Shown here: positions 1-64,000 of the stretch, piece by piece | Layout of the letters: every line of letters begins with the position of its first letter | How positions within the stretch are numbered: the first letter of the stretch is position 1 | Assembly: GCF_005862305.2 (NCBI RefSeq) | Contig: NZ_CP054021.1 | Coordinates: 1,240,001-1,304,000, forward strand | Length of the DNA stretch: 64,000 bases | Reading direction: 5' to 3' | DNA from: Rhizobium indicum | GTDB taxonomy: Bacteria > Pseudomonadota > Alphaproteobacteria > Rhizobiales > Rhizobiaceae | Made by a program: the position numbers and the translations under genes | The notes under the pieces: model-generated | The model's input: only the letters and a program-made list of their open reading frames with translations | Told to the model about the DNA's origin: nothing | Database searches by the model: none

Positions 1-79
1 TGTCTCATTCCGTACCATTCCACCGGTCGAGTCACGACCCTGATAAGTTGAATCAACTGATTTGGTATAGAAGGAGAAA

Positions 80-259
80 ATGATGACTGTCACCGTGATC
101 AAACCCGCACAGGATCGGAAAAAAGTGTCCGATGCTTATGAACTTGACTATTTTGTGCAGAAACACGCCATCGCCAGAATGGACGCGATCCGGATTCTCA
201 ATCTGCACCGATCTGATCGAGATGCCTCCGATCGCGCCGCGCATCGTCTCAAAAGGTGA
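80..259 (+). CDS. Small conserved-looking hypothetical protein (59 aa)
   Basis: A 59-codon frame opens with ATG at 80 (a second ATG at 83), directly after a good ribosome binding site (AAGGAG at 71-76). It ends at TGA 257-259. The product is charged and probably helical: a segment reading YELDYFVQKHAI is followed by Asp/Arg/Ala-rich residues and a basic C-terminus. It has no signal peptide or membrane segment. The shape recalls the tiny DUF3606-like proteins common in Rhizobiales, but the assignment is only an impression. It stands alone, convergent with the hypothetical gene at 297-503. Function unknown. Confidence 0.55.
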   Translation: MMTVTVIKPAQDRKKVSDAYELDYFVQKHAIARMDAIRILNLHRSDRDASDRAAHRLKR

Positions 260-296
260 TCTACCAACCGGGACGAGACGGACGGGATTTTCCCTT

Positions 297-503
297 TCAT
301 TTGCCAATGAGATTTAACGCGAGGCCGACCAGCGCATCCTTGGTCGTCGTCCCCTTTTGAAAGGCATACAAAAGAACGGTTAAGAGATCCGAGCCGTCTT
401 CGCTATCGGGCGAGATGTCATGCCGGGCGCAGGCCTCTTGGAAGGCGATCAGGAGCACTGTCGAAGCGGTCTCGTCTACATGGTGATTGTAAAATGAAGT
501 CAC
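297..503 (-). CDS. Hypothetical protein (68 aa)
   Basis: ATG at 503 is preceded by a modest AAGG ribosome binding site. The 68-residue product is soluble, acidic in the middle and has no recognisable catalytic motif. The second half (TVLLYAFQKGTTTKDALVGLALNLIGK region) looks like amphipathic helix. It lies convergent with the 59-aa gene and upstream, on the same strand, of the Crp/Fnr regulator. Not recognised; probably a genus-level orphan. Confidence 0.45.
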   Translation of the reverse strand: MTSFYNHHVDETASTVLLIAFQEACARHDISPDSEDGSDLLTVLLYAFQKGTTTKDALVGLALNLIGK

Positions 504-549
504 GCATCATCCTTAAGGGTTGCCGACGTCAAATGCGTTCAGTTGTCGA

Positions 550-1317
550 TCAGGCAGGCCGTATCAATGGCGCGGCATCATTCGGAACCGGCTTCGATTT
601 ACCAAGAGGAATGCCGGTCAGCCGTTCGTATTCTATCTCAGCCGGGCCATAGGTGCCTTGGCAGAGGTGCATCAGCCCGGTGCGGTCCTGCACGAGAACT
701 GCCCCACGTTGCGATTTGATGAAGTGCTTCGCTTCTAGAATTTGCAGGGCCACTGTTACACCCGGCCTACGCACGCCAAGCATCATCGCAAGAAATTCAT
801 GGGTCACATAGAAGCTGTCGCCACTGACGCGGTCGTGAACCATGAGGATCCATCGCGCCAGCCGCTCTTCCAGTTTGATCTGACCGTTTGCAAGAGCGGT
901 GTAGGTGGTCTGGATACCGAGCGTACGGGCATAATGCATCAAGAGTTCTGTTAACGCGGCGCTCTGAGACATCGCGTCTTGAAGATTGCCGGCAGAAATA
1001 CGAAGCGCCGAGCCGCCCATCTGGACGAAGCAGTCGAACGGGCTTTCTGTATCGCCCTGGACCAGCGACGTTCCAGTCATGCCATCCCTGCCGAAAAGGC
1101 CGACCTCGACGGTTGAACCGCCCTCTTTGCTTGCCACCACCGAACCAAGACCCGTCTCGAAAAAATAGACGAAGTTGATCGGCTGATGCGCCTTTTCGAG
1201 CGACTGACGAAGGTTGAGCTGCATTCTCTCCAGACTGGGGGCAAGCAGGCGCCGATCTTCAGGGGCAAGGGCACACAACAAATGGTTCTGGAACGTGCTC
1301 ATATTTTGGTTGGTCAT
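550..1317 (-). CDS. Crp/Fnr-family transcriptional regulator
   Basis: This is a cytoplasmic one-component regulator with an N-terminal cyclic-nucleotide-binding-type beta barrel (about residues 15-130) and a C-terminal winged helix-turn-helix (LAMMLGVRRPGVTVALQILE region, about 180-215). It lacks the Cys cluster of true Fnr and the conserved cAMP-binding Arg/Ser set is not obvious, so the ligand is unknown. The frame is open upstream to 1353, but ATG at 1317 (MTNQNMSTF) matches family length better (255 aa); an alternative ATG lies at 1302. Inverted repeats lie just upstream at 1354-1380 and 1426-1439 and may be autoregulatory or promoter elements. Many such rhizobial proteins are orphan regulators. 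Confidence 0.85.
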   Translation of the reverse strand: MTNQNMSTFQNHLLCALAPEDRRLLAPSLERMQLNLRQSLEKAHQPINFVYFFETGLGSVVASKEGGSTVEVGLFGRDGMTGTSLVQGDTESPFDCFVQMGGSALRISAGNLQDAMSQSAALTELLMHYARTLGIQTTYTALANGQIKLEERLARWILMVHDRVSGDSFYVTHEFLAMMLGVRRPGVTVALQILEAKHFIKSQRGAVLVQDRTGLMHLCQGTYGPAEIEYERLTGIPLGKSKPVPNDAAPLIRPA

Positions 1318-1353
1318 CGTGCTCTCTGGGGCGAAAGCACGACGATCTTCCAA

Positions 1354-1380
1354 ACGTCAGCGCCCTTACGTGGCTGACGT
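1354..1380. promoter_or_regulatory. Inverted repeat upstream of the Crp/Fnr gene
   Basis: Perfect 8-bp arms ACGTCAGC (1354-1361) and GCTGACGT (1373-1380) are separated by 11 nt, 37-63 nt upstream of the preferred start at 1317. It may be an operator; the binding protein is unknown. Confidence 0.35.
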
Positions 1381-1425
1381 CATATATAAGGTTGCGCTTA
1401 AAAACTGCATTGCGCAACAACTTTT

Positions 1426-1439
1426 GTACGAAATCGTAC
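1426..1439. promoter_or_regulatory. Short palindrome in the Crp/Fnr promoter region
   Basis: GTACGA-AA-TCGTAC is a 6+2+6 palindrome between the Crp/Fnr gene and the next hypothetical gene. It may be a second operator half or chance. Confidence 0.25.
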
Positions 1440-1488
1440 GGAGTTGCACCTAGGCGTTGTTTTGGAAGGAGGATTTGGCCCACACTGG

Positions 1489-1839
1489 TTACGCTTGTGA
1501 TGCGGCGACTGGTCGTCGTTTGCCGATGCCGTTTCGGAGCGATGTCTCCTGAAGTTTGAGTCGGCGAACTTCATCTTCCCCGCGCGCAGCGAGAATGAAA
1601 ACACGTTCTTTCCCATCGGGAGCTCGAACCTCGGCGACAACGTCTCGCGCTATCAGCTCTTCCATGGTGATATCCGATACCCCCGGGATCACCGAAGTCG
1701 GCTGCGGTTCTGGATAATATTGGTCGAGAAATCTGATAGCCTTGTTTTGTCTGTTGCCGAGGCCAAGCCGCGGCCCGTCGTCAAATTCCTCCCTGCGTTC
1801 ACATTGCACTTGGCTTGACGAAGCCGGTCGACGTTTCAT
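1489..1839 (-). CDS. Hypothetical protein (116 aa)
   Basis: The start at 1839 is chosen because ATG there follows a strong GAGAGGAAA ribosome binding site; the frame is open further upstream but that part is low-complexity and lacks an initiation signal. The product is soluble, with a basic N-terminus (MKRRPASSS), a central FLDQYYPEPQP stretch and an acidic/basic alternating C-terminal half. No known family is recognised. It reads toward the Crp/Fnr gene with 171 bp between them, so an operon is uncertain. Confidence 0.55.
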   Translation of the reverse strand: MKRRPASSSQVQCERREEFDDGPRLGLGNRQNKAIRFLDQYYPEPQPTSVIPGVSDITMEELIARDVVAEVRAPDGKERVFILAARGEDEVRRLKLQETSLRNGIGKRRPVAASQA

Positions 1840-2350
1840 CGCTATTTCCTCTCGCGTTTTTGATATGATCGGGAAGTCGGTGAGTTGCAGACCGGATGGG
1901 TAAAAAGCTCGTCTGCCTTTTCGTTGGCCATAGGAAGAAAACGGGAAAATCCCTCTATTCTTCACGACATCGCGCCAGATTGGCACAGCTTGCACATACT
2001 GACGGGCACAACGAGCCGTTGCAACAATAGTTCCGTGTGTATCGACTCTCAGCGCGCTGGAGCGGCCGGCGTCAGCTGTCGGGTCCGCAATCGGGATAGG
2101 CGGCCCTACTCATCTTCAGTAGTCCGGTTGGAGCTCCGAGGCTAGTAGAACTAACGGTTCGACCGCTTGCAAGCTTAGCTCGACAGAAAAATATCTAAGG
2201 GCCCCTTCGCGTCTGACATTGCTTCAGGATCGAGACGCTGGGATTGGCCCGAGGGACGCTTGTCACGTGCGGCAGTTTCGATTCATCCGGCAATGCGGTG
2301 CAGGAAGGCCTTGCCATACTGACCTGGCGCCGTTTTGCGAGGCGCGGAAG
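1840..2350. other. Intergenic region, no supported gene
   Basis: About 510 bp between the start of the 116-aa hypothetical gene and the 3' end of the peptidoglycan-binding gene. Open frames here have no ribosome binding site or protein-like composition. No repeat family seen elsewhere in the window is present. It presumably holds the promoter of the 116-aa gene. Confidence 0.5.
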
Positions 2351-3268
2351 CTAGATCGCCCCGATGTCCTTAAGTTTCTTCAGCACAGCCTGGTTCGGCT
2401 CGCCGTCTTCGGGCAGGTTGTAGTGCTTCTGAAAATGGCGGATGGCCGCGCGGGTCTGTTCGCCGGCAACGCCGTCGACGCCGACATTGGCATAGGCCAT
2501 GTTGGAAAGACCCTTCTGGATCTTCAACACCAGGTCGACATTGGTGATTTGGCTGGATGGAACCTGCTTTGCCGCAGATGGAACCGTTTTGACGGTCTTC
2601 TCGGCGCTGCGGATCGCCGCGGCCACCGGGTCTTCCGCCGCCGCCTTCGAGCTCACATCCTCGGGCGGCCTTTCGGCGGGTACGGTCGAGGGGCCGGCAG
2701 CATCGGTCTTCAGCGCCACTAGCACCTCTGGTGTCGGATCGCCGGTCTGGGTCATGCCGACGGTTTCCTCGAAGAACAGAATGGCCGCACTGGTGCGGGG
2801 CCGATAATGCCGTCGGGTATGCCGTTATAGAGGCCGCGACGCACCAGCTGCTGCTGGATGTCCATGACGAGCTGGCTCGGCTGCTGGCCGGGTGCGGCAG
2901 GCGCCGGTGTCGCGTTGGTGGTGGCGGTATCCTGCGGCCGTTCGATCCGGAAGGTGGTGACGTCGCCCTGTTGCTCCTCGGCCGGGCGGCGGGCGCCGAT
3001 CACGGTCGGAGACTGCGGATCGCGGGTGCGGAAGATCGGATGCGGATGCAGGCCCGGCTGATACCAGAGCGCATTGGCGGCGACGAAGGAGAAGATGACG
3101 GCGAAGGTGATCGCGCCGCCGGCGACCGACGGATTGCGGCCGATGACGCCGCCGAGCACCGAGGCGCCCTGCAGGCCGACCCCGCCGAGCACGGATGCGC
3201 CCTGCAGGCCGAGCCCGCCGAGGGCGGCAGCGCCTGACATCAGAAGGCCCGGCTGCTGCCGTTTTCCC

Positions 3269-3297
<29 letters not shown>
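2351..3297 (-). pseudogene. Peptidoglycan-binding domain protein split by a one-base frameshift
   Basis: Two frames together make one protein. The N-terminal part (ATG at 3297, after AAGAGGGGCG) has a basic N-terminus, Gly/Leu repeats (GLQGASVLGGV twice), one membrane helix, a Pro/Ala linker and the beginning of a peptidoglycan-binding_1 repeat (QLVRRGLYNGIPDGIIG). It then runs out of frame and stops near 2752. In the other frame the expected continuation follows: TSAAILFFEETVGMTQTGDP, a linker, and a second binding repeat (TRAAIRHFQKHYNLP). The shift lies in the GCGGGG run at about 2795-2802 and looks like one missing base. The intact protein would be a membrane-anchored wall-binding protein of about 315 aa. 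It overlaps the upstream kinase gene by 29 nt, so the two are probably co-transcribed. Whether the shift is real or a base-call error cannot be told here. Confidence 0.75.
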
Positions 3298-4780
<1,483 letters not shown>

Positions 4781-5261
4781 CCAGCCGCCAATGTTACTCA
4801 ATACACGCACGCAATACCCGCCCGAAAGGCTGTCTATCGATCCGGACAATAGGCCTTGGCGACTTAAAGAAAGGATAAGGCAAAAGCGCTGTTCACAGCC
4901 TGAAACGGCTGAAATTCTCGTTTTGAAGCATCTGGAAGGCTCTTTGCCTTTTGTGGTTAATAGGGGGTAAGCGACGGATTTTCCTCATATTTCAGCATTG
5001 CGTTAACTCCTGTGGCAAGGCGAGCCGGCAAAAGTCCTGCAATTGCAAGCAGGTGCTGCCCTGATGCTTAACGGCGATCGCTCGCATTCGACTAAAATGT
5101 CCCTCAAATGCCGTTCGCTAAAATTTGAACTAAATTTGCCGCAAATGCGCGTGAGTTTCGAAAAGCGGCATTCGCAACTTGGCGGTAGGGTGAAAACACA
5201 CCGGACAACCGGCCTGATTCGGCAACAAGAACCGGACGGGGAAACAGGATGGGCAACGACA
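4781..5261. other. Divergent promoter region, no gene seen
   Basis: About 480 bp between the sensor kinase (minus) and the DUF5330 gene (plus), AT-richer than its surroundings. It should hold both promoters. I see no convincing operator; TTAA-type motifs near 4957 do not match a full CtrA site. Confidence 0.45.
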
Positions 5262-5756
5262 ATGTGGTTTCTGATCAAAGGATCCTTCTGGTTTGGCCTC
5301 GTGCTCGTGCTTCTTTCCGTCTTCAGCACGGAGAGTTCCGACAAGCTCGCCAACGGCCCGCAATTGCAGCTGTCCGACGCGTTCACGGCGGCAAGCGGCG
5401 CCTATGACTATTTGACCGGCATGTGCTCGGAGAAGCCCGAAGTCTGCGCCAAGGGTACGGAGACCCTCACCGCACTCGGCTACCGGGCCCGCGAAGGCGC
5501 CCGCGTTGCCTATGAACTTCTCGACAGCCAGTTCAAGGACGAGGCGCCGGCGACCGCAAAGCTTGCCGAACCGCAGATGCCGGTGGCGCTCAACATGCCT
5601 TCCCTCACCACGCCTGCCATCCAGGAAAAGGTGCGCGAGGCAAAAGCCGCGCTCAACCAGCCGATGCCTTACCGTCCGCCGGTCGAAGATGACGCCTCCT
5701 CTGAGACGGTGGTGACCGGCGCGATCCCGCTGCCGACGCCGAAGCCGGCGACCTGA
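5262..5756 (+). CDS. DUF5330 family protein, membrane-anchored or exported
   Basis: The start at 5262 (MWFLIKGSFWFGLVLVLL) gives a 164-aa protein beginning with a hydrophobic N-terminal segment (residues 2-21), either an uncleaved anchor or a signal. The body holds two Cys (GMCSEKPEVC) and repeated Ala/Glu helices. The C-terminal third is Pro-rich and ends LPTPKPAT. I recognise the DUF5330 pattern found in Rhizobiaceae; its function is unknown. The frame is open upstream to 5043, but that part overlaps the promoter region and is not protein-like. Downstream come a repeat, a leader ORF with terminator, and sufE. Confidence 0.7.
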   Translation: MWFLIKGSFWFGLVLVLLSVFSTESSDKLANGPQLQLSDAFTAASGAYDYLTGMCSEKPEVCAKGTETLTALGYRAREGARVAYELLDSQFKDEAPATAKLAEPQMPVALNMPSLTTPAIQEKVREAKAALNQPMPYRPPVEDDASSETVVTGAIPLPTPKPAT

Positions 5757-5795
5757 CGAAATTCCTGCGGGTAATCGCCCGCAACGCATTTGTTC

Positions 5796-5848
5796 TTACG
5801 CAATTCCAGTCGGAAAACCACTTCGCACTTTTCCTGGAATTGCTTTGA
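5796..5848. repeat. Intergenic repeat, family B
   Basis: An imperfect inverted repeat of the form TTACGCAATTCC ... TTTTCCTGGAATTGCTTT. Related copies are at 6006-6067, 26537-26585, 39253-39327, 42271-42322 and, as a hybrid, 47094-47197. It is always intergenic or touches only a stop codon. Confidence 0.7.
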
Positions 5849-5874
5849 GCTTGCATCGGTGGTCCGCATGACGC

Positions 5875-5966
5875 GGAGATGCCCCATGCCTGACGTGCCT
5901 GCCCTGTTTAATTCAGCATGTTGCTGCGCCGTGAGGATGCCCATCCCTCACGGCGTTTCTTTTTAA
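5875..5966 (+). promoter_or_regulatory. Candidate cysteine-codon leader peptide / attenuator upstream of sufE
   Basis: GGAG (5875-5878) is followed with 7-nt spacing by ATG 5886. The 26-codon frame ends at TAA 5964-5966 and contains three consecutive Cys codons TGT TGC TGC at 5919-5927 (context NSACCCAVR). The third Cys codon touches the 5' arm of a strong intrinsic terminator (5927-5936 with 5946-5955, then TTTCTTTTT). A ribosome stalled on the Cys codons would cover this arm. The next gene is sufE, whose product takes sulfur derived from cysteine. Cys-limited attenuation is a reasonable inference; the sequence shows only the ORF, its ribosome binding site and the hairpin. Confidence 0.5.
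5927..5964 (+). terminator. Rho-independent terminator inside the leader ORF
   Basis: A 10-bp perfect stem CGCCGTGAGG / CCTCACGGCG with a 9-nt loop is followed by TTTCTTTTT. It lies 120 bp upstream of sufE and 170 bp after the DUF5330 gene. Confidence 0.75.
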
Positions 5967-6005
5967 CGGTTCAAATCTGCCGGTCTTTCACCTATATGCA
6001 GTCTT

Positions 6006-6067
6006 AGAGCACTTCCTGACGCATTCCGGACGCAAAACCGCTGCGCACTTTTGCTGGAACTGCTTTA
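6006..6067. repeat. Intergenic repeat, family B
   Basis: Sequence of the form GCATTCCGGACGCAAAACCG ... TTTTGCTGGAACTGCTTTA, the same family as 5796-5848. It sits between the terminator and the sufE ribosome binding site, so it is part of the sufE 5' region. Confidence 0.7.
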
Positions 6068-6085
6068 ATAGTGAAAGGCTTCTCC

Positions 6086-6508
6086 ATGGCATCCCTCGAC
6101 CAGATCATCGACGACTTCGCTTTCCTGGACGATTGGGAAGATCGCTACCGTTATGTCATCGAGCTCGGCAAGGCGCTGCCCGACCTGGCCGAGGAGAAGC
6201 GTACCTCGGAGAACAAGGTGATGGGCTGCGCCAGCCAGGTGTGGCTGGTGAGCCATACAGCAGGCGATCCCGACAATCCGGTCATGAGCTTCGAGGGTGA
6301 TTCCGACGCCCATATCGTGCGCGGCCTCGTCGCCATCGTGCTTGCCACCTATTCCGGCAAGACCGCATCCGAGATCGCCGGGCTCGATGCCTTCGAGATA
6401 TTCTCGAAGATCGGCCTGGTGGAGAACCTGTCATCGCAGCGCTCGAACGGATTGCGCTCGATGGTGAACAGGATCCGCGAAGAGGCAAGAGTCCGCGCTG
6501 CGGCTTGA
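6086..6508 (+). CDS. sufE: Cysteine desulfuration protein SufE
   Basis: SufE accepts persulfide sulfur from the cysteine desulfurase SufS and delivers it to the SUF scaffold for Fe-S cluster assembly in the cytoplasm. The 140-aa product has the family pattern: an N-terminal helical region with DDWEDRYRYVIELGK, the acceptor Cys at about residue 48 in VMGCASQVWL, and a conserved C-terminal region GLRSMVNRI. ATG 6086 follows GAAAGG at 7-nt spacing and is preferred over GTG 6071. It is not next to the other suf genes. A candidate Cys-codon attenuator lies upstream. Confidence 0.93.
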   Translation: MASLDQIIDDFAFLDDWEDRYRYVIELGKALPDLAEEKRTSENKVMGCASQVWLVSHTAGDPDNPVMSFEGDSDAHIVRGLVAIVLATYSGKTASEIAGLDAFEIFSKIGLVENLSSQRSNGLRSMVNRIREEARVRAAA

Positions 6509-6700
6509 CCGCGATCGTGGCTGGCCGGCTTTGAGAGCCGCAATCCAGTATATTAACACTTGCTCATAGTATAGGAATACATTCTAAGCCTGTCGGCAAA
6601 GCATAAGACGGGATCTCTTACGCTGCCGTGGGCGTCCGGCCGAATCAGTTGCGACGCTCGAAATACCCGAAAGGTATTTCTTCGTCTTGCGAAGGCACAA

Positions 6701-6727
6701 AAAAGCCGGGCACAAGACCCGGCTTTT
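6701..6727 (-). terminator. Terminator downstream of rosR
   Basis: AAAAGCCGGG (6701-6710) pairs with CCCGGCTTTT (6718-6727). On the minus strand the stem is followed by TTTTTTGTG, a classic intrinsic terminator 24 bp after the rosR stop. It can also act on plus-strand transcription from sufE. Confidence 0.85.
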
Positions 6728-6750
6728 GTCGTCGATGCTTTCGAAAAAGC

Positions 6751-7182
6751 TCAGCCGCGGCCGCGCTTGCGGCGCTGCCCGAGGCCCATCTCCTTTGCCA
6801 AGCGCGAACGCGCTTCGGCATAAGCGGGCGCTACCATCGGGTAATCGGTCGGCAGGTCCCACTTCTCGCGGTATTCTTCCGGCGAGAGGCTGTGATGCGT
6901 CATCAGGTGACGCTTGAGGGACTTGAAGTTGCCGCCGCATTCCAAACACGTGATCTGCTCGTCCTGTACGGACTTGCGGACAGAAACTGCAGGCTTCTGT
7001 TTTTCGACGATCGCCGCAGCAGGCTGCGGTACGGACGTGTTGCTCAGTGCCGAATGCACGTCGGAAATCAGATTGGCCAGGTCGCTGACCGGTACAACAT
7101 GGTTGCTGACATAGGCCGCGACGATGTCGGCTGTCAGTTCCACAAGCAGCTCCGGCGCACTGCCGGTCGCTATATCCGTCAT
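6751..7182 (-). CDS. rosR: RosR/MucR-family zinc-finger transcriptional regulator
   Basis: The 143-aa protein matches the Ros/MucR family across its length. It has an N-terminal oligomerisation region, a linker, a prokaryotic C2H2 zinc finger (Cys79, Cys82, His92, His96; CxxC-x9-HxxxH) and a basic tail QRRKRGRG. These proteins bind AT-rich promoter DNA and in Rhizobium control exopolysaccharide synthesis, motility and nodulation competitiveness. The rosR name reflects its close likeness to the R. leguminosarum/R. etli protein; mucR is the S. meliloti name. It is followed by a strong terminator and preceded by about 440 bp of mostly AT-rich non-coding DNA, consistent with complex autoregulated expression. 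Confidence 0.93.
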
Positions 7183-7622
7183 ATTCTTTCTCCTGTTAGC
7201 ATGCTCAAACGGTCTTTGACTGACACGCCAAAGACCCGCCTCGTAGAAGCGAACAGCAAAAGCACAGGAAGCGACCTTCTGTTTCGAAAAACGCGAAATC
7301 CACCCCTAGATTCCGAAGAGCGTGACCTGTTCTTATACTGCCTGACTGGAAACCACTACGTCATGCCCCAGGCGATGGCCTCAGTTTAGACATTAAAAAT
7401 CAAAACTGACGGACTTGGAAGCAGTACGATTGCAATTCACAATCAGAACTCTACTTGCATTTTCAAATACCATCGTTTGGTCGAAAGGCCAATTATTATT
7501 TGTCGTTTTTCTTGAGAAAAAATGACAGATGAAGAATTGAGGGGCTCTTCGGCAAGCTTTACTCACAGCTTCCTGTGCATAAGTTTTGCATAAATCTGGT
7601 AAAGCCGCCGAACAGCATAGGC
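7183..7622 (-). promoter_or_regulatory. Long rosR upstream regulatory region
   Basis: 440 bp without a gene between mnhG (same strand) and rosR. The part from about 7385 to 7540 is clearly AT-rich with several A/T tracts, as expected for RosR/MucR binding. In R. leguminosarum the rosR upstream region is known to be long, with more than one promoter and autoregulation. I cannot place individual boxes with confidence. ATTCTTTCTCCTG immediately before the start gives the ribosome binding site (CAGGAGAAAG on the coding strand). Confidence 0.6.
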
Positions 7623-7955
7623 TCAACGATCCCTGATATCGTCACGGACCGAGAGTGCACCGAGATCATATCCCGAACGATGGGCAGCTCTGGCAAGCAG
7701 ATGGGCCGCCACCGGTGCCGTCAGCAGAAAGAAGACGAAACCGGCAATGGCGCGGGCGAGAATCGCCGGGTCCTGCGAATAAAGGCCGGCGGCAAGGAGC
7801 AACAGGCCGGAGCCGACAGTCCCCGCCTTCGAGGCCGAATGCATGCGCGTATAGAGATCAGGCAGCCGGACCAGGCCGATCGCTGCCGCAAGCGCAAAGA
7901 GCGAACCAACGATCAAAAGCAAGGCGGTGACGGCAGCCACGATATAATCGATCAT
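7623..7955 (-). CDS. mnhG: Mrp Na+/H+ (or K+/H+) antiporter subunit G
   Basis: A 110-aa membrane protein with three helices, starting [20 protein letters not shown]. The family signature [22 protein letters not shown] is around residues 27-48. Subunit G is an obligate small subunit of the multi-subunit Mrp/Pha antiporter in the inner membrane. The ATG at 7955 overlaps the mnhF stop by 4 nt (ATGA). It is the last gene of the operon and ends in a polar RDDIRDR tail. Confidence 0.92.
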
Positions 7956-8305
7956 CGCTTCTTCCCCCCTGCCCGGCGTTTTTGCGTGTTGCCATTTGCC
8001 GCAGATGCGGACGGCTTCGATTTGATGTTGCCGCGCGACAGCACGAATCGGGCGAAGGCGACAGTCGCCAGGAAACCGACGAGGCCGAGCGAGATGGCAA
8101 TATCGATATAGAGCGAAAAGCCTGTCTTGACCGCGATGACGGCGATGAAACCGATAGCGATGCCGGTCAGCATGTCGAGGGCGAGGATCCGGTCCGGCAA
8201 TGTCGGGCCGGCAACGACGCGCCACACAGTCAGAATCAGCGCCAGGCCGAGGATGACGAGTGCGGCCGAGGACGCGACCGCGACGATGGCGGCAGGTGTG
8301 ATCAC
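7952..8305 (-). CDS. mnhF: Mrp antiporter subunit F
   Basis: The 117-aa protein has three membrane helices and the MnhF/PhaF core [20 protein letters not shown] followed by [11 protein letters not shown]. It ends in a basic Lys/Arg-rich cytoplasmic tail (KRRAGGKKR) longer than in many homologues. The start overlaps mnhE by 4 nt and the stop overlaps mnhG by 4 nt, so E-F-G are translationally coupled. Confidence 0.93.
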
Positions 8306-8775
8306 CGGAAGGCCTCCATGATCTTGCGTTCGAAACCGTAGGCAATATCACGCTTGGTCGCCTCCGGATCGGAACAATCAAGCGCGTGCACATAGAGCGT
8401 GCGGCGATCTGTGGAGACGTCGACCGAAAGCGTGCCTGGAGTCAGCGTGATGAGGTTTGCAAGCAGGGTGATCTCGAAATCGCTCGTCACCGTCAGCGGG
8501 AAGGCGAAGATGCCGGGCTTCAGCTTCATATCGGGCGAGAGCACGGTGACCGTGACCTTCCAGGCCGAGAGCGACAATTCCTTGAGGAACAGAGCGGCGA
8601 GCGAGAGTACCGGGAGGACGCGGGGGATACGTCCCTTGCCGCCGAAGGATTCGCGGATGATGACCAGCGCCAGGGCCCCGAGCAGGACGCCGAGGACGAG
8701 ATTGTGCAGCGAGGCGCTGCCGGTAACAGTGACCCAGGCAGTGGCAAGCAGCAGGTTGAAGAGGAAGAAGATCAC
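8302..8775 (-). CDS. mnhE: Mrp antiporter subunit E
   Basis: A 157-aa subunit starting at GTG 8775, which overlaps the mnhD TGA (GTGA). The frame is open far upstream, but that part lies inside mnhD. The N-terminal helices ([17 protein letters not shown]) are followed by the typical MnhE C-terminal domain: [19 protein letters not shown], then [11 protein letters not shown]. It is required for assembly of the Mrp complex. Confidence 0.92.
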
Positions 8776-10322
8776 GGCGCGCGCCCTTCCGGGAAGACCG
8801 AATGAAGATAGGCCTGGGGATCGGCCAGGCCGGCGGCGGCCGATTGCGACAGCGCCAGCAACTGTTCCGGCAAGATGCCGAAGCCGATGACCAGCGCGGT
8901 CAGCGCGGCGAGCGGCAGGCCCGTGCGCCACCTCGGTCCGGACGGCGTCAGTGCTATCGCCGCCGGGCGCCAATAGGCGAGCAGGAAGAGACGACCGAAG
9001 GCGATCGTCGTCAGAAAACCGCCGACGAGGATCGAGGTTGCCAGCCACCAGGCGCCGAGATCGAGCGAGGCCTTGACGAGAATGACTTTCGGCCAGAAGC
9101 CGGAAAAGGGCGGCAGGCCACAGGCGGCCAGGAAGAGCACGAGGGAGAGCGCGGTGAAGCCGCCGCTTTGCCTGTAGAGCCCGCCGAGCGACGACAGCGA
9201 AAAGCCGCCGCCGCGCCGGGCGATCTCGCCGGCGGCAAGATAGAGCGCCGTCATCAGCACCATCGAATGGAGCGCATAGAAGACAGCGCCGCTGATGCCG
9301 CCAAGGCCGCCGAGGGCGACGCCGGCGAGCATGTTGCCGATGCCCGATATGACGACATAGCCGAACAGCCTGCGGATATCGTTTTCGGCAAGCGCGCCGA
9401 GAGCGCCGACGACAATGGTCGCGGCGGCGGCGAGTGCGATCACCGGGCTCAATTCCTGGCGCTCCACCGGCAGCAGCATGACCATCACCCGGATCAGCGC
9501 GTAGATGCCGACCTTGGTCAGCAGGCCGGCAAACAGCGCCGAGACCACGATGCGCGGCGTATGGTAGGCGGCGGGCAGCCAGAAATTGACCGGGAAGGCT
9601 GCCGCCTTCATGCCGAAAGCGAGCAGGAAGAGGCTTGCCAGCGTCATCAGCGGCGCCGTGCCGCGCAAATCCCCAGCTTTTGCAGCGATATCGGCCATAT
9701 TGAGCGTGCCGAAGGCGGCATAGAGAATGCCGACGCCGACCAGGAACAGGGTCGTGGCAATCAGATTGAGCACCGCATATTTCAGCGCGCCGTCGATCTG
9801 CTCACGTTCGGAACCAAGGATGATCAGCCCGAAGGAGGAGATCAGCAGCACCTCGAACCAGACATAGAGATTGAAGATATCGCCGGTGAGAAAGGCGCCA
9901 GTGACGCCGGCCATCAGCAGCATGAGCAGTGGGAAGAAGCCGTATCGCCGGCCGCTTTCGCCGATATCGGCCAGCGCATAGATGCCGCCGGCGAGCGCGG
10001 CTAGGGCCGCGGTGAAGGCCATCAACGCACCGAAGAGATCGACGGTGAAGGCGATGCCGAAGGGCGGCAGCCAGCGGCCCATGACCATGGTCAGCGGCCC
10101 CTCGGCCGCGACCTTGGCAAGCAGCGCCGCATCGATCAGCGCCAGCGCCGCAAGGCCGGGGATGGCAAGCCAGGCCTGCAGACGGGGATAGCCGCGCAGC
10201 ATCAGCAGGACGGCACCCAGCGTAATGCAATGGGCGACCGGCAGGATGGCGAGCCAATGCCCGATCGGCACCGGGGCGGCGATCAGGGCGGCAGAGAGAT
10301 CGACGGTGGTGGGGGCGGCCAT
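8772..10322 (-). CDS. mnhD: Mrp antiporter subunit D (NuoN/ND2-like)
   Basis: A 516-aa polytopic protein of the proton-translocating antiporter_M family, homologous to complex I subunits. It shows GDIFNLYVWFEVLLISSFGL, KAAAFPVNFWLPAAYHTPR with the conserved Lys, and a later LALFxxxGLPPFSGFWPK-type segment. With MnhA it forms the ion-translocating core. The ATG at 10322 overlaps the TGA of an upstream 107-codon frame (TGATG). That frame begins with a diverged second copy of this gene's own first about 20 codons, with a palindromic element between the copies. Confidence 0.94.
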   Translation of the reverse strand: MAAPTTVDLSAALIAAPVPIGHWLAILPVAHCITLGAVLLMLRGYPRLQAWLAIPGLAALALIDAALLAKVAAEGPLTMVMGRWLPPFGIAFTVDLFGALMAFTAALAALAGGIYALADIGESGRRYGFFPLLMLLMAGVTGAFLTGDIFNLYVWFEVLLISSFGLIILGSEREQIDGALKYAVLNLIATTLFLVGVGILYAAFGTLNMADIAAKAGDLRGTAPLMTLASLFLLAFGMKAAAFPVNFWLPAAYHTPRIVVSALFAGLLTKVGIYALIRVMVMLLPVERQELSPVIALAAAATIVVGALGALAENDIRRLFGYVVISGIGNMLAGVALGGLGGISGAVFYALHSMVLMTALYLAAGEIARRGGGFSLSSLGGLYRQSGGFTALSLVLFLAACGLPPFSGFWPKVILVKASLDLGAWWLATSILVGGFLTTIAFGRLFLLAYWRPAAIALTPSGPRWRTGLPLAALTALVIGFGILPEQLLALSQSAAAGLADPQAYLHSVFPEGRAP

Positions 10323-10645
10323 CAGATGGCGCCTCCGCTGTCGCGAGAGAGGGCCCGCCGTGGGGCACCCCCCTCTGCCCTGCCGGGCATCTCCCCCACA
10401 AGGGGGGAGATCGATAGGTGGCCAAGGCTTCCCCCAACATCGGCGTCGACGCCCGTAGCTCTATGGCTGCTGTCATTACCCCGCAAACTGATCAACGCCG
10501 ATCGGCCTAGACGAGGCTTCGCCACTTGCCGATCTCCCCCCTTGTGGGGGAGATGCCCGGCAGGGCAGAGGGGGGTGAGCATCCGCACCGCGGTGGCGAT
10601 CCGGGCAGTGGAAAGATCGATGATAGAGGTGGGGGCGGCCATCAA
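10322..10645 (-). pseudogene. Duplicated 5' end of mnhD read through a palindromic element
   Basis: ATG 10645 begins MMAAPTSIIDLSTARIATAV, clearly related to the mnhD start MAAPTTVDLSAALIAAPVPI. DNA similarity extends through the upstream region (10586-10685 against 10269-10364). After about 20 codons the frame enters the palindromic repeat at 10366-10577 and ends in TGA overlapping the mnhD ATG. The translation is not a real Mrp segment. It could still be translated and couple mnhD translation to that of mnhC. Copy 1 is flanked by a direct repeat GGGGTGAGCATCCGCAC (10573-10589 and 10682-10698). Confidence 0.7.
10366..10577. repeat. Composite palindromic element, family A (variant, about 212 bp)
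   Basis: The left end reads CACCCCCCTCTGCCCTGCCG and continues GGCATCTCCCCC; the right end is its inverted copy. The interior differs from the two other copies (25799-25968 and 53050-53219) but retains a CTTCCCCCAACA-like piece. It lies inside the mnh operon between mnhC and mnhD. It resembles rhizobial intergenic mosaic (RIME-type) palindromes; identity with a named element cannot be confirmed here. Confidence 0.8.
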
Positions 10646-10709
10646 GTGGTGCCTCTGCTACCGCGAGAGAGGGCCTGCCGTGGGGTGAGCATCCGCACTA
10701 ACATCCGCC

Positions 10710-11090
10710 TCAATACCCCAATGGCGGCAGCGGCCGGTCGTCGGGCTCGGCGGCGCGCATGTCGTTGGTGTCGTCGGTGCCGAGGTCCTGATAGGCGCGG
10801 TAGGTCAGCACCAGCAGGAAGGCGAGGAAGGAGAAGGAGATGACGATCGCCGTCAGGATAAGCGCCTGTGGCAGCGGGTTGGCCGTGCCTGCGGGCAGAC
10901 TGTCGAGACCCGCCGGGATGATCGGCGGCACCTCGCGCGTCAGCCGGCCGCCGGTAAAGAGCAGCAGATTGACGGCGTTGCCGAGGATGGCGATGCCGAG
11001 CATGATGCGGATCGAGAATTTCGACAGCATCAGATAAATGGCGGCGGCGAAGAACAGGCCGACGAGGATCGCCATAAGCGGCTCCATCAT
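10710..11090 (-). CDS. mnhC: Mrp antiporter subunit C (NuoK-like)
   Basis: The 126-aa protein has three helices and the NuoK-like core [20 protein letters not shown] followed by [15 protein letters not shown]. It ends in an acidic cytoplasmic tail ([16 protein letters not shown]). ATG 11090 overlaps the mnhB stop (ATGA) and lies behind AGGAGGTGG. After it the operon is interrupted by about 390 bp that hold the repeat and the duplicated mnhD start; elsewhere the genes abut. Confidence 0.93.
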
Positions 11091-11506
11091 TCCACCTCCT
11101 TTTCTTCCAGTGCCAGAGCGATCGAGGTGATGGCGCCGAGCACGACGAGATAGACGCCGACATCGAAGAGCATGACGCTCGACAGCGGCACCTCGGCGCC
11201 GAAAAGCGTCGGATAGATCCAGAGGCCAGTCATGAAGGGAACGGCAAACAGGATGGAGAAAAGACCGGCCGCGGTCGACAGGAGCAAGCCCAAGCCGGCA
11301 ATCGACAGCGGATGGAAAAACAGCGCCCGGCGAACGGCGCCAACGCCGCGGGCAATGCCGTAGATCGCCAGTCCCGAGGCAGCGATCAGCCCGCCGATGA
11401 AGCCGCCGCCCGGCTCGTTATGACCACGCAGCAGCACGAAGACGGAAAAGAGCAGCATCAGCGCGGTGAGGAACGGGGCGACGGTGCGGAAGATGAGGGT
11501 GTTCAT
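11087..11506 (-). CDS. mnhB: Mrp antiporter subunit B
   Basis: A 139-aa membrane protein from ATG 11506 ([20 protein letters not shown]), four nt after the mnhA stop. Family motifs are [20 protein letters not shown] and the C-terminal [14 protein letters not shown]. An in-frame ATG at 11542 lies within mnhA and is less likely. It is translationally linked to mnhC. Confidence 0.92.
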
Positions 11507-11510
11507 GCGA

Positions 11511-13868
11511 TCAGCCCTCCGCCGCGGGATCATTGGCGGCAAGCTTGCGCTCGCTGCCGGCGCGAATGCGGATCAGCGCCAGGATGGCAAGGCCGGTAAC
11601 CGCGACGACGGCGATTTCGCCGAGCGTGTCGGTGCCGCGGAAATCGACGATGATGACGTTGACGACATTGGCGCCATGGGCGATCGATTTGGAATAGGCG
11701 TTGAAGAAGGCCGTCAGCGCTTCGTTGAACGGCGCCTGCGTCGCCCGCATCAGCAGAAGCGTGAAGCCGAGGCCACAGGCAAGCGCCAACGCGCCGTCGA
11801 AGAGCTTGCGGCCGAGCGGCCGCCGATCGGCGGGAGAAAGACGAAGCCTGGTCATGACGAGGGCGAGGATCACCACCGAAAGGGTTTCGACCATGAACTG
11901 GGTGAAGGACAGATCCGGCGCGCCGAACAGCAGGAAGATGATGGCGACGGCGAAGCCCTGGATGCCGAGCGAAACGATCGCCGTCAACCGGTCGCGGGCA
12001 ACCAGCACGGCGGCAAGGCCGAAGGCGGCGATCAGGAGGACTGCCCATTCATAGAGCCTGACATCGGCCGGCCAGGCCGGAAGGCGCGGCAGTTCACCAT
12101 AGACGACGAGCGGGACGATGAGGATGGCGGCAACGCAGAGGAAGGTGCAGGTGACATAGATCTCCAGCCTCCCCGGCTGGAGCACACGCATGAGGCGGCC
12201 GGAAAAGCGGACAAGGCCGGATATAGCAACATCAAAACCATGGTCCGGCCCAGGTCCGGCCGCGCGCAGGAAAACGGCCATCAGGAAACGGGCGCGGGCG
12301 AGCTGCCAGTAGACGCCGATGCCGAGCAGCACGGTCAGGGCAGAGAGCGCCAAGGGCAGGCCGATATGCGGCGTCAGCGAAATGTCGATTTCGACGGGTG
12401 TCTGGCGGATGGCGGATGCGATCGGCGAGGATAGGACGATATGGGTGAAGGTCGAAAAGATCGCCGCGAGCAGGCCGAGGACGGCGAGAACGGCCGGGCC
12501 GAGCCAAAGCAGGACGGGCGCTTCGTGCGGCGGTTTCGGCGTCTCCACCGGTTGGCCGATGAAGGGTTTCAGCGCCACGGCGAAGGCGACGGCAAACATC
12601 AGCGCATTGCCGAAGACGGTTATGGCGGTAAAGGTGAGTGCGCGGACATCGCCACTGACGAGCGCCGTATAGATCTCCTCCTTGGCGAGGAAGCCGAAGA
12701 AGGGCGGCAGGCCGGCCATCGAGAAGGCCGCCGCAAGGGCGATCATCCAGGTGACCGGCATCGCCCGCATCAGGCCACTGAGCCTGGTAATATCGCGCGT
12801 GCCGGTCTCGTGATCGATGATGCCGGCGACCATGAAGAGCGCGCCTTTGAAGAGGGAATGCGCCACCAGATAGAGCGCCGCCGCCTCCACCGCATGGTCC
12901 GAGCCGAAGCCGATCAGCATGACGAGCAGGCCGAGCGAGGAGACGGTGGTATAGGCGAGCTGGAGCTTCAGGTCGGTCTGGCGGATGGCAAGCGCTGTGC
13001 CGACCACCAGCGTCAGCCCGCCGAAGAAGGGCAGTAGGATCTCCCAGGCAGGGGTCGCCCCCATGACGGGATTGAGCCGCATCAGCAGATAGACGCCTGC
13101 CTTCACCATGGTGGCTGAATGCAGATAGGCGGAAACCGGCGTCGGCGCCTCCATGGCATTCGGCAGCCAGAAATGGAAGGGAAATTGCGCCGACTTGGTG
13201 AAGGCGCCGCCCAGGACCAGAAGGAGGGCAGCCAGATAGAACGGGCTTTCGCGCACGATATCGCCTGCGCCGATGAGCTGTGACATCTCCGTGACGCCTG
13301 AGATGTTCCAGAGCAGCAGCAGACCGGCCAACAGGCAGAGCCCTCCCCCGCCGGTCACAACAAGCGCCTGCAGGGCGGCGCGGCGAGCCGCCTCACGCTC
13401 GTGATCGAAACCGATCAGCAGGAAGGAGGTGATCGACGTCAGTTCCCAGAAGACGAAGAGCATCAGGAAACTGTCGGAAACGACGACGCCGAGCATCGCG
13501 CCCATGAAGAGGAAGATGAAAGAGAAGAAGCGGCCCTGATCCTTGTGTCCTTTGAGATAGCCGCCGGCATAAAGCACGATCAAGGTGCCGATGCCGGTGA
13601 TCAGCAGCGCGAAAGCCAGCGACAGGCCATCGAGGAACCAGGAGAAAGAGAGATGATAGCTCGGCACCCAGGAATAGCCGCCGGTAACGACCTCGCCGCG
13701 CGCGATCTTGGGAATGAAACGCAGGAAATGCAGGAAGGCGAGCAAGGGAGCGATCGCCAGGAGCCAGGCACCGTTTGCGCCGAAGATGCGGATGACGAAG
13801 GGGGCGGCAAGAGCGCCGACGAGCGGCAGACACAGGGCCAGAAATGTCAGAGCCGTGACATCGGCCAT
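11511..13868 (-). CDS. mnhA: Mrp antiporter subunit A (NuoL-like)
   Basis: A 785-aa polytopic protein and the largest Mrp subunit. The N-terminal antiporter domain resembles NuoL/ND5: [20 protein letters not shown], then [20 protein letters not shown], then [12 protein letters not shown]. The C-terminal about 200 residues form the MnhA-specific extension (DUF4040-type, [20 protein letters not shown]). It is the first gene of the seven-gene operon, which moves Na+ or K+ out in exchange for H+; in S. meliloti the pha homologues support alkaline pH and K+ tolerance and infection. A family C repeat lies just upstream. Confidence 0.95.
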
Positions 13869-13880
13869 GTCCCCTCCTCT

Positions 13881-13941
13881 ACTGCATAATTCAAAATGTT
13901 ACAGTCCTTTGCACGTCCGACAAGGCGCGCGGCGCTGTAAA
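13881..13941. repeat. Intergenic repeat, family C
   Basis: ACTGCATAATTC ... GTTACAGTCCTTTGCACGTC ... GCGCGCGGCGCTGTAAA, upstream of mnhA. Other copies are at 33722-33826, 47121-47197 and 48678-48722. It can fold into a GC-rich hairpin. Confidence 0.65.
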
Positions 13942-14056
13942 GGCAACAGACGAAAACCCGGAGAAAACCGGCCTGTCCTCTGGCTTAGGCGAAACGGGGG
14001 AGCGTCTCAAGTGATTTCGGCCGCGAGCCGCACTGCATGGTGATGTTCAAAGCCGA

Positions 14057-14272
14057 TCAGGCCGTCGATCTCGAAAGACGCGTCAGCAGCCGAGCGATGC
14101 AGCCGTGGAGGATGAAGACCACAAGCGTCAGCGGCCAGAGCAGACAGGCGACGAGCCCGGCGAGACGATGAAGCGTCACGCCGTCATGGTTGGCCCAGCC
14201 TTCCAACAGTGTGACCGCCATGGCTGCCACGGCCACGAGGCCGTAGAGCAGGACGATTGCTGTTTCAAACAC
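14057..14272 (-). CDS. Small membrane protein (71 aa)
   Basis: Two hydrophobic helices (about residues 4-24 and 38-60) surround a polar loop GWANHDGVTLHRLAG; a basic C-terminus suggests the cytoplasmic end. No family is recognised. It sits alone between the mnh operon and msrB with its own intergenic spaces. Composition and codon use resemble real rhizobial genes. Confidence 0.55.
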   Translation of the reverse strand: MFETAIVLLYGLVAVAAMAVTLLEGWANHDGVTLHRLAGLVACLLWPLTLVVFILHGCIARLLTRLSRSTA

Positions 14273-14461
14273 CAGTGATTCTCCAATGCACGCAACATTA
14301 ACCCTAACAGAAAACCCCTAACGGATGTAAAAGCAAGCCTCTTCCCCTAATTGGGTATGCGGCCAATCTCATGGCGCGCCAGCGGGAGACTTGATGAACT
14401 GAACGCGGCGCACCACATTTCTCGCGAAACGGAACCCGCCCCTCGGCGAAAGGAGCACCTC

Positions 14462-14875
<414 letters not shown>

Positions 14876-14977
14876 TCGCCCGGCCCCGTAATCGATGCGG
14901 CTCATCCGGTGCGATGGGTCGCTGAGTTTCCCTGTCGTTCACACTATCGATGGATCGATGATCCCGAGAGAAGGCCG

Positions 14978-15505
14978 ATGGCGCGCGATATCCTGACGAC
15001 GGACCGGCTGACGCTGCGGGAGATCACCCCTGCCGACCTGCCGTTTCTTCACCGCATTTTCGGCGATGCCGAGTCCATGCGTTATTACCCCAGGATAAAG
15101 AGCTTCGACGAAACCGCGCGCTGGTTTCAAAGGCTCGCCTTCGACAGTTATGCCAGTCACGGCTTCGGCCTCTGGGCGGTGACGGACCGGCAGAGCGGCG
15201 CTTTGCTCGGCGATTGCGGCATCACGCTGCAGGAAACGTCCGCCGGGCTGGAACCAGAGATCGGCTACCATCTTTGGCGCGACCATTGGGGCAAGGGCTA
15301 TGCGGCCGAGGCGGCGGCCGCCTGCCGGGATCACGCGCTTCACACCCTTGGCCTGGCGCGCATCGTCTCCATCGTCAGGCCAGACAACATTCCTTCGCAG
15401 CGCGTTGCGGAGCGGGTGCATCGGCGGCGGGAAACATTCGCCAAGGCCGGCAACCCTGATGGCGGCATGATCGAATTCTACCTCTACATCACGGACCGGA
15501 CATAG
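14978..15505 (+). CDS. GNAT acetyltransferase, RimJ/RimL-like
   Basis: The 175-aa protein starts at ATG 14978 behind GAGAGAAGG. N-terminal LTTDRLTLREITPADLPFL and the acetyl-CoA loop region GYHLWRDHWGKGYAAEA, followed by IVSIVRPDNIPSQRVAE, are typical of the RimJ/RimL branch, which acetylates N-terminal or small-molecule amines. The segment after RVAE is RVHRRRE where most relatives have a Gly-Phe-type turn, so the last helix may differ. Substrate unknown. Confidence 0.85.
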   Translation: MARDILTTDRLTLREITPADLPFLHRIFGDAESMRYYPRIKSFDETARWFQRLAFDSYASHGFGLWAVTDRQSGALLGDCGITLQETSAGLEPEIGYHLWRDHWGKGYAAEAAAACRDHALHTLGLARIVSIVRPDNIPSQRVAERVHRRRETFAKAGNPDGGMIEFYLYITDRT

Positions 15506-15525
15506 AGCGGCTCAGACCCGCCTGA

Positions 15526-16245
15526 TCACTCGTGCTCGGCGGGACAGGGCCAGGTTGTCGGTGCGGAGAGGCCGGCCGGCAGCTTGGTCGAGGCATCGCC
15601 GCAGGCAAGGTCGATCTGCGCCTGTTCGAGCCCGGTTGCGGCCGAGAGGTCAAGGCCTTCGATGCGGGTCAGGAACATGAAGGCGCGGTCGAACATCGGC
15701 GTTGTTTCGAAAGTGGCGCCGGAGAGGTCGGCACGGGAGAGATTGGCGAAAGAGAATTTCGCCGCCGTCAGCACCGCCTTGTCGAAATCGGCGCGGCCGA
15801 GCTCGGCCTTTTCGAAGCTTGCGCCGGCAAGTCGGGCACCGGCAAAATTGGCGCGCTGCAGCTCGGCGCCGGCAAAGGATGCACCATCGGCGGCGATACT
15901 GGCGAAGCTGGAGCGATAGGCCTCGATCTTGGCGAAGTTGGCGCCTTCAGCGTGTGCGCCCTCCAATGAGGCACGCACCAGTGTCGCCTTCTCCAGATTG
16001 GCGGATTTGACGTTGGCACCGGCAAGGTCGGTCAACGAGAAATCGGTGCCGACGAGATTGGCGCCTTCGAGATCACTGCCTTGCAACATCAGGTTCTTCT
16101 TGGTGCAATCCTGCCAGTCGAGCTTCGGCGAGGCCAGGCTGCCGCAATCGGCGGCTCGTGCGGCAACCGGCGGAAATGCCAAAAGGACGAGGGCAAGGAG
16201 ACCGAGCGACGATCCGTGCATTGCCATTGAACTATTCACCCCCAT
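15526..16245 (-). CDS. Exported pentapeptide-repeat protein
   Basis: The 239-aa protein has a signal peptide (hydrophobic LGLLALVLLAFPPVAARA, cleavage near residue 31). About 25 consecutive A(N/D)LxG-type pentapeptides from residue 53 to 185 form a right-handed quadrilateral beta helix. Two Cys lie near each end (CGSL, DCTKK; ACGD, WPCP), perhaps forming disulfides in the periplasm. The start at 16245 is the longest; ATG 16227 has a better GGGGGTG ribosome site. The role is unknown; cytoplasmic gyrase-protecting relatives lack a signal peptide. Confidence 0.8.
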   Translation of the reverse strand: MGVNSSMAMHGSSLGLLALVLLAFPPVAARAADCGSLASPKLDWQDCTKKNLMLQGSDLEGANLVGTDFSLTDLAGANVKSANLEKATLVRASLEGAHAEGANFAKIEAYRSSFASIAADGASFAGAELQRANFAGARLAGASFEKAELGRADFDKAVLTAAKFSFANLSRADLSGATFETTPMFDRAFMFLTRIEGLDLSAATGLEQAQIDLACGDASTKLPAGLSAPTTWPCPAEHE

Positions 16246-16356
16246 GACGCTTACATGACGCTTTCAGGCCGCCTTTCGCGAAGCAGCCTTCCATTTTCTT
16301 ACACAGCTCAGACTACAATAAAAAGATGGCGCGCGCCGTTCACAATGGATTGCGGT

Positions 16357-16450
16357 CCGGCTTTTCCTGGAAGGCGGTATCTACCTTGCCGGGCAGGCGG
16401 ATAGTCCGCCTTGCCGGGCACGTGGATCAATCCGCCTTGCCTGGCAGGCG
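16357..16450. repeat. Short degenerate tandem repeats at the 3' end of the GNAT gene
   Basis: CCGCCTTGCCGGGCA-like units recur about every 23-26 bp (near 16384, 16408 and 16434, with a weaker one near 16361). The last unit holds the codons for LPGKAD and the stop of the acetyltransferase, so the gene end appears to have been copied downstream. Confidence 0.55.
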
Positions 16451-16942
16451 AAGCTCCATGCAGGTGAGGTCCAGCCAGCGGCCAAACTTGGTGCCGACTT
16501 CGGAAAATCTGCCGGCGATGCGGAAGCCGAGCTTTTCGTGCAGCCTGATCGAGGCGGTGTTCTCCGCCTCGATGCCAGCAATCATCACATGGATATTGCC
16601 GGCCGCAGCACGCGCGATCAGTTCCCGCATCAGCCGCTCGCCGATGCCGCCACCGCGGCAATCCTTGTCGACATAGACGGAATGCTCGACCGTGTGGCGG
16701 TAGCCGTCGAAAGGCCGCCAGTCGCCATAGGAGGCGTAGCCTGCGACCTTGCCCGACATTTCGGCGACGATGACGGGAAAGCCCCGCGCCCTGCGCGCCC
16801 TGAACCATTCCAGCCGGTTTTCGAGATCGACCAGCGTGTCGTTCCAGATCGCCGTCGTATGCTCGACAGCGTGATTGTAGATATCGCGAATGGCGGAAAG
16901 ATCGGCTTCGGTGGCGTCGCGGAGGAGGACAGTGTCTGTCAT
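16427..16942 (-). CDS. GNAT acetyltransferase of the phosphinothricin N-acetyltransferase (PAT) type
   Basis: A 171-aa protein starting at ATG 16942 (MTDTVLLRDATEADL). It has IYNHAVEHTTAIWNDT, the acetyl-CoA loop DKDCRGGGIGERLM, and the C-terminal LHEKLGFRIAGRFSEVGTKFGRWLDLTCMEL, all typical of the Bar/Pat and YncA-like branch. Chromosomal relatives often acetylate methionine sulfoximine or sulfone-type compounds; resistance to phosphinothricin is possible but unproven. An open frame extends upstream to 17035 without a start signal. The 3' end lies in short tandem repeats. Confidence 0.88.
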   Translation of the reverse strand: MTDTVLLRDATEADLSAIRDIYNHAVEHTTAIWNDTLVDLENRLEWFRARRARGFPVIVAEMSGKVAGYASYGDWRPFDGYRHTVEHSVYVDKDCRGGGIGERLMRELIARAAAGNIHVMIAGIEAENTASIRLHEKLGFRIAGRFSEVGTKFGRWLDLTCMELRLPGKAD

Positions 16943-17044
16943 GGTGCTCGGGTTCATATTGTTTGCGAAGGCGGGCATACGCCCCGCCTGCAAAGATGTA
17001 AACGGCGGATGCGCACTAGGAACGGCTTCGGGCACATCAGTCGT

Positions 17045-17713
17045 TCAGAGGCCCGGCGCCGACAGGCTGAAACAGGTGAAGACGGCCGAATAATGCACGG
17101 CCGCGGCGGTGACGACGAAGCCGTGCCAGATGGCGTTCTGGAAGCGCAGCTTCTCCCAGACATGGAAGATGACGCCGAGCGAATAGATGACACCGCCGAT
17201 GACGATCAGCAGCATCGAGGCGGCGGGAATGCGCGAGGCGACGGGCTCGGCCACGAGCACGCCGCTCCAGCCCATGGCGAGATAAAGCAGGATGGCAAGA
17301 CGGTCGAAACGCCCGGGAAAGGCGCATTTCAGGACAATGCCGACGGCGGCAAACAGCCAGATCGCGACCAGCATGAACAAGAGCAGCGGATCGTCGGCGC
17401 CACGTTCGAGGAAGGGCGTATAAGTGGCGGCGATCAAGAGGAAGATCGCCGAATGATCGAAGCGGCGCAGATACCACTTCGTGCGCGAGACCGGCCAGGC
17501 GTTGTAGGAAAAGGAAATGGCAAGCGTCAGCACCAGCCCGACGCCATAGATCCAGGCGGCGGCGAGCGCGCCATAGGAACTCCAGACCGTGGCGTAGAAG
17601 ATCAGCACGGTGGCCCCGATCAGCGCCAGCACGAGACCGACGCCATGGACGATACCGTCGGCGATCAATTCGTATCTATCATAAGCCCAGCGAATGCCGT
17701 TGAACTCGCCCAT
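17045..17713 (-). CDS. Hemolysin III / PAQR-family membrane protein (TrhA-like)
   Basis: A 222-aa protein with seven predicted membrane helices. Family residues include YELIADGIVHGVGLVLALIG near the N-terminus, RRFDHSAIFLLIAATYTPF in the middle, and a C-terminal IWHGFVVTAAAVHYSAVF with the metal-binding His pair. ATG 17713 (MGEFNG) is preferred over 17722. The family is called hemolysin III by homology only; bacterial members are linked to membrane fluidity homeostasis. Located between the PAT gene and uspA on the same strand, with its own spacing. Confidence 0.88.
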   Translation of the reverse strand: MGEFNGIRWAYDRYELIADGIVHGVGLVLALIGATVLIFYATVWSSYGALAAAWIYGVGLVLTLAISFSYNAWPVSRTKWYLRRFDHSAIFLLIAATYTPFLERGADDPLLLFMLVAIWLFAAVGIVLKCAFPGRFDRLAILLYLAMGWSGVLVAEPVASRIPAASMLLIVIGGVIYSLGVIFHVWEKLRFQNAIWHGFVVTAAAVHYSAVFTCFSLSAPGL

Positions 17714-17826
17714 GCACGCCAATCCGTTTCATACCCGATTGCAATCGTCGCATCGAACGGACGGGCGCGCAACTGCGGCAAAGCGCACGGGCGGTAAATC
17801 TTCGTGACAGGCAGCAGGGTGAAAAG

Positions 17827-18246
17827 TCAAACCTTCTGACGGTCAACCAGCACCGAGCATTTGGCATGGCGCACGACCCGATCGGCGGTGGCGCCGATGA
17901 AGTAGTTGGAAAAGTCGGGAACGTGCGAGGCGACGATAATCAGGTCGGCGCCGTGGCTTTCGGCGGCCGAGATGATCGCTTTGGCAGGCGGGCCGTTGCC
18001 GATCTCGACAGTTGCCGCAACACCGGCTGCGGCAAGCAGTGCTTGCAGCTGCTCGCGGCTGTCCTTCATGACGTCCTCGACCATATTGGCCGGCAACTCG
18101 ATCGCGACATAACTCGGCACATCTTCGATGACGTTGAGCGCGATGATCTCACCGCCGTCATCGAGCAAGGACGCGGCCTTGCGGAGGATCTTTTCTCCCT
18201 TTTCGATGCCGCCGAGCGCGATCGCTACGATGATCTTTCTGTACAT
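17827..18246 (-). CDS. Universal stress protein, UspA family
   Basis: The 139-aa single-domain Usp starts MYRKIIVAIALGG at 18246. It has the alpha/beta nucleotide-binding fold with C-terminal GADLIIVASH, a GATADRVVRHAKCSVLVDR motif (G-2x-G-9x-G(S/T)-like region, imperfect) and an acidic middle. Usp proteins help survival under oxygen limitation and stationary phase. A near-consensus FixK/FNR box lies 56-69 bp upstream (18302-18315), fitting activation at low oxygen. Divergent from the VOC gene. Confidence 0.88.
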   Translation of the reverse strand: MYRKIIVAIALGGIEKGEKILRKAASLLDDGGEIIALNVIEDVPSYVAIELPANMVEDVMKDSREQLQALLAAAGVAATVEIGNGPPAKAIISAAESHGADLIIVASHVPDFSNYFIGATADRVVRHAKCSVLVDRQKV

Positions 18247-18301
18247 GGCTTCCCTCCATGACTGCGATGCATAAGCTTCCTCTAAAGAAGATATGAACGC
18301 A

Positions 18302-18315
18302 TCGATCGCAATCAA
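18302..18315. promoter_or_regulatory. Candidate FNR/FixK box upstream of uspA
   Basis: TCGAT-CGCA-ATCAA matches the TTGAT-N4-ATCAA consensus except at one position. Its centre is about 62 bp upstream of the uspA start codon, compatible with a class II activator site. Confidence 0.4.
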
Positions 18316-18437
18316 GTGGGCGCAAGTCATCGTCAACATCTGCTCAACGCTTCATCCTCAAAAACGGGTCTTCTGTGAACAATCGGAATGCGCCATATAG
18401 GGATCAAGTACGGCAACCGAGGGGAGATCAGAGGCTA

Positions 18438-19403
18438 ATGAACCGGCGAAACTTCCTCGGGCTTGCCACGGGCGGCATGTTTGCCGCCACCGCCGGTACG
18501 CCTTCTATCCTACGGGCCAATTCAGAGGCAGGAGAACAAGCCATGACGACCGAAACTTCCTATGCGCTGACGCGGCCCGCCTATATCGACCAATCGCACC
18601 TGGTCGTGACCGACCTCGGTCTGGTTTCCGGCTTCTACCAATCGATGCTCGGCCTGAAGGTGATCGAGAAAACGGCGAGCGGCGAAGTGCTGGGTGTCGG
18701 CGACCTGCCTTTGCTGACGCTGACGACCGCAAAGAATGCGACCATCGCGCCGCGCAATGCCGCCGGCCTTTTCCACACCGCCTTCCTGATGCCGGACCGG
18801 ACGGAGCTCGCGCGCTGGCTGCGCCATGCGGCACAGAATAACGTCGCGCTCGACGGCGCCTCGGACCATCTCGTCAGCGAGGCGATCTATCTTTCCGACC
18901 CCGAAGGCAACGGCATCGAGATCTATGCCGACCGGCCGCACGAACAATGGAAATTCCATGAGGACGGCATGGTGGAGATGGCGACGCTGCGCCTCGACCT
19001 GCAGGCGCTTTACAACAGCGCGCCTGATGAGCGCTGGGACGGCATGGCTGCGGGGACGGCGATCGGCCACCTGCATCTGCAGGTCGGCGACATCCCGCAG
19101 GCAGACGCCTTTTACCGCGACGTCCTCGGCCTCAAGCTGATGGCGCGTTATCCGGGCGCGAGCTTCTTTGCGAGCGGCGGCTACCACCACCATCTCGGCG
19201 CCAATATCTGGAACAGCCGTGGCGCCATGGCACGCGCCGGCAATATGACCGGGCTTTCGGACTACAAGGTCCGTTTCAATGACAAGGCGACGCTGGATGC
19301 GGCGGTCGCCAAGCTCGACGCGCTGGAGATCAACAGCGAGAAGCGCGACGGCGGCGTGTTCCTGAAAGATCCCTGGGGTATCGGCCTGACGCTTTCGGCG
19401 TAA
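18438..19403 (+). CDS. VOC-family ring-cleavage dioxygenase-like protein with possible Tat leader
   Basis: Two vicinal-oxygen-chelate modules resemble CatE-type extradiol dioxygenases or glyoxalases: IDQSHLVVTDLGLVSGFY in module 1 and IGHLHLQVGDIPQADAFY in module 2. Metal ligands are plausible (His in HLHLQV, GYHHHLGANIW, Glu near GNGIEIYAD). From ATG 18438 the protein is 321 aa and begins MNRRNFLGLATGGMF, a convincing twin-arginine signal. An internal ATG at 18543 has its own strong GGAGA site and would give a cytoplasmic 286-aa form, the usual family length. Substrate unknown; it lies divergent from uspA. Confidence 0.8.
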   Translation: MNRRNFLGLATGGMFAATAGTPSILRANSEAGEQAMTTETSYALTRPAYIDQSHLVVTDLGLVSGFYQSMLGLKVIEKTASGEVLGVGDLPLLTLTTAKNATIAPRNAAGLFHTAFLMPDRTELARWLRHAAQNNVALDGASDHLVSEAIYLSDPEGNGIEIYADRPHEQWKFHEDGMVEMATLRLDLQALYNSAPDERWDGMAAGTAIGHLHLQVGDIPQADAFYRDVLGLKLMARYPGASFFASGGYHHHLGANIWNSRGAMARAGNMTGLSDYKVRFNDKATLDAAVAKLDALEINSEKRDGGVFLKDPWGIGLTLSA

Positions 19404-19578
19404 CTCCTGCAACAACGGATCAGCCCTATCGGTTGAAGGAATAAGGGCGGAACGGCCTGCTTCGGTTGCACGCCAGACGGCAACGGGCGCCAATGCCGTC
19501 CGCCTTCACATGCACCGCGCCACATTGTCACACCCTTGAGGAACCGGAACCGCATCGGCGCGTTTCCGTGAGGAAGCA

Positions 19579-20769
19579 ATGGGGCTTCGGGGACCTCACC
19601 GCATGGGCATCGCCAATGGCATCCGCAAACAAGCAAAGAAGATCGCGATCGGCGAACGTCACACCAGCGCCTGGGCACAGTCGCTGAAGGAGGCGGCCGA
19701 AGAGTTGCCGCCGCCACCGCTGCACCGGCTGGAAAAGGACGGGCTCGATGTCACCATGGCCTGGGCGATCATCGGCATCTTCGGCATTCTCTTCCTTGCC
19801 GCCGTCTATTTCATGTCGCTCATCCTCATCCCGATCACGCTGGCCGTCGTCGTCGGCATGATCCTCGGCATGGCGGCAGAAAAGCTGAGCAAGATGGGCG
19901 TGCCGCGGCTTGCCAACGCCTTCATCCTGTCGAGCAGCGTGGCGCTGGTGATCTTCTTGGTGATCAACTCGCTCGCCGACCCGCTAATGACGCTTGCCAA
20001 TGAGGGCCCGGCCTTCGCCGAGCGAACCATAGACCGCATCATGCCTTATCTGGAGCGCATCAGATGGCTGCATATCACGCCGGCGACATTCGAAAGCGGG
20101 TCGATGTCGATTGGTGCGCTGCTCGAAAACACCGGCAACGTGCTGCACGTGGTGACGACTAGCCTGACACCGGCGCTGGTGCAGGGGATGATCTTCTTCG
20201 CGGCGCTGCTGTTCTTCCTCGCTGGTCGGGTCAACCTGCGCAAGACGATCATCATGACCTTCCGCACGCGCACGCAGCGCCTGGCGGCAATCCGTGTCAT
20301 CAATGCCGTCGAGCAGGTGCTCGGCTTCTATTTTGCCACGGCATCGCTGATCTATGTCGGGCTTGGCGTGGTCATGACTGTCATCGCCTATGCCGGCGGG
20401 CTGTCGGCCCCGGTGCTCTGGGGCTTTTTCGCCTTCCTGTCGAGCTTCATCCCCTATCTCGGCATCACGCTGATGACGCTTGCCGTCGCGATTGCCGGCA
20501 TCCTGACCCATGATGGTCTTCTCATCGGCCTGATGCCGGCCGCAGCCTTCTTCACAGTGCATCTCCTCATGGAGAACCTGATCTTCCCGGCGGTGATGGG
20601 ACGGCGGCTTGAGATCAACCCCTTCGTCGTCTTCCTCGCCATCCTGTTCTGGACATGGATGTGGGGCGCCGTCGGCGCCATGCTGGCGCTGCCGCTTTCG
20701 CTGATCGTCATGACTATTATCGACGAACTGCTGATCGAGGAAAAGCAGCAGCCGCAGTTGCCGAAATGA
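19579..20769 (+). CDS. AI-2E/PerM-family transporter
   Basis: The 396-aa inner-membrane protein has about eight helices arranged as in the AI-2E (UPF0118, YdiK/PerM) family: an N-terminal cluster of helices, a soluble loop (about residues 130-200), and the C-terminal FFAFLSSFIPYLGITLMTLA, then LLMENLIFPAVMGRRLEINPFVV. ATG 19579 follows GAGGAAG. The first about 55 residues form a charged cytoplasmic extension (RKQAKKIAIGERHTSAW). Family members export small molecules or ions; the substrate is not predictable. The next gene starts 18 bp later, so the two may form an operon. Confidence 0.85.
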   Translation: MGLRGPHRMGIANGIRKQAKKIAIGERHTSAWAQSLKEAAEELPPPPLHRLEKDGLDVTMAWAIIGIFGILFLAAVYFMSLILIPITLAVVVGMILGMAAEKLSKMGVPRLANAFILSSSVALVIFLVINSLADPLMTLANEGPAFAERTIDRIMPYLERIRWLHITPATFESGSMSIGALLENTGNVLHVVTTSLTPALVQGMIFFAALLFFLAGRVNLRKTIIMTFRTRTQRLAAIRVINAVEQVLGFYFATASLIYVGLGVVMTVIAYAGGLSAPVLWGFFAFLSSFIPYLGITLMTLAVAIAGILTHDGLLIGLMPAAAFFTVHLLMENLIFPAVMGRRLEINPFVVFLAILFWTWMWGAVGAMLALPLSLIVMTIIDELLIEEKQQPQLPK

Positions 20770-20787
20770 TCAACCGGGGAGACGTCA

Positions 20788-22080
20788 GTGGCATCTGATC
20801 TCGATCTTGCCGAATCCGATCACGACCAGATGGTCAGCGGCCGTTCTCTCTGGGGTAAGAGCGGCATACGGCCGGAATGGCGGCCGACCGAGCAGAGCTT
20901 TTCCACCGACGTCGCCGTGATCGGCGGCGGCATCACCGGCGCCTTGGTTGCCGAACATCTGACGGCGCGCGGTTTTTCCGTGGCGCTCATCGACCGGGAG
21001 GAGCCCGGTTTCGGCAGTACCGCGGCGAGCACGGCGATGCTGCAATGGGAAATCGACAGCACGCTCACCGAACTCGAGGACTATTACGGCTTCGAGCGCG
21101 CGGCCGGCATCTACCGCCGCAGCGGTGCCGCGGTCGCCGGCCTTTCCAAGCTGATCGCCGCCAACGGCATCGCCTGCAGCTTCCGGCCGCGCAACACGCT
21201 CTATCTGGCCGACGGCCGCGAAGGCGCGCGCGACCTCTTGGAGGAGCGCCAGCTTCGCCGCCGGGCCGGCCTGCCCGGCGTCTATCTCGAACATCCCGAT
21301 CTCTTCACACAATTCGAGCTCGACCGGGATGGCGCGATCTATTCGCCGGGTTCGGCGGAGTGCGATCCGCTACTTCTGACCTGGGCCCTGATCGAGATGG
21401 CAGTGCGGCGCGGCGCACGGCTGGTCAACGCTTCCGTGACCGTGCTTCACAGCGAAGGGGATCACGTCACGGCAGAGACCGATGGAGGCCATGTCATCGA
21501 GGCGCGGCATGTCGTGCTTGCGACTGGCTATTCGATGCCGGGTCTCGACATGCCGAAGCTGCACCGCTCGAGTTCAAGCTGGGCGCTCGCCACCGTGCCG
21601 CAGGACCCGGCAAATTTCTGGCGCGACAGGGCGCTGATCTGGGAAGACAGCCACCCCTATCTCTACATGCGGACGACGGCGGACAATCGCATCGTCGCCG
21701 GCGGCGAGGATGACGAGACGATCGATGCGGAGGCGCGCGACCGCAAGCTGCCGGCAAAGATCATAGCGATCCAGGAGAAGATGAAGCGGCTGTGGCCGAA
21801 AGCCGATACGCGGGTGGAACACGCCTGGTGCGGCACTTTCGGCGAGACGGTCGACGGTCTACCGCTGATCGGCCCGGTGCCTGAGACGCCGCACGTGTTC
21901 GCAGCTTATGGCTACGGCGGCAACGGCATCACCTTTTCCTATCTCGCTGCGCAGATGATCGGCGCCATGCTGGCCGGCATGCAACGGGATTGGTTCGATG
22001 ATTTTGCGCTCGACAGGGATGGGCCGGGTTTGCGCCGTTTTGGAGACGATGTGGGGCAGGCCCGGAAGGAGCTGAGGTAA
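20788..22080 (+). CDS. FAD-dependent oxidoreductase, DAO/GlpO-like
   Basis: Starts at GTG 20788 after GGGGAGACG; 430 aa. The N-terminal dinucleotide fold VAVIGGGITGALVAEHLTARG (residues about 42-62) is followed by DREEPGFGSTAAST, typical of D-amino-acid/sarcosine oxidase-like enzymes. The substrate domain carries WEIDSTLTEL, and the C-terminal FAD contact is GYGGNGITFSYLAAQMI. No Rieske domain follows, although such fusions occur in related proteins. It probably oxidises a small amine or hydroxy acid; the substrate is unknown. Likely co-transcribed with the AI-2E permease. Confidence 0.85.
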   Translation: MASDLDLAESDHDQMVSGRSLWGKSGIRPEWRPTEQSFSTDVAVIGGGITGALVAEHLTARGFSVALIDREEPGFGSTAASTAMLQWEIDSTLTELEDYYGFERAAGIYRRSGAAVAGLSKLIAANGIACSFRPRNTLYLADGREGARDLLEERQLRRRAGLPGVYLEHPDLFTQFELDRDGAIYSPGSAECDPLLLTWALIEMAVRRGARLVNASVTVLHSEGDHVTAETDGGHVIEARHVVLATGYSMPGLDMPKLHRSSSSWALATVPQDPANFWRDRALIWEDSHPYLYMRTTADNRIVAGGEDDETIDAEARDRKLPAKIIAIQEKMKRLWPKADTRVEHAWCGTFGETVDGLPLIGPVPETPHVFAAYGYGGNGITFSYLAAQMIGAMLAGMQRDWFDDFALDRDGPGLRRFGDDVGQARKELR

Positions 22081-22127
22081 ACCTTAGATTGACTGTCGTG
22101 GCGTGCCCCCTCACGGCACGCCTTCAA

Positions 22128-22922
22128 TCACTCGGTCGTCTTGTCGTCGCCGGTATCCTCGACATCCTGGAGACGGACGAATTGCGTGCCCTTGGCCTTG
22201 AGATCGACCAGTGCCTTCGCCACCCCCTCGCCGGCGGCATGGGTCGGCTGGTTGACGTGGGAAATGACAACATCGCCGTCCTTGGCCGAGGCGATGCGCT
22301 TTTCGGTGATAACAGCACCCAGCAGCGAACCGCCGTCGCCGTTCACCGAATAACCGGCAATGCGATAGCCCATGGCGCGAATCTCACCGATGGCGGAAAG
22401 ATCATATTTGGCGGTCGAGCCGCGGAACCAGTGCGGCGCCGGGATGCCGGCAGCGACCATCGCAGCAGCGCCGCCTTCGACTTCCTGCCGCACCGCCTGC
22501 GGCGAGCCGGCAGACGCGATGCCATAGATCAGCGTCGGTGTGTCGACGGCCGGAATATGGTTCTGGCCGTGGTTTTCGAGTTCGAAGAGATCGGGGTTTT
22601 GCAGGAACACGGCGAGTGCTGCCGGATTGCGCTTCAGCCAGCGGGCGGTGACGAAGATCGTTGCCGGGATGCGTTCACGCACCAGCGTCGAAAGGATGCG
22701 CTCGTCCGCCTGGCCCATGCAGGCATCGAAGGTGAGCGCAATGCGAGCGTGGTCGGCGACGTTGGAACGGGCGATATGCAGATGCGGCTCGACGAGTTTT
22801 GGCGCCGGCGCCTTCGGGGCCGGACTGACTGCCGGAGCGGGCAGCGTTGACGGAATTCCGTCCGCGAATGCAGCGGAGATGCTGACCAGAAGAAACGCCG
22901 AAGCGAGTAGGATGCGGTTCAT
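22128..22922 (-). CDS. Exported polysaccharide deacetylase (NodB-like fold)
   Basis: The 264-aa protein has a signal peptide (MNRILLASAFLLVSISAAFA), a Pro-rich linker and a NodB-homology domain. The metal and catalytic motifs are present: ALTFDACMG (motif 1), ENHGQNH (motif 2, HxxxH) and HWFRGST. The C-terminal GDVVISHVNQPTHAAGEG holds the last catalytic His. It probably removes acetyl groups from a cell-surface polysaccharide or peptidoglycan in the periplasm. Convergent with the FAD oxidoreductase. Confidence 0.88.
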   Translation of the reverse strand: MNRILLASAFLLVSISAAFADGIPSTLPAPAVSPAPKAPAPKLVEPHLHIARSNVADHARIALTFDACMGQADERILSTLVRERIPATIFVTARWLKRNPAALAVFLQNPDLFELENHGQNHIPAVDTPTLIYGIASAGSPQAVRQEVEGGAAAMVAAGIPAPHWFRGSTAKYDLSAIGEIRAMGYRIAGYSVNGDGGSLLGAVITEKRIASAKDGDVVISHVNQPTHAAGEGVAKALVDLKAKGTQFVRLQDVEDTGDDKTTE

Positions 22923-23024
22923 ACGATGGATTTCTATGATTCGAGCTGCCGATTTTAGCGGCGGCTCTCCCCCGGCGCCATGCGGCCGGATGTCACCGCA
23001 GCCGCTTGGACGAACAGGGCAGCA

Positions 23025-23414
23025 TCAATCATAGAGATAATACTTGTTCCACTTCTCGCGCGGCACCTTCTCTCCGATTTCGTAGTTGAGTTCGCGCACG
23101 TTGATATGCTGCGGACCGGTGATGCAATTGTAGGAGAGATGGTACCAGTCGCCCTTGCTGCGGAAGACAGCACCCGGCGCGTCCAGCGAATTGTCGCCGG
23201 GGATCGGGTCCTTGAAGGTGTAAGCAATCACCTTGTCGGGCTTGAAGCCGGTGCTGTCCTTGTTGATGCGGCTCATCGCCTCGGTGTCGCAGCTCTGTTC
23301 CAGGCGGGTCGAGGGGTCGAGTTTTTCCAGCTGCTTCTTGATGGCGGGATCGACGGCAAAGGCGGGGGCAGCAAGGCTTGCGAGGGATACAAACAGGAGC
23401 AGACGTTTCGGCAT
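23025..23414 (-). CDS. DUF930 protein, exported
   Basis: A 129-aa protein with a signal peptide cleaving near AFA-VD (residue 20). The body has the DUF930 pattern: LEQSCDTEAMSRI, then VIAYTFKDP, then KGDWYHLSYNCITG, with two Cys that could pair. It ends WNKYYLYD. It is likely periplasmic; DUF930 has no known function. About 100 bp downstream of the deacetylase gene's start on the same strand, so coupling is uncertain; divergent from ptrB. Confidence 0.82.
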   Translation of the reverse strand: MPKRLLLFVSLASLAAPAFAVDPAIKKQLEKLDPSTRLEQSCDTEAMSRINKDSTGFKPDKVIAYTFKDPIPGDNSLDAPGAVFRSKGDWYHLSYNCITGPQHINVRELNYEIGEKVPREKWNKYYLYD

Positions 23415-23667
23415 CGTGGAGAAAATCCCTTACTGTTGTCCATTCTTCACCCTGCCACAGGCGGCTTGCCGGCGGCTTGGCGCGTGCAAATTTCGCGCGA
23501 CGAGAGCGGACTTTCTTAAATATTGTGGTGACATCAAGGCAGTGCCTGGAAAGCGTCCTCCTTGTCTGTGGAAGGGCACCTCTACCCTTGGCGCAGCCTT
23601 GCCGCTTGATCCGGGACCAGTGCGCCTCTATCTCTTGCCAACCCGACATTCCCACCGGAGCCATTCC

Positions 23668-25776
23668 TTGTCCGTTTTCAAAAGCCTGCCGACACCGCCT
23701 GCCGCACCGAAGAAGCCGATCTCCGATACGCGCCACGGCATCACCCGCACGGACGACTATGCCTGGCTGCGCGCCGATAACTGGCAGGCGATGTTCAAGG
23801 ATCCGTCGATCCTCGACCCTGAGATCCGCCGCCATCTCGAAGCCGAAAACGCCTATATGAACGCGGCGATGGAGGACACCAAGCCGCTGCAGAAGGCGCT
23901 GTTTGCCGAAATGCGCGGCCGCATCAAGGAAGACGACAGCTCGGTGCCGATGAAGGATGGCGCCTATGCCTACGGCACCTTCTATGTGACAGGCGGCGAA
24001 CAGCCGCGTTATTTCCGCATCGCCCGCGATGGCAATGTCGCCGACGAAACGATCCGCGCGGTGCTGCTCGACGGCGACAAGGAGGCTGCCGGCAAGGCCT
24101 ATTTCCGCCTCGCCGGCCTCGACCATACGAGCGACCACAGCCGCGGCATCTGGGGCTATGACGACAAGGGCTCGGAATTCTTCACGCTGCAGGTGCGCGA
24201 CCTCCAGACCGGGCAAGACCTTGCCGACCGGATCGAAAATACCGGCGGCGGCGGCGTCTGGGCGCCTGACGGCAAGAGCTTCTTCTATTCGGCGCTCGAC
24301 GAAAACCACCGGCCGTCGAAGGTGTTCCACCACATTCTCGGCCAGCCGCAGTCTGAAGACCGGCTGGTCTATGAGGAGCCGGATGCCGGCTTCTTCATGG
24401 GCGTCGGCGGCTCGCTGCTCGACGACTTCATCTATATCGACATTCACGACCACGAGACCAGCGAATACCGGCTGCTGTCGACCAAGGACCTCACAGCCGA
24501 GCCGAAGCTGGTGGCGGCGCGCGAGGAAGGCATCGAATATTCGCTGACCGAGGGCGGCGACGTCTTCTACATTCTCACCAATGACGGCGACGCCAAGGAT
24601 TTCAAGATCATGGAAGCGCCGGTCGATAATCCGGTGAAGGAAAACTGGCGCGAAGTGGTCGCCCACAAACCCGGCACGCTTATAATCAGCCACATGGCCT
24701 ATGCCCGCCATCTTCTGTGGCTGGAGCGCAAGGACGGGCTGCCGCAGATCATGATCCGCGACCGGGCGACCGGCGAGGAACATGCGATCGCCTTTGCCGA
24801 GGAAGCCTATTCGCTGGGACTACAGGGTGCGGCGGAATACGACACGGATATCATCCGCTTCTCCTATTCCTCGATGACGACGCCGTCGCAGCTCTACGAT
24901 TACAACATGGTGACGCGCGAGCGCACGCTGTTGAAGACGCAGGAAGTGCCGTCCGGCCACAATCCTGACGACTACGTCACGCGCCGCGTCTTTGCCCCGG
25001 CATGGGATGGCGAGAAGGTGCCGGTTACCCTGCTCTATCGCAAGGATACCCCGCTCGACGGCAGCGCGCCCTGCCTGCTCTACGGCTATGGCGCTTACGG
25101 CATCACCATTCCGGCCGGCTTCAACACCAACTGCCTGTCGCTCGCCGATCGCGGCTTCGTCTATGCGATTGCCCATATCCGCGGCGGCAAGGACAAGGGA
25201 TTTTCCTGGTACGAAGACGGCAAGATGGACAAGAAGACCAACACTTTCAAGGACTTCGTCGCAGCCGCCGACTATCTGAATCAACAGAAGTTCACGTCTT
25301 ACGCGAAGATCATCGCCGAGGGCGGATCGGCCGGCGGCATGCTGATGGGTGCGGTTGCCAACATGGCGCCGGAGAAGTTCGCCGGCCTCATCGCCGCCGT
25401 TCCTTTCGTCGACGTGCTCAACACCATGCTCGACGACACTTTGCCGCTCACCCCGCCGGAATGGCCGGAATGGGGTAACCCGATCGACAGCCAGGAAGAA
25501 TACGAGCAGATCGCATCCTACTCGCCCTATGACAATGTCGGCGCAAAAGCCTACCCGCCGATCCTGGCGCTCGGCGGCCTGACGGACCCGCGCGTTACCT
25601 ATTGGGAACCGGCCAAATGGGTGGCAAAGCTGCGCGACAAGACGACCGGCAACGCGCCGATCCTGCTCAAGACCAACATGGACGCCGGCCACGGCGGCGC
25701 CTCCGGCCGCTTCCAGCGGCTGGAAGAGATCGCGTTCGAGTATGCGTTTGCGATCAAGGTGGCAGAGAAGATGTGA
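23668..25776 (+). CDS. ptrB: Oligopeptidase B (prolyl oligopeptidase family S9A)
   Basis: The 702-aa cytoplasmic serine peptidase cleaves after Arg/Lys in short peptides. The N-terminal beta-propeller starts near SVFKSLPTPPAAPKKP. The C-terminal hydrolase has catalytic Ser in EGGSAGGMLMG, Asp in TDPRVTYWEPAKW, and His in DAGHGGASGRF; YGYGAYGI and RGGKDKG are family signatures. The start is TTG 23668, behind CGGAG; no ATG lies nearby and the open frame further upstream is non-coding in style. Followed closely by a family A repeat. Confidence 0.92.
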   Translation: MSVFKSLPTPPAAPKKPISDTRHGITRTDDYAWLRADNWQAMFKDPSILDPEIRRHLEAENAYMNAAMEDTKPLQKALFAEMRGRIKEDDSSVPMKDGAYAYGTFYVTGGEQPRYFRIARDGNVADETIRAVLLDGDKEAAGKAYFRLAGLDHTSDHSRGIWGYDDKGSEFFTLQVRDLQTGQDLADRIENTGGGGVWAPDGKSFFYSALDENHRPSKVFHHILGQPQSEDRLVYEEPDAGFFMGVGGSLLDDFIYIDIHDHETSEYRLLSTKDLTAEPKLVAAREEGIEYSLTEGGDVFYILTNDGDAKDFKIMEAPVDNPVKENWREVVAHKPGTLIISHMAYARHLLWLERKDGLPQIMIRDRATGEEHAIAFAEEAYSLGLQGAAEYDTDIIRFSYSSMTTPSQLYDYNMVTRERTLLKTQEVPSGHNPDDYVTRRVFAPAWDGEKVPVTLLYRKDTPLDGSAPCLLYGYGAYGITIPAGFNTNCLSLADRGFVYAIAHIRGGKDKGFSWYEDGKMDKKTNTFKDFVAAADYLNQQKFTSYAKIIAEGGSAGGMLMGAVANMAPEKFAGLIAAVPFVDVLNTMLDDTLPLTPPEWPEWGNPIDSQEEYEQIASYSPYDNVGAKAYPPILALGGLTDPRVTYWEPAKWVAKLRDKTTGNAPILLKTNMDAGHGGASGRFQRLEEIAFEYAFAIKVAEKM

Positions 25777-25798
25777 AGGGTTGGGGCGTGCCTAGTGG

Positions 25799-25968
25799 CA
25801 CCCCCCTCTGCCCTGCCGGGCATCTCCCCCACAAGGGGGGGAGATCAGCAGGAGGATATGCCTCGCCCTGATTTACGATTGATGTGACGGGCTGTTGTTT
25901 GGGGAAGCCATCGCCCCCAGCCAATCTCCCCACCTGTGGGGGAGATGCCCGGCAGGGCAGAGGGGGGG
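25799..25968. repeat. Composite palindromic element, family A (170 bp)
   Basis: Terminal inverted segments of about 48 bp begin CACCCCCCTCTGCCCTGCCG and end with the inverse. They flank an interior with ATGCCTCGCCCTGA and TTGTTTGGGGAAGCCATCGC. Nearly the same interior occurs at 53119-53163. It lies between ptrB and the DUF1697 gene. Confidence 0.85.
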
Positions 25969-26003
25969 CTGGCACGGCACAACAGGCCAAGGGAGACAAC
26001 GAA

Positions 26004-26528
26004 ATGCCCGTGTATATCGCCCTCCTCCGCGCCGTCAATGTCGGCGGCACCAGCTCTTTGCCGATGGCCGAGCTGAAGGCGATCTGCGAAGGCCTGGGCT
26101 TTTCCGGCGTGAAGACCTACATCCAGAGCGGCAACGTGCTTTTCCGTTCGGATGAAGCGGAAAAAAGAGTGGAGGAGCGGCTCGACGAGGCGCTCGGCAA
26201 AACGATGGGCAAGCGGCCCGGCGTGATGGTGCGCAGCCGCAAGGAACTCGACGGAATCGTTGCCAACGCACCCTTTCCCGATGCCAAGCCGAACTTCATG
26301 CTCGTCTACTTCCTGCCCGAAAAGGCGCCCGGCGATGCGCTGGCGACGATGATTGCACCCGACGGCGAGGAGGCGAAGCTCGCCGGCCGGGAAATCTATG
26401 TGCACTATCCCAATGGTTCCGGCCGCTCGAAACTGAAGCTGCCGGCGCTGAAACCGGGGACGTCGCGCAACCTCAACACCGTGCGCAAGCTCGCGGACAT
26501 GGCTGCGGCGTTGGAGGACGAGGACTGA
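26004..26528 (+). CDS. DUF1697 family protein
   Basis: A 174-aa cytoplasmic protein starting MPVYIALLRAVNVGGTSSLP, the hallmark of DUF1697. Other family features are MAELKAICEGLGF, KTYIQSGNVLFRS, and C-terminal RSKLKLPALKPGTSRNLNTV. The biochemical function is unknown. GGGAGA lies 9 nt before ATG 26004. Downstream is a family B repeat that runs into the stop of the convergent tetR. Confidence 0.92.
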   Translation: MPVYIALLRAVNVGGTSSLPMAELKAICEGLGFSGVKTYIQSGNVLFRSDEAEKRVEERLDEALGKTMGKRPGVMVRSRKELDGIVANAPFPDAKPNFMLVYFLPEKAPGDALATMIAPDGEEAKLAGREIYVHYPNGSGRSKLKLPALKPGTSRNLNTVRKLADMAAALEDED

Positions 26529-26536
26529 GGGGTTGG

Positions 26537-26585
26537 CGCAATTCCGGACGCAGAGCCGCTTCACCCTTTTGCTGGAATTGCTTTA
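26537..26585. repeat. Intergenic repeat, family B
   Basis: GCGCAATTCCGGACGCAGAG ... TTTTGCTGGAATTGCTTTA between DUF1697 and tetR; its end overlaps the tetR stop codon. Confidence 0.7.
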
Positions 26586-27211
26586 GGCCCTCGGCATCTC
26601 TGCCACCGGCAGGAAGAGCATCTTTACGAAGGTGCGGAGCATCAGCACCTGTTCGGCCAGCGTGTTCGGCTCCTTCAGCGTCTTAGACAAAACAATGCCG
26701 CCTTCCAGGACAGAGGACACCATGTCGGCGAGCTGGTCGACGTCGACGGGTTCGCGCGGCGGATAGACTTCCATGATCTCGCGGAGCATGCGGCCGAAAC
26801 GGCGGCGCCAGGCAAGCACTGCGTTCCGGTTGGTCTCCTGTATCTCCCGGTCGAACAGCCGCTCGTAATAGCAGACGGTCGCCACCAAGCAGCCGGGATG
26901 GCCGTTCGGCAGGTCGGAGAGCAGTTCGGACAGCAGCTTCAGGCCGAGCAGGAAGGATTGCAGCGGATCGCCGGTCAGCTCGCGCGCGCGGCTGAAGATC
27001 TCGTCGTAGATGCGCTCGTCATTTTCGATGTAGCGGTTGAGCAGCGCCTTGGCGAGCTCGTTCTTGTCCCTGAAATGATAGAAGAAGCCGCTCTTGGTGA
27101 TACCGGTCTCGGTGATCAGTTCCTCGATGGAGGTGCCGCCAAAACCCTTCTGCAAGACTGCCGCTTCGGCCACATCAAGGATGCGGGTCCGCGTTCCTCG
27201 CCCTTTCGCAT
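26583..27211 (-). CDS. TetR/AcrR-family regulator with an apparent N-terminal frameshift
   Basis: From codon GTG 27173 the frame encodes VAEAAVLQKGFGGTSIEEL, the TetR helix-turn-helix with TETGITKSGFFYHFRDKNELA, and an all-helical ligand domain ending MLFLPVAEMPRA. The natural start should be ATG 27211, which follows a perfect AGGAGGGGAC site and encodes MRKGEE, but this is one base out of frame with TRTRILDVAEA. Adding one A in GGAACG (27194-27195) would restore MRKGEETRTRILDVAEA. Either the gene is broken, translation starts at a poor internal GTG and loses helix 1, or the base call is wrong. Divergent from the homocysteine methyltransferase gene. Confidence 0.8.
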
Positions 27212-27219
27212 GTCCCCTC

Positions 27220-27236
27220 CTGTACCGGCGGTACAG
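27220..27236. promoter_or_regulatory. Perfect 17-bp palindrome, likely TetR operator
   Basis: CTGTACCGGCGGTACAG has perfect 8-bp arms around one base. It lies directly upstream of the tetR ribosome binding site, where an autoregulating TetR dimer would bind. Confidence 0.65.
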
Positions 27237-27295
27237 TTTTCAGTGTTGCACGGTCGGACCTGCCGTCGCCCCGGGCAGGATCGGTTGAAGCAAGC

Positions 27296-27309
27296 GATTG
27301 ATATCAATC
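27296..27309. promoter_or_regulatory. 14-bp palindrome in the tetR / homocysteine methyltransferase spacer
   Basis: GATTGATATCAATC is a perfect palindrome 85 bp from tetR and 121 bp from the methyltransferase start. A very similar GATTGA-TT-TCAATC occurs in the lysE/WYL spacer (43652-43665). Confidence 0.35.
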
Positions 27310-27429
27310 CGCAAAAACCAAAACCGCCTGGAGTATACCGCAAGTCGCCTAGTTTGGCAGCCGATTAAGCGCCAGAACATCATTCATCGACGGCAGCCAA
27401 TCGGGTGCCGCGACGGAGAGGCTTCAACA

Positions 27430-28377
27430 ATGGCAAAGTACAGAAGCGGTTTGCCGCAGCTCAAAGGCGGCACCTTCATTAGCGATGGCGGCATGGAAAC
27501 GACGATGATCTTCCAGGAAGGGATCGAGCTTCCGCATTTCGCCGCCTTCATATTGCTGTCTTCCGAAGAGGGGCGGCAGCGCATACGGAATTACTATCGC
27601 CGTTATCTCGATATTGCACGGCGGCACGGCACGGGCTTTTTGCTCGACACCGCCACCTGGCGGGCCAATCCGGACTGGGGGCAGAAGCTCGGTTATACCA
27701 GCGAAGCCCTGAAGGCGGTCAACGAGGAAGCCGTCGACCTGCTCGTCGGCTTGCGCAGCGCTTATGAGCGGCCGGAGCAGCCGATCGTCATCAGCGGCGC
27801 GATCGGCCCGCGCGGCGACGGCTACAAGGCAGGCTTCATGGATGCGGCCGAGGCGGAAGACTACCACGCCATTCAGATCGGGACTTTTGCCGGCACGGAA
27901 GCCGACATGGTGAGCGCCTTCACGCTGACCAATATCGACGAGGCGATCGGCGTGGCGCGGGCGGCACAGTCGCTCGGCATGCCCTCGGCCATCTCCTTCA
28001 CGCTGGAGACGGATGGCCGGCTGGTGACGGGCCGGAGCATTCAGGACGCCATCGAGACGACGGATGCGGCGACCGGCGGAGCGCCGGCCTATTACATGAT
28101 CAACTGTGCCCATCCCACGCATTTCGAAACAGCGCTCGATCCTGGAAGCGCCTGGGTGAAGCGCATTTCCGGCATCCGCGCCAATGCCTCGACCATGAGC
28201 CATGAGCAGTTGGACAATAGCGAAACGCTGGATGCGGGCGATCCCGAAGATCTCGGCCGCCGCTACCGCAAGCTCATCGACCGCATGCCTGCGGTGCGTG
28301 TGCTTGGCGGCTGCTGCGGCACCGACCACCGCCATGTCGCGGCGATATGCGAGGCATGCCTGCCGCAGGCGGCATGA
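27430..28377 (+). CDS. Homocysteine S-methyltransferase family protein
   Basis: The 315-aa protein has the betaine/SMM-homocysteine methyltransferase barrel: FISDGGMETTMIFQEGIELP near the N-terminus, ISGAIGPRGDGY, and zinc ligands Cys in MINCAHP and the pair in LGGCCGTDHRH. It would transfer a methyl group to homocysteine to give methionine; the methyl donor is not clear. ATG 27430 is preceded by GGAGAGG; the longer frame to 27298 crosses the regulatory spacer. Divergent from the TetR gene, which may control it. Confidence 0.88.
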   Translation: MAKYRSGLPQLKGGTFISDGGMETTMIFQEGIELPHFAAFILLSSEEGRQRIRNYYRRYLDIARRHGTGFLLDTATWRANPDWGQKLGYTSEALKAVNEEAVDLLVGLRSAYERPEQPIVISGAIGPRGDGYKAGFMDAAEAEDYHAIQIGTFAGTEADMVSAFTLTNIDEAIGVARAAQSLGMPSAISFTLETDGRLVTGRSIQDAIETTDAATGGAPAYYMINCAHPTHFETALDPGSAWVKRISGIRANASTMSHEQLDNSETLDAGDPEDLGRRYRKLIDRMPAVRVLGGCCGTDHRHVAAICEACLPQAA

Positions 28378-28401
28378 CGACCTCAGAGGGAGGAAAAGAC
28401 A

Positions 28402-28632
28402 TTGTCGATGATGGGGACGATGATGCGTGAGCACCGCTGGCACGATCTGTGGCTTGCGATCACAGGACGGCAGAGGCGCACTGAGCCTGAGGCGGCCGTG
28501 GAGGTGGCGCTACGGGATAGCGATCTCGCCTTCGGGGGCTTGCCCGGCCCGATGACCTACGGGCTCGATGCGGACCGGCGCGAGGGCCGGCCCTTCCGAC
28601 GCAGGCGGCTGCGGGAGCCGGTCGGCTTCTGA
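28402..28632 (+). CDS. Small basic hypothetical protein (76 aa)
   Basis: A frame begins at TTG 28402 or ATG 28408 behind GAGGGAGGAAAAG, 25 bp after the methyltransferase stop. The product has a Met-rich start, REHRWHDLWLAITGR, and a very basic C-terminus REGRPFRRRRLREP. The good ribosome site and close spacing argue for translation; the composition could also be chance in GC-rich DNA. No family recognised. Confidence 0.4.
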   Translation: MSMMGTMMREHRWHDLWLAITGRQRRTEPEAAVEVALRDSDLAFGGLPGPMTYGLDADRREGRPFRRRRLREPVGF

Positions 28633-28649
28633 CGAAGGGGAAGGCGGCG

Positions 28650-30101
28650 TCAGCCTTTGGCGGCGCCTTTCGTCCGTTTCGCCTTGTAGCCGGTGATCTC
28701 CTCGCCGGCGGTCGGCGAGAAGCGCAGGTTCCAGAAGGTGGCGGTGATCGAGATGATCGTGACGACGATGAAGGCGGCCGAGAAATCGCCAAGGGCCGGC
28801 GTTTCGGCACCTGACAAGGCCATGGAGCCGTGCAGAGCCAAAGCGCCGATGCAGATGCCGAGCGACAGCATCAGCTGCTGGAAGGTGGTGTAGAAGCTGG
28901 TGGCCGAGCTCATCTGCTCCTTGCTGATCTCGTCATAGGCAATGGTGTTATAGGCGGTGAACTGGAACGACAGGAAGAAGGCGCTGAGCACCAGGACGAC
29001 GAAGATCAGCGGCATCGGCCAGTCCGGCCGGAAGGCGGCACAGAGGCCATAGCCGATCGTACCGAGGATGCCGTTGAGGATGAGGCTTCTGCGGAAGCCC
29101 AGCCGGCGGAAGACAAACTTTGCCATCGGCTTCATGGCGAGAGCGCCAAGCGCGGTCGCGATGATGATCTGGCCGGCCGCGGCGGCAGACAGGCCGAAGC
29201 CGATCTGGAAGAGCAGCGGCAGGAGGAAGGGCTGCGCCCCTTGCGTGATGCGGGTCAGCGAACCGGCGATGACCGACGTGCCGAAGCTCGGCACCTTCAT
29301 CAGCGAGAAATCCATGATCGGCGACGGATGCTTGCGGGCATGCTTGAGATAGGCGATGCCGAAAAGCAGGCCGAGCGCGATCAGGAAGATCGAGAAGGCG
29401 CCCTCCCCCTCATGGCTCGACATTTCGAAACCGAAGAGCAGCGAGCCGAGCGAGATGCCCGAGAGGATGAAACCGATCGTATCGAACGGACCGCTTGCCT
29501 TGCCCTTCACCTCGTCGATGTAGATCGAGACGAAGATCATGCCGATGATGCCGATCGGCACGTTGATATAAAAAATCCAGCGCCAGTCGAGATAGGTGAC
29601 GATGAAGCCGCCGAGCGGCGGGCCGACGATCGGGCCGATCAGCGCCGGCACGAGCAGCCAGGACATGGCGCTGACCATATCCTTGCGGTCGACGCTGCGC
29701 ATCAGTACCAAGCGCCCGACCGGCATCATCATCGCGCCGCCGATGCCCTGCAGCAGCCGCGCCAGCACCAGGAAGGACAGCGTCGGCGCGAGCGCACAGA
29801 GGATGGAGCCGACGACGAAGACTGCGATGGCCGAGCGGAAAACCGTGCGGGAGCCGAAACTGTCGGCCATCCGGCCGCTCGCGGGAATGAAGATCGCAAG
29901 GCTCAGGAGATAGGAGGTCAGTGCGATCGACATGGCCGGGGCGCTGACGCCGAAATCGCGCGCCATGGTGGGCAGCGCGGTCGCAAGCACGGTCGCATCG
30001 ATGTTTTCCATCAGCATCGCACTCGCGACAATCATCGCGATCACCCGGAAATTGGGCGTGGCGCGCCGAACCATCGGCGCCTGGTAAATCTGATCCGACA
30101 T
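28650..30101 (-). CDS. MFS transporter, DHA2 family drug:H+ antiporter type
   Basis: The 483-aa protein has about 14 membrane helices. DHA2 landmarks are AMLMENIDATVLATALPTMA in helix 1, RMADSFGSRTVF after helix 2, and GPIVGPPLGGFIVTYLDWRW (motif C region) followed by IFYINVPIG. It probably exports a toxic organic compound. No HlyD partner is adjacent, unlike the EmrAB pair at 54-57 kb. The C-terminus is Lys-rich. Convergent with the methyltransferase unit. Confidence 0.88.
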   Translation of the reverse strand: MSDQIYQAPMVRRATPNFRVIAMIVASAMLMENIDATVLATALPTMARDFGVSAPAMSIALTSYLLSLAIFIPASGRMADSFGSRTVFRSAIAVFVVGSILCALAPTLSFLVLARLLQGIGGAMMMPVGRLVLMRSVDRKDMVSAMSWLLVPALIGPIVGPPLGGFIVTYLDWRWIFYINVPIGIIGMIFVSIYIDEVKGKASGPFDTIGFILSGISLGSLLFGFEMSSHEGEGAFSIFLIALGLLFGIAYLKHARKHPSPIMDFSLMKVPSFGTSVIAGSLTRITQGAQPFLLPLLFQIGFGLSAAAAGQIIIATALGALAMKPMAKFVFRRLGFRRSLILNGILGTIGYGLCAAFRPDWPMPLIFVVLVLSAFFLSFQFTAYNTIAYDEISKEQMSSATSFYTTFQQLMLSLGICIGALALHGSMALSGAETPALGDFSAAFIVVTIISITATFWNLRFSPTAGEEITGYKAKRTKGAAKG

Positions 30102-30341
30102 CGTCCGGGATCACTCGCGGTGGCGCGGCGGAGCACACAAGGCAGCAAGGCCGCGGGGGATGACATGGCGCAAAGCCAAGGGGAGACGATTTGCTATACG
30201 CCCGCGATCATGGCGGCGCTATGTCCTTTATGGCAAAGCTGCTTTGACGAGAGGTAAAGGCAGGTCACGATTCCTTGCATCGGCTCGATCTTCGTGAAGG
30301 TCCGGCTTGCGCCTGGGGCACCCCGGCCCTACCTATGAACC

Positions 30342-31844
30342 ATGACCTCCGCCCTGCAGAAAAACCGGCCCGGTGCGGCCTTTCCGTTCGACAACAGCTA
30401 TGTCGGTTTGCCGCCGCACTTCTTTGCGGCGCAAGCGCCGACCGCGGTGGCGGAGCCCTGGCTGATCAAGCTCAACGAGCCGCTCGCCGCCGAACTCGGG
30501 CTCGACGTCGAGGCTTTGCGCCGCGATGGCGCGGCGATCTTTTCCGGCAATCTCGTTCCCGAAGGGGCCGAGCCGCTGGCGATGGCCTATGCCGGTCACC
30601 AGTTCGGCGGCTTCTCGCCGCAGCTCGGTGACGGGCGGGCGATCCTGCTCGGCGAGGTGGTCGACCGCAGCGGCAAGCGCTACGACATCCAGCTGAAGGG
30701 CGCCGGACCAACGCCTTTTTCGCGCCGCGGCGATGGGCGGGCGGCAATCGGGCCGGTCTTGCGCGAATATATCATCAGCGAGGCGATGTTTGCGCTCGGC
30801 ATTCCGGCCACGCGGGCGCTGGCGGCGGTGACGACAGGCGAGCCGGTCTACCGCGAAGAGGTGCTGCCGGGTGCGGTCTTCACCCGCGTCGCGGCCAGCC
30901 ATATCCGCGTCGGCACCTTCCAGTATTTCGCGGCCAGGGGCGACACCGACGGCGTGCGGGCACTGGCCGATTATGTGATCGACCGGCATTATCCCGCGCT
31001 GAAAGAGGCCGAGAACCCGTATCTCGCACTGTTCGAAGCGGTCTGCGAACCCCAGGCGGCGCTGATTGCCCGCTGGCTGCATGTCGGCTTCATCCATGGC
31101 GTGATGAACACGGACAATATGACCGTCTCCGGCGAGACGATCGACTTCGGCCCCTGCGCCTTCATGGATACCTATGATCCGGCGACCGTCTTTTCGTCGA
31201 TCGACCAGCACGGCCGTTACGCCTATGCCAACCAGCCCGGCATCGGCCAATGGAACCTCGCAAGGCTCGGCGAAACGCTGCTGCCGCTGATCGACGCCGA
31301 ACCCGACAGCGCGGTCGACAAGGCCAATGTCGTTATAAAGAGTTACGGCGAACGGTTTCAGGCGCATTGGCTGGCCGGCATGCTCGAAAAGATCGGCCTT
31401 GCCGGCGAAGAGGACGGCGATCTCGATCTGGTGCAGGCGCTGCTGTCGCTGATGCAGGCGCAGGGTGCCGATTTCACCCTGACCTTCCGGCGGCTGTCGG
31501 ATCTTGCCGGCGATGGCGCCGCAGAGCCTGAATTTGCGGCGAGTTTCCGCGAGCCGGAAGCCTGCGGCGCGTGGCTTACGCAGTGGCGCGAGCGGCTCTC
31601 ACGCGATCCGCAGACGGCCAGTGAGCGCGCCATTGCCATGCGCCGCGTCAATCCGGCCTTCATTCCGCGCAATCACCGCGTCGAACAGGCGATCGAGGCC
31701 GCCGTCGAGAATGGCGATTTCTCGCTGTTCGAGGCGCTGCTGAGCGTGCTTTCGAAACCCTATGACGACCAGCCGGGCTTTGCCGCCTATAGGGAACCGC
31801 CGAAGCCCAGCGAACGGGTGCTTGCGACCTTCTGCGGAACGTGA
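30342..31844 (+). CDS. selO: Protein adenylyltransferase SelO (YdiU/UPF0061)
   Basis: The pseudokinase-fold enzyme transfers AMP to Ser/Thr/Tyr of proteins in redox stress. The 500-aa sequence shows the family motifs YAGHQFGGFSPQLGDGRA, QLKGAGPTPFSRRGDGRA, GFIHGVMNTDNM and DFGPCAFMD. It ends in TFCGT, with a C-terminal Cys where animal SelO has selenocysteine. Length is typical. No strong ribosome site precedes ATG 30342. Followed after 155 bp by an ABC exporter on the same strand. Confidence 0.92.
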   Translation: MTSALQKNRPGAAFPFDNSYVGLPPHFFAAQAPTAVAEPWLIKLNEPLAAELGLDVEALRRDGAAIFSGNLVPEGAEPLAMAYAGHQFGGFSPQLGDGRAILLGEVVDRSGKRYDIQLKGAGPTPFSRRGDGRAAIGPVLREYIISEAMFALGIPATRALAAVTTGEPVYREEVLPGAVFTRVAASHIRVGTFQYFAARGDTDGVRALADYVIDRHYPALKEAENPYLALFEAVCEPQAALIARWLHVGFIHGVMNTDNMTVSGETIDFGPCAFMDTYDPATVFSSIDQHGRYAYANQPGIGQWNLARLGETLLPLIDAEPDSAVDKANVVIKSYGERFQAHWLAGMLEKIGLAGEEDGDLDLVQALLSLMQAQGADFTLTFRRLSDLAGDGAAEPEFAASFREPEACGAWLTQWRERLSRDPQTASERAIAMRRVNPAFIPRNHRVEQAIEAAVENGDFSLFEALLSVLSKPYDDQPGFAAYREPPKPSERVLATFCGT

Positions 31845-31999
31845 CAGGCGCTTTGAGCGTTTTCGCTGCGGCAGTTGCGCCACAGCGATCCGCTTCCATC
31901 CGCCCTGCGGCGAATAGGGCTGTCCTTGCAGGATCGCCGCCGCTACAGCGTTCTTGACGAGGAGCGGCGCCTCCTTCTGCATTTCCCGTGGGGCCGTCC

Positions 32000-33718
32000 A
32001 TGCTGCTCAGATTCTTTCGCTACTACACTCCCTACAAGCAATTGTTCTTTCTCGATTTCGGCTGCGCGGTCGTTGCCGGGCTGCTCGAGCTCGGCTTTCC
32101 CATCGCCGTCAAGCTCTTCGTCGACACCCTGCTGCCGCAGAGGGACTGGTGGCTGATTGCGGCGACGGCCGGGCTGCTGCTGGTCATCTACCTGTTCAAC
32201 ACGGCGCTGATGGCGGTGGTCAATTATTGGGGCCATGCGCTCGGAATCGGCATCGAGACCGATATGCGCCGGCAAGCATTCGACCATATCCAGAAGCTGT
32301 CCTTCCGCTATTTCGACAACAACAAGACCGGCCACCTGATCACCCATGTGACCAAGGATCTCGAAGAAGTCGGCGAAGTCGCCCATCACGGTCCCGAAGA
32401 CCTTTTCATCGCGATCATGACCTTCATCGGCGCCTTCATCCTGATGTTTACCGTGCACTGGAAGCTGGCGCTGCTGACAACGGCCATCGTGCCGTTCATG
32501 ACCTGGCTGGTCAGCCGCTATGGCGCCAAGATGACGCTCAACTGGCGAGACCTGTTCCGGCAGGTCGGCGAGTTCAATACACGCGTGCATGAGAGCGTCG
32601 GCGGCATCCGCGTCGTCAAGGCTTTCGCCAACGAGGATCACGAACGCGATCTGTTTGCCCGCAACAACGAGGGCTACAGGGCGACCAAACTCAACGCCTA
32701 TGCCTATATGACCGCCAGCATCACGCTCAGCTATTTCAGCACGCGCTTCGTGCAGCTGGTGGTCATGATATCAGGAACCTGGTTCGTGATATCGGGCGAA
32801 CTCAGCTATGGCGGCTTCGTCGGCTTCCTGCTGCTCGTCAACGTGTTCTTCCGGCCGATCGACAAGATCACCTCGGTGCTGGAGAGTTATCCGAAGGGCA
32901 TCGCCGGCTTCAAGCGCTTCACGCAGCTGATCGACACCGCTCCCGATATCGCCGACCGGCCGAATGCGATCAGCGTCGACCACCTTGCCGGCAACATCGT
33001 CTATAGCAATGTGAGCTTCGGCTATACCGGTGATGGCAAGGTGCTCGATGGGCTCGATCTTTCGATCGCGGCCGGCGAGACGATCGCCTTCGTCGGCCCG
33101 TCCGGCGCCGGCAAGACGACGATCTGCTCGCTGCTGCCGCGCTTTTACGAGGTGGATTCCGGCTCGATCCTGATCGACGGCATCGACATCCGCGACATGA
33201 CGCAGAAGTCGCTGCGTTCGCAGATCGGCATCGTCGCTCAGGACGTATTCCTGTTCGGCGGCACCATCCGCGACAATATCGCCTATGGCCGGCTCGGCGC
33301 CGACGACGAGGCGATTATCGACGCATTGCGGCGCGCCGCCCTCGATGAATACGTGCTGTCCCTGCCGAACGGGCTCGACACCGTCGTCGGCGAACGCGGC
33401 GTCAAGCTTTCCGGCGGGCAGAAGCAGCGCCTGGCGATCGCCCGCATCTTCCTGAAAAATCCACCGATCCTCATCCTCGACGAAGCCACGTCGGCGCTTG
33501 ATTCGGCGACCGAATATGCCATCCAGCAGTCGCTGTCGGCACTGTCCAAGGGACGCACCACGCTGGTCGTCGCCCATCGGCTCGCCACCATCCGCAATGC
33601 CGACCGCATCGTCGTGGTGGGAACATCGGGCATCGTCGAACAGGGCACGCACAGCCAACTGCTGGCGCGCGAAGGCGGCTATGCCAGGCTACATCAAGCC
33701 CAGTTCGGTGCATCCTGA
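32000..33718 (+). CDS. ABC exporter half-transporter (MsbA/multidrug type)
   Basis: The 572-aa protein fuses a six-helix membrane domain (about residues 15-310) to an ATPase domain. Walker A is GPSGAGKTT, the signature LSGGQKQR, Walker B ILILDEATSALD and the H-loop VVAHRLATI. It should work as a homodimer exporting lipids, peptides or drugs. ATG 32000 is preferred; an in-frame GTG lies at 31988. Its short N-terminus (MLLRFFRYYTPYKQ) is a common subfamily form. The substrate cannot be told. Confidence 0.9.
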   Translation: MLLRFFRYYTPYKQLFFLDFGCAVVAGLLELGFPIAVKLFVDTLLPQRDWWLIAATAGLLLVIYLFNTALMAVVNYWGHALGIGIETDMRRQAFDHIQKLSFRYFDNNKTGHLITHVTKDLEEVGEVAHHGPEDLFIAIMTFIGAFILMFTVHWKLALLTTAIVPFMTWLVSRYGAKMTLNWRDLFRQVGEFNTRVHESVGGIRVVKAFANEDHERDLFARNNEGYRATKLNAYAYMTASITLSYFSTRFVQLVVMISGTWFVISGELSYGGFVGFLLLVNVFFRPIDKITSVLESYPKGIAGFKRFTQLIDTAPDIADRPNAISVDHLAGNIVYSNVSFGYTGDGKVLDGLDLSIAAGETIAFVGPSGAGKTTICSLLPRFYEVDSGSILIDGIDIRDMTQKSLRSQIGIVAQDVFLFGGTIRDNIAYGRLGADDEAIIDALRRAALDEYVLSLPNGLDTVVGERGVKLSGGQKQRLAIARIFLKNPPILILDEATSALDSATEYAIQQSLSALSKGRTTLVVAHRLATIRNADRIVVVGTSGIVEQGTHSQLLAREGGYARLHQAQFGAS

Positions 33719-33721
33719 CCG

Positions 33722-33826
33722 ACTGCATAATTCCCTAAATCGGAATCGATTTAAGGATGAAATTATGCAGCATTCAAAGTGTTACAGCGTCCTTTGCGCG
33801 TCTTAAACGACGCGCGGCGCTGTAAC
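33722..33826. repeat. Intergenic repeat, family C (longest copy)
   Basis: A first palindrome with arms CTGCATAATT / AATTATGCAG is followed by TTACAGCGTCCTTTGCGCGT and the GC hairpin arm ACGCGCGGCGCTGTAA. This copy appears complete; 13881-13941, 47121-47197 and 48678-48722 are shorter relatives. Confidence 0.75.
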
Positions 33827-33877
33827 CCCTGCGGCAATTGTGGCCGTTGAAAGGCATCTCCTTCGCGCTATCTGGCT

Positions 33878-33902
33878 GATCGGCGGGGCTTTTCCGCCGA
33901 TC
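33878..33902. terminator. Stem-loop between the ABC exporter and gcd
   Basis: GATCGGCGG (33878-33886) pairs with CCGCCGATC (33894-33902) with loop GGCTTTT. No T-run follows the stem, so termination is uncertain; it lies 36 bp before gcd. Confidence 0.4.
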
Positions 33903-33937
33903 CTTCACCCCGGCTAACCTCAGCGGGAGACAGCCTT

Positions 33938-36277
33938 ATGGCGATCATCGTCACCTCCATCTTCTTCATCATCATCGGGCTCACTCTCGGCGGCGGCGGG
34001 CTCTGGCTCGTTACGCTCGGCGGCAGCGTCTTCTATCTGTTCGCCGGGCTGATGTTCCTGATTACCGCCGGGCTGCTGCTGATGCGCAAGGCGGTGGCGC
34101 TCTGGGTCTATGCGGTGCTGGTCGTCGCAGCACTTGCCTGGGCGATCTGGGAGGTCGGCTTCGACTGGTGGCAGCTCGGCCCGCGCGGCGGCATGATCAT
34201 CCTGCTCGGGCTCTGGCTGCTGACGCCATGGATCCGCCGGCCGCTCGGCCTGCGCAGCCCGACGGGCATCACCTACGCCGCGAACCCCTGGCCGCTCGCC
34301 GTGCCTGTCATCCTCGCCATCCTCGTCGCCCTTTATTCGATGACGACTGACCCGCATGATCTTGCCGGCGAGCTGCCTAAGGATGCGGTCGCCGCCAATC
34401 CCGCCTTTGGCGGCAGCGTGCCGAATGGCGAATGGCATCAGTATGGCCGCACACCCTTCGGCCAGCGCTATTCGCCACTCGACCAGATCACCGCCGAGAA
34501 CGTCTCCACCCTCAAGGAAGCGTGGCGATACCAGACCGGCGACGTCAAGCGGCCGGACGATGTCGGCGAGACGACCTATCAGGTGACGCCGCTCAAGGTG
34601 AAGGACACGCTCTATCTCTGCACGCCGCATAACTGGGCGATCGCGCTCGACGCCAAGACCGGCAAGGAGAAATGGAAATACGACGCCAACTCCGGCATGA
34701 ACCCCGACCGGCAGCATCAGACCTGCCGCGGCGTCACCTATTATGCCGATCCTGCCGTTGCCGCCGGCCAGCCCTGCGCCGAGCGCGTCTACCTGCCGAC
34801 CTCCGACGCCCGGCTGATCGCGCTCGATGCTGCGGACGGGAAGGTCTGCACCAGCTTTGCCGACCAGGGCGTGCTGCATCTCGAAGCCGGCATGCGCTAT
34901 AATCCGGCCGGCTATTATTATTCCACTTCGCCGCCGGTCGCGGTGGCGGGCAAGATCATCGTCGGCGGGGCGGTGAACGACAATTATTCGACTGAGGAAC
35001 AATCCGGCGTCATCCGCGCCTTCGACATCAACACCGGCGCCCTGGTCTGGAACTGGGATTCCGGCAATCCCGACGTGACGACGCCGATCTCCGAGGGCCA
35101 GACCTATACGACCAACTCGCCGAACAGCTGGTCGGTCTTCAGCGTCGACGAGGCGCTCGGCATGGTCTACATCCCGCTCGGCAATCAGGTGCCCGACCAG
35201 CTCGGCATCGGCCGCAGCGACAATGTCGAGAAATTCTCCTCTTCGATCGTCGCGCTCGATATCGCCACCGGCCAGCTGCGCTGGGTGCGCCAGACGGTGC
35301 ATCACGATCTCTGGGACATGGACGTGCCGGCCCAGCCGGCGCTGATCGACCTGACGAAGCAGGACGGCACCGTGGTTCCGGCCCTGGTCGGCCCGACCAA
35401 GCAGGGCGATATCTATGTGCTCGACCGGCGCAGCGGCGAGCCGATCATACCGGTCAAGGAAATCCCGGCGCCAGGCGGCGCGGTCTCGGGCGATCATACC
35501 TCGCCGACACAGCCGATCTCGGACCTCACCTTCTCGCCGGAGCCTCTCCAAGAAAAGGACATGTGGGGCGTGTCGCTATTCGATCAGATGGCCTGCCGCA
35601 TCGACTTCCACCGCTACCACTATGAGGGCCGCTATACGCCGCCTTCGCTTAAAGGCACGATCGTCTATCCCGGCAATTTCGGCACCTTCAACTGGGGCTC
35701 GGTGGCGGTCGATCCGGAGCGGCAGATTATGTTCGGCATGCCGACCTATCTCGCCTTCACCTCGCGTCTGGTGCCGTCCGCCGATATTCCGCCGAGAGGC
35801 CAGGACGAGAAGGGCAGCGAACAGGGGCTGAACCGCAATGACGGCGCGCCCTACGGCGTCTTCATGGGTCCCTTCCTCGGGCTGCTCAAAATCCCCTGCC
35901 AGGCGCCGCCCTGGGGCTATGTCGCCGGCGTCGACCTGCGTACCGGCAAGATCGCCTATATGCACAAGAACGGCACCGTGCGCGACATGACGCCATTGCC
36001 CCTGTCCTTCAAGGTCGGCGTGCCCGGCATCGGCGGGCCGATGCTGACCAAGGGCGGCGTCGCCTTCCTCGGCGCCGCGGTCGACAACTACCTGCGCGCC
36101 TATGACGTGACGAATGGCCAAGAGCTCTGGCAGGCGCGGCTTCCCGCCGGCGGCCAGGCGACGCCGATGACCTATACGACCGATGATAACAAGCAATATG
36201 TTGTCATGGTCGCCGGCGGCCACGGCTCGGTCGGCACCAAGCCCGGCGATTATGTGATCGCCTATACGTTGCCGTGA
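33938..36277 (+). CDS. gcd: Membrane-bound PQQ-dependent glucose dehydrogenase
   Basis: The 779-aa quinoprotein oxidises glucose to gluconolactone in the periplasm and passes electrons to ubiquinone. Five N-terminal helices (residues 1-130) anchor it. The beta-propeller begins at WHQYGRTPFGQRYSPLDQI and includes TCRGVTYY, VHHDLWDMDVPAQPAL, RMACRIDF-type and GGVAFLGAAVDNYLRAYD segments typical of Gcd; related quinate dehydrogenases cannot be fully excluded. No PQQ biosynthesis gene is in the window. GCGGGAGAC precedes the start. Confidence 0.92.
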   Translation: MAIIVTSIFFIIIGLTLGGGGLWLVTLGGSVFYLFAGLMFLITAGLLLMRKAVALWVYAVLVVAALAWAIWEVGFDWWQLGPRGGMIILLGLWLLTPWIRRPLGLRSPTGITYAANPWPLAVPVILAILVALYSMTTDPHDLAGELPKDAVAANPAFGGSVPNGEWHQYGRTPFGQRYSPLDQITAENVSTLKEAWRYQTGDVKRPDDVGETTYQVTPLKVKDTLYLCTPHNWAIALDAKTGKEKWKYDANSGMNPDRQHQTCRGVTYYADPAVAAGQPCAERVYLPTSDARLIALDAADGKVCTSFADQGVLHLEAGMRYNPAGYYYSTSPPVAVAGKIIVGGAVNDNYSTEEQSGVIRAFDINTGALVWNWDSGNPDVTTPISEGQTYTTNSPNSWSVFSVDEALGMVYIPLGNQVPDQLGIGRSDNVEKFSSSIVALDIATGQLRWVRQTVHHDLWDMDVPAQPALIDLTKQDGTVVPALVGPTKQGDIYVLDRRSGEPIIPVKEIPAPGGAVSGDHTSPTQPISDLTFSPEPLQEKDMWGVSLFDQMACRIDFHRYHYEGRYTPPSLKGTIVYPGNFGTFNWGSVAVDPERQIMFGMPTYLAFTSRLVPSADIPPRGQDEKGSEQGLNRNDGAPYGVFMGPFLGLLKIPCQAPPWGYVAGVDLRTGKIAYMHKNGTVRDMTPLPLSFKVGVPGIGGPMLTKGGVAFLGAAVDNYLRAYDVTNGQELWQARLPAGGQATPMTYTTDDNKQYVVMVAGGHGSVGTKPGDYVIAYTLP

Positions 36278-36348
36278 CGCAAAGCTTCCCGCAAGCTCTG
36301 CGCAGGTTTACCGCTTCATTTTCTCCCCGGTTTTCGGGGAGAGTTTTT

Positions 36349-36813
36349 ATGGAAATCTCTAGCAATATTCGCAACTATTACGGCATCGGCGGCCTTTTCG
36401 ATCAGCCGGCCAAATCCAAGAATCAGCAGACGGCGGACTTCACCAAAACGGCGCCCAGTGCCGCGCCCGGTCTCGAACCCAGCAGCACGCCGCCTTCGAT
36501 CGCCAATACGATCTGGGCTCTTCAAAGCAGTGAAGGCCCTTTTATCAACCCGCCTTCCGACGAAGAAGTGGCGGCGAGTGCTGCGCATGATTCCCTGGTC
36601 GACGAATTCTCCAAATGGGGCAACATGACGCCGGCGGAATATATCCGGGCGCGTTATCTCGAGCAGCACGATCTGACCGAGGCCGACCTGGCCGCCATGC
36701 CGGCCGACCAGCGCGCCGCAATCGAGAAGGAAGTCGCCGACCAGATCAAGCGCGAGATGGCCGGCATCGAGGATGACGGCACCGAGACAGCGGACGACGT
36801 TCCGGCTGCTTGA
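36349..36813 (+). CDS. Hypothetical protein (154 aa)
   Basis: ATG 36349 follows GGGGAGAG, and this start avoids the upstream overlap with gcd. The product is soluble, Ser/Pro/Ala-rich in its first 60 residues (low complexity), then helical with WGNMTPAEYIRARYLEQHDL and an acidic tail. The ending IKREMAGIEDD suggests a coiled helix. It resembles short Rhizobiaceae proteins of unknown function. Downstream is a family D repeat. Confidence 0.65.
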   Translation: MEISSNIRNYYGIGGLFDQPAKSKNQQTADFTKTAPSAAPGLEPSSTPPSIANTIWALQSSEGPFINPPSDEEVAASAAHDSLVDEFSKWGNMTPAEYIRARYLEQHDLTEADLAAMPADQRAAIEKEVADQIKREMAGIEDDGTETADDVPAA

Positions 36814-36898
36814 GCGCTGGAAAATCTGCGCGTTTTCGAACTGCAGTGCTTTTCGGGCTCCGTCCACGGCTGTCGGTTGGCGCCGATGGCTGCCCGTC

Positions 36899-37026
36899 AC
36901 CCTAACCCTCTCCCCGTTCTGACGGGGAGAGGGGACGTGCCCTGCGAGAGGTTGGTGGACCGAGAGGGTGCGGCATATCACCTTCTCCCGGCAAGCGGGG
37001 AGAAGGTGGCGGCAGCCGGATGAGGG
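36899..37026. repeat. Intergenic repeat, family D (double copy)
   Basis: ACCCTCTCCCC...GGGGAGAGGG is followed by CCTTCTCCCGGCAAGCGGGG...GGATGAGGGG. Two stem-loops lie in the 340-bp gap 36814-37153. A fragment of family B (TTTTTACGTAACTCCTGGGA near 37100-37119) follows. Nothing else is seen in this gap. Confidence 0.7.
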
Positions 37027-37153
37027 GCTGGTCTCGCCGAACTCCACGGCGGGTATCGCGTGACAGTGAACTCCTGCTCGTGCATCAAACAGATGCTCTA
37101 TCTCTTTGTTTTTACGTAACTCCTGGGAACCATGCTTCTGTATCTTTCATGAT

Positions 37154-38071
37154 TCACACCATCTCGACGATCATGCGGCCGACTTCGGCAAAGACCGGGT
37201 TGAGTTCCTTTACCGGCACGGTCGCCTCGCTGATATAGACGGCGGCGACGATTGGGCCGCGATCCGGCGGCCAGATCACCGCGATATCCCCGAGTGATCC
37301 ATTCGGGCCGGTGCCGGTCTTGTCGCCGACCTTCCAATGCGCGGGCAGGCCGGCCCTGAGCCGCTCCTTGCCCGTCGTGCTCGCCACCAGCCAGGCGATC
37401 AGCCTGTCTGAGGAGGCCTCGGCCAGGACCGAGCCGAGCGTCAGGTTGCCGAGCGTGTCGAGCATCGCGTCCGGTGTCGTCGTGTCGCGCGGATCGCCCT
37501 TCCTGCCCTCGTTCAACGTCGGCTCGGTGCGGTCGAGACGCGTCGTGCCGTCACCGATCGAGCGCAGCCAATCGGTCAGCCCGGCCGGACCGCCGAAACT
37601 TTCGAGCAGCAGATTGCCGGCAGTGTTGTCGCTGACGGTCACCGCCGCCTCGCAGAGTTCGGCGAGGGTCATGCCACCGGTTCCGGCGTGTTTTTCGCTG
37701 ATCGGCGAATAGTCGACGAGCTTGTCCTTGCCGTAGCTCACCCGCCTGTCGAGGTTCTCCTCACCCTTGTCGGCGCGGGCAAGCACGAAAGCGGCGGCCA
37801 GCGCCTTGAAGGTACTGCACATCGGAAAGGCCTCGCTGCCGCGATAGCCGAAAGAGATGCTCGTCTGGGTGTCGAGCACCGAGACGCCGAGGCGGCCGCC
37901 GGTGCGTTTTTCCAGCGCAGCAAGGCGGCGGTCGATGTTGTCGTCGCCCTCCTCGGCACTCTCCTTGGCGCCCTCCTCGGCATTAGCGGGAATCGCCAGC
38001 GCGGGTAAGCCCATCGCAGGCAGGCACAACGCCGAGCCTATCAGCATGCGGCGAGTCAGACTGAGATCCAT
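37154..38071 (-). CDS. Class A beta-lactamase
   Basis: The 305-aa periplasmic serine hydrolase would open beta-lactam rings. All catalytic motifs are intact: Ser86-x-x-Lys89 (CSTFK), SDN 147-149, the omega-loop Glu183 in RTEPTLN, and KTG 251-253. The N-terminus TRRMLIGSALCLPAMGLPAL looks like a twin-arginine signal, seen in some class A enzymes. An acidic stretch (EEGAKESAEEGDD) follows the signal. No ampR or transposon is adjacent, suggesting an intrinsic chromosomal gene. Confidence 0.93.
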   Translation of the reverse strand: MDLSLTRRMLIGSALCLPAMGLPALAIPANAEEGAKESAEEGDDNIDRRLAALEKRTGGRLGVSVLDTQTSISFGYRGSEAFPMCSTFKALAAAFVLARADKGEENLDRRVSYGKDKLVDYSPISEKHAGTGGMTLAELCEAAVTVSDNTAGNLLLESFGGPAGLTDWLRSIGDGTTRLDRTEPTLNEGRKGDPRDTTTPDAMLDTLGNLTLGSVLAEASSDRLIAWLVASTTGKERLRAGLPAHWKVGDKTGTGPNGSLGDIAVIWPPDRGPIVAAVYISEATVPVKELNPVFAEVGRMIVEMV

Positions 38072-38196
38072 GAAATCCTCCGGCGAATCAGGAGGACAGA
38101 GCTAAGCAGCGATTGCGGCGACTTGTCGTCCCCACGGCGATGTTAATCGTCCGTCGAGCGATCTTGTCGTCCGTCGAGCGTCCCCGCCCGCCCCGA

Positions 38197-39216
38197 TCAT
38201 GCGGCGCGTGTGACCTCGACCGTCACATGCGACAGTTCCTCCAGCGCCGAGAGCCTGCCCTTGTAGAAAGCCGGATCGCGCGGCTGCGAGGTGAGGACGG
38301 CGACGATTGCGGCATGATGGCCGGGGCCGACCTGCCAAACATGCAGATCGGTGATCCGGTCGTCCTCTGTCTCGATGGCGCCGCGGATTTCCGCCGGCAG
38401 CGTCTCGCCTTCGGGAACGACGTCGAGAAGGACGCCGCCCGAAGATTTCATCAGGCTCCAGGACCAATTGGCGATCACCAGCCCGCCGACGATGCCCATC
38501 AGGGGATCGAGCCAGAGCCAGCCGTAAAGACTGCCGAGCGTCAGCGCCGCGATGGCGAGCACGGACGTCAGGGCATCGGCGATGACATGCAGATAAGCGG
38601 CGCGGATATTGTTGTCGCCGGTCTTTGCGTGATGGGCATGGTTGCCATGTCCATGATGCGCATGACCGTGATGGGCATGGGCATGATTGCCATGCCCGTG
38701 ATGATGGCCATGGTGATGGTGCGCATGATCGCCATGCGCGACATGGCCGCCGCCGGCAAGCAGCCAGGCGCTTATCAGATTGACGGCAAGACCGATGACC
38801 GCCACGGCGATTGCCTGGGCAAAGCCGATCGGCACCGGATTTGCAAGACGCAGCAGGCTTTCCCAGGCCATCAGCAAGGCGATCAGCGCGAGGACGATGG
38901 CGCTGGCGAAACCGGCGAGATCGCCGAGCTTGCCGGTGCCGAAGGTGAAACGCGGATTGCGCGCCTGCCGCCGGGCAAAGAGATAGGCGAGCGCTGAAAT
39001 CAGCAGCGCGCTGGCATGGGTCGACATGTGCCAGCCATCGGCGACGAGCGCCATCGAGCCGTAGACGGTGCCGGCGGCGATTTCCGCCACCATCATCACC
39101 GCCGTCAGCGCGATGACCAGCCAGATGCGCCGCTCGTTGCGCGCATGGTCAGTGCCGAGGAAGACGTGATCGTGTTCCAGCGCATCAATTCCAGCTTTGT
39201 CGATTCCGGCACGCAT
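38197..39216 (-). CDS. dmeF: Cation diffusion facilitator, Ni/Co efflux DmeF
   Basis: The 339-aa inner-membrane antiporter exports Co2+ and Ni2+. It starts at ATG 39216 behind AAGGAG. The six helices carry metal-site motifs VADGWHMSTHASA (helix 2) and HVIADALTSV (helix 5). A loop of about 40 residues between helices 4 and 5 is extraordinarily His-rich (GDHAHHHHGHHHGHGNHAH and on), typical of DmeF. It follows dmeR in a two-gene operon, matching the dmeRF arrangement described in R. leguminosarum. A family B repeat separates the two genes. Confidence 0.93.
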   Translation of the reverse strand: MRAGIDKAGIDALEHDHVFLGTDHARNERRIWLVIALTAVMMVAEIAAGTVYGSMALVADGWHMSTHASALLISALAYLFARRQARNPRFTFGTGKLGDLAGFASAIVLALIALLMAWESLLRLANPVPIGFAQAIAVAVIGLAVNLISAWLLAGGGHVAHGDHAHHHHGHHHGHGNHAHAHHGHAHHGHGNHAHHAKTGDNNIRAAYLHVIADALTSVLAIAALTLGSLYGWLWLDPLMGIVGGLVIANWSWSLMKSSGGVLLDVVPEGETLPAEIRGAIETEDDRITDLHVWQVGPGHHAAIVAVLTSQPRDPAFYKGRLSALEELSHVTVEVTRAA

Positions 39217-39252
39217 TACAGGCTCCTTCGTCACCGCTATAAGCTTTTGTTT

Positions 39253-39327
39253 TTACGCAATTCTCGGCAAAATCGCTTCGCGCTTTGCCGGGGAAAACCG
39301 CTTCACACTTTTCCTGAATTGCTCTAG
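39253..39327. repeat. Intergenic repeat, family B, inside the dmeRF operon
   Basis: TTTTTACGCAATTCTCGGCA ... TTTTCCTGAATTGCTCTAG lies between dmeR and dmeF and touches the dmeR stop. Two partly repeated cores are present. Confidence 0.7.
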
Positions 39328-39596
39328 CGCATATAGGTTCTCAAGACTTCCGATATTTCCTCGACCGCCTCGGCCCTCGCCACATCGTCGGCGGCATTCA
39401 GCACATGCTCGCGCAGGTGATCGTCGAGCACCTCGCCGGTCAGCCCGGTCAGGGCGCCGCGGATCGAGGCGAGTAGCTGCAGGATCTCGCCGCAGGGGCG
39501 CTCGGCCTCGAGCGCGCGCTCGACCGCCTCCATCTGCCCCTTCAAGCGGCTGATGCGGGCGACGAGCTTCTTTTTCTGCAGGGTGGTGTGGGACAC
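39324..39596 (-). CDS. dmeR: Metal-sensing repressor DmeR (RcnR/CsoR family)
   Basis: The 90-aa all-helical repressor has the RcnR/FrmR pattern: KKKLVARISRLKGQMEAVER at the N-terminus, a Cys in RPCGEILQLLASIRGAL, and DHLREHVLNAA with metal-ligand His residues. It represses dmeRF until Ni or Co binds. The G-tract operator typical of this family (ATA-GGGGGG-TATACTAT) lies 12-34 bp before the start at 39596. The C-terminus reads EEISEVLRTYMR. Confidence 0.92.
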   Translation of the reverse strand: MSHTTLQKKKLVARISRLKGQMEAVERALEAERPCGEILQLLASIRGALTGLTGEVLDDHLREHVLNAADDVARAEAVEEISEVLRTYMR

Positions 39597-39607
39597 GATG
39601 GGCTCTC

Positions 39608-39630
39608 ATATAGCATAGGGGGGTATACTA
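39608..39630. promoter_or_regulatory. DmeR operator candidate (G-tract with flanking TATAGC/GTATACTA)
   Basis: TATAGCATA-GGGGGG-TATACTA has a six-G core flanked by AT inverted repeats, the recognition type of RcnR/DmeR proteins. It directly precedes dmeR, overlapping the probable promoter. Confidence 0.7.
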
Positions 39631-39714
39631 TCAAGGGTGAGGCCAGAGCTCAATGCCTCTGATGGGCTCCGATCCGCCATTGACAAAGCCCGCGTTTCCG
39701 ACGATCTATGATCC

Positions 39715-39819
39715 ATGATCAAGAACGCGCACCAGAGCCGCTCGTATTTTTGGCTGTACCTGTAAAGGGCGGCCGGACAAGATCATATTGTCAACAAGCC
39801 GCCGTCAGGCGGCTTTGTT
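39715..39819 (+). promoter_or_regulatory. Candidate transcription attenuator with aromatic leader peptide, upstream of a GNAT gene
   Basis: A 16-codon frame (39715-39765) encodes MIKNAHQSRSYFWLYL. Just after its stop, GGCGGC (39768-39773) can pair with GCCGCC (39798-39803). That same GCCGCC is the 5' arm of an intrinsic terminator (39796-39803 with 39808-39815, then TTGTT). The two hairpins exclude each other. A ribosome at the stop codon would cover GGCGGC and favour termination, while stalling on Tyr/Phe/Trp codons would free it. TTGACA at 39680 may be the -35 element. No Shine-Dalgarno is evident for the leader; an overlapping 53-codon frame (39709-39869) ends on the GNAT ATG. Confidence 0.5.
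39796..39819 (+). terminator. Intrinsic terminator upstream of the GNAT gene
   Basis: AAGCCGCC-GTCA-GGCGGCTT, extendable over AAC/GTT, is followed by TTGTTGT. No plus-strand gene ends before it, so it terminates a leader or small RNA. Confidence 0.65.
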
Positions 39820-39865
39820 GTATCGGCAGCGTCCTGACGGCAGACTATCAAAGGACGCGAAGACC

Positions 39866-40360
39866 ATGACCGAAATCGAAGACAGCGAAATTTCACTGAT
39901 GCGCCCATCGGTGGTGACGATCCGCGCCGCCAAGCCGCGCGACCTGCCCGAACTCGGCGAGATGATCGCCCTGCTTGCCGCCCATCACGGCGATGCGGCT
40001 GCCACTACGCCGGAGCAGCTGGAGCGCGACCTCTTCGGGCCCCTGCCCTGGATCAATGCGCTCGTCGCCGAGACCAGCGAAGGGCTGATCGGCTACGCCA
40101 TTCTCGTGCCGCTCTACAGGGCGCAGGAAGGCAAGCGCGGCATGGACCTGCACCATCTCTTCGTGCGCGACGGCCATCGCGGCCACGGCACCGGCCAGCT
40201 GCTCGTCGACCGGGCGCGCGAGACCGCCCGCAATGCCGGCTGTGGTTACCTCTCCGTCAGCGCCGCCACCGGAAACGTGCTGGCGCACCGCTTCTACGAA
40301 CAGCTGGATTTCACCCCGCGTCCGGTGACCGGCATGCGCTACATGCAGTCGATCGCTTGA
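39866..40360 (+). CDS. GNAT acetyltransferase
   Basis: The 164-aa protein starts MTEIEDSEISLM at 39866 (AAAGGACGCGAAG upstream). The acetyl-CoA loop is DGHRGHGTGQLLVDRA, and the C-terminal YLSVSAATGNVLAHRFYEQLDFTPRPV is a strong GNAT match. An acidic N-terminus precedes VTIRAAKPRDLPELGEMI. The substrate is unknown; small-molecule amine or antibiotic acetylation is possible. The gene lies behind an apparent leader-peptide attenuator, suggesting control by translation status. Confidence 0.87.
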   Translation: MTEIEDSEISLMRPSVVTIRAAKPRDLPELGEMIALLAAHHGDAAATTPEQLERDLFGPLPWINALVAETSEGLIGYAILVPLYRAQEGKRGMDLHHLFVRDGHRGHGTGQLLVDRARETARNAGCGYLSVSAATGNVLAHRFYEQLDFTPRPVTGMRYMQSIA

Positions 40361-40412
40361 GAAGGGCGTTCGATAAGTGCATTCCCGGTATGACTCTTGT
40401 ATGATCCATTGA

Positions 40413-40439
40413 GTGTCGGTTTGTTTCGGCAACCGACAC
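40413..40439. promoter_or_regulatory. Inverted repeat upstream of the ModA-like gene
   Basis: GTGTCGGTT (40413-40421) and AACCGACAC (40431-40439) are perfect 9-bp arms, 9 nt apart, about 66 bp before the next start. An operator is more likely than a terminator because no T-run follows. Confidence 0.4.
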
Positions 40440-40504
40440 GATGGATGCCATCGGGTCACTGGGAATCGCAAGGAAGGTCGTTTCAACCGTTTGCAGGTTA
40501 GCCC

Positions 40505-41197
40505 ATGAATCAGCAAATCCGGCTTTTTGGTGCTATTGCGGTCCGGCCCGCCATTCTTCCTCTCCTATCCCAGTTCGAAACGGCCACGGGATTCACGGTT
40601 GCGGCCCAGTGGGCGCTTAATCCCGCTGTAAAGAAGCAGATCGAAGCGGGGGAAGCTTTTGACCTCGTCATCACCAATCCGAACCTGGTTCAGGATCTGA
40701 CCGCCTTGGGAAAAATCAAGGCGGGAAGCCAGGTCGCATTCGGCCGGATAGCGATGGGGGTGGCGGCCAAGGCAGGCAGCCGATCACTCGACATCGGGTC
40801 CGTGGAAGCATTTGCGCATGCGTTGAAGAGCGCCAGATCCATCGCCTACGCCAGTGAAGGAACCAGCGGCGGCTACTTCTCCGGTTTGCTGGAACGCTTG
40901 GGAATAGCCGATGAGGTCAAGCCCAAGCTGGTGGCCATATCAGGAGGGCAGACGGCACCGGCCGTCGGCCGTGGGGAAGCCGAGCTCGGGGTCGTTCCCG
41001 TGACGTCGATTCTCGCCGCCGCTCCCGAGGTCATGCTTGTCGGTCGGTTTCCGGCAGAACTTCAAAGTTACATCGACTTCGCCATCGGCATCAGCGCCGA
41101 TTCAACGAATGCAGAAGCTGCCAAGCAGCTGTCGGAATTTCTGACGTCGACAGCCGTTGACGACATTCTGGCGGCAAAGGGCGTCGAGCGCCACTAG
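40505..41197 (+). CDS. ModA-like substrate-binding protein without signal peptide
   Basis: The 230-aa protein matches the molybdate-binding/extracellular solute-binding type 1 fold: IRLFGAIAVRPAILPLLSQFE, then FDLVITNPNLVQDL, SARSIAYASEGTSGGYFSGLLER and AELGVVPVTSILAA. It starts directly with the mature domain and has no export signal, so it may be cytoplasmic or secreted in another way. No permease or ATPase gene is next to it. It could act as a ligand sensor; the ligand is unknown. A perfect inverted repeat lies upstream. Confidence 0.75.
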   Translation: MNQQIRLFGAIAVRPAILPLLSQFETATGFTVAAQWALNPAVKKQIEAGEAFDLVITNPNLVQDLTALGKIKAGSQVAFGRIAMGVAAKAGSRSLDIGSVEAFAHALKSARSIAYASEGTSGGYFSGLLERLGIADEVKPKLVAISGGQTAPAVGRGEAELGVVPVTSILAAAPEVMLVGRFPAELQSYIDFAIGISADSTNAEAAKQLSEFLTSTAVDDILAAKGVERH

Positions 41198-41232
41198 AGC
41201 GCGCTTTGATAAACGATCGGCTCCCGCCATCG

Positions 41233-42147
41233 CTAACGACCCGGCACGGCCTTCAGATAGGCGGCGATCGCCTCACGGTCGGAGGCCGGCAGATGGGCGA
41301 TGTTCTGCTGCACATCGACCATCGAGCCGCCGACGGAATCGAAATCGGGGGTGAAGCCGGTTTCGAGGTAGCTGGCGATATCGGCCTCGCTCCAGCCGCC
41401 GATGCTCTCGGAGGCCGGGGTGATATTGGGTATGCGGCCCTTGCCTTCCGGATTGGGCGCGCCGGCAAGCCACATATCGGCCTTGAAGCCGCCGAGCGCA
41501 TCACGCGGCGTATGGCATTCGCCGCAATGGCCGGGGCCTTCGACGAGATATTGCCCGCGCTTGATCTTGTCGTCGCTCTTTGCCAGGGCGACGCGCGGCT
41601 GGTCGTTCAGATAGAGGAATTTCCAGCCGCCGAGCGCCAGCCGGATGTTGAAGGGGAACGGCAGTTCGTGCGGCGGCGCGACGTTTGCGCTCTTCGGCAG
41701 GGTTTTCAGGAAGCCATAGAGATCGTTGACGTCCTTGTCGCTCATGCGGGAATAAGAGCCATAGGGAAAAGACGGATAGAGATGCTGCCCGCCCGGGCCG
41801 ACGCCGCGCTTCATCGCGTTGCCGAACTCAGCAAGTGTCCAGCCGCCGATGCCGGCCTTTTCATCGGGTGAGATGTTCGGCACGTGAAAGGTCCCGAAAG
41901 GGCTCTTCAACGCCAGGCCGCCTGCAAGCGTCAGCTTTGCATCGCCTTCGGAACCGGGTGCGGCATGACAACTGACGCAGCCGCCCGCCCAGAAAACCAT
42001 CTGACCATTTGCCGGATCCGGCGCGCCGAGGCCCGCCCAATGGCTCTCCGGCAGCGGATCGGGTGCGGTGACGAGATAGAAGGCGCCCCCGCCGAGGACG
42101 GCGATGCCGATCAGACAGAGCAGTAACCGGATGAACCTGCGGACCAT
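41233..42147 (-). CDS. Di-heme c-type cytochrome
   Basis: The 304-aa protein has an N-terminal signal anchor (RRFIRLLLCLIGIAVLGGGAFYLV). Two c-type heme motifs are present: CVSCH near residue 57 and CGECH near 208, each in a mono-heme domain. The pattern resembles cytochrome subunits of alcohol or gluconate dehydrogenases. It would carry electrons in the periplasm to the terminal oxidase. It follows the cytochrome c' gene on the same strand with a family B repeat between. Confidence 0.9.
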   Translation of the reverse strand: MVRRFIRLLLCLIGIAVLGGGAFYLVTAPDPLPESHWAGLGAPDPANGQMVFWAGGCVSCHAAPGSEGDAKLTLAGGLALKSPFGTFHVPNISPDEKAGIGGWTLAEFGNAMKRGVGPGGQHLYPSFPYGSYSRMSDKDVNDLYGFLKTLPKSANVAPPHELPFPFNIRLALGGWKFLYLNDQPRVALAKSDDKIKRGQYLVEGPGHCGECHTPRDALGGFKADMWLAGAPNPEGKGRIPNITPASESIGGWSEADIASYLETGFTPDFDSVGGSMVDVQQNIAHLPASDREAIAAYLKAVPGR

Positions 42148-42270
42148 GCGCCGCCTCCCCTGTTGTCAACATTTCCTTGCGATGGACCCCGCGACCGGTC
42201 CGCGCAGGCGGAGAATAAGGCGATCCGCGCAGGCGGCAAGGCCGGCGCGGATCCAGTACTCTCTTTTGCT

Positions 42271-42322
42271 TTACGCAATTCCGGACGCAAAACCGCTGCA
42301 CACTTTTGCTGGAATTGCTCCA
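42271..42322. repeat. Intergenic repeat, family B
   Basis: TTTACGCAATTCCGGACGCA ... TTTTGCTGGAATTGCTC, located between the two cytochrome genes. Confidence 0.7.
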
Positions 42323-42340
42323 GACGAAATGGCCTATCGC

Positions 42341-42781
42341 TCACTTGCTGAGGCGATAGGCCTTGTGACAGCCGGCGCAATTGGCGCCGAGCGTGTTCAT
42401 CGTGGCACCGACGGCCGCAGGATCGGCCGGAAGTTGGGCCAGCGCGGTTTCGGCGTCAGTGGAGAGCTTGGCGGCGCGGGCTTTGAAGTCGTCCATGTTT
42501 TCCCAGATCTTCGGGCTCGCGCCCTCGTCGCCCGTCTCCGTGCCCGGCTTGAACTGGTCGGGGAAAACCTTGGCCGTTGCGGCGATCGTCGTCAGCGCCG
42601 CCTTCACCGCTTCGGCGTCATAGGGCTTGGTGCCCTTGGCGATGGCTGCCAAGGCCCCGGCCGAACCGCCGACCTGCTTCATCAACGCAACGCGCGAATC
42701 ATGGGTGCCGTCTGCTGCGGTCACCGAACCGAAGGCTATGCCGGCCATGGCAACGGCCGCAGCTGCTGCTTTCCAATTCAT
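42341..42781 (-). CDS. Cytochrome c' (c-556 type)
   Basis: The 146-aa periplasmic protein starts at ATG 42781 with a signal peptide (MNWKAAAAAVAMAGIAFGSVTAA). It is a four-helix-bundle cytochrome with the single heme motif CAGCH near the C-terminus (GANCAGCHKAYRL), the diagnostic position for cytochromes c'. The family binds NO or serves electron transfer. Adjacent to and upstream of the di-heme cytochrome gene; the pair probably form one unit. Confidence 0.92.
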   Translation of the reverse strand: MNWKAAAAAVAMAGIAFGSVTAADGTHDSRVALMKQVGGSAGALAAIAKGTKPYDAEAVKAALTTIAATAKVFPDQFKPGTETGDEGASPKIWENMDDFKARAAKLSTDAETALAQLPADPAAVGATMNTLGANCAGCHKAYRLSK

Positions 42782-42972
42782 ATTGCTCTCCCTTTTTCCT
42801 CGGCCAAGATGGCCGATGGCCAATCTGCACCGGCAGCATGACAAAATCCATGCATCCGGTCAGTCACGTTTTGCCGGATCATCATAAAAACAATGTGATA
42901 GGCAGTTCTCTGCTTTTATGCGTGTCGTTATCCCGGAACCGCCGCGCACTTCCGGGCGACATGCAGTGGCGC

Positions 42973-43608
42973 TCAAGCGCTTTTCCACCCCTGCCAGAGG
43001 CTGAAAGCCGAGACCGCGACCAGCAGCAGTCCGGCGAAGCGGCCGACAAAGGCCGTGACATCAGGGTTGGCGACGAGCAGGTCGCGGCTGCGGCCGGCCG
43101 TCATCGCCAGCGTGCCGTAGATGGCGAACTGGGTGATGACGGTCATGGCGCCCATGATCAGCCCCTGCATCCAGATCGGGCCATATTCCGGCCTGAGGAA
43201 CTGCGGATAGACGGCAAACATGAAGATATAGGCCTTCGGATTGACCAGACAGGTGACGGCGCCCTGGCGGAAGGCGCGCCAGCCGGAGCGTGCCGTTCCC
43301 GGGCCGACCGCCTCGACGGTGATCGAACTGCGGATCAGCGAAATTCCGATCCAGATCATGTAGCCGACGCCGGCAAAGAGCAGCACGTTGAAAAGCTGCG
43401 GCAGCATGGTGACGAGCACGCCGACGCCGGCTGCGCCATAGGCCGAATGCACGGCGCCGCCGGCCATGATGCCGCCGGTCGCCGCCAGCCCGCGCTTGAC
43501 GCCGCCGGTCAGCGAATTGGCGAGCACGAAGAGCATGTCCATGCCCGGTACGATGATGATGCCGAAGAGAAGGGTGAAGAAGAGCCAGAGGTTTTCATGG
43601 TAGTTCAT
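42973..43608 (-). CDS. LysE/RhtB-family amino-acid exporter
   Basis: The 211-aa inner-membrane protein has six helices with family features FGIIIVPGMDMLFVLANSL near the N-terminus and LVNPKAYIFMFAVYPQFL in the middle. It exports an amino acid or derivative; the substrate is unknown. Divergent from the WYL regulator, with operator-like repeats in the spacer. Confidence 0.9.
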   Translation of the reverse strand: MNYHENLWLFFTLLFGIIIVPGMDMLFVLANSLTGGVKRGLAATGGIMAGGAVHSAYGAAGVGVLVTMLPQLFNVLLFAGVGYMIWIGISLIRSSITVEAVGPGTARSGWRAFRQGAVTCLVNPKAYIFMFAVYPQFLRPEYGPIWMQGLIMGAMTVITQFAIYGTLAMTAGRSRDLLVANPDVTAFVGRFAGLLLVAVSAFSLWQGWKSA

Positions 43609-43693
43609 GTCAGTTACCGCCTTCAGTCTGCGGGCCGTTTTGAAAGACCCTGATTGATTTCAATCCGATAGGCGGCTCTATACGGGAACCCAA

Positions 43694-43711
43694 CTGACAG
43701 TGTATTGTCAG
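43694..43711. promoter_or_regulatory. Operator candidate in the lysE / WYL-regulator spacer
   Basis: CTGACA-N6-TGTCAG is a perfect interrupted palindrome 25 bp before the regulator start. A second one, GATTGA-TT-TCAATC, lies at 43652-43665. YafY-type regulators commonly bind such TGACA/TGTCA sites in rhizobia (inference). Confidence 0.55.
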
Positions 43712-43735
43712 GAGCGTGGCGGATGGGAGAGGTAA

Positions 43736-44428
43736 ATGCGCAAGGCCTCGCGGCTTTTCGAGATCATTCAGATCCTCAGGCTGGCAAGAAAACCGATGAC
43801 GGCGGCGACGATGGCGGAGACGCTTGAGGTAACCGTGCGCTCGATCTATCGCGACATCGCCGCCCTTCAGGCGATGCGGGTGCCGATCGAGGGCGGGCGC
43901 GGCATCGGCTACATCATGCGGCCGGGCTTCGACCTGCCGCCGCTGATGTTCTCGATCGAGGAGATGGAGGCGATCGTGCTGTCGCTGGCGCTGCTTGAAC
44001 GGACGGCGGACGAGGAGCTGAAGCAGGCTGCGCGCCGGGTCAACCGGAAGATATCAGGCGCCGTGCCGGCGCCGCTGCGCCAGGCGATGGACAACAAGGC
44101 GCTTTACGCCTGGGGCTCGATCGCGCAGCCGGCAGGCTTCGACCTTGCGATCGTGCGCCGCGCGATCCGCGACGAACGCAAGCTGATGCTCGGGTACCGC
44201 GACGAGTTCGGCCGCGCCAGCGAGCGAACAATCCGGCCGGTCGCGCTGATCTATTATTCACAGACCGCCAATATCGTCGCCTGGTGCGAGCTGCGCCAGG
44301 CGATCCGCAATTTCCGCAGCGACCGGGTGGAGCGCTGCGCGACGAGCGAAGATTTCTTCAAGGGCGACGGCGATAGGCTGCGGGAATTGTGGACGAGTGG
44401 GTGGACGGAGAAGGCTGTGCCTGCCTGA
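43736..44428 (+). CDS. YafY-like HTH-11 / WYL-domain transcriptional regulator
   Basis: The 230-aa cytoplasmic regulator begins RKASRLFEIIQILRLARKP, the classic HTH_11 start, then EVTVRSIYRDIAALQAMRVP (recognition helix). The C-terminal WYL-type domain has LMLGYRDEFGRASERTIRPVAL and ends in a Trp-containing helix. Divergent from the exporter gene, whose expression it probably controls together with its own. Confidence 0.9.
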   Translation: MRKASRLFEIIQILRLARKPMTAATMAETLEVTVRSIYRDIAALQAMRVPIEGGRGIGYIMRPGFDLPPLMFSIEEMEAIVLSLALLERTADEELKQAARRVNRKISGAVPAPLRQAMDNKALYAWGSIAQPAGFDLAIVRRAIRDERKLMLGYRDEFGRASERTIRPVALIYYSQTANIVAWCELRQAIRNFRSDRVERCATSEDFFKGDGDRLRELWTSGWTEKAVPA

Positions 44429-44545
44429 TGCGTGGCGTTTGAGGTACGAGCAGGGCGTCAATGTCACCTTTGACACCAGAAGGCCTCTTTCCCGAGATTC
44501 AACGCCACGATCTTGGACACCTGCCGAGAGGACTTCCGACATTTG

Positions 44546-44651
44546 CCCCACCCTCCGTCATCCTCGGGCCTGACCCGAGGATCCACGCCGACCTCCATCA
44601 GCAGCGGGCATGGATCCTCGGCTCAAGGCCGAGGATGACGGAGGGTGGGGG
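44546..44651. repeat. Large palindromic repeat, family E
   Basis: CCCCACCCTCCGTCATCCTC ... and its inverse GAGGATGACGGAGGGTGGGG enclose a TGACCCGAGGATCCA-like core and its inverse. It spans about 106 bp in the 368-bp gap 44429-44796 between the WYL regulator and the phosphoesterase; nothing else was found in that gap. Confidence 0.7.
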
Positions 44652-44796
44652 TGCGTTCCGCTAAACTCGCCGCCGGCGCGTTGGGTGCTTTATCGGGGGA
44701 AGCGCCCCGCATTACCTCGGTCAATTCCTGTTATGGATACGTGGCACAAGCCCGAGCACGACGAGGTAGGCAGACCTTGTCAGCAATCTTTCGCCG

Positions 44797-45642
44797 CTAA
44801 TAAGCCAGCGTACGGCTCTCTTCCCGGCCGAAGCCGCGGATTTCGATGCGGTCGGGATGGACCTCGACGATGGCGAAAGCGTTTTCCGTCTCGGTGTCGA
44901 CCACGCCCTTGAAATTGACGAAGTGGCAGCCGCCGGCCATGCCGTAATTGCCGACGTGGTCGTGGCCGTTGAGATAGGCGACGACATTGCGCTCAGAGGC
45001 GAGCAGGGCGACGATGCGGTCGCTGTCCCACATGTCGTGCTCACCGGGCGGATGCACCGGATAGTGATTCATGACGATCACCTTCTCGCCAGCCACGGCC
45101 GCTTTTGCGATTTCATCGCCAAGCCAGGCGAATTGTTCGTCGCTCAGCGCGGCATTCCAGCGATGGGCATTCCTCGCACCTTTTGCCTGCAACTCCGCCA
45201 GCATCTCAGCGGCAAGGGCGCGATGAGGATGGCCTTCGGGCGGCGCGAAGATGCTGACCTCGTTGCCGTCGAGCACGATAAAGCGCCAGCCGTGGCGCAA
45301 GAAGCTGTAATAGGGCGATGGCATGCCGAGGCGCGCGGCAACTTCGGACAAGTGTCCTGCAGAGACGGAGAAATCGTGGTTGCCGAGCAGGAAGACCGCC
45401 TCGTGCCTCAGCGTCTCATAGACCGGCAGGATATCGTCGAAGCTTGAAAAGCTGCGGTCGATGACATCGCCGAGCGTCATGACGAAGCTCAGCTCCTCAC
45501 CGTTGAAGACCTCGATCGCCGCGGCAACCTTGGCGAGGCTGTTGGCGTAATAACGATCCATGGCCACATGCGGCGCGATCGCCGCATATTGTGGGTCGGC
45601 GATGATGCCGAAGCGGAACAGGGGAGAAGACGAAGAAGACAT
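44797..45642 (-). CDS. Metallophosphoesterase (ADP-ribose/CDP-alcohol diphosphatase-like)
   Basis: The 281-aa cytoplasmic enzyme has the calcineurin-like metal site: ADPQ near residue 16, LGDVID, GNHD, MNHYPVH and NGHDHVGNYG. The pattern is closest to Mn2+-dependent ADP-ribose/CDP-choline diphosphatases, so a nucleotide diphosphate bond is a likely target. No signal peptide. It is on the same strand as sodB but downstream of the sodB terminator, so it is probably transcribed separately. Confidence 0.88.
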   Translation of the reverse strand: MSSSSSPLFRFGIIADPQYAAIAPHVAMDRYYANSLAKVAAAIEVFNGEELSFVMTLGDVIDRSFSSFDDILPVYETLRHEAVFLLGNHDFSVSAGHLSEVAARLGMPSPYYSFLRHGWRFIVLDGNEVSIFAPPEGHPHRALAAEMLAELQAKGARNAHRWNAALSDEQFAWLGDEIAKAAVAGEKVIVMNHYPVHPPGEHDMWDSDRIVALLASERNVVAYLNGHDHVGNYGMAGGCHFVNFKGVVDTETENAFAIVEVHPDRIEIRGFGREESRTLAY

Positions 45643-45699
45643 GGGGTGTGATTAGGAGCGGCCGGTGACAGGCATGTGACGGCCTCGTGTGAAAACGAA

Positions 45700-45726
45700 A
45701 CACCCGGCACTTGAGGCGCCGGGTGT
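45700..45726 (-). terminator. Terminator downstream of sodB
   Basis: ACACCCGGC (45700-45708) pairs with GCCGGGTGT (45718-45726). Read on the minus strand the stem is followed by TTCGTTTTC, 54 bp after the sodB stop. Confidence 0.75.
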
Positions 45727-45779
45727 CAAATTCGAAGAGGCTGACGACATCGCCGCCATGGCGGCGAGTCTCGTAACGC

Positions 45780-46382
45780 TTACTTCGTGGCTGCTTCGTA
45801 GCGTTCCAGGACGTAGTCCCAGTTGATCAGGCTGTCGACGAAGGCTTCGAGGTACTTCGGGCGGGCATTGCGATAGTCGATGTAGTAGGAGTGTTCCCAG
45901 ACGTCGACGCCGAGGATCGGGGTGGCGCCGTGAACCAGCGGGTTTTCGCCGTTCGGGGTCTTGGAGATTTCGAGCTTGCCGTTCTTGACGGAAACCCAGG
46001 CCCAGCCGGAGCCGAACTGGGTGGCGCCGGCATTGGCGAAATCGGCCTTGAACTTGTCGTAGCCGCCGAGATCGGAGGCAAAGGCCGCTTCGAGCTTGCC
46101 CGGCAGCTTGTTGCCGCCGCCGCCCTTCTTCATCCACTTCCAGAAGTGGATGTGGTTGTAGTGCTGGGCCGCGTTGTTGAAGAGGCCGGCATTGGTGCCG
46201 AAGGACTTCTTGACGACGTCTTCGAGCGAGAGGTCCGAAAGACCGGCTTCGGCGGCGAGCTTGTTGCCGTTGTCGACATAGGCCTTGTGGTGCTTGTCGT
46301 GGTGGAACTCCAGCGTTTCCTTCGACATGAAGGGAGCAAGCGCTTCGTAATCATAGGGAAGTTCAGGCAATTCGAAAGCCAT
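45780..46382 (-). CDS. sodB: Superoxide dismutase [Fe/Mn]
   Basis: The 200-aa cytosolic dismutase converts superoxide to peroxide and oxygen. Metal ligands fit: His27 (EFHHDKHH), His in AAQHYNHIHFW, Asp and His in DVWEHSYYIDYRNARPKYLE. GNGENPLVHG-type and FGSGWAWV are family signatures. AGGAGA lies before ATG 46382. A terminator follows. Whether Fe or Mn is used cannot be told from sequence alone. Confidence 0.94.
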   Translation of the reverse strand: MAFELPELPYDYEALAPFMSKETLEFHHDKHHKAYVDNGNKLAAEAGLSDLSLEDVVKKSFGTNAGLFNNAAQHYNHIHFWKWMKKGGGGNKLPGKLEAAFASDLGGYDKFKADFANAGATQFGSGWAWVSVKNGKLEISKTPNGENPLVHGATPILGVDVWEHSYYIDYRNARPKYLEAFVDSLINWDYVLERYEAATK

Positions 46383-46607
46383 GTCAGATCTCCTCTTGGC
46401 AATAGATTGCGTCTCGGCAGGTGAGGCGGAACATAGGAGGGGAAAGGGGGAGAGGCAACCGGCGAATTATCAAAAAACGACCGGCCGGAGGAAAATTTGC
46501 CTCAGTTGCAGGGTTGGAGTCGCGCGTAGAAATCGCTTGGGCAAATCAATGGGAATACCCACGCCGAAAACCACTTTTGCCTTTATGAAGATCAACGGAG
46601 ACCCGAT

Positions 46608-46934
46608 ATGAACAGGAATATAATCCAGCCTCTCGCTGCCGCCGCGCTGCTTTCACTTTCAGGTGCGGCGCATGCCTCCTCCGATGAGGCCTGGAAGCAG
46701 CTCGCCGCAGACGTCGAGGCCAAATGCAAGAAGGCAGCGGTCAGCATCGAAAAACCCAGCGCCACCGTCGATCCCTTCGGCAGCTCGCATTATGGCCTTG
46801 CCCTGGTGACAGGCAAGCCGAAGGGCGCCAAGGGACTGATCGCCCAGATCTGCGTCTACGACAAACAAAAGAAAACCGTCGAGATCGGCAGCGAACTGGA
46901 CGCCAAACAGCTCGGTCTCGCGCCGGCAAAATAG
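46608..46934 (+). CDS. Small exported protein (108 aa)
   Basis: An N-terminal signal peptide (IIQPLAAAALLSLSGAAHA, cleavage near residue 23) is followed by a compact domain with two Cys (AKCKKAAV and AQICVYDK), which may form a disulfide. The C-terminus is VEIGSELDAKQLGLAPAK. GGAGACC precedes ATG 46608. No family identified; small periplasmic proteins of this size are common in Rhizobium. Confidence 0.7.
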   Translation: MNRNIIQPLAAAALLSLSGAAHASSDEAWKQLAADVEAKCKKAAVSIEKPSATVDPFGSSHYGLALVTGKPKGAKGLIAQICVYDKQKKTVEIGSELDAKQLGLAPAK

Positions 46935-47093
46935 GCTGCCGCGGGATTGCCCCCAGGTTCCCTCAAAGTGATCGCAAGTGAGAATCTGTGCCCTGCGTCA
47001 CATTTCGTGGGGAACCGGAGCCTATCCTTAGGAGTTGAAAGGCTGGGCTTTAGGGTGGTTCGGTTTTTTCATGGAAGCGCAGAACCGCTCAAA

Positions 47094-47197
47094 TCTTTTG
47101 TTTTATGCAATTCCTGGAAAACCCCTTTTCCTGGAATTATGCAGCAATTCAAAGTGTTCGCGTCCTTTGGGCGTCTGAAAGGCGCGTGGCGCTGTGG
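47094..47197. repeat. Hybrid intergenic repeat, families B and C
   Basis: TTTTGTTTTATGCAATTCCT (family B end) runs into ATTATGCAGCAATTCAAAGT and GCGTCCTTTGGGCGTC (family C). This fused copy suggests the two families are parts of one mosaic. It ends at the ribosome site of the methyltransferase gene. Confidence 0.65.
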
Positions 47198-47208
47198 GAG
47201 GTGCCGGC

Positions 47209-47862
47209 ATGTCAGAGCTTCGCAGCAGGGCGGAAGATCAGCAAAAAATCTATCAGCACTGGGCACCGGTCTATGACCGGGTCTATCGCGGCATCCTGCG
47301 CGATGGCCACCGCAAACTCGCTGCCCTCGCCGCCGCGGCCGGCACCGACATTCTGGAGATCGGCGTCGGCACCGGCCTGACGCTCGGGCATTACCCGCGC
47401 CACTGCCGGGTGACCGGCATCGACATCTCCAAACACATGATTGAGCGGGCGCGTGAAAAGGCGAAACGCGAAAACCTTGAGCATGTGCAGGCGCTGGAGG
47501 TGATGGATGCGCATGCGCTCACCTTTGCCGACCGGTCTTTCGATGCGGTCTGCCTGCCCTTCGTCATCACGCTCATCCCCGAACCCGAACGGGCGCTGGA
47601 CGAATGCGCCAGGGTGCTGAGGCCGGGCGGCGAGATCATCCTCGCCAGCAAGCTTGGCGACGGCGCCGGTCTGCAGGGCGCGATCGAGACGGCGGTGGCG
47701 CCGCTGGTGCGTCACATCGGCTGGTCCTCCGCCTTCCGCATTCACCGCATCGTCGCCTGGGCCGAGCGCCGCGGCGATTTTGCCGCTGCCGATATCCTGC
47801 CGGTCTTTCCGAACGGCTTCTTCAAGATCATCCGGCTGAAGCAGCGTGGACTTGCCGGTTAA
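47209..47862 (+). CDS. Class I SAM-dependent methyltransferase, PmtA-like
   Basis: ATG 47209 follows GGGAGG. The 217-aa protein has motif I ILEIGVGTGLTLGHYP and motif II CRVTGIDISKHMIERA. FDAVCLPFVITLIPEPERAL resembles the phosphatidylethanolamine N-methyltransferase (PmtA) group of alphaproteobacteria, which makes phosphatidylcholine. The assignment to PmtA is only likely, not certain. Separated by 60 bp from the TauE permease; perhaps one operon. Confidence 0.8.
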   Translation: MSELRSRAEDQQKIYQHWAPVYDRVYRGILRDGHRKLAALAAAAGTDILEIGVGTGLTLGHYPRHCRVTGIDISKHMIERAREKAKRENLEHVQALEVMDAHALTFADRSFDAVCLPFVITLIPEPERALDECARVLRPGGEIILASKLGDGAGLQGAIETAVAPLVRHIGWSSAFRIHRIVAWAERRGDFAAADILPVFPNGFFKIIRLKQRGLAG

Positions 47863-47922
47863 GAGCGGAAATTTTTTCCCGCGTCGCTTATTCTGATGCT
47901 ACCGTTCGTCTGAGGGGACTGC

Positions 47923-48654
47923 ATGACATCGGATTTCTTCTTTTTCATCGTCGTGGGTTTCTGCGCGCAGATCGTCGACGGTGCGCTCGGCATGGCCTTC
48001 GGCGTGCTGTCGACGACGAGCCTTCTCGCCTTCGGGGTGCCGGTCGCCAATGCCAGCGCCATGACGCATGTGGCGGAAATGTTCACCACCGCCGCGTCGG
48101 GCCTCTCGCATGCCTATCATCGCAACGTCGACTGGCGCCTGGTGGCGCGGCTCGCACCGGCCGGCATGATCGGTGGCGCGATCGGCGCCTATCTGCTGGC
48201 CAATATCGACGGCAAGGTGATCGCGCCCTTCGTGTCGGCCTATCTGATCGCGATCGGACTGGTGATCCTCTACAAGGCCTTTCGGCCACCGCCAAAGCGG
48301 GATGTCCGCGACTGGATCGTGCCGCCGGTCGGGTTTTGCGGCGGCGTGCTCGATGCCATCGGCGGCGGCGGATGGGGGCCGATCGTCACCAGTTCGCTGG
48401 TCAGCCGCGGCCATGACCTGAAACGGGTGATCGGCTCGACCAATTTCACCGAATTCGCCGTGACGCTGACGATTTCCCTGACCTTCATGCTGACGCTCGG
48501 CTGGTCGGAACTCAATTCGGCGATCGGCCTGATCATCGGCGGCGTCATCGCTGCCCCCTTCGGCGCGATCCTCGTCAAACGGCTGCCGGTGCGGCCGCTG
48601 ATGGTGGCGGTGTCGATGATCATCATCGGCACGTCGGCGATACGGCTCCTGTAA
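47923..48654 (+). CDS. TauE/SafE-family permease
   Basis: The 243-aa inner-membrane protein has about seven helices. Family motifs are VVGFCAQIVDGALGMAFGVL near the N-terminus and GFCGGVLDAIGGGGWGPIV in the middle. The family exports sulfite, sulfoacetate or similar anions. HVAEMFTTAASGLSHAY follows the first segment. The substrate is not determined. Behind the methyltransferase and followed by a family C repeat. Confidence 0.9.
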   Translation: MTSDFFFFIVVGFCAQIVDGALGMAFGVLSTTSLLAFGVPVANASAMTHVAEMFTTAASGLSHAYHRNVDWRLVARLAPAGMIGGAIGAYLLANIDGKVIAPFVSAYLIAIGLVILYKAFRPPPKRDVRDWIVPPVGFCGGVLDAIGGGGWGPIVTSSLVSRGHDLKRVIGSTNFTEFAVTLTISLTFMLTLGWSELNSAIGLIIGGVIAAPFGAILVKRLPVRPLMVAVSMIIIGTSAIRLL

Positions 48655-48677
48655 AGACCGCCTCGCTAGCGCATAGT

Positions 48678-48722
48678 GCTGCAGCGTCCTTTGCGCGTCT
48701 GAAAAGACGCGCGGCGCTGTAG
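48678..48722. repeat. Intergenic repeat, family C (short)
   Basis: GTGCTGCAGCGTCCTTTGCG ... GACGCGCGGCGCTGTAG between the TauE gene and the convergent SnoaL-like gene; it may also act as a bidirectional stem-loop. Confidence 0.6.
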
Positions 48723-48724
48723 GG

Positions 48725-49069
48725 TTACAGATTCCGGCCGAAATAAACATCCACGGAGGCGATCTTGTCGCCGCGGAAGCGAAAGCTCTCTATGTTGCGG
48801 AAGCTGCCGCCGTCCCTTTTTTCGGCACGGTAACGAATGACCGCCTCGTCACCGTCGATCGCCAGGAATTCGATGTCAAAGGCGCGGAAGACCGGTTCCT
48901 TCGGCCAGCAGCGATCGAAATAAGTCGCTCGGTCGATGTGGTCGTCGCGCGGACTGGAAAAGGTGAAATCCTCCGTCAACATGGCGCCGACGATATCCTT
49001 GCGGTCGTCGAGATAGGCGGCATAGAGATGACGGATGGTCTCCTCTCGGGATGTGCGCATGTCGCTCAT
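48725..49069 (-). CDS. SnoaL/NTF2-like protein
   Basis: The 114-aa cone-fold protein has EETIRHLYAAYLDDRKDIVG at the N-terminus, LTEDFTFSSPRDDHIDRATYF, and a C-terminal RFRGDKIASVDVYFGR, typical of the SnoaL-like polyketide cyclase/nuclear transport factor 2 fold. It may bind or isomerise a small molecule; the exact role is unknown. A 21-bp perfect palindrome 20 bp upstream suggests dedicated repressor control. Confidence 0.82.
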   Translation of the reverse strand: MSDMRTSREETIRHLYAAYLDDRKDIVGAMLTEDFTFSSPRDDHIDRATYFDRCWPKEPVFRAFDIEFLAIDGDEAVIRYRAEKRDGGSFRNIESFRFRGDKIASVDVYFGRNL

Positions 49070-49088
49070 GGCAATGTCCTTGGCTTAA

Positions 49089-49109
49089 CTGATTGCATGA
49101 TGCAATCAG
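49089..49109. promoter_or_regulatory. 21-bp perfect palindrome upstream of the SnoaL-like gene
   Basis: Arms CTGATTGCAT and ATGCAATCAG surround one central G. Located 20-40 bp before the start at 49069, overlapping the promoter. No repressor gene lies next to it. Confidence 0.6.
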
Positions 49110-49201
49110 TCATGTTTCTAGCACTTTTGCCCGAGAGGGTCCAGATTTGCGGCTCTCATTTCCAAAGATAGGTCACCGATGCGAAAGCGCCGTCTTGAAG
49201 G

Positions 49202-49408
49202 ATGGGCCATAGCGCGGTTATATCCGTGCGTGCCCGCCCTGGAACGGCGAGTGCATGCACCGCTACGGCCTATGCGCTCGACCTCGAAAAGCTCGATCTT
49301 CAGGACACATTCACCCGCGCCGATCTGATCGCCGCGGCAAAGGACACATCGTTTTATCAGGCGCGCGGAACTTCGCCCGCGCGATCCATGCCGAGGCCGA
49401 GAGAATGA
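49202..49408 (+). other. Uncertain small ORF coupled to the MFS gene
   Basis: A 68-codon frame whose TGA overlaps the MFS ATG (ATGA). The middle reads AYALDLEKLDLQDTFTRADL and looks more protein-like than its ends. It could be a small real gene, a remnant of a lost gene, or chance. No good ribosome site at ATG 49202. It covers much of the 335-bp gap 49070-49404; only the 21-bp palindrome is otherwise notable there. Confidence 0.25.
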
Positions 49409-50640
49409 CCGATACGCAATTGGACGCCGCCAGCGCCAGGCCGGGCTCGATCCACTGGAGGCGCAATCTCACCATCTCGCTGATCGGCTCCTTCACCACG
49501 ATCGTGGCGATGACGCTGCTGCTTCCCTTCCTGCCGCTTTATGTCGAGGAACTCGGCGTCACCGACCATGCTGACATCGTGCAATGGTCGGGCATTGCTT
49601 ATGGCGCCACCTTCTTTGCCGCGGCTCTCGTCGCGCCGCTCTGGGGCCGGCTTGGCGATATTTACGGCCGCAAGCTGATGCTGGTGCGTGCCAGCCTCGG
49701 CATGACGCTGGCGATCTCGCTGATGGGCATGGCCGGCAATGTCTGGCAGCTGGTGGCGCTGCGCCTCTTCGTCGGGCTTGCCGGCGGTTATGCCTCCGGC
49801 TCGATGGTGCTGGTGGCGACGCAGACGCCGAAGGATCGTTCGGCCTGGGCGCTCGGCGTTCTCTCTTCCGGCATCATGGCCGGCAACCTCGTCGGGCCGC
49901 TGATCGGTGGGGCACTGCCGCCCATCATCGGCATCCGCGGCACGTTCCTCGCCGCCGGCGGCATGATCTTCCTCGCCTTCCTCGCCACGGCCTTGCTGAT
50001 CAAGGAAGAGAAATCGCCGGCCCGCAAGCAGGCGGCCAAGGCCAGCGGCGGCTGGAAGTCCATTGCCGACAAGCGGCCCGTCATCGCCATGCTGGCGACC
50101 GGCATGCTCTTGATGTTTGCCAATATGTCGATCGAGCCGATCATCACCGTCTATGTCGCGCAACTCGTGCCCGTCGAATCCCAGATAACGATGGTATCGG
50201 GCGTCGTCATGTCGGCGGCGGCCCTCGGCAGCATTCTGTCAGCCTCATGGCTCGGCAAGCTCGCCGACAGGATCGGCCACTGGCCGGTGATTGCAGGCGC
50301 GCTCGCCGTCGCCGGGCTGCTGCTGATCCCGCAGGCCTTCGTCACCAGCTCCTGGCAGTTGATCATCCTGCGTTTCTTAATGGGCGCAGCACTCGGCGGG
50401 CTGCTGCCCTGCATCGCCGCGGTCATCCGCCACAGCGTGCCTGATAGTGCGGCCGGCAGCATTCTCGGGCTTTCCATCTCCTCGCAATATGTCGGCCAGG
50501 TGGCCGGCCCCATCCTTGGCGGTTTTGTCGGCGGGCATATCGGCATGCGGGCAGTGTTCCTCGGCACCTCCGTGCTGCTTCTCGCCGGTGCGGCCTATGC
50601 CTGGATAGTGCGGCCGAAGGATGGGGAGACATCGAGCTAA
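49405..50640 (+). CDS. MFS transporter, DHA1-type drug efflux
   Basis: The 411-aa protein has 12 helices starting WRRNLTISLIGSFTTIVAMT. Motif A is GRLGDIYGRKLMLVRAS, and GLAGGYASGSMVLVATQTPK (motif C-like region) follows. It resembles YfmO/MdtG-type multidrug exporters. The frame extends upstream to 49255, but ATG 49405 is supported by GAGAGA and the family N-terminus. Convergent with the TetR gene that overlaps its stop by 4 nt. Confidence 0.88.
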   Translation: MTDTQLDAASARPGSIHWRRNLTISLIGSFTTIVAMTLLLPFLPLYVEELGVTDHADIVQWSGIAYGATFFAAALVAPLWGRLGDIYGRKLMLVRASLGMTLAISLMGMAGNVWQLVALRLFVGLAGGYASGSMVLVATQTPKDRSAWALGVLSSGIMAGNLVGPLIGGALPPIIGIRGTFLAAGGMIFLAFLATALLIKEEKSPARKQAAKASGGWKSIADKRPVIAMLATGMLLMFANMSIEPIITVYVAQLVPVESQITMVSGVVMSAAALGSILSASWLGKLADRIGHWPVIAGALAVAGLLLIPQAFVTSSWQLIILRFLMGAALGGLLPCIAAVIRHSVPDSAAGSILGLSISSQYVGQVAGPILGGFVGGHIGMRAVFLGTSVLLLAGAAYAWIVRPKDGETSS

Positions 50641-51251
50641 GGGGCGCTCCCGCAGATCAGCTCGACGCCCGACCGGGCGATCGCTTCCAGCGTCTCGCGG
50701 CTGTCGCCGGCGCGGGCGCGGACGGCGAGCGAATGCATGACAGCGGAGGCGAGCCTGGCAAGCATCTGCGGATCGGCGCTTTGGGGAAGCTCGCCTCTTT
50801 CCACGCCAAGGCGCATGCGCTTTTCGATCTCATCGTCGAAATCGTTGAGGCTGCGGCCGAGCACCTCGCGGACCCGCTCATGCTGGACCGCCTCGGCCGA
50901 TGCCGTGCCGATCAGCAGACAGCCGCGGGCGGCGGTATCGCCATGCAGGTAGATCGCCAGCGCACCGGCATAGACGCGGGCGATATTGTCGCGAAGCGGC
51001 AGTGACGGGTCGAGCGCCTCAGTCAGCACGTCCATGCCGTCCTGCCGATACCCCTCCAGCGTATCGAGATAGAGATCCTCCTTGTCGCCGAAGGCGCCGT
51101 AGAGGCTCGGGCGGTTGAGGTTGGTCGCAGCACTCAGATTGTCGAGCGAGGCGGCGGCAAACCCCCTGTCCCAGAAGACATCCCGCGCCTTGCCGAGCGC
51201 CGCCTTGGCGTCGAAGGCCCTCGGGCGGCCGCGCTTCTTTTCGTCTTTCAT
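50637..51251 (-). CDS. TetR/AcrR-family transcriptional regulator
   Basis: The 204-aa repressor has the N-terminal HTH RGFAAASLDNLSAATNLNRPSLYGAFGDKEDLYL (typical TetR_N) after KKRGRPRAFDAKAAL. The C-terminal domain has one Cys-containing stretch (TAARGCLLIG) as in the YcdC/AcrR_C group. Divergent from a glutathione S-transferase gene and separated by a large palindrome, its probable operator. It overlaps the convergent MFS stop by 4 nt. Confidence 0.92.
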   Translation of the reverse strand: MKDEKKRGRPRAFDAKAALGKARDVFWDRGFAAASLDNLSAATNLNRPSLYGAFGDKEDLYLDTLEGYRQDGMDVLTEALDPSLPLRDNIARVYAGALAIYLHGDTAARGCLLIGTASAEAVQHERVREVLGRSLNDFDDEIEKRMRLGVERGELPQSADPQMLARLASAVMHSLAVRARAGDSRETLEAIARSGVELICGSAP

Positions 51252-51253
51252 AT

Positions 51254-51309
51254 TTTGTACCGTTTCGCATTAAATTCTTGACGAGAATTATTTTATGCGA
51301 AACAGTACA
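51254..51309. promoter_or_regulatory. Large imperfect palindrome between tetR and the GST gene
   Basis: TTTGTACCGTTTCGCAT (51254-51270) is mirrored by ATGCGAAACAGTACAAA (51294-51310), with ATTCTTGACGAGAAT in the centre. The outer arms differ at one base. It covers the divergent promoter and probably binds the TetR regulator at two sites. Confidence 0.65.
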
Positions 51310-51366
51310 AATGTTCAACGCTATCGGCGGGCGGCATCGACCGCCTCCACAAGGAGAGGAAACGCA

Positions 51367-52050
51367 ATGAAACTCTACATGCACGCCGCGGCTTGTTCGC
51401 TTTCGCCGCACATCATCTGCCGGGAGCTGGGGCTCGATATCGAGCTCGTCCAGGTCGACCGGCAGACGCACAGGACGAGCAACGGCGAGGATTATCTGGC
51501 GATCAACGGCAACGGCTATGTGCCAGCGCTGATGCTCGACGATGGCAAGGTGCTGACCGAGGGGCCGGCGATCGTGCAGTTCCTCGCCGACAGCGTGCCG
51601 GAAGGGGCAGCCCTCTTGCCTGAGGTCGGCAACATCAGCCGCAACGAGGTGCAGTCCTATCTGAATTTCATCACCGCCGAGCTGCACAAGCCGATGGTGC
51701 TGCTCTTCAATCCGATTTATTCCAGCGTTCATGGCGAGGTTCGCGCGCTGATATCGAAGCGGCTCACATGGCTGAACGGCCGTCTTGCCGGACCCTATCT
51801 CACCGGCGATGTCTTTACGGTGGCGGATGCCTATCTCTTCGTCTGCCTGAACTGGTCGCCCTGGACCGACATCGATCTCAAGCAATGGCCGGCACTGCAC
51901 GGCTTCATGGCCCGCGTGGCGGCACGGCCGAAGGTGCGCGAGGCGCTGCAAGCCGAAGACCTCGAGGCCTTCGATGCCGACGGCGTCTATTTCGCGCCGC
52001 ACGCCTATCTCGCCTCATCAGGACGGACCGGCTCGCCGGTCAGGCCGTAA
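51367..52050 (+). CDS. Glutathione S-transferase
   Basis: The 227-aa cytosolic enzyme starts MKLYMHAAACSLSPHIICRE, with the Cys/Ser-Pro active-site loop of bacterial beta-class (GstA-like) enzymes. Other features are NGNGYVPALMLDDGKVLTEGPAIVQFLAD and C-terminal LTGDVFTVADAYLFVCLNW. It conjugates glutathione to electrophiles. ATG 51367 follows AAGGAGAGG. Expression is probably controlled by the divergent TetR. Confidence 0.93.
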   Translation: MKLYMHAAACSLSPHIICRELGLDIELVQVDRQTHRTSNGEDYLAINGNGYVPALMLDDGKVLTEGPAIVQFLADSVPEGAALLPEVGNISRNEVQSYLNFITAELHKPMVLLFNPIYSSVHGEVRALISKRLTWLNGRLAGPYLTGDVFTVADAYLFVCLNWSPWTDIDLKQWPALHGFMARVAARPKVREALQAEDLEAFDADGVYFAPHAYLASSGRTGSPVRP

Positions 52051-52084
52051 ACGCGAGGTCCGCCACACCGCGACAAGGATGGCA

Positions 52085-52918
52085 TCAGAGGGCGTTGACG
52101 GCGACCGGCAAAGCACGCTTGTGGCCGGTCGCCCGATAGGCGGCGAGGATGCGGCGGCGGGCGATCTCGCCGACCGGCTTGCCTTCGAGGAAATCGTCGA
52201 TCTCATCATAGCTGACGCCATAGGCTTCTTCGTCGGGGCGCAACGGGCGCTGGTCCTCGAGATCGGCTGTGGGCACCTTGAACACCAGCTCGTCCGGGGC
52301 GCCGAGCCGCTTTGCCAGCAGGCGGACCCGGCGCTTGTTGAGGCCGGCCAGCGGCAGGATATCAGCGGCGCCATCGCCGAATTTGGTGAAGAAGCCCATG
52401 ACCGCCTCGGCCGCATGGTCGGTGCCGATGACAAGGCCGCCAAGGGCCCCGGCCAGGGCGAACTGGGCGATCATCCGCTGACGGGCCTTGATGTTACCGA
52501 GGATGAAATCCTGCCGGCCGGCATCGGCAAAGGCGAGGCCGCCGTTTAGCGCGGCGGCAAGCATCGCATCCGCCGGCGCCTTGATGTTGACCACCATCGA
52601 GCGGTCGGCGCCGATCGTTTCCAGCGCCCTCACTGCATCGGCCTCATCCGCCTGGACACCATAGGGAAGGCGCACGGCAATGAATTCGGCCGCATGGCCG
52701 CTGTCACGCAGCTCGCGCACTGCCTTCTGAGCCAGCAGCGCCGCCGTCAGCGAATCGACGCCGCCGCTGATGCCGAGGACGTAGCCGCGCATGCCCGAGG
52801 CGACGAGATAATCCTTGAGGAAAGCGGTTCGCCGTTCGATCTCCCGCTCAGGGTCGATGTCGGCGGCGACACCCAGTTCGCGGATGATCTCGCCTTGTTC
52901 GTCGAACAGCACAGTCAT
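52085..52918 (-). CDS. nadE: NAD+ synthase, ammonia-dependent type
   Basis: The last step of NAD synthesis, amidating nicotinate adenine dinucleotide. The 277-aa protein has the PP-loop SGGVDSLTAALLAQ near residue 51, plus NIKARQRMIAQFALAG, VIGTDHAAEAVMGFFTKFGDGAADI and PTADLEDQRPLRPDEEAYGV, all NadE signatures. It lacks a glutaminase domain, so it should use ammonia. N-terminal FDEQGEIIRELGV is typical of the short form. Convergent with the GST gene. Confidence 0.94.
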   Translation of the reverse strand: MTVLFDEQGEIIRELGVAADIDPEREIERRTAFLKDYLVASGMRGYVLGISGGVDSLTAALLAQKAVRELRDSGHAAEFIAVRLPYGVQADEADAVRALETIGADRSMVVNIKAPADAMLAAALNGGLAFADAGRQDFILGNIKARQRMIAQFALAGALGGLVIGTDHAAEAVMGFFTKFGDGAADILPLAGLNKRRVRLLAKRLGAPDELVFKVPTADLEDQRPLRPDEEAYGVSYDEIDDFLEGKPVGEIARRRILAAYRATGHKRALPVAVNAL

Positions 52919-53049
52919 AAGCCTCTTCCTCCCCGCTTACGGAATTTCGGCGCCACTATGGCGAAAAGATGGGGGAAGACGAAACCGTTTCGGGCAGACC
53001 TGCCATGCATTTTATGCAAGTGGGCGGTTTGGTATCTTGGCGGGTGCAG

Positions 53050-53219
53050 CACCCCCCTCTGCCCTGCCGGGCATCTCCCCCACAGGTGGGGAGATCGGCA
53101 GGAAGCCATGCCTCGCCCTGAATTTGCGATTCATGTGACGGCAGTTGTTTGGGGAAGCCATCGCGCCCATCCAATCTCCCTCCTTGTGGGGGAGATGCCC
53201 GGCAGGGCAGAGGGGGGTG
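53050..53219. repeat. Composite palindromic element, family A (170 bp)
   Basis: The same structure and nearly the same interior as 25799-25968, including ATGCCTCGCCCTGA and GTTTGGGGAAGCCATCGC. The ends are CACCCCCCTCTGCCCTGCCG and its inverse. Fills most of the 310-bp gap 52919-53228 between nadE and the cyclase. Confidence 0.85.
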
Positions 53220-53228
53220 GACTCCCGC

Positions 53229-54434
53229 CTACCGCACGATCGTGAACAGCTCCACGAGATCAGCAAAACCCTTCAGCCTGTGCGCCCCGACCGACACCAC
53301 ATCCCCTGCCCCGGCCTCGTCGCGAAACGGCGCCGACATCAGGAGGGCCTCTCCGAGTTCGCTGCAGGCGGTCTGGATGCGGCTGACCAGATTGACGTCG
53401 CCGCCGATCAGGGTGAAATCGAGGCGGCGGCCGGAGCCGACATTGCCGTAGCTGACCTCGCCGTAATGCAGGGCGATGCCGGCCTTCACGCCGATGCCCT
53501 CATACTGGAAATGGTCGATCTCCTCGAGGATGGTGCGGGCCGATGCCAGGGCGGCGCCGCAGGAATGGGCGGCATCATAACCCGGGAAGAAGGCAAGCAC
53601 GGCGTCGCCCATGAACTTCAGCACTTCGCCGCCCTCGCGGGTAATGGCCGGCACGATCCTGTCGAAATAGGCATTGAGCAGGCCGAGCACGGTGCTGCCG
53701 GGCAGCCGGTTCGATAGTTCGGTAAAGCCGCGCAGATCGCAAAGCAGCAGCGCTGCCTCCATCGATTCGATCTCGTCGCGGCGGATGCGGCCGGCAAGGA
53801 TGCGGCTTGCCGTCAGCGGGCCGATATAAGTATCGAGGAGGCTGAGCTCAACCTGGCGAAGGATGCGCAGTTCGCTGGTGTTGCGCAGCGCCGGCAGTAT
53901 GCGCTCGATCACCTCACGCTCGGAGGCGGTGAAGCCGCCCGGCCGCCGCGTGCCGAAGACGGCGGCGCTGACCGGGCCGTCAACATTGCAGAGCGGCGCG
54001 ATGACGAGCTGCATCAAGCCGCGATCGGCAAAGACATCGATATGCTGCCAGCGGCCATGCACGCTTTCTCTGGTATCGACCACCAGCGGTTCGCGGGTTT
54101 CCATGACCTTGCGCAGTGGCGTATTGGCGATCGCGACCCGGGCGCCGTGTTCGCGGTCGTGGATCTCGACCGGCTCGCCCGGCGCCCAGGCGATGGTGCG
54201 GCCGATGAACTCGGGATGCAGCGTCATCAGATGCAGGGTCAGCCGGTCGACCGGCAGGCCGAGCGCCTGAAGCCTGCGGCCGAGGCCGGAGACCAGGCCC
54301 GCTTCATCGAGCGCGTGGCATTCATCGCCGGAGAGCCACTCGATGATCGAGAGTAGTGCGCCGACGCTGACGGCATGGCCGGCGGCCCTGGGCTGGAGCC
54401 TGTCGGCATCGGGAGCATAGATCGCTGACGTCAT
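53229..54434 (-). CDS. Class III adenylate/guanylate cyclase
   Basis: The 401-aa soluble protein has an N-terminal GAF-like sensory region (about residues 30-200) and a C-terminal catalytic domain. Metal Asp residues are in LCDLRGFTELSNR and KFMGDAVLAFF. The substrate-contact segment LDFTLIGGDVNLVSRIQ carries the Asp typical of adenine preference and the transition-state Asn and Arg. It makes cAMP; rhizobia encode many such cyclases, and the signal here is unknown. Downstream of the EmrB-type pump on the same strand, 30 bp apart. Confidence 0.9.
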   Translation of the reverse strand: MTSAIYAPDADRLQPRAAGHAVSVGALLSIIEWLSGDECHALDEAGLVSGLGRRLQALGLPVDRLTLHLMTLHPEFIGRTIAWAPGEPVEIHDREHGARVAIANTPLRKVMETREPLVVDTRESVHGRWQHIDVFADRGLMQLVIAPLCNVDGPVSAAVFGTRRPGGFTASEREVIERILPALRNTSELRILRQVELSLLDTYIGPLTASRILAGRIRRDEIESMEAALLLCDLRGFTELSNRLPGSTVLGLLNAYFDRIVPAITREGGEVLKFMGDAVLAFFPGYDAAHSCGAALASARTILEEIDHFQYEGIGVKAGIALHYGEVSYGNVGSGRRLDFTLIGGDVNLVSRIQTACSELGEALLMSAPFRDEAGAGDVVSVGAHRLKGFADLVELFTIVR

Positions 54435-54464
54435 GGCTTTCTCCTCCTTGAGGGCCGCACGGCG

Positions 54465-56084
54465 CTAGTGGGCGCCGCCGCCGGAGAGTTGACCGGGTTT
54501 TTTCAGAAGCAGGGTTGCAACCAGGGCGACGACCAGAGCGACGCCGAGCAGGAAGAAAGTATCGCTGAAGGCCATGATATTGGCCTGCTTGCGTATTTTG
54601 AGCGCGATGGCGACGACGGCCTTGTGGCCGGCAAGCGCCTGATCGCTGACGCCATGGCGCATGAAATAACCGGTGAGCCTGGCGATGCGATCGCGGGTGG
54701 CTTCCTCGAAGATCGAGACCGAGTGGGTCAGGATGTTCGAGTGGAACTGCTCGCGTTTCGACAGGAAAGTCTGCAGCGAGGCGATGCCGACGGCGCCGCC
54801 GAGATTGCGCATCATGTTGAAGAGTGCGGACGCCGAACCGGCATTCTCCCGCTCGATGCCTGCGGTGGCGATCGCCGAGAGAGGCGTGAAGACGAGCGCC
54901 TGGCCGATGGCACGGACGATGTTCGGCCAGAACAGCTGGTCGCTGGCATAATCGCCGGTCATGTGCACGTTCATGAAGTTCGAAGCGGCGAAGAGGGCAA
55001 AGCCGACGACGATCAGCAGGCGGACATCGAAACGCTTCATCAGCTGCGGCACCAGCGGGATCAGCAGCAACTGCGGGATGCCGGTCCAGGCGAGAACCAT
55101 GCCGATCTGCTCGGAATTATAACCCTGGATGCGGGTGAGATAGATCGGCAGCACGAAGACGGAGCCGTAAAGCGCAATGCCGAGCAGGAAATTGGCGACG
55201 ATGCCGAAACCGAAGTTACGGCGCACCAGCAGGCGAAGGTTCAGCAGCGGATTGGCCGTTTTCAGCTCGATGATCAGGAACAACGTCAGCGAGACGGCGG
55301 CGATGACAGACAGGCGGAGGATGAAGTCGGAGCCGAACCAGTCTTCCTTGTTGCCCTCTTCCAGCACGGTCTGCAGGGCTGCCAGGCCGATCGCCATGGT
55401 GATGATACCAGGCCAGTCGCCCTTGGCGAGCAGCTTTAGGTTCATCGGCGCCCGGTCGAGCGAGGCCCAGAGCAGGCCGACCATCAGCGCACCGGGCACC
55501 AGGTTGACATAGAAGATATGTTCCCAGCCCCAGTTCTCGGTGAGATAACCGCCGATCGTCGGGCCGATCGCGGGTGCGAAGGTGGCCGAAAGGGCAAAGA
55601 GGGCCAGGCCGATCGGCTGCTTGGCCTTGGGCAGCAGCGTGATGATGATGGTGAAAGCCATCGGGATCAGCACGCCGCCGGAAAAGCCTTGAATGGCACG
55701 CAGGATGATCATCTGCTGCAGATTGGCAGCGAAGGCGCAGGCAACAGAAAAGATCAGGAAGAGGATGGCGTTGGTGAGCAGGTAGTTGCGGAGCGAGAAG
55801 ACGCGCGCCAGCCAGGCGCTCAAGGGGATGACGACGATCTCGGCGATCAGATAGGAGGTCGAAATCCAGCCGCCGTCATCCGTGCCGGCGCCGATCGCGC
55901 CCTGGATATCGGCAAGCGAGGCATTGACGATCTGGATGTTGAGGACGGCCATGAAGGCGCCCAGCGTCGAGCCGACAACGGCTGCCCACATGCGAAGCGG
56001 GCTCATGGCGGCAGGTGTCGCGGGCGCTGCAGCGGCGGGGGGCGCCAGCGCATTGCTGTTGGCGGCGATCTGAAGAGTGGCCAT
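54465..56084 (-). CDS. MFS multidrug exporter, EmrB/QacA (DHA2) type
   Basis: The 539-aa pump has 14 helices. DHA2 landmarks are GSTLGAFMAVLNIQIVNASL in helix 1, GTDDGGWISTSYLIAEIVVI and GPTIGGYLTENWGWEHIFYVN. It pairs with the periplasmic adaptor gene upstream (56163-57404), as in EmrAB, and would expel hydrophobic drugs or plant phenolics through an outer-membrane TolC. A similar pair is known in R. etli as rmrAB; identity is not proven. Confidence 0.92.
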   Translation of the reverse strand: MATLQIAANSNALAPPAAAAPATPAAMSPLRMWAAVVGSTLGAFMAVLNIQIVNASLADIQGAIGAGTDDGGWISTSYLIAEIVVIPLSAWLARVFSLRNYLLTNAILFLIFSVACAFAANLQQMIILRAIQGFSGGVLIPMAFTIIITLLPKAKQPIGLALFALSATFAPAIGPTIGGYLTENWGWEHIFYVNLVPGALMVGLLWASLDRAPMNLKLLAKGDWPGIITMAIGLAALQTVLEEGNKEDWFGSDFILRLSVIAAVSLTLFLIIELKTANPLLNLRLLVRRNFGFGIVANFLLGIALYGSVFVLPIYLTRIQGYNSEQIGMVLAWTGIPQLLLIPLVPQLMKRFDVRLLIVVGFALFAASNFMNVHMTGDYASDQLFWPNIVRAIGQALVFTPLSAIATAGIERENAGSASALFNMMRNLGGAVGIASLQTFLSKREQFHSNILTHSVSIFEEATRDRIARLTGYFMRHGVSDQALAGHKAVVAIALKIRKQANIMAFSDTFFLLGVALVVALVATLLLKKPGQLSGGGAH

Positions 56085-56162
56085 GACCTATCTCCTTCCG
56101 GCTCTTGCGGAAAATTCTCTCATGACGGGGTCCGGGTGATAATTCGGGAAAAAGGGAAAGGA

Positions 56163-57404
56163 TCATCCAGCAGGGTTGGATGATCCCTCCTTAGCTGCCG
56201 CGGAGGTCTGGGCAGCCTTGGTATCGATTTCGGGCTCGACCGACATGCCCGAGCGCAGCAGGCCGCTCAGAGCCTCGTCGTCGATGACGATCTTGACCGG
56301 GATACGCTGGACGATCTTGGTGAAATTGCCGGTGGCATTGTCCGGCGGCAGCAGTGAGAATTCCAACCCGCTTGCCGGCGAAACGCTGTCGACATGACCC
56401 TTGATCGAGATATCGGGAAAGCTGTCGACCTTGATCTCGACCGACTGGCCGGGGCTGATATAGGTCAGCTGCGTTTCCTTGAAATTGGCGACAACATAGA
56501 CCGCATGCAGCGGCACGACCGCCATCAGCTGCGTGCCCGAGGTGACATACTGCCCGACCCGGATCGACCGGGCGCCGACCGTGCCGTCGACGGCGGCGAC
56601 GATATCCGTATAGGAGAGGTTCAGCTCTGCCTGCTGGGCGGCGGCGGCCGCACGGTCGCGCTGGGCAACCGTCTGTTCGCGCTCAGTCTGCAGCACCGGC
56701 ACCTTATTCTGAGCCGTGACGAGGGCTGCCCGGTCACGCTCGACGGCGGCAGCGGCCTGGTCACGGGCCGACTGGGTCTGTTCGGCGCGAGACTGGGTGC
56801 CGGCGCCGTTGGTGATCAGGCGGGCCGAGCGGGCGGCATCGGACACGGCAAAGTCCAGCGATGCCTGCGAGGCATCGATCGTCGCCCTCGCCTGCTCGAT
56901 CACAGATTGCTGCAGGGAGATCTGGGCGTCGATATTGGTGATGGCGGCTTCGGCCGCCTTCACATCGGCTCTCGCCTGCGACAGTGCGGCCTGGAAGTCG
57001 CGGTCGTCGATGCGGGCGAGAACCTGACCGGCCTTGACCGCGTCATTGTCGTTGACCAGCACCTGGCTGATATAGCCGGCGACCTTCGGGGCGACAGTGG
57101 TGTAATCGGCCTTCACATAGGCATCGTCGGTGGATTCGATGAAGCGGCCGACCGTCCAGTAGCGGTAGCCGAAATCGCCTGCGAAAGCGACGCCGGCAAG
57201 CAGCGCGGCGGCAAGGGCGGCGCGCTTGACGATGCGGCGGCCGGTCTTTTTGGGAGCTTCCGCGACCGGTGCTTCGGCGACCGGCGCTTCAGAGACAGGC
57301 ATGGGGGGCGCCTCGGCGGCAGGTGCCCTGGCGGCTTCCTCGGCCAAGATCTGCTCAGCCTCCCTCGCACTTTCGAAAACGTCTTTGCGGGGCAACTCGA
57401 CCAT
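56163..57404 (-). CDS. HlyD/EmrA-family membrane fusion protein
   Basis: The 413-aa adaptor has a cytoplasmic Ala/Pro/Glu-rich N-terminus, one membrane helix (AALAAALLAGVAFAGDFGY), the biotinyl-lipoyl motif STDDAYVKADYTTVAPKVAG, long alpha-helical hairpins (about residues 120-230) and the beta-barrel VGARSIRVGQYVTSGTQLMA. It links the EmrB-type pump to an outer-membrane channel. ATG 57404 has better spacing to AAGGAGA than 57410. Divergent from a LysR gene. Confidence 0.92.
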   Translation of the reverse strand: MVELPRKDVFESAREAEQILAEEAARAPAAEAPPMPVSEAPVAEAPVAEAPKKTGRRIVKRAALAAALLAGVAFAGDFGYRYWTVGRFIESTDDAYVKADYTTVAPKVAGYISQVLVNDNDAVKAGQVLARIDDRDFQAALSQARADVKAAEAAITNIDAQISLQQSVIEQARATIDASQASLDFAVSDAARSARLITNGAGTQSRAEQTQSARDQAAAAVERDRAALVTAQNKVPVLQTEREQTVAQRDRAAAAAQQAELNLSYTDIVAAVDGTVGARSIRVGQYVTSGTQLMAVVPLHAVYVVANFKETQLTYISPGQSVEIKVDSFPDISIKGHVDSVSPASGLEFSLLPPDNATGNFTKIVQRIPVKIVIDDEALSGLLRSGMSVEPEIDTKAAQTSAAAKEGSSNPAG

Positions 57405-57542
57405 CGTCATTCTCCTTCACCGTTGGCCTCCTCTGCGAGAGGCCCTGTTCGATGCGAAGGAAAATGCACCCTGACATTTATTTTGATAATCTGCTTAAAT
57501 CGGGAAGGATCATCAACTCTCAGCGGATAATCCGAGGGCAAT

Positions 57543-58445
57543 ATGGATCGGCTGACAAGCCTCACAGTCTTTGGCCGGGTGGTGGAATGCGGTGGTTTTT
57601 CCGCCGCCGCGCGCCGGCTCAACATGTCCGTCACCATGGTCGGCAATCACGTGCAATCGCTGGAGGACCGGCTCGGCGTGCGACTGCTCAACCGCACGAC
57701 ACGCAAGGTCAGCCTGACGGAAACCGGCAAATATTACTATGAGCGCTCTTTGCAGATCCTCGCCGAGCTGGAAGAGGCGGACCGGACGGCAGGCGCGCTG
57801 AGCACGACGCCGCGCGGCACGCTGAAGGTCTATACCAGCAGCGCCATCGTGCGTTTCCTGCTGCCTGTCGTCAGCGAATTCATGGAGCTCTATCCGTCGA
57901 TCTCACTCGATTTCAGCGTCGGCGAGCGGATGGTCGACATGATCGAGGATGGCTACGACCTGGTGATGCGCACCGTACCGCCGCCGGATTCATCGCTCGT
58001 CGCCCGCAAGCTGACGCCCTGGCGCCATATGCTCGTCTGCTCGCCGGCCTATTTCGAGAGCCATCCGATGCCGAAGACGCCGACCGACGTCGCCGATCAC
58101 AATTGCCTGCAATATGCCTATTACCCCTATGGCGACGACTGGCGCTTCGAGGATGGCGAAGGCAACAAGGAGAGCGTCAAGATCAGCGGCAATGTCGTCT
58201 CAAACAGTGCCGAGATGCTGCGCTTCCTGACGCTGACCGGGCGGGGCATCTTCCTGGCGCCGAGTTTCGTCGTGTTCGACGACATCGCCGAAGGGCGGCT
58301 GGTGAAGATCATGCCCGACTACCGGCCGATCGAGTTCAACATCAACGCCGTCTATCCCAACCGCAGCCATCTGCCGACGAAGGTGCGGCTGTTCATCGAT
58401 CTCTTGGCGGAGAGATTTGCGGAACATCGGAAGTGGATGACATGA
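57543..58445 (+). CDS. LysR-family transcriptional regulator
   Basis: The 300-aa regulator starts MDRLTSLTVFGRVVECGGFS, with the LysR HTH (AARRLNMSVTMVGNHVQSLED) and NRTTRKVSLTETGKYYYE. The C-terminal binding domain includes YTSSAIVRFLLPVVSEFMEL and GRGIFLAPSFVV. It is divergently oriented to the emrAB-type operon and probably activates it in response to an aromatic inducer (inference). Confidence 0.92.
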   Translation: MDRLTSLTVFGRVVECGGFSAAARRLNMSVTMVGNHVQSLEDRLGVRLLNRTTRKVSLTETGKYYYERSLQILAELEEADRTAGALSTTPRGTLKVYTSSAIVRFLLPVVSEFMELYPSISLDFSVGERMVDMIEDGYDLVMRTVPPPDSSLVARKLTPWRHMLVCSPAYFESHPMPKTPTDVADHNCLQYAYYPYGDDWRFEDGEGNKESVKISGNVVSNSAEMLRFLTLTGRGIFLAPSFVVFDDIAEGRLVKIMPDYRPIEFNINAVYPNRSHLPTKVRLFIDLLAERFAEHRKWMT

Positions 58446-58521
58446 GGGGGAATTTTACATTGGAGGTCACCCTTCACTGCAACACGGCGGAATTCGGCAG
58501 CAATGCCGTTCGGCCCCAAAA

Positions 58522-59157
58522 ATGCCTCGACTTCGCTGGACACCATTCGACTATGAAAAACAACAGGATGGTGTGTCGGCTGTGCCCATAGACATTTGGA
58601 ATGTTCGGCGAATGCTCATCGCCGATTTTCTTGGCACCGCGTGTGCAGCTTACCATCGCGCCTTGGATTTTTGGCCGCTTGATTCGGCCAATGGGCTACG
58701 AGGACTCTTCGATCTATTGGGTGGGCCGCTGCTCTTTCTCTCGGTCGCGGGCATAGTGTTCGTTTGGTTTATCGGCGCATTAGTCGCGTTATTTCGTCGT
58801 CGTATCCGTAGAATGGTGAGTCGTCTTATTGCTATCATCATTGTTCCGGTGTGTTTTGGGACGATGATCACCGTGCCTTTGTTCGATCCTTGGCTATGGT
58901 ACGTCATTTTCAATAAATCGCGTTTCGAAGCGGCGGCAGCCGCGAGTGGCTCTGCACAGAACGGTACGATCATTGAGGGGCGCGACGTTTCGACAGGGAT
59001 CGCCGGCGCGGGTTACAATCATTTTGTCGCTCTCATCTTTAGCGAAAGCGATCCGCCCAAACTGGTTTATGGCGACAGCGATGAAGAAAAATTGGCAGCC
59101 AATTCTGTGCTGACGCACCTCTACGGCAATTTCTACAGGCGAGATGAGTACTTTTGA
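58522..59157 (+). CDS. Hypothetical membrane protein of atypical composition
   Basis: Up to 211 aa from ATG 58522; ATG 58612 (MLIADFLGTACAAYH) is an alternative. Two or three helices (FLSVAGIVFVWFIGALVALF, LIAIIIVPVCFGTMITVPLF) are followed by a soluble C-terminal domain (YNHFVALIFSESDPPKLVYG). AT content is noticeably higher than in neighbours and codon use differs, suggesting recent acquisition. No family recognised. Confidence 0.6.
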   Translation: MPRLRWTPFDYEKQQDGVSAVPIDIWNVRRMLIADFLGTACAAYHRALDFWPLDSANGLRGLFDLLGGPLLFLSVAGIVFVWFIGALVALFRRRIRRMVSRLIAIIIVPVCFGTMITVPLFDPWLWYVIFNKSRFEAAAAASGSAQNGTIIEGRDVSTGIAGAGYNHFVALIFSESDPPKLVYGDSDEEKLAANSVLTHLYGNFYRRDEYF

Positions 59158-59190
59158 CGACCCTTGCGGGAACTGAGAGGCTGCGGCTAT

Positions 59191-59240
59191 CCCCCTTCGC
59201 CCCGCAAGCGGGGAGAAGGTGCCGGCAGGCGGATGAGGGG
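59191..59240. repeat. Intergenic repeat, family D
   Basis: CCCCCTTCGCCCCGCAAGCG-GGGAGAAGGTGCCGGCAGGCGGATGAGGGG structure between the hypothetical membrane protein and the aminotransferase gene. Confidence 0.65.
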
Positions 59241-59351
59241 CGGGCTGGGCTCTGATCCGCCGAACCGCTGCAGCCCTGCGCTTGCGCTTCGGGCGTTCGT
59301 CGTTGCAATCGATTCACTGGATCGATTGCTCCCGCTTCGCGGGACCTCTCC

Positions 59352-60239
59352 TCACTCTTCGCTCTCACTCCTGCCGTGGGCCCAGTCCATGTAGAGTTCC
59401 AGCGCCTTGCGGGTGACCGGGCCTTCCTGGAGGTTGCGGTCGTCGAGGCGGATGACGCCGACGACTTTGGAGTAGTTGCCGGTGGTGAAGATCTCATCGG
59501 CTCCGAGGAAGTCTTCGACCGAGAGCGTTGCTTCGTGCACGTCGAAACCGGCCTGGCGCAGCAGGCCGATGACGCGGGCGCGGGTGATGCCGGCAAGGAA
59601 AGTGCGGTTGGCGGCCGGCGTCATCACCACGCCGTCCCTGACCATGAAGACGTTCGAGGAGGCGGTCTCGACGACGTTGCCGTTCAGATCACGCACCAGT
59701 GCATTGTCGAAGCCGCGGCTGCGCGCTTCGGCGATCATGCGGCCGCTGTTTGGATAGAGCGAGCCGGTCTTCGCCTCGGTCATCGCCGTTTCCGGCGACG
59801 GGCGGCGATAGGGCGAGACGGTCAGGCTGGTGCCGCCATGGCCGCCCATCGGCGCCTCGAACAGGCAGAGCGCGAAGCGGGTCGATTCCGCGTCGACGGA
59901 GACGACGCTGCCGGGCGCGCCGTGTTCGCCCCAATACATCGGCTTGATATAGATCGCCGTGGCGCCATCGAATTTGGCAACGCCTTCCCAGGCGAGTGCT
60001 ACGATCTCCTCGGCTGATTTCACCGGCTTCAGGCCCATGGCGAGCGCCGAGCGGTTGATGCGCTGGCAATGCAGGTCGAGATCGGGCGCGATGCCGTCGA
60101 ACCAGCGGGCGCCGTCGAAGACCGTGGAGCCGAGCCACATGGCATGCGAGGTCGGCCCGATCAGCGGCGGATTGCCGGGGAGCCATTCTCCATCGACATG
60201 AGTCCAGGTGGTTGAGCGGGGTGTTGTATCGACGGCCAT
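59352..60239 (-). CDS. Branched-chain aminotransferase (fold-type IV)
   Basis: A 295-aa PLP enzyme starting at ATG 60239 behind CAGGAGGAAA. The catalytic Lys is in TEAKTGSLYPNSGRMIAEA, and the PLP-phosphate contacts are in VETASSNVFMV and TPAANRTFLAGITRARVI. It fits the IlvE/D-amino-acid aminotransferase group; branched-chain activity is the likeliest. Rhizobial genomes often carry several IlvE paralogues, so no gene symbol is given. Divergent from the alcohol dehydrogenase. Confidence 0.9.
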   Translation of the reverse strand: MAVDTTPRSTTWTHVDGEWLPGNPPLIGPTSHAMWLGSTVFDGARWFDGIAPDLDLHCQRINRSALAMGLKPVKSAEEIVALAWEGVAKFDGATAIYIKPMYWGEHGAPGSVVSVDAESTRFALCLFEAPMGGHGGTSLTVSPYRRPSPETAMTEAKTGSLYPNSGRMIAEARSRGFDNALVRDLNGNVVETASSNVFMVRDGVVMTPAANRTFLAGITRARVIGLLRQAGFDVHEATLSVEDFLGADEIFTTGNYSKVVGVIRLDDRNLQEGPVTRKALELYMDWAHGRSESEE

Positions 60240-60486
60240 GATGGTTTCCTCCTGAAGCCGGAGAAGGAAAAACCGCCGCGGCAAGCCGGGTCAAGGACAA
60301 ATCCCGAGCGGAAACACGGAAGCAAGAAAATGCCGGGGAATGCCGCCAGGCCGCAATATTCGTGCGCAGCGATGGCAGCTTCATCGATGGGTGCATCAGC
60401 AAAAATGATGGAATGGAATGTTGGAATGGCTGCCTGCCGCATGTCATCATGGGCGCAATCGCGGATAGACAGCAAGGAAAACGCCG

Positions 60487-61530
60487 ATGAAAGCCATGTT
60501 CTACGAAGCCTTCGAACAGGCGCCCGAAATCCGCACCGTTGCCGATCCGACACCGACAGAGGACGGTGTCGTCATATCGGTCGGCGCCAGCGGGCTCTGC
60601 CGCAGCGACTGGCACGGCTGGATGGGCCACGACCCGGATATCCGCCTGCCGCACGTGCCGGGACACGAGCTTGCCGGGCGGATCGTCGCCACCGGCCGCG
60701 GCGTGATGCGTTTCAAGGTGGGCGACCGGGTGACCGTGCCCTTCGTTTCCGGCTGCGGCCATTGCAGCGAATGCCATTCCGGCAACCAGCAGGTCTGCCC
60801 GAACCAGTTCCAGCCGGGCTTCACTCATTGGGGGTCGTTTGCCGAATATGTGGCGATCGATTATGCCGACACCAATCTGGTGCACCTGCCCGATACGATC
60901 GACGACGCGACGGCGGCAAGTCTCGGCTGCCGCTTCGCCACCTCGTTTCGCGCCGTCGCCGATCAGGCGCGCACCGGGCCCGGCGAATGGATCGCCGTGC
61001 ATGGCTGCGGCGGCGTCGGCCTGTCGGCGATCATGATTGCCACCGCGCTCGGGGCAAATGCGATCGGCATCGACATTTCGGAAGAGAAGCTCGCCTTTGC
61101 GCGGGAGTGCGGAGCGGTGGCGACGGTCAATGCGTCAGGTGTCGCCGACGTGGCGGAGGCGGTGCGCGAGATCACCAAGGGCGGCGCGCATGTCTCGATC
61201 GACGCGCTCGGCCATCCCGTCACCTGCTTCAATTCGATCAAGAATCTGCGCCGTCGCGGACGGCATGTGCAGGTGGGGCTGATGCTCGGTGAACACGCGA
61301 CGCCGCAGATCCCAATGGCGCAGGTAATCGGCCACGAGCTGGAAATCTACGGCAGCCACGGCATGCAGGCCTGGCGCTACGACGCCATGCTGTCGATGCT
61401 TTCGGCCGGCAAGATCGCGCCGCAGAAGCTGATCGGACGGCGGGTCAGCCTTGAGGAGGCCGTGCCGGCGCTTATGGCGCTCGACAAGGCTGAAGCCACG
61501 GGGATCAGCGTGATTACCCGGTTTTCATGA
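60487..61530 (+). CDS. Zinc-dependent alcohol dehydrogenase family protein
   Basis: The 347-aa MDR enzyme has the catalytic zinc ligands Cys in [10 protein letters not shown], the His-Glu in PGHELAGRI and a structural-zinc loop [16 protein letters not shown]. The NAD(P) fold has [14 protein letters not shown]. It oxidises an alcohol or polyol; the substrate is unknown. Followed by a family D double repeat. Confidence 0.92.
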
Positions 61531-61610
61531 AGCGCAGAAGCGAGCAAATAGCAACTTCGTCTGATGTATCTTGCTGCGGCTAAAGAGAGACGCGAGGCGC
61601 AGCGTAGGGT

Positions 61611-61778
61611 CTCTTCTCCCCAGCGGGGAGAAGGTGCCGGCAGGCGGTTGAGGGGGTGAGCGGCGAAGCCGCGAATGCGCTGAGCGCAAGCGAAGGGCAA
61701 GCGAAGGGCAATGAAGGGTGTACCGCGTGGCCCCCTCATCCGCCCTACGGGCACCTTCTCCCCGCTGGGGAGAAGAGG
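61611..61778. repeat. Intergenic repeat, family D (inverted pair)
   Basis: CTCTTCTCCCCAGCGGGGAG...GGTTGAGGGGG at the left and CCCCCTCATCCGCCC...CCCCGCTGGGGAGAAGAG at the right form a long inverted repeat with an 80-bp centre. It fills most of the 311-bp gap 61531-61841; nothing else seen there. Confidence 0.75.
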
Positions 61779-61841
61779 GAATAGCAGCCTCAGTGCTCCG
61801 ATAAGGTAGTGTTTCCCAGACCTCTCGTTTTGCAACTGGCC

Positions 61842-62660
61842 TTATTCAGCCACGCCAATCGAAGCGAGAAAAGCAGCAGAAGCCGGGATCTTCGACTTGT
61901 CCTTGATCTCGATGATGAGGCGCGGGTTGCTTTCGAGCTTGGCGAGAGCCGCAAAGACGGCATGCCAGCGGATGGTGCCTTCGCCAAGGCTCCAGTGGCG
62001 GTCGGCATATCCGTCGGCATCCTGCAGGTGGACATGCTGGAGGCGATTGCCGGCGGCCTTGACGTAATAATCGACCGGTGGCGCACCGGTATAGCCATGG
62101 GCATAATGGGCGTGGCCGGTATCGATCGAGACCGCGACGGCAGGCGAGTTGAAGCTTTCGGCAAGCGCCACGCGAATATGCGGATCCTTGTCCTCGATGT
62201 TCTCGATGACCATGGTGCAGCCGATATCCTCGGCGCGCCGGACGGCGTCGCGGAGCGTCATGTGCGTGCGCTCGGCCAGGGCTTCGCGGGCGCCGGCATT
62301 GTCGTCGAGATTGTTGTAGGACCAGGACGTATAAGGGCTGTGGATGACCATATGGGTCGCGCCGATGACGGCGCAGACGTCGAGCCCCTGCAGCAGGCGC
62401 CTAGTGACGATGGCGCGGATATCGGGATCTTCCGAGGCGATGGTGAAGCCCCAGAACGGGCCGTGAATGCCGAGGCGGCCGCCATGACCGTCGAGAAGCC
62501 GCCTGGTGCGGGCGGCAAGCGGCGCCCAGTCGCCGTTCAGAATCTCGGCATCGATAAAGTTCTGCAATTCGAGATCGCGGGACTTTTCGAAGAGCCAATC
62601 ACGGTGAAGTTCAACTTCATCGAGCGTCATGGCGGCGCCGACGACGGGAAGAGAGGACAT
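61842..62660 (-). CDS. Sugar phosphate isomerase/epimerase (TIM barrel, AP endonuclease 2 family)
   Basis: The 272-aa protein has the xylose-isomerase-like barrel: LDEVELHRDWLFEKSRDLEL, IHGPFWGFTIAS, a metal Glu in MVIENIEDKDPH, His in IDTGHAHYAHG, and HVHLQDADGYADRHWSLGEG. It ends LIIEIKDKSKI. It probably interconverts a ketose or inositol derivative; the substrate is unknown. Convergent with the alcohol dehydrogenase. Confidence 0.9.
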   Translation of the reverse strand: MSSLPVVGAAMTLDEVELHRDWLFEKSRDLELQNFIDAEILNGDWAPLAARTRRLLDGHGGRLGIHGPFWGFTIASEDPDIRAIVTRRLLQGLDVCAVIGATHMVIHSPYTSWSYNNLDDNAGAREALAERTHMTLRDAVRRAEDIGCTMVIENIEDKDPHIRVALAESFNSPAVAVSIDTGHAHYAHGYTGAPPVDYYVKAAGNRLQHVHLQDADGYADRHWSLGEGTIRWHAVFAALAKLESNPRLIIEIKDKSKIPASAAFLASIGVAE

Positions 62661-63104
62661 GGATGCGCTCCATCAATGTGAATGATCAAAGTGAATGCCG
62701 GGACGGCGTGGAAGGACGGCCCTAGAGAAGGCCAAGAACGGCCGCCGCGTTCTATGCACCCCTTCTGTGTCGGCGGTATTACAGGCGCCGAGCCTTTCGC
62801 ATCCCTCCGGCCTCAGTCATTTGCGCATAGCTGATGCGGCATTGACGGACCTTGCGGAAACGCCCCGAAGTACCGATATCGGCCTCGACAGTCTCGTGAC
62901 GCAGTGGCGCGCGAGCGGCGTTGAACCCCTGGCAACGGAGCCGTTTGTTCAGCGCTTCGGCCGATGCAGCGCGCTTCTTTGAAAGCCTTCGGCGATGTTA
63001 CCCCCAACAACAGGGCGGCTTGTCAAAGACGGCGCAAAGGTCTAACGGCTGCGCCCGCAAGAAAAAGCCGATCAGAAGAAGCCCTGTAAGAAAAAGAAAG
63101 AGAC
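62661..63104. other. Intergenic region, no gene seen
   Basis: 444 bp between the divergent isomerase and cupin genes. Open frames here lack ribosome sites and protein-like composition. It should hold both promoters; no operator palindrome is evident. AAGAAAGAGACA just before 63105 gives the cupin ribosome site. Confidence 0.45.
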
Positions 63105-63572
63105 ATGATGTCCAACTCATTTGTGAAAATGCATACAAGCGACGAGGCCAAGCGGTTTTTCGTCCTCGGCGACCGGGTCGAGCGTCGGCTTAGAATCAGC
63201 GGAACCTGGCTCAATCTCTTCGACGTCACCGTGCCATCAGGCAGCCGGACGCCGAAACATGCGCATGCGAGCCCGGAAGTGTTCCGCATCATCGAGGGAA
63301 AGCTGACGATCTGGCGCCTGGGCGACAGCGGCCCCGAAGAGATCGAAGCGAGCGTCGGCGACATCGTCACCATCCCGCCCTTCATGGTGCACGGCTATTC
63401 CAACCGTGGAACCATCCCCGTGGTCTTTTCCGCGGTCGTCGATCGGGACATGGCCGAATTCATCGAAGCGGAAGGCACAACCGAGCCTCCGAAGGCCAGC
63501 CCTTCGACGGAGACCATCGCCCGCATGACCGCGGCCGCCAATGCTTACGGGATCACCATCCTCGCGGCCTAG
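63105..63572 (+). CDS. Cupin-domain protein
   Basis: The 155-aa single-domain cupin has motif 1 GSRTPKHAHASPEVFRIIEG (two His, one Glu) and motif 2 GDIVTIPPFMVHGYSN, so the metal site is intact. It may be a dioxygenase or sugar-binding protein; the exact role is unknown. It is convergent with a TetR gene whose start is beyond the window and which may control it. Confidence 0.85.
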   Translation: MMSNSFVKMHTSDEAKRFFVLGDRVERRLRISGTWLNLFDVTVPSGSRTPKHAHASPEVFRIIEGKLTIWRLGDSGPEEIEASVGDIVTIPPFMVHGYSNRGTIPVVFSAVVDRDMAEFIEAEGTTEPPKASPSTETIARMTAAANAYGITILAA

Positions 63573-63590
63573 CGACCGCATCTGGGGGCG

Positions 63591-64000
63591 TCATTCCGCG
63601 GCCATGCTCTCCTCGCCTGGGGCAACTTGGCTGAGAGCTGCAACTGCGAAAGATGCAAGTTCATGGGCTGATAGCTCACAGTGGCTCGAAGGCAGAGCGC
63701 CAATAATTCTGGGGTCCCATAAGGAGATGATTGAGGCGCAAAAGCAGGAAGCGGCCGTGTCAACATTCCTCGGAACGAACTCTTCAGTCGCGATGCCAGT
63801 GGAAATGAGCTCCCCGATATACGCCTGAAGTCGCTTCAGATGGTCTCTGAATGATGGCCAACTGCCGTCTGCGGCGAGAACAACGAGGTTGAACATCTGG
63901 CTGTCGCCGTGACGTGCCTGCAGCATCAGGCGGTGTTGTCCGAGCGCGGTTTCTTTCAGGCGGCTCGCCGCACTGGTGAGCTCGCCGCCGGCAGATGGGG
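63591..64000 (-). CDS. TetR-like regulator, C-terminal part (5' end outside the window)
   Basis: The frame is open to the window edge, and translation upstream of the first ATG (63926) is continuous and protein-like (TSAASRLKETALGQHRLMLQ), so the true start lies beyond 64000. The visible part is the ligand-binding domain with FRDHLKRLQAYIGELISTGI and ISLWDPRIIGALPSSHCELS. The HTH is not visible, so the family call rests on the C-terminal pattern. Confidence 0.6.
   Translation of the reverse strand, partial: PSAGGELTSAASRLKETALGQHRLMLQARHGDSQMFNLVVLAADGSWPSFRDHLKRLQAYIGELISTGIATEEFVPRNVDTAASCFCASIISLWDPRIIGALPSSHCELSAHELASFAVAALSQVAPGEESMAAE

Follow-up and report, generated by a model that had tools for sequence, protein, structure and literature searches.

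The region between positions 39680 and 39866 of the window, the 64,000-nucleotide stretch of Rhizobium indicum DNA analyzed here, is very probably a ribosome-dependent attenuator that senses how well tRNA-Tyr, tRNA-Phe and tRNA-Trp are charged and thereby controls the gene for a GNAT acetyltransferase. As judged by sequence comparison and folding, it would be a new variant of such switches by virtue of its pan-aromatic codons, its predicted leaderless start, its coupling to a GNAT gene, and covariation pointing to a second, translational lock. The features are as follows.

39680-39708, + strand: predicted promoter, with the -35 box TTGACA at 39680-39685 and a -10-like site at about 39703-39708
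39715, + strand: predicted transcription start, from promoter spacing
39715-39720, + strand: element 1, the start-codon region ATGATC, whose partner is 39781-39786
39715-39765, + strand: leader ORF MIKNAHQSRSYFWLYL, 16 codons, predicted leaderless, with its ATG at 39715 and its stop at 39763-39765
39745-39753, + strand: Tyr-Phe-Trp codons TAT TTT TGG, the proposed stalling site
39749-39777, + strand: 1:2-type hairpin of the free RNA, 39749-39761 with 39766-39777 (leader codons against region 2) in the minimum-energy fold
39768-39773, + strand: region 2, GGCGGC, able to pair with region 3 as an antiterminator
39781-39786, + strand: element 1', GATCAT, partner of the start codon
39796-39815, + strand: terminator-like hairpin of region 3 (GCCGCC, 39798-39803) and region 4 (GGCGGC, 39808-39813)
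39801-39809, + strand: terminator arm and loop GCCGTCAGG, alternative partner of element 5
39829-39841, + strand: element 5, in which GCGTCCT (39829-39835, masking the Shine-Dalgarno sequence) overlaps CCTGACGGC (39833-39841, pairing with the terminator loop)
39852-39858, + strand: GNAT ribosome-binding region AGGACGC, partner of element 5
39866-40360, + strand: GNAT N-acetyltransferase gene, 164 aa, PF00583, with its ATG at 39866

A first-pass annotation of this DNA had recognized the leader, the GGCGGC behind its stop codon, an intrinsic terminator and the GNAT gene, and had proposed classical attenuation from them. All four parts are present at the positions listed and are conserved together in the Rhizobiaceae, and the retention of the aromatic codons and of GCGGC in relatives supports the proposed mechanism. 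According to this mechanism, transcription would start at the leader ATG. With aromatic aminoacyl-tRNAs plentiful, the ribosome would reach the stop codon and cover GGCGGC, or would leave and allow the leader hairpins to re-form; the terminator would then form and transcription would mostly end. Should any of the three aminoacyl-tRNAs run short, the ribosome would wait on the Tyr-Phe-Trp codons with GGCGGC free, and the pairing of GGCGGC with GCCGCC would form an antiterminator, letting RNA polymerase read into the GNAT gene. In a second layer, the closed terminator hairpin would leave element 5 masking the Shine-Dalgarno (SD) sequence of the GNAT gene, and in antiterminated RNA the freed GTCAGG would take element 5 instead, upon which the SD would open.

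The element is coupled to its gene. A protein search (E<=1e-30) found an ortholog of the GNAT in 31 of 152 genomes, and a leader match lies directly upstream in all 31. At the DNA level, a search of 151 family genomes matched 25, with the best match starting 1-3 nt from the leader ATG in 15 of these, and a covariance model built from 24 leaders found matches in 135 of 394 family genomes at E<=0.01. Of these matches, 108 span the whole model at E<=2.4e-4, and 107 were used as loci, the match in genome G014 being left out, as were weaker matches, many of them terminator-only. A leader ORF was parsed at 117 loci, other loci having been added to this set, identical sequences over the leader plus 120 nt collapsed, and one locus that failed the terminator pattern (L144) put back; a GNAT ortholog lies downstream in 100 and none in 17. 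The pattern of leader codons followed by GCGGC gave at least 120 matches in named genomes. Among the 120 matches listed, 90 have both a GNAT gene and a -35 box, 5 have a -35 box but no GNAT gene inside the stretch examined, and 25 are without a GNAT gene or a -35 box and look like chance. Carriers among the matches listed include Rhizobium leguminosarum, R. tropici, R. mongolense, Agrobacterium rosae, Ensifer adhaerens, Shinella zoogloeoides, Allorhizobium undicola, Ciceribacter and Martelella lutilitoris, and in S. meliloti strain Ak57 the element lies on pSymB. Records titled Arenimonas sp. (MAG) (L151) and Marinicella sp. W31 (L175) also hold a Rhizobiaceae-type leader and GNAT gene, and are mislabelled, contaminated or the result of transfer.

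At 95 of the 100 GNAT loci, TTGAC(A) lies 34-36 nt upstream of the leader ATG, and at the other 5 this distance is 37-40 nt, in a set for which candidate ATGs with a -35 box were given preference when leaders were picked. The promoter-free pattern of leader codons and GCGGC likewise has a -35 box in 90 of the 90 named GNAT matches listed. A profile of 96 upstream sequences consists of TTGACA, a 17-nt spacer, an AT-containing -10 site, and a C directly before the ATG (96%); the window promoter at 39680-39708 is absent from the output of a simple promoter scan. Because the -35 box sits 34-36 nt before the ATG, the leader mRNA is predicted to be leaderless, the spacing fitting a start at the A of the leader ATG, as reported for S. 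meliloti rnTrpL. An SD before the leader would therefore be unnecessary, and the predicted leaderless start thus explains the missing SD that the first-pass annotation had regarded as a weak point. The same promoter bears on a further concern, that transcription might begin downstream of the terminator, since it places the predicted start at the leader ATG, upstream of that hairpin. The other weak point, a 53-codon frame (39708-39869) overlapping the leader, falls away: considered as a gene, it is open to the GNAT start in just 26 of 97 distinct loci, with an ATG there in 8, and is therefore no conserved gene.

The stem of the terminator-like hairpin (39796-39815) reads AAGCCGCC-GTCA-GGCGGCTT and is followed by the tail TGTTGTATCG. 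The hairpin of the intrinsic terminator claimed earlier is thus present, but its T-tract is weak and imperfect (TTTGTTGT). Such a hairpin with a T-containing tail occurs in nearly all parsed loci, and in related tyrS, trpS and trpE leaders too. When the free RNA is folded, the leader codons lie against region 2, and ATGATC lies against GATCAT (39781). For RNA made as far as 39805, the probability of pairing between regions 2 and 3 (2:3) is 1.0 if a ribosome occupies the aromatic codons, 0.66 if there is none, and 0.0 if it stands at the stop codon. As soon as region 4 exists, the terminator is the favored structure at equilibrium throughout, a stalled ribosome included, and antitermination must therefore be kinetic.

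Covariation was assessed on the GNAT loci, four of the 100 (L036, L139, L141 and L143) being left out for a mis-called start codon and the rest collapsed to 85 distinct loci. The first-pass annotation had suggested looking for covariation in its hairpins, and this was found for the start-codon helix and for two helices formed by element 5, whereas the 2:3 helix shows little because GCGGC and GCCGC hardly vary. The start-codon helix is itself near-invariant, with compensated changes in L138 (ATGATGACG/CGTCATCAT) and L146 (ATGACA/TGTCAT); its own pairing scores 14.75, a value reached by 1 of 5000 permutations, versus 14.07 for crossed partners. This helix would cross the 2:3 helix, and may in this way keep untranslated RNA off.

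For each of the two helices of element 5, with the terminator loop (loop:5) and with the SD (5:SD), own pairing was reached by 0 of 5000 permutations over the 85 distinct loci. The loop:5 pairings found across loci are GCCGTCAGG/CCTGACGGC, GCCGCAAGG/CCTTGCGGC and GCCTTCGGG/CCCGAAGGC, while those of 5:SD are GCGTCCT/AGGACGC, GCATCCT/AGGATGC, CGGCTCCT/AGGAGCCG, GCTTCCC/GGGAAGC and ACTTTCCC/GGGAAAGT. When partners were swapped with those of the nearest relative differing on both sides, own pairing was better in 31, tied in 51 and worse in 3 loci for loop:5, and better in 19, tied in 61 and worse in 5 for 5:SD. Helices of at least 7 contiguous pairs are formed by loop:5 in 65 of 85 loci (fewer pairs in 20), and of at least 5 contiguous pairs by the best helix of element 5 with the SD region in 67 of 85 (fewer in 18); L019 and L089 are among the loci whose best element-5 helix misses the SD itself. 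In the full-length free RNA the GNAT SD is paired with a probability of 0.94. Forcing the 2:3 helix opens it only slightly, the SD being unpaired at 0.33 versus 0.28 on average over the 85 loci, more open by >0.2 in 14 and less open in 4, and folding thus lends weak support to a coupling of the two locks; in the window RNA so forced, element 5 does pair with GTCAGG. By eye, an SD helix can also be seen in L298, L299, L302 and the tyrS leader of the same genome (L328).

The covariation of element 5 with both the terminator loop and the GNAT SD therefore suggests a second, translational lock, which, like the predicted leaderless start and the start-codon helix, goes beyond what the first-pass annotation had described. 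Control of both transcription termination and SD access, as proposed here, is also exerted at the TRAP-regulated trp leader of B. subtilis, where TRAP is a tryptophan-binding protein; in the window element the sensor would be the ribosome. If the second lock holds true, the element would be a ribosome-sensed switch acting on transcription and translation through one hairpin loop, a form of dual control otherwise known, to our knowledge, from protein- or ligand-sensing leaders.

The codons of the leader point to the signal. The homologous leaders comprise 72 distinct sequences of 16 or 17 codons, and in 71 of the 72, Y, F and W all fall within the last eight residues, in the order YFW in 62, WYF in 8 and WFYY in 1, with YF alone in 1. 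Conservation of the leader codons, for which the first-pass annotation had proposed a test at synonymous sites, is thus confined to the aromatic end: codons 3-10 drift without visible amino-acid constraint, with 198, 162 and 166 differences at codon positions 1, 2 and 3 and 95 synonymous versus 337 non-synonymous codon changes in 137 close pairs. Since the identity of the stop-proximal codons is kept while the peptide drifts, the sensing of tRNA charging is favored over a nascent-chain or drug sensor, and general slowing at the aromatic codons, whatever its cause, would act too. At the motif, 68 of 71 leaders use TAT TTT, while elsewhere in these leaders 62 of 63 Tyr and Phe codons are TAC or TTC.

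Related leaders lie before other genes, and their codons usually appear to fit the gene downstream. Leaders carrying YY, FYY or YFYY precede tyrS (TIGR00234) at 12 loci (L065, L126, L328, L066, L067, L070, L073, L074, L124, L125, L127 and L128), and at 4 more, tyrosine leaders precede a gene with a TyrRS/TrpRS domain (PF00579) and an S4 domain. The tyrS leader of the same genome, MTCARTLSSFYYSLLP (L328, G000:C1:4705835-4705950), has a terminator and, by eye, the SD helix GGTCTCC/GGAGACC. A YF leader stands before a tRNA-synt_1b gene that reads as tyrS (L298), and YY leaders stand before prephenate-dehydrogenase-type genes (L311 above the cut-off, L318 below it, L069 and L071 by PF02153, and L334). 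WW leaders precede trpS (L303, L313), the WWW leader MIKSLNIAVWWWVR precedes trpE in the same genome (L356), and the YFWYFY leader MITVATSYFWYFSYDSLLAAGGSRSI precedes a DAHP synthase gene (TIGR00034; L347). The pathway shared by all three amino acids begins with DAHP synthase, and the Y, F and W codons at this one locus therefore support a response to general aromatic shortage; the class II DAHP synthase gene of the genome that holds the window has no leader of such kind in roughly 300 nt upstream. In other orders of the class, WYF leaders precede GNATs with 27-28% identity to that of the window (L299, L300, L302 and L310). The tri-aromatic (F, Y and W) leaders MIRSARPQTFGYWRFR and MTTIAAPMLAKFYWRFL precede isochorismatase-domain genes (L344-L346, L350 and L352), confirmed by Pfam except at L345.

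A match between codons and function is thus seen in most related loci (tyrS, prephenate dehydrogenase, trpS, trpE and DAHP synthase). Against a strict match, one trpS leader (L316) has FYW rather than WW, a YY leader at L027 has no tyrS behind it, and a YF leader (MENTKIHINAYFTSSK, L312) lies before a short ORF with an S4 domain, which may be a TyrRS-like tail standing alone. A class-level search added 6 matches, of which L301 has no leader ORF. Another 40 matches were examined, of which 20 have an aromatic leader before a named gene, 4 of them repeating earlier loci, with L338 and L345 assigned by likeness only and the longest ORF at L345 matching no family; the other 20 consist of bare terminators or of short ORFs with no nameable gene. 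Because the models were built from aromatic leaders, the matches are biased towards such leaders; which aromatic residue goes with which gene is not forced by this bias. As further observations, tyrosine leaders at L131 and L125 precede shorter tyrS-like frames, and at L315, L317, L342, L348 and L355 a hairpin follows short ORFs whose last residues read EFYSR, EYYSR or MYYS with one more residue, with no nameable gene downstream.

As in the design proposed here, the position of the ribosome on regulatory codons selects between antiterminator and terminator in the trp, phe and his attenuators of E. coli, the leaders of which, in contrast, possess an SD and runs of codons for a single amino acid, where the window leader is predicted to be leaderless and is tri-aromatic. 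The closest known relative, though not the family of the window element, is taken to be the rhizobial trp attenuator. As described in the available portions of the sources, the trpL/rnTrpL attenuator of trpE(G) in S. meliloti consists of a leaderless short ORF (encoding the 14-aa peTrpL) with consecutive aromatic codons, a terminator and an antiterminator (PMC10117765, PMC7298713), all of which the window element shares, its leaderless start, terminator and antiterminator being predicted. The window element differs in having Tyr, Phe and Trp codons rather than Trp alone, in targeting a GNAT gene rather than trpE, and in its strong covarying SD helix. The model of GNAT-leader type also finds the trpE leader of the same genome (L356, E 0.006). 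This trpE leader (L356:1517-1612, G000:C1:4031625) is a true match to the Rfam family RF02552 (RcsR1) at 111.8 bits, and the RcsR1 sRNA family and the trp attenuator are therefore one locus here, RcsR1 being an older name of rnTrpL. The window element itself matches RF02552 over its full length and far below threshold, at 17.7 bits versus a gathering cut-off of 60, and its membership in RF02552, RNAI, STnc50 and isrK was rejected, all scores lying below the cut-off. In the literature consulted, including passages of PMC10117765, PMC2965389 and PMC7298713, start-site and sORF supplementary tables aside, no such GNAT leader and no tyrS or trpS leader of like kind was found, which leaves absence from the literature unproven.

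The sequence of the leader could in principle arise as a short ORF that happens to lie next to an unrelated terminator. Short ORFs are indeed common, with 324 ATG ORFs of 12-22 codons on the two strands of the window. However, the leader is the only one of these whose last eight codons include Y, F and W. Its stop is moreover followed within 12 nt by GCGGC, and it is accompanied by a terminator and a correctly spaced -35 box, the sole such composite in the window. Among 11,177 such ORFs from 30 first-order Markov windows, the aromatic codons were present in 12 and were joined by GCGGC in 0. Taken with conservation over many genera, the fixed codons, the covariation and the gene coupling, this control makes coincidence next to impossible. 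A different question is whether control is mainly translational, with the hairpins serving to mask the SD and the terminator-like hairpin terminating little. The imperfect T-tract, the covarying SD helix and the high pairing of the SD in free full-length RNA would suit such an arrangement, but it is unlikely, given that the hairpin and its T-containing tail are retained at almost every parsed locus, as well as in the tyrS, trpS and trpE leaders akin to it, and that forcing the 2:3 helix changes SD access little.

The first-pass annotation had named aminoacyl-tRNA shortage or a ribosome-targeting drug as the inducer, and the two have fared differently. Shortage is favored by the fit between the codons of related leaders and their genes. 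A drug sensor of the ErmCL/CatL kind, in which a ribosome-targeting compound and the nascent peptide would stall the ribosome and induce a resistance acetyltransferase, is very unlikely, despite the occurrence of resistance enzymes among GNATs, weak family matches to aminoglycoside and streptothricin acetyltransferases that fall far below curated cut-offs, and a role of the S. meliloti peTrpL in an antibiotic context, as indicated in the available part of PMC7298713. The conserved nascent peptide of a drug-inducible arrest leader was not found here, since the N-terminus drifts, codons 3-10 lack amino-acid constraint and the aromatic residues are permuted; moreover, related leaders precede aminoacyl-tRNA synthetase and aromatic-pathway genes with fitting codons. 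The likeness to the rhizobial trp attenuator, in which both the rnTrpL RNA and the peTrpL peptide act in trans (PMC7298713, in the part available), and the match of RF02552 to the trpE leader of the same genome raise the further idea that the terminated RNA or the 16-aa peptide acts mainly on other targets, with control of the GNAT gene secondary. This is highly improbable: the N-terminus of the peptide is not conserved, the element is coupled to one gene in 31 of 31 genomes, and the conserved pairings all lie inside the cis leader. The preferred reading thus remains that of a cis-acting attenuator that would respond to the charging of the three aromatic tRNAs.

The product of the controlled gene is a GNAT by PF00583 (49.1 bits versus a cut-off of 20.7), with PF13508 and PF13673 above cut-off too, and its structural model has a pLDDT of 90. 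By fold, the protein comes closest to a P. aeruginosa GNAT, to SSAT and to thialysine acetyltransferases; the structures 2fe7, 3bj7 and 2bei have TM scores of 0.76-0.79 by query length, and the nearest PDB sequences, 2fe7 and 12jc, belong to the same group, to which identity is about 25-29%. Acetylation by this enzyme of an aromatic analogue, or of a compound that inhibits the shikimate pathway or an aminoacyl-tRNA synthetase, would fit the signal, and is put forward as speculation. The attenuator would thereby give a GNAT that is widespread in rhizobia a testable input signal, aromatic aminoacyl-tRNA shortage, and hence a handle on its substrate.

The related leaders further suggest that the rhizobial trp attenuator belongs to a family of leaders with codons that mostly correspond to the gene behind them, namely tyrS, trpS, prephenate dehydrogenase, DAHP synthase or a GNAT gene. 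Extending this, we tentatively propose, as a possibility that falls short of being probable, that leaderless attenuators form a so far unrecognized family in the Alphaproteobacteria, with codons (Tyr; Trp; Tyr, Phe and Trp) that would name the gene below. The tri-aromatic form would be an OR-gate for shortage of any aromatic aminoacyl-tRNA, as caused by a block in the shikimate pathway or in an aromatic aminoacyl-tRNA synthetase; it would be double-locked, once at transcription and once by an element alternating between the terminator loop and the SD, and would drive an amine N-acetyltransferase that neutralizes a compound encountered in soil, either an aromatic-amino-acid analogue or one inhibiting the shikimate pathway or an aminoacyl-tRNA synthetase.

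The leader region sits between the GNAT gene and a divergent pair encoding a CsoR/RcnR-type repressor (PF02583) and dmeF (NF033827). In the 90 named GNAT loci listed, each spanning at most 8 kb, dmeF occurs in at least 37, a cytochrome c in at least 58 and a LysE exporter in at least 28, and these neighbors gave no functional clue to the GNAT. Before the divergent pair, ATAGCATAGGGGGGTATACTATC at 39610-39632 resembles an operator of its CsoR/RcnR-type repressor. The database GNAT proteins P0057, P0068 and P0119 start with MSTSRRQAA or similar, that is, at a TTG before the terminator (compare the 190-aa ORF; 39788-39865), and their starts were therefore probably annotated too early. Elsewhere in the window, the Rhizobiales sRNA Atu_At1 (RF02496, 77.9 bits) lies at 1889-1995 on the - strand.
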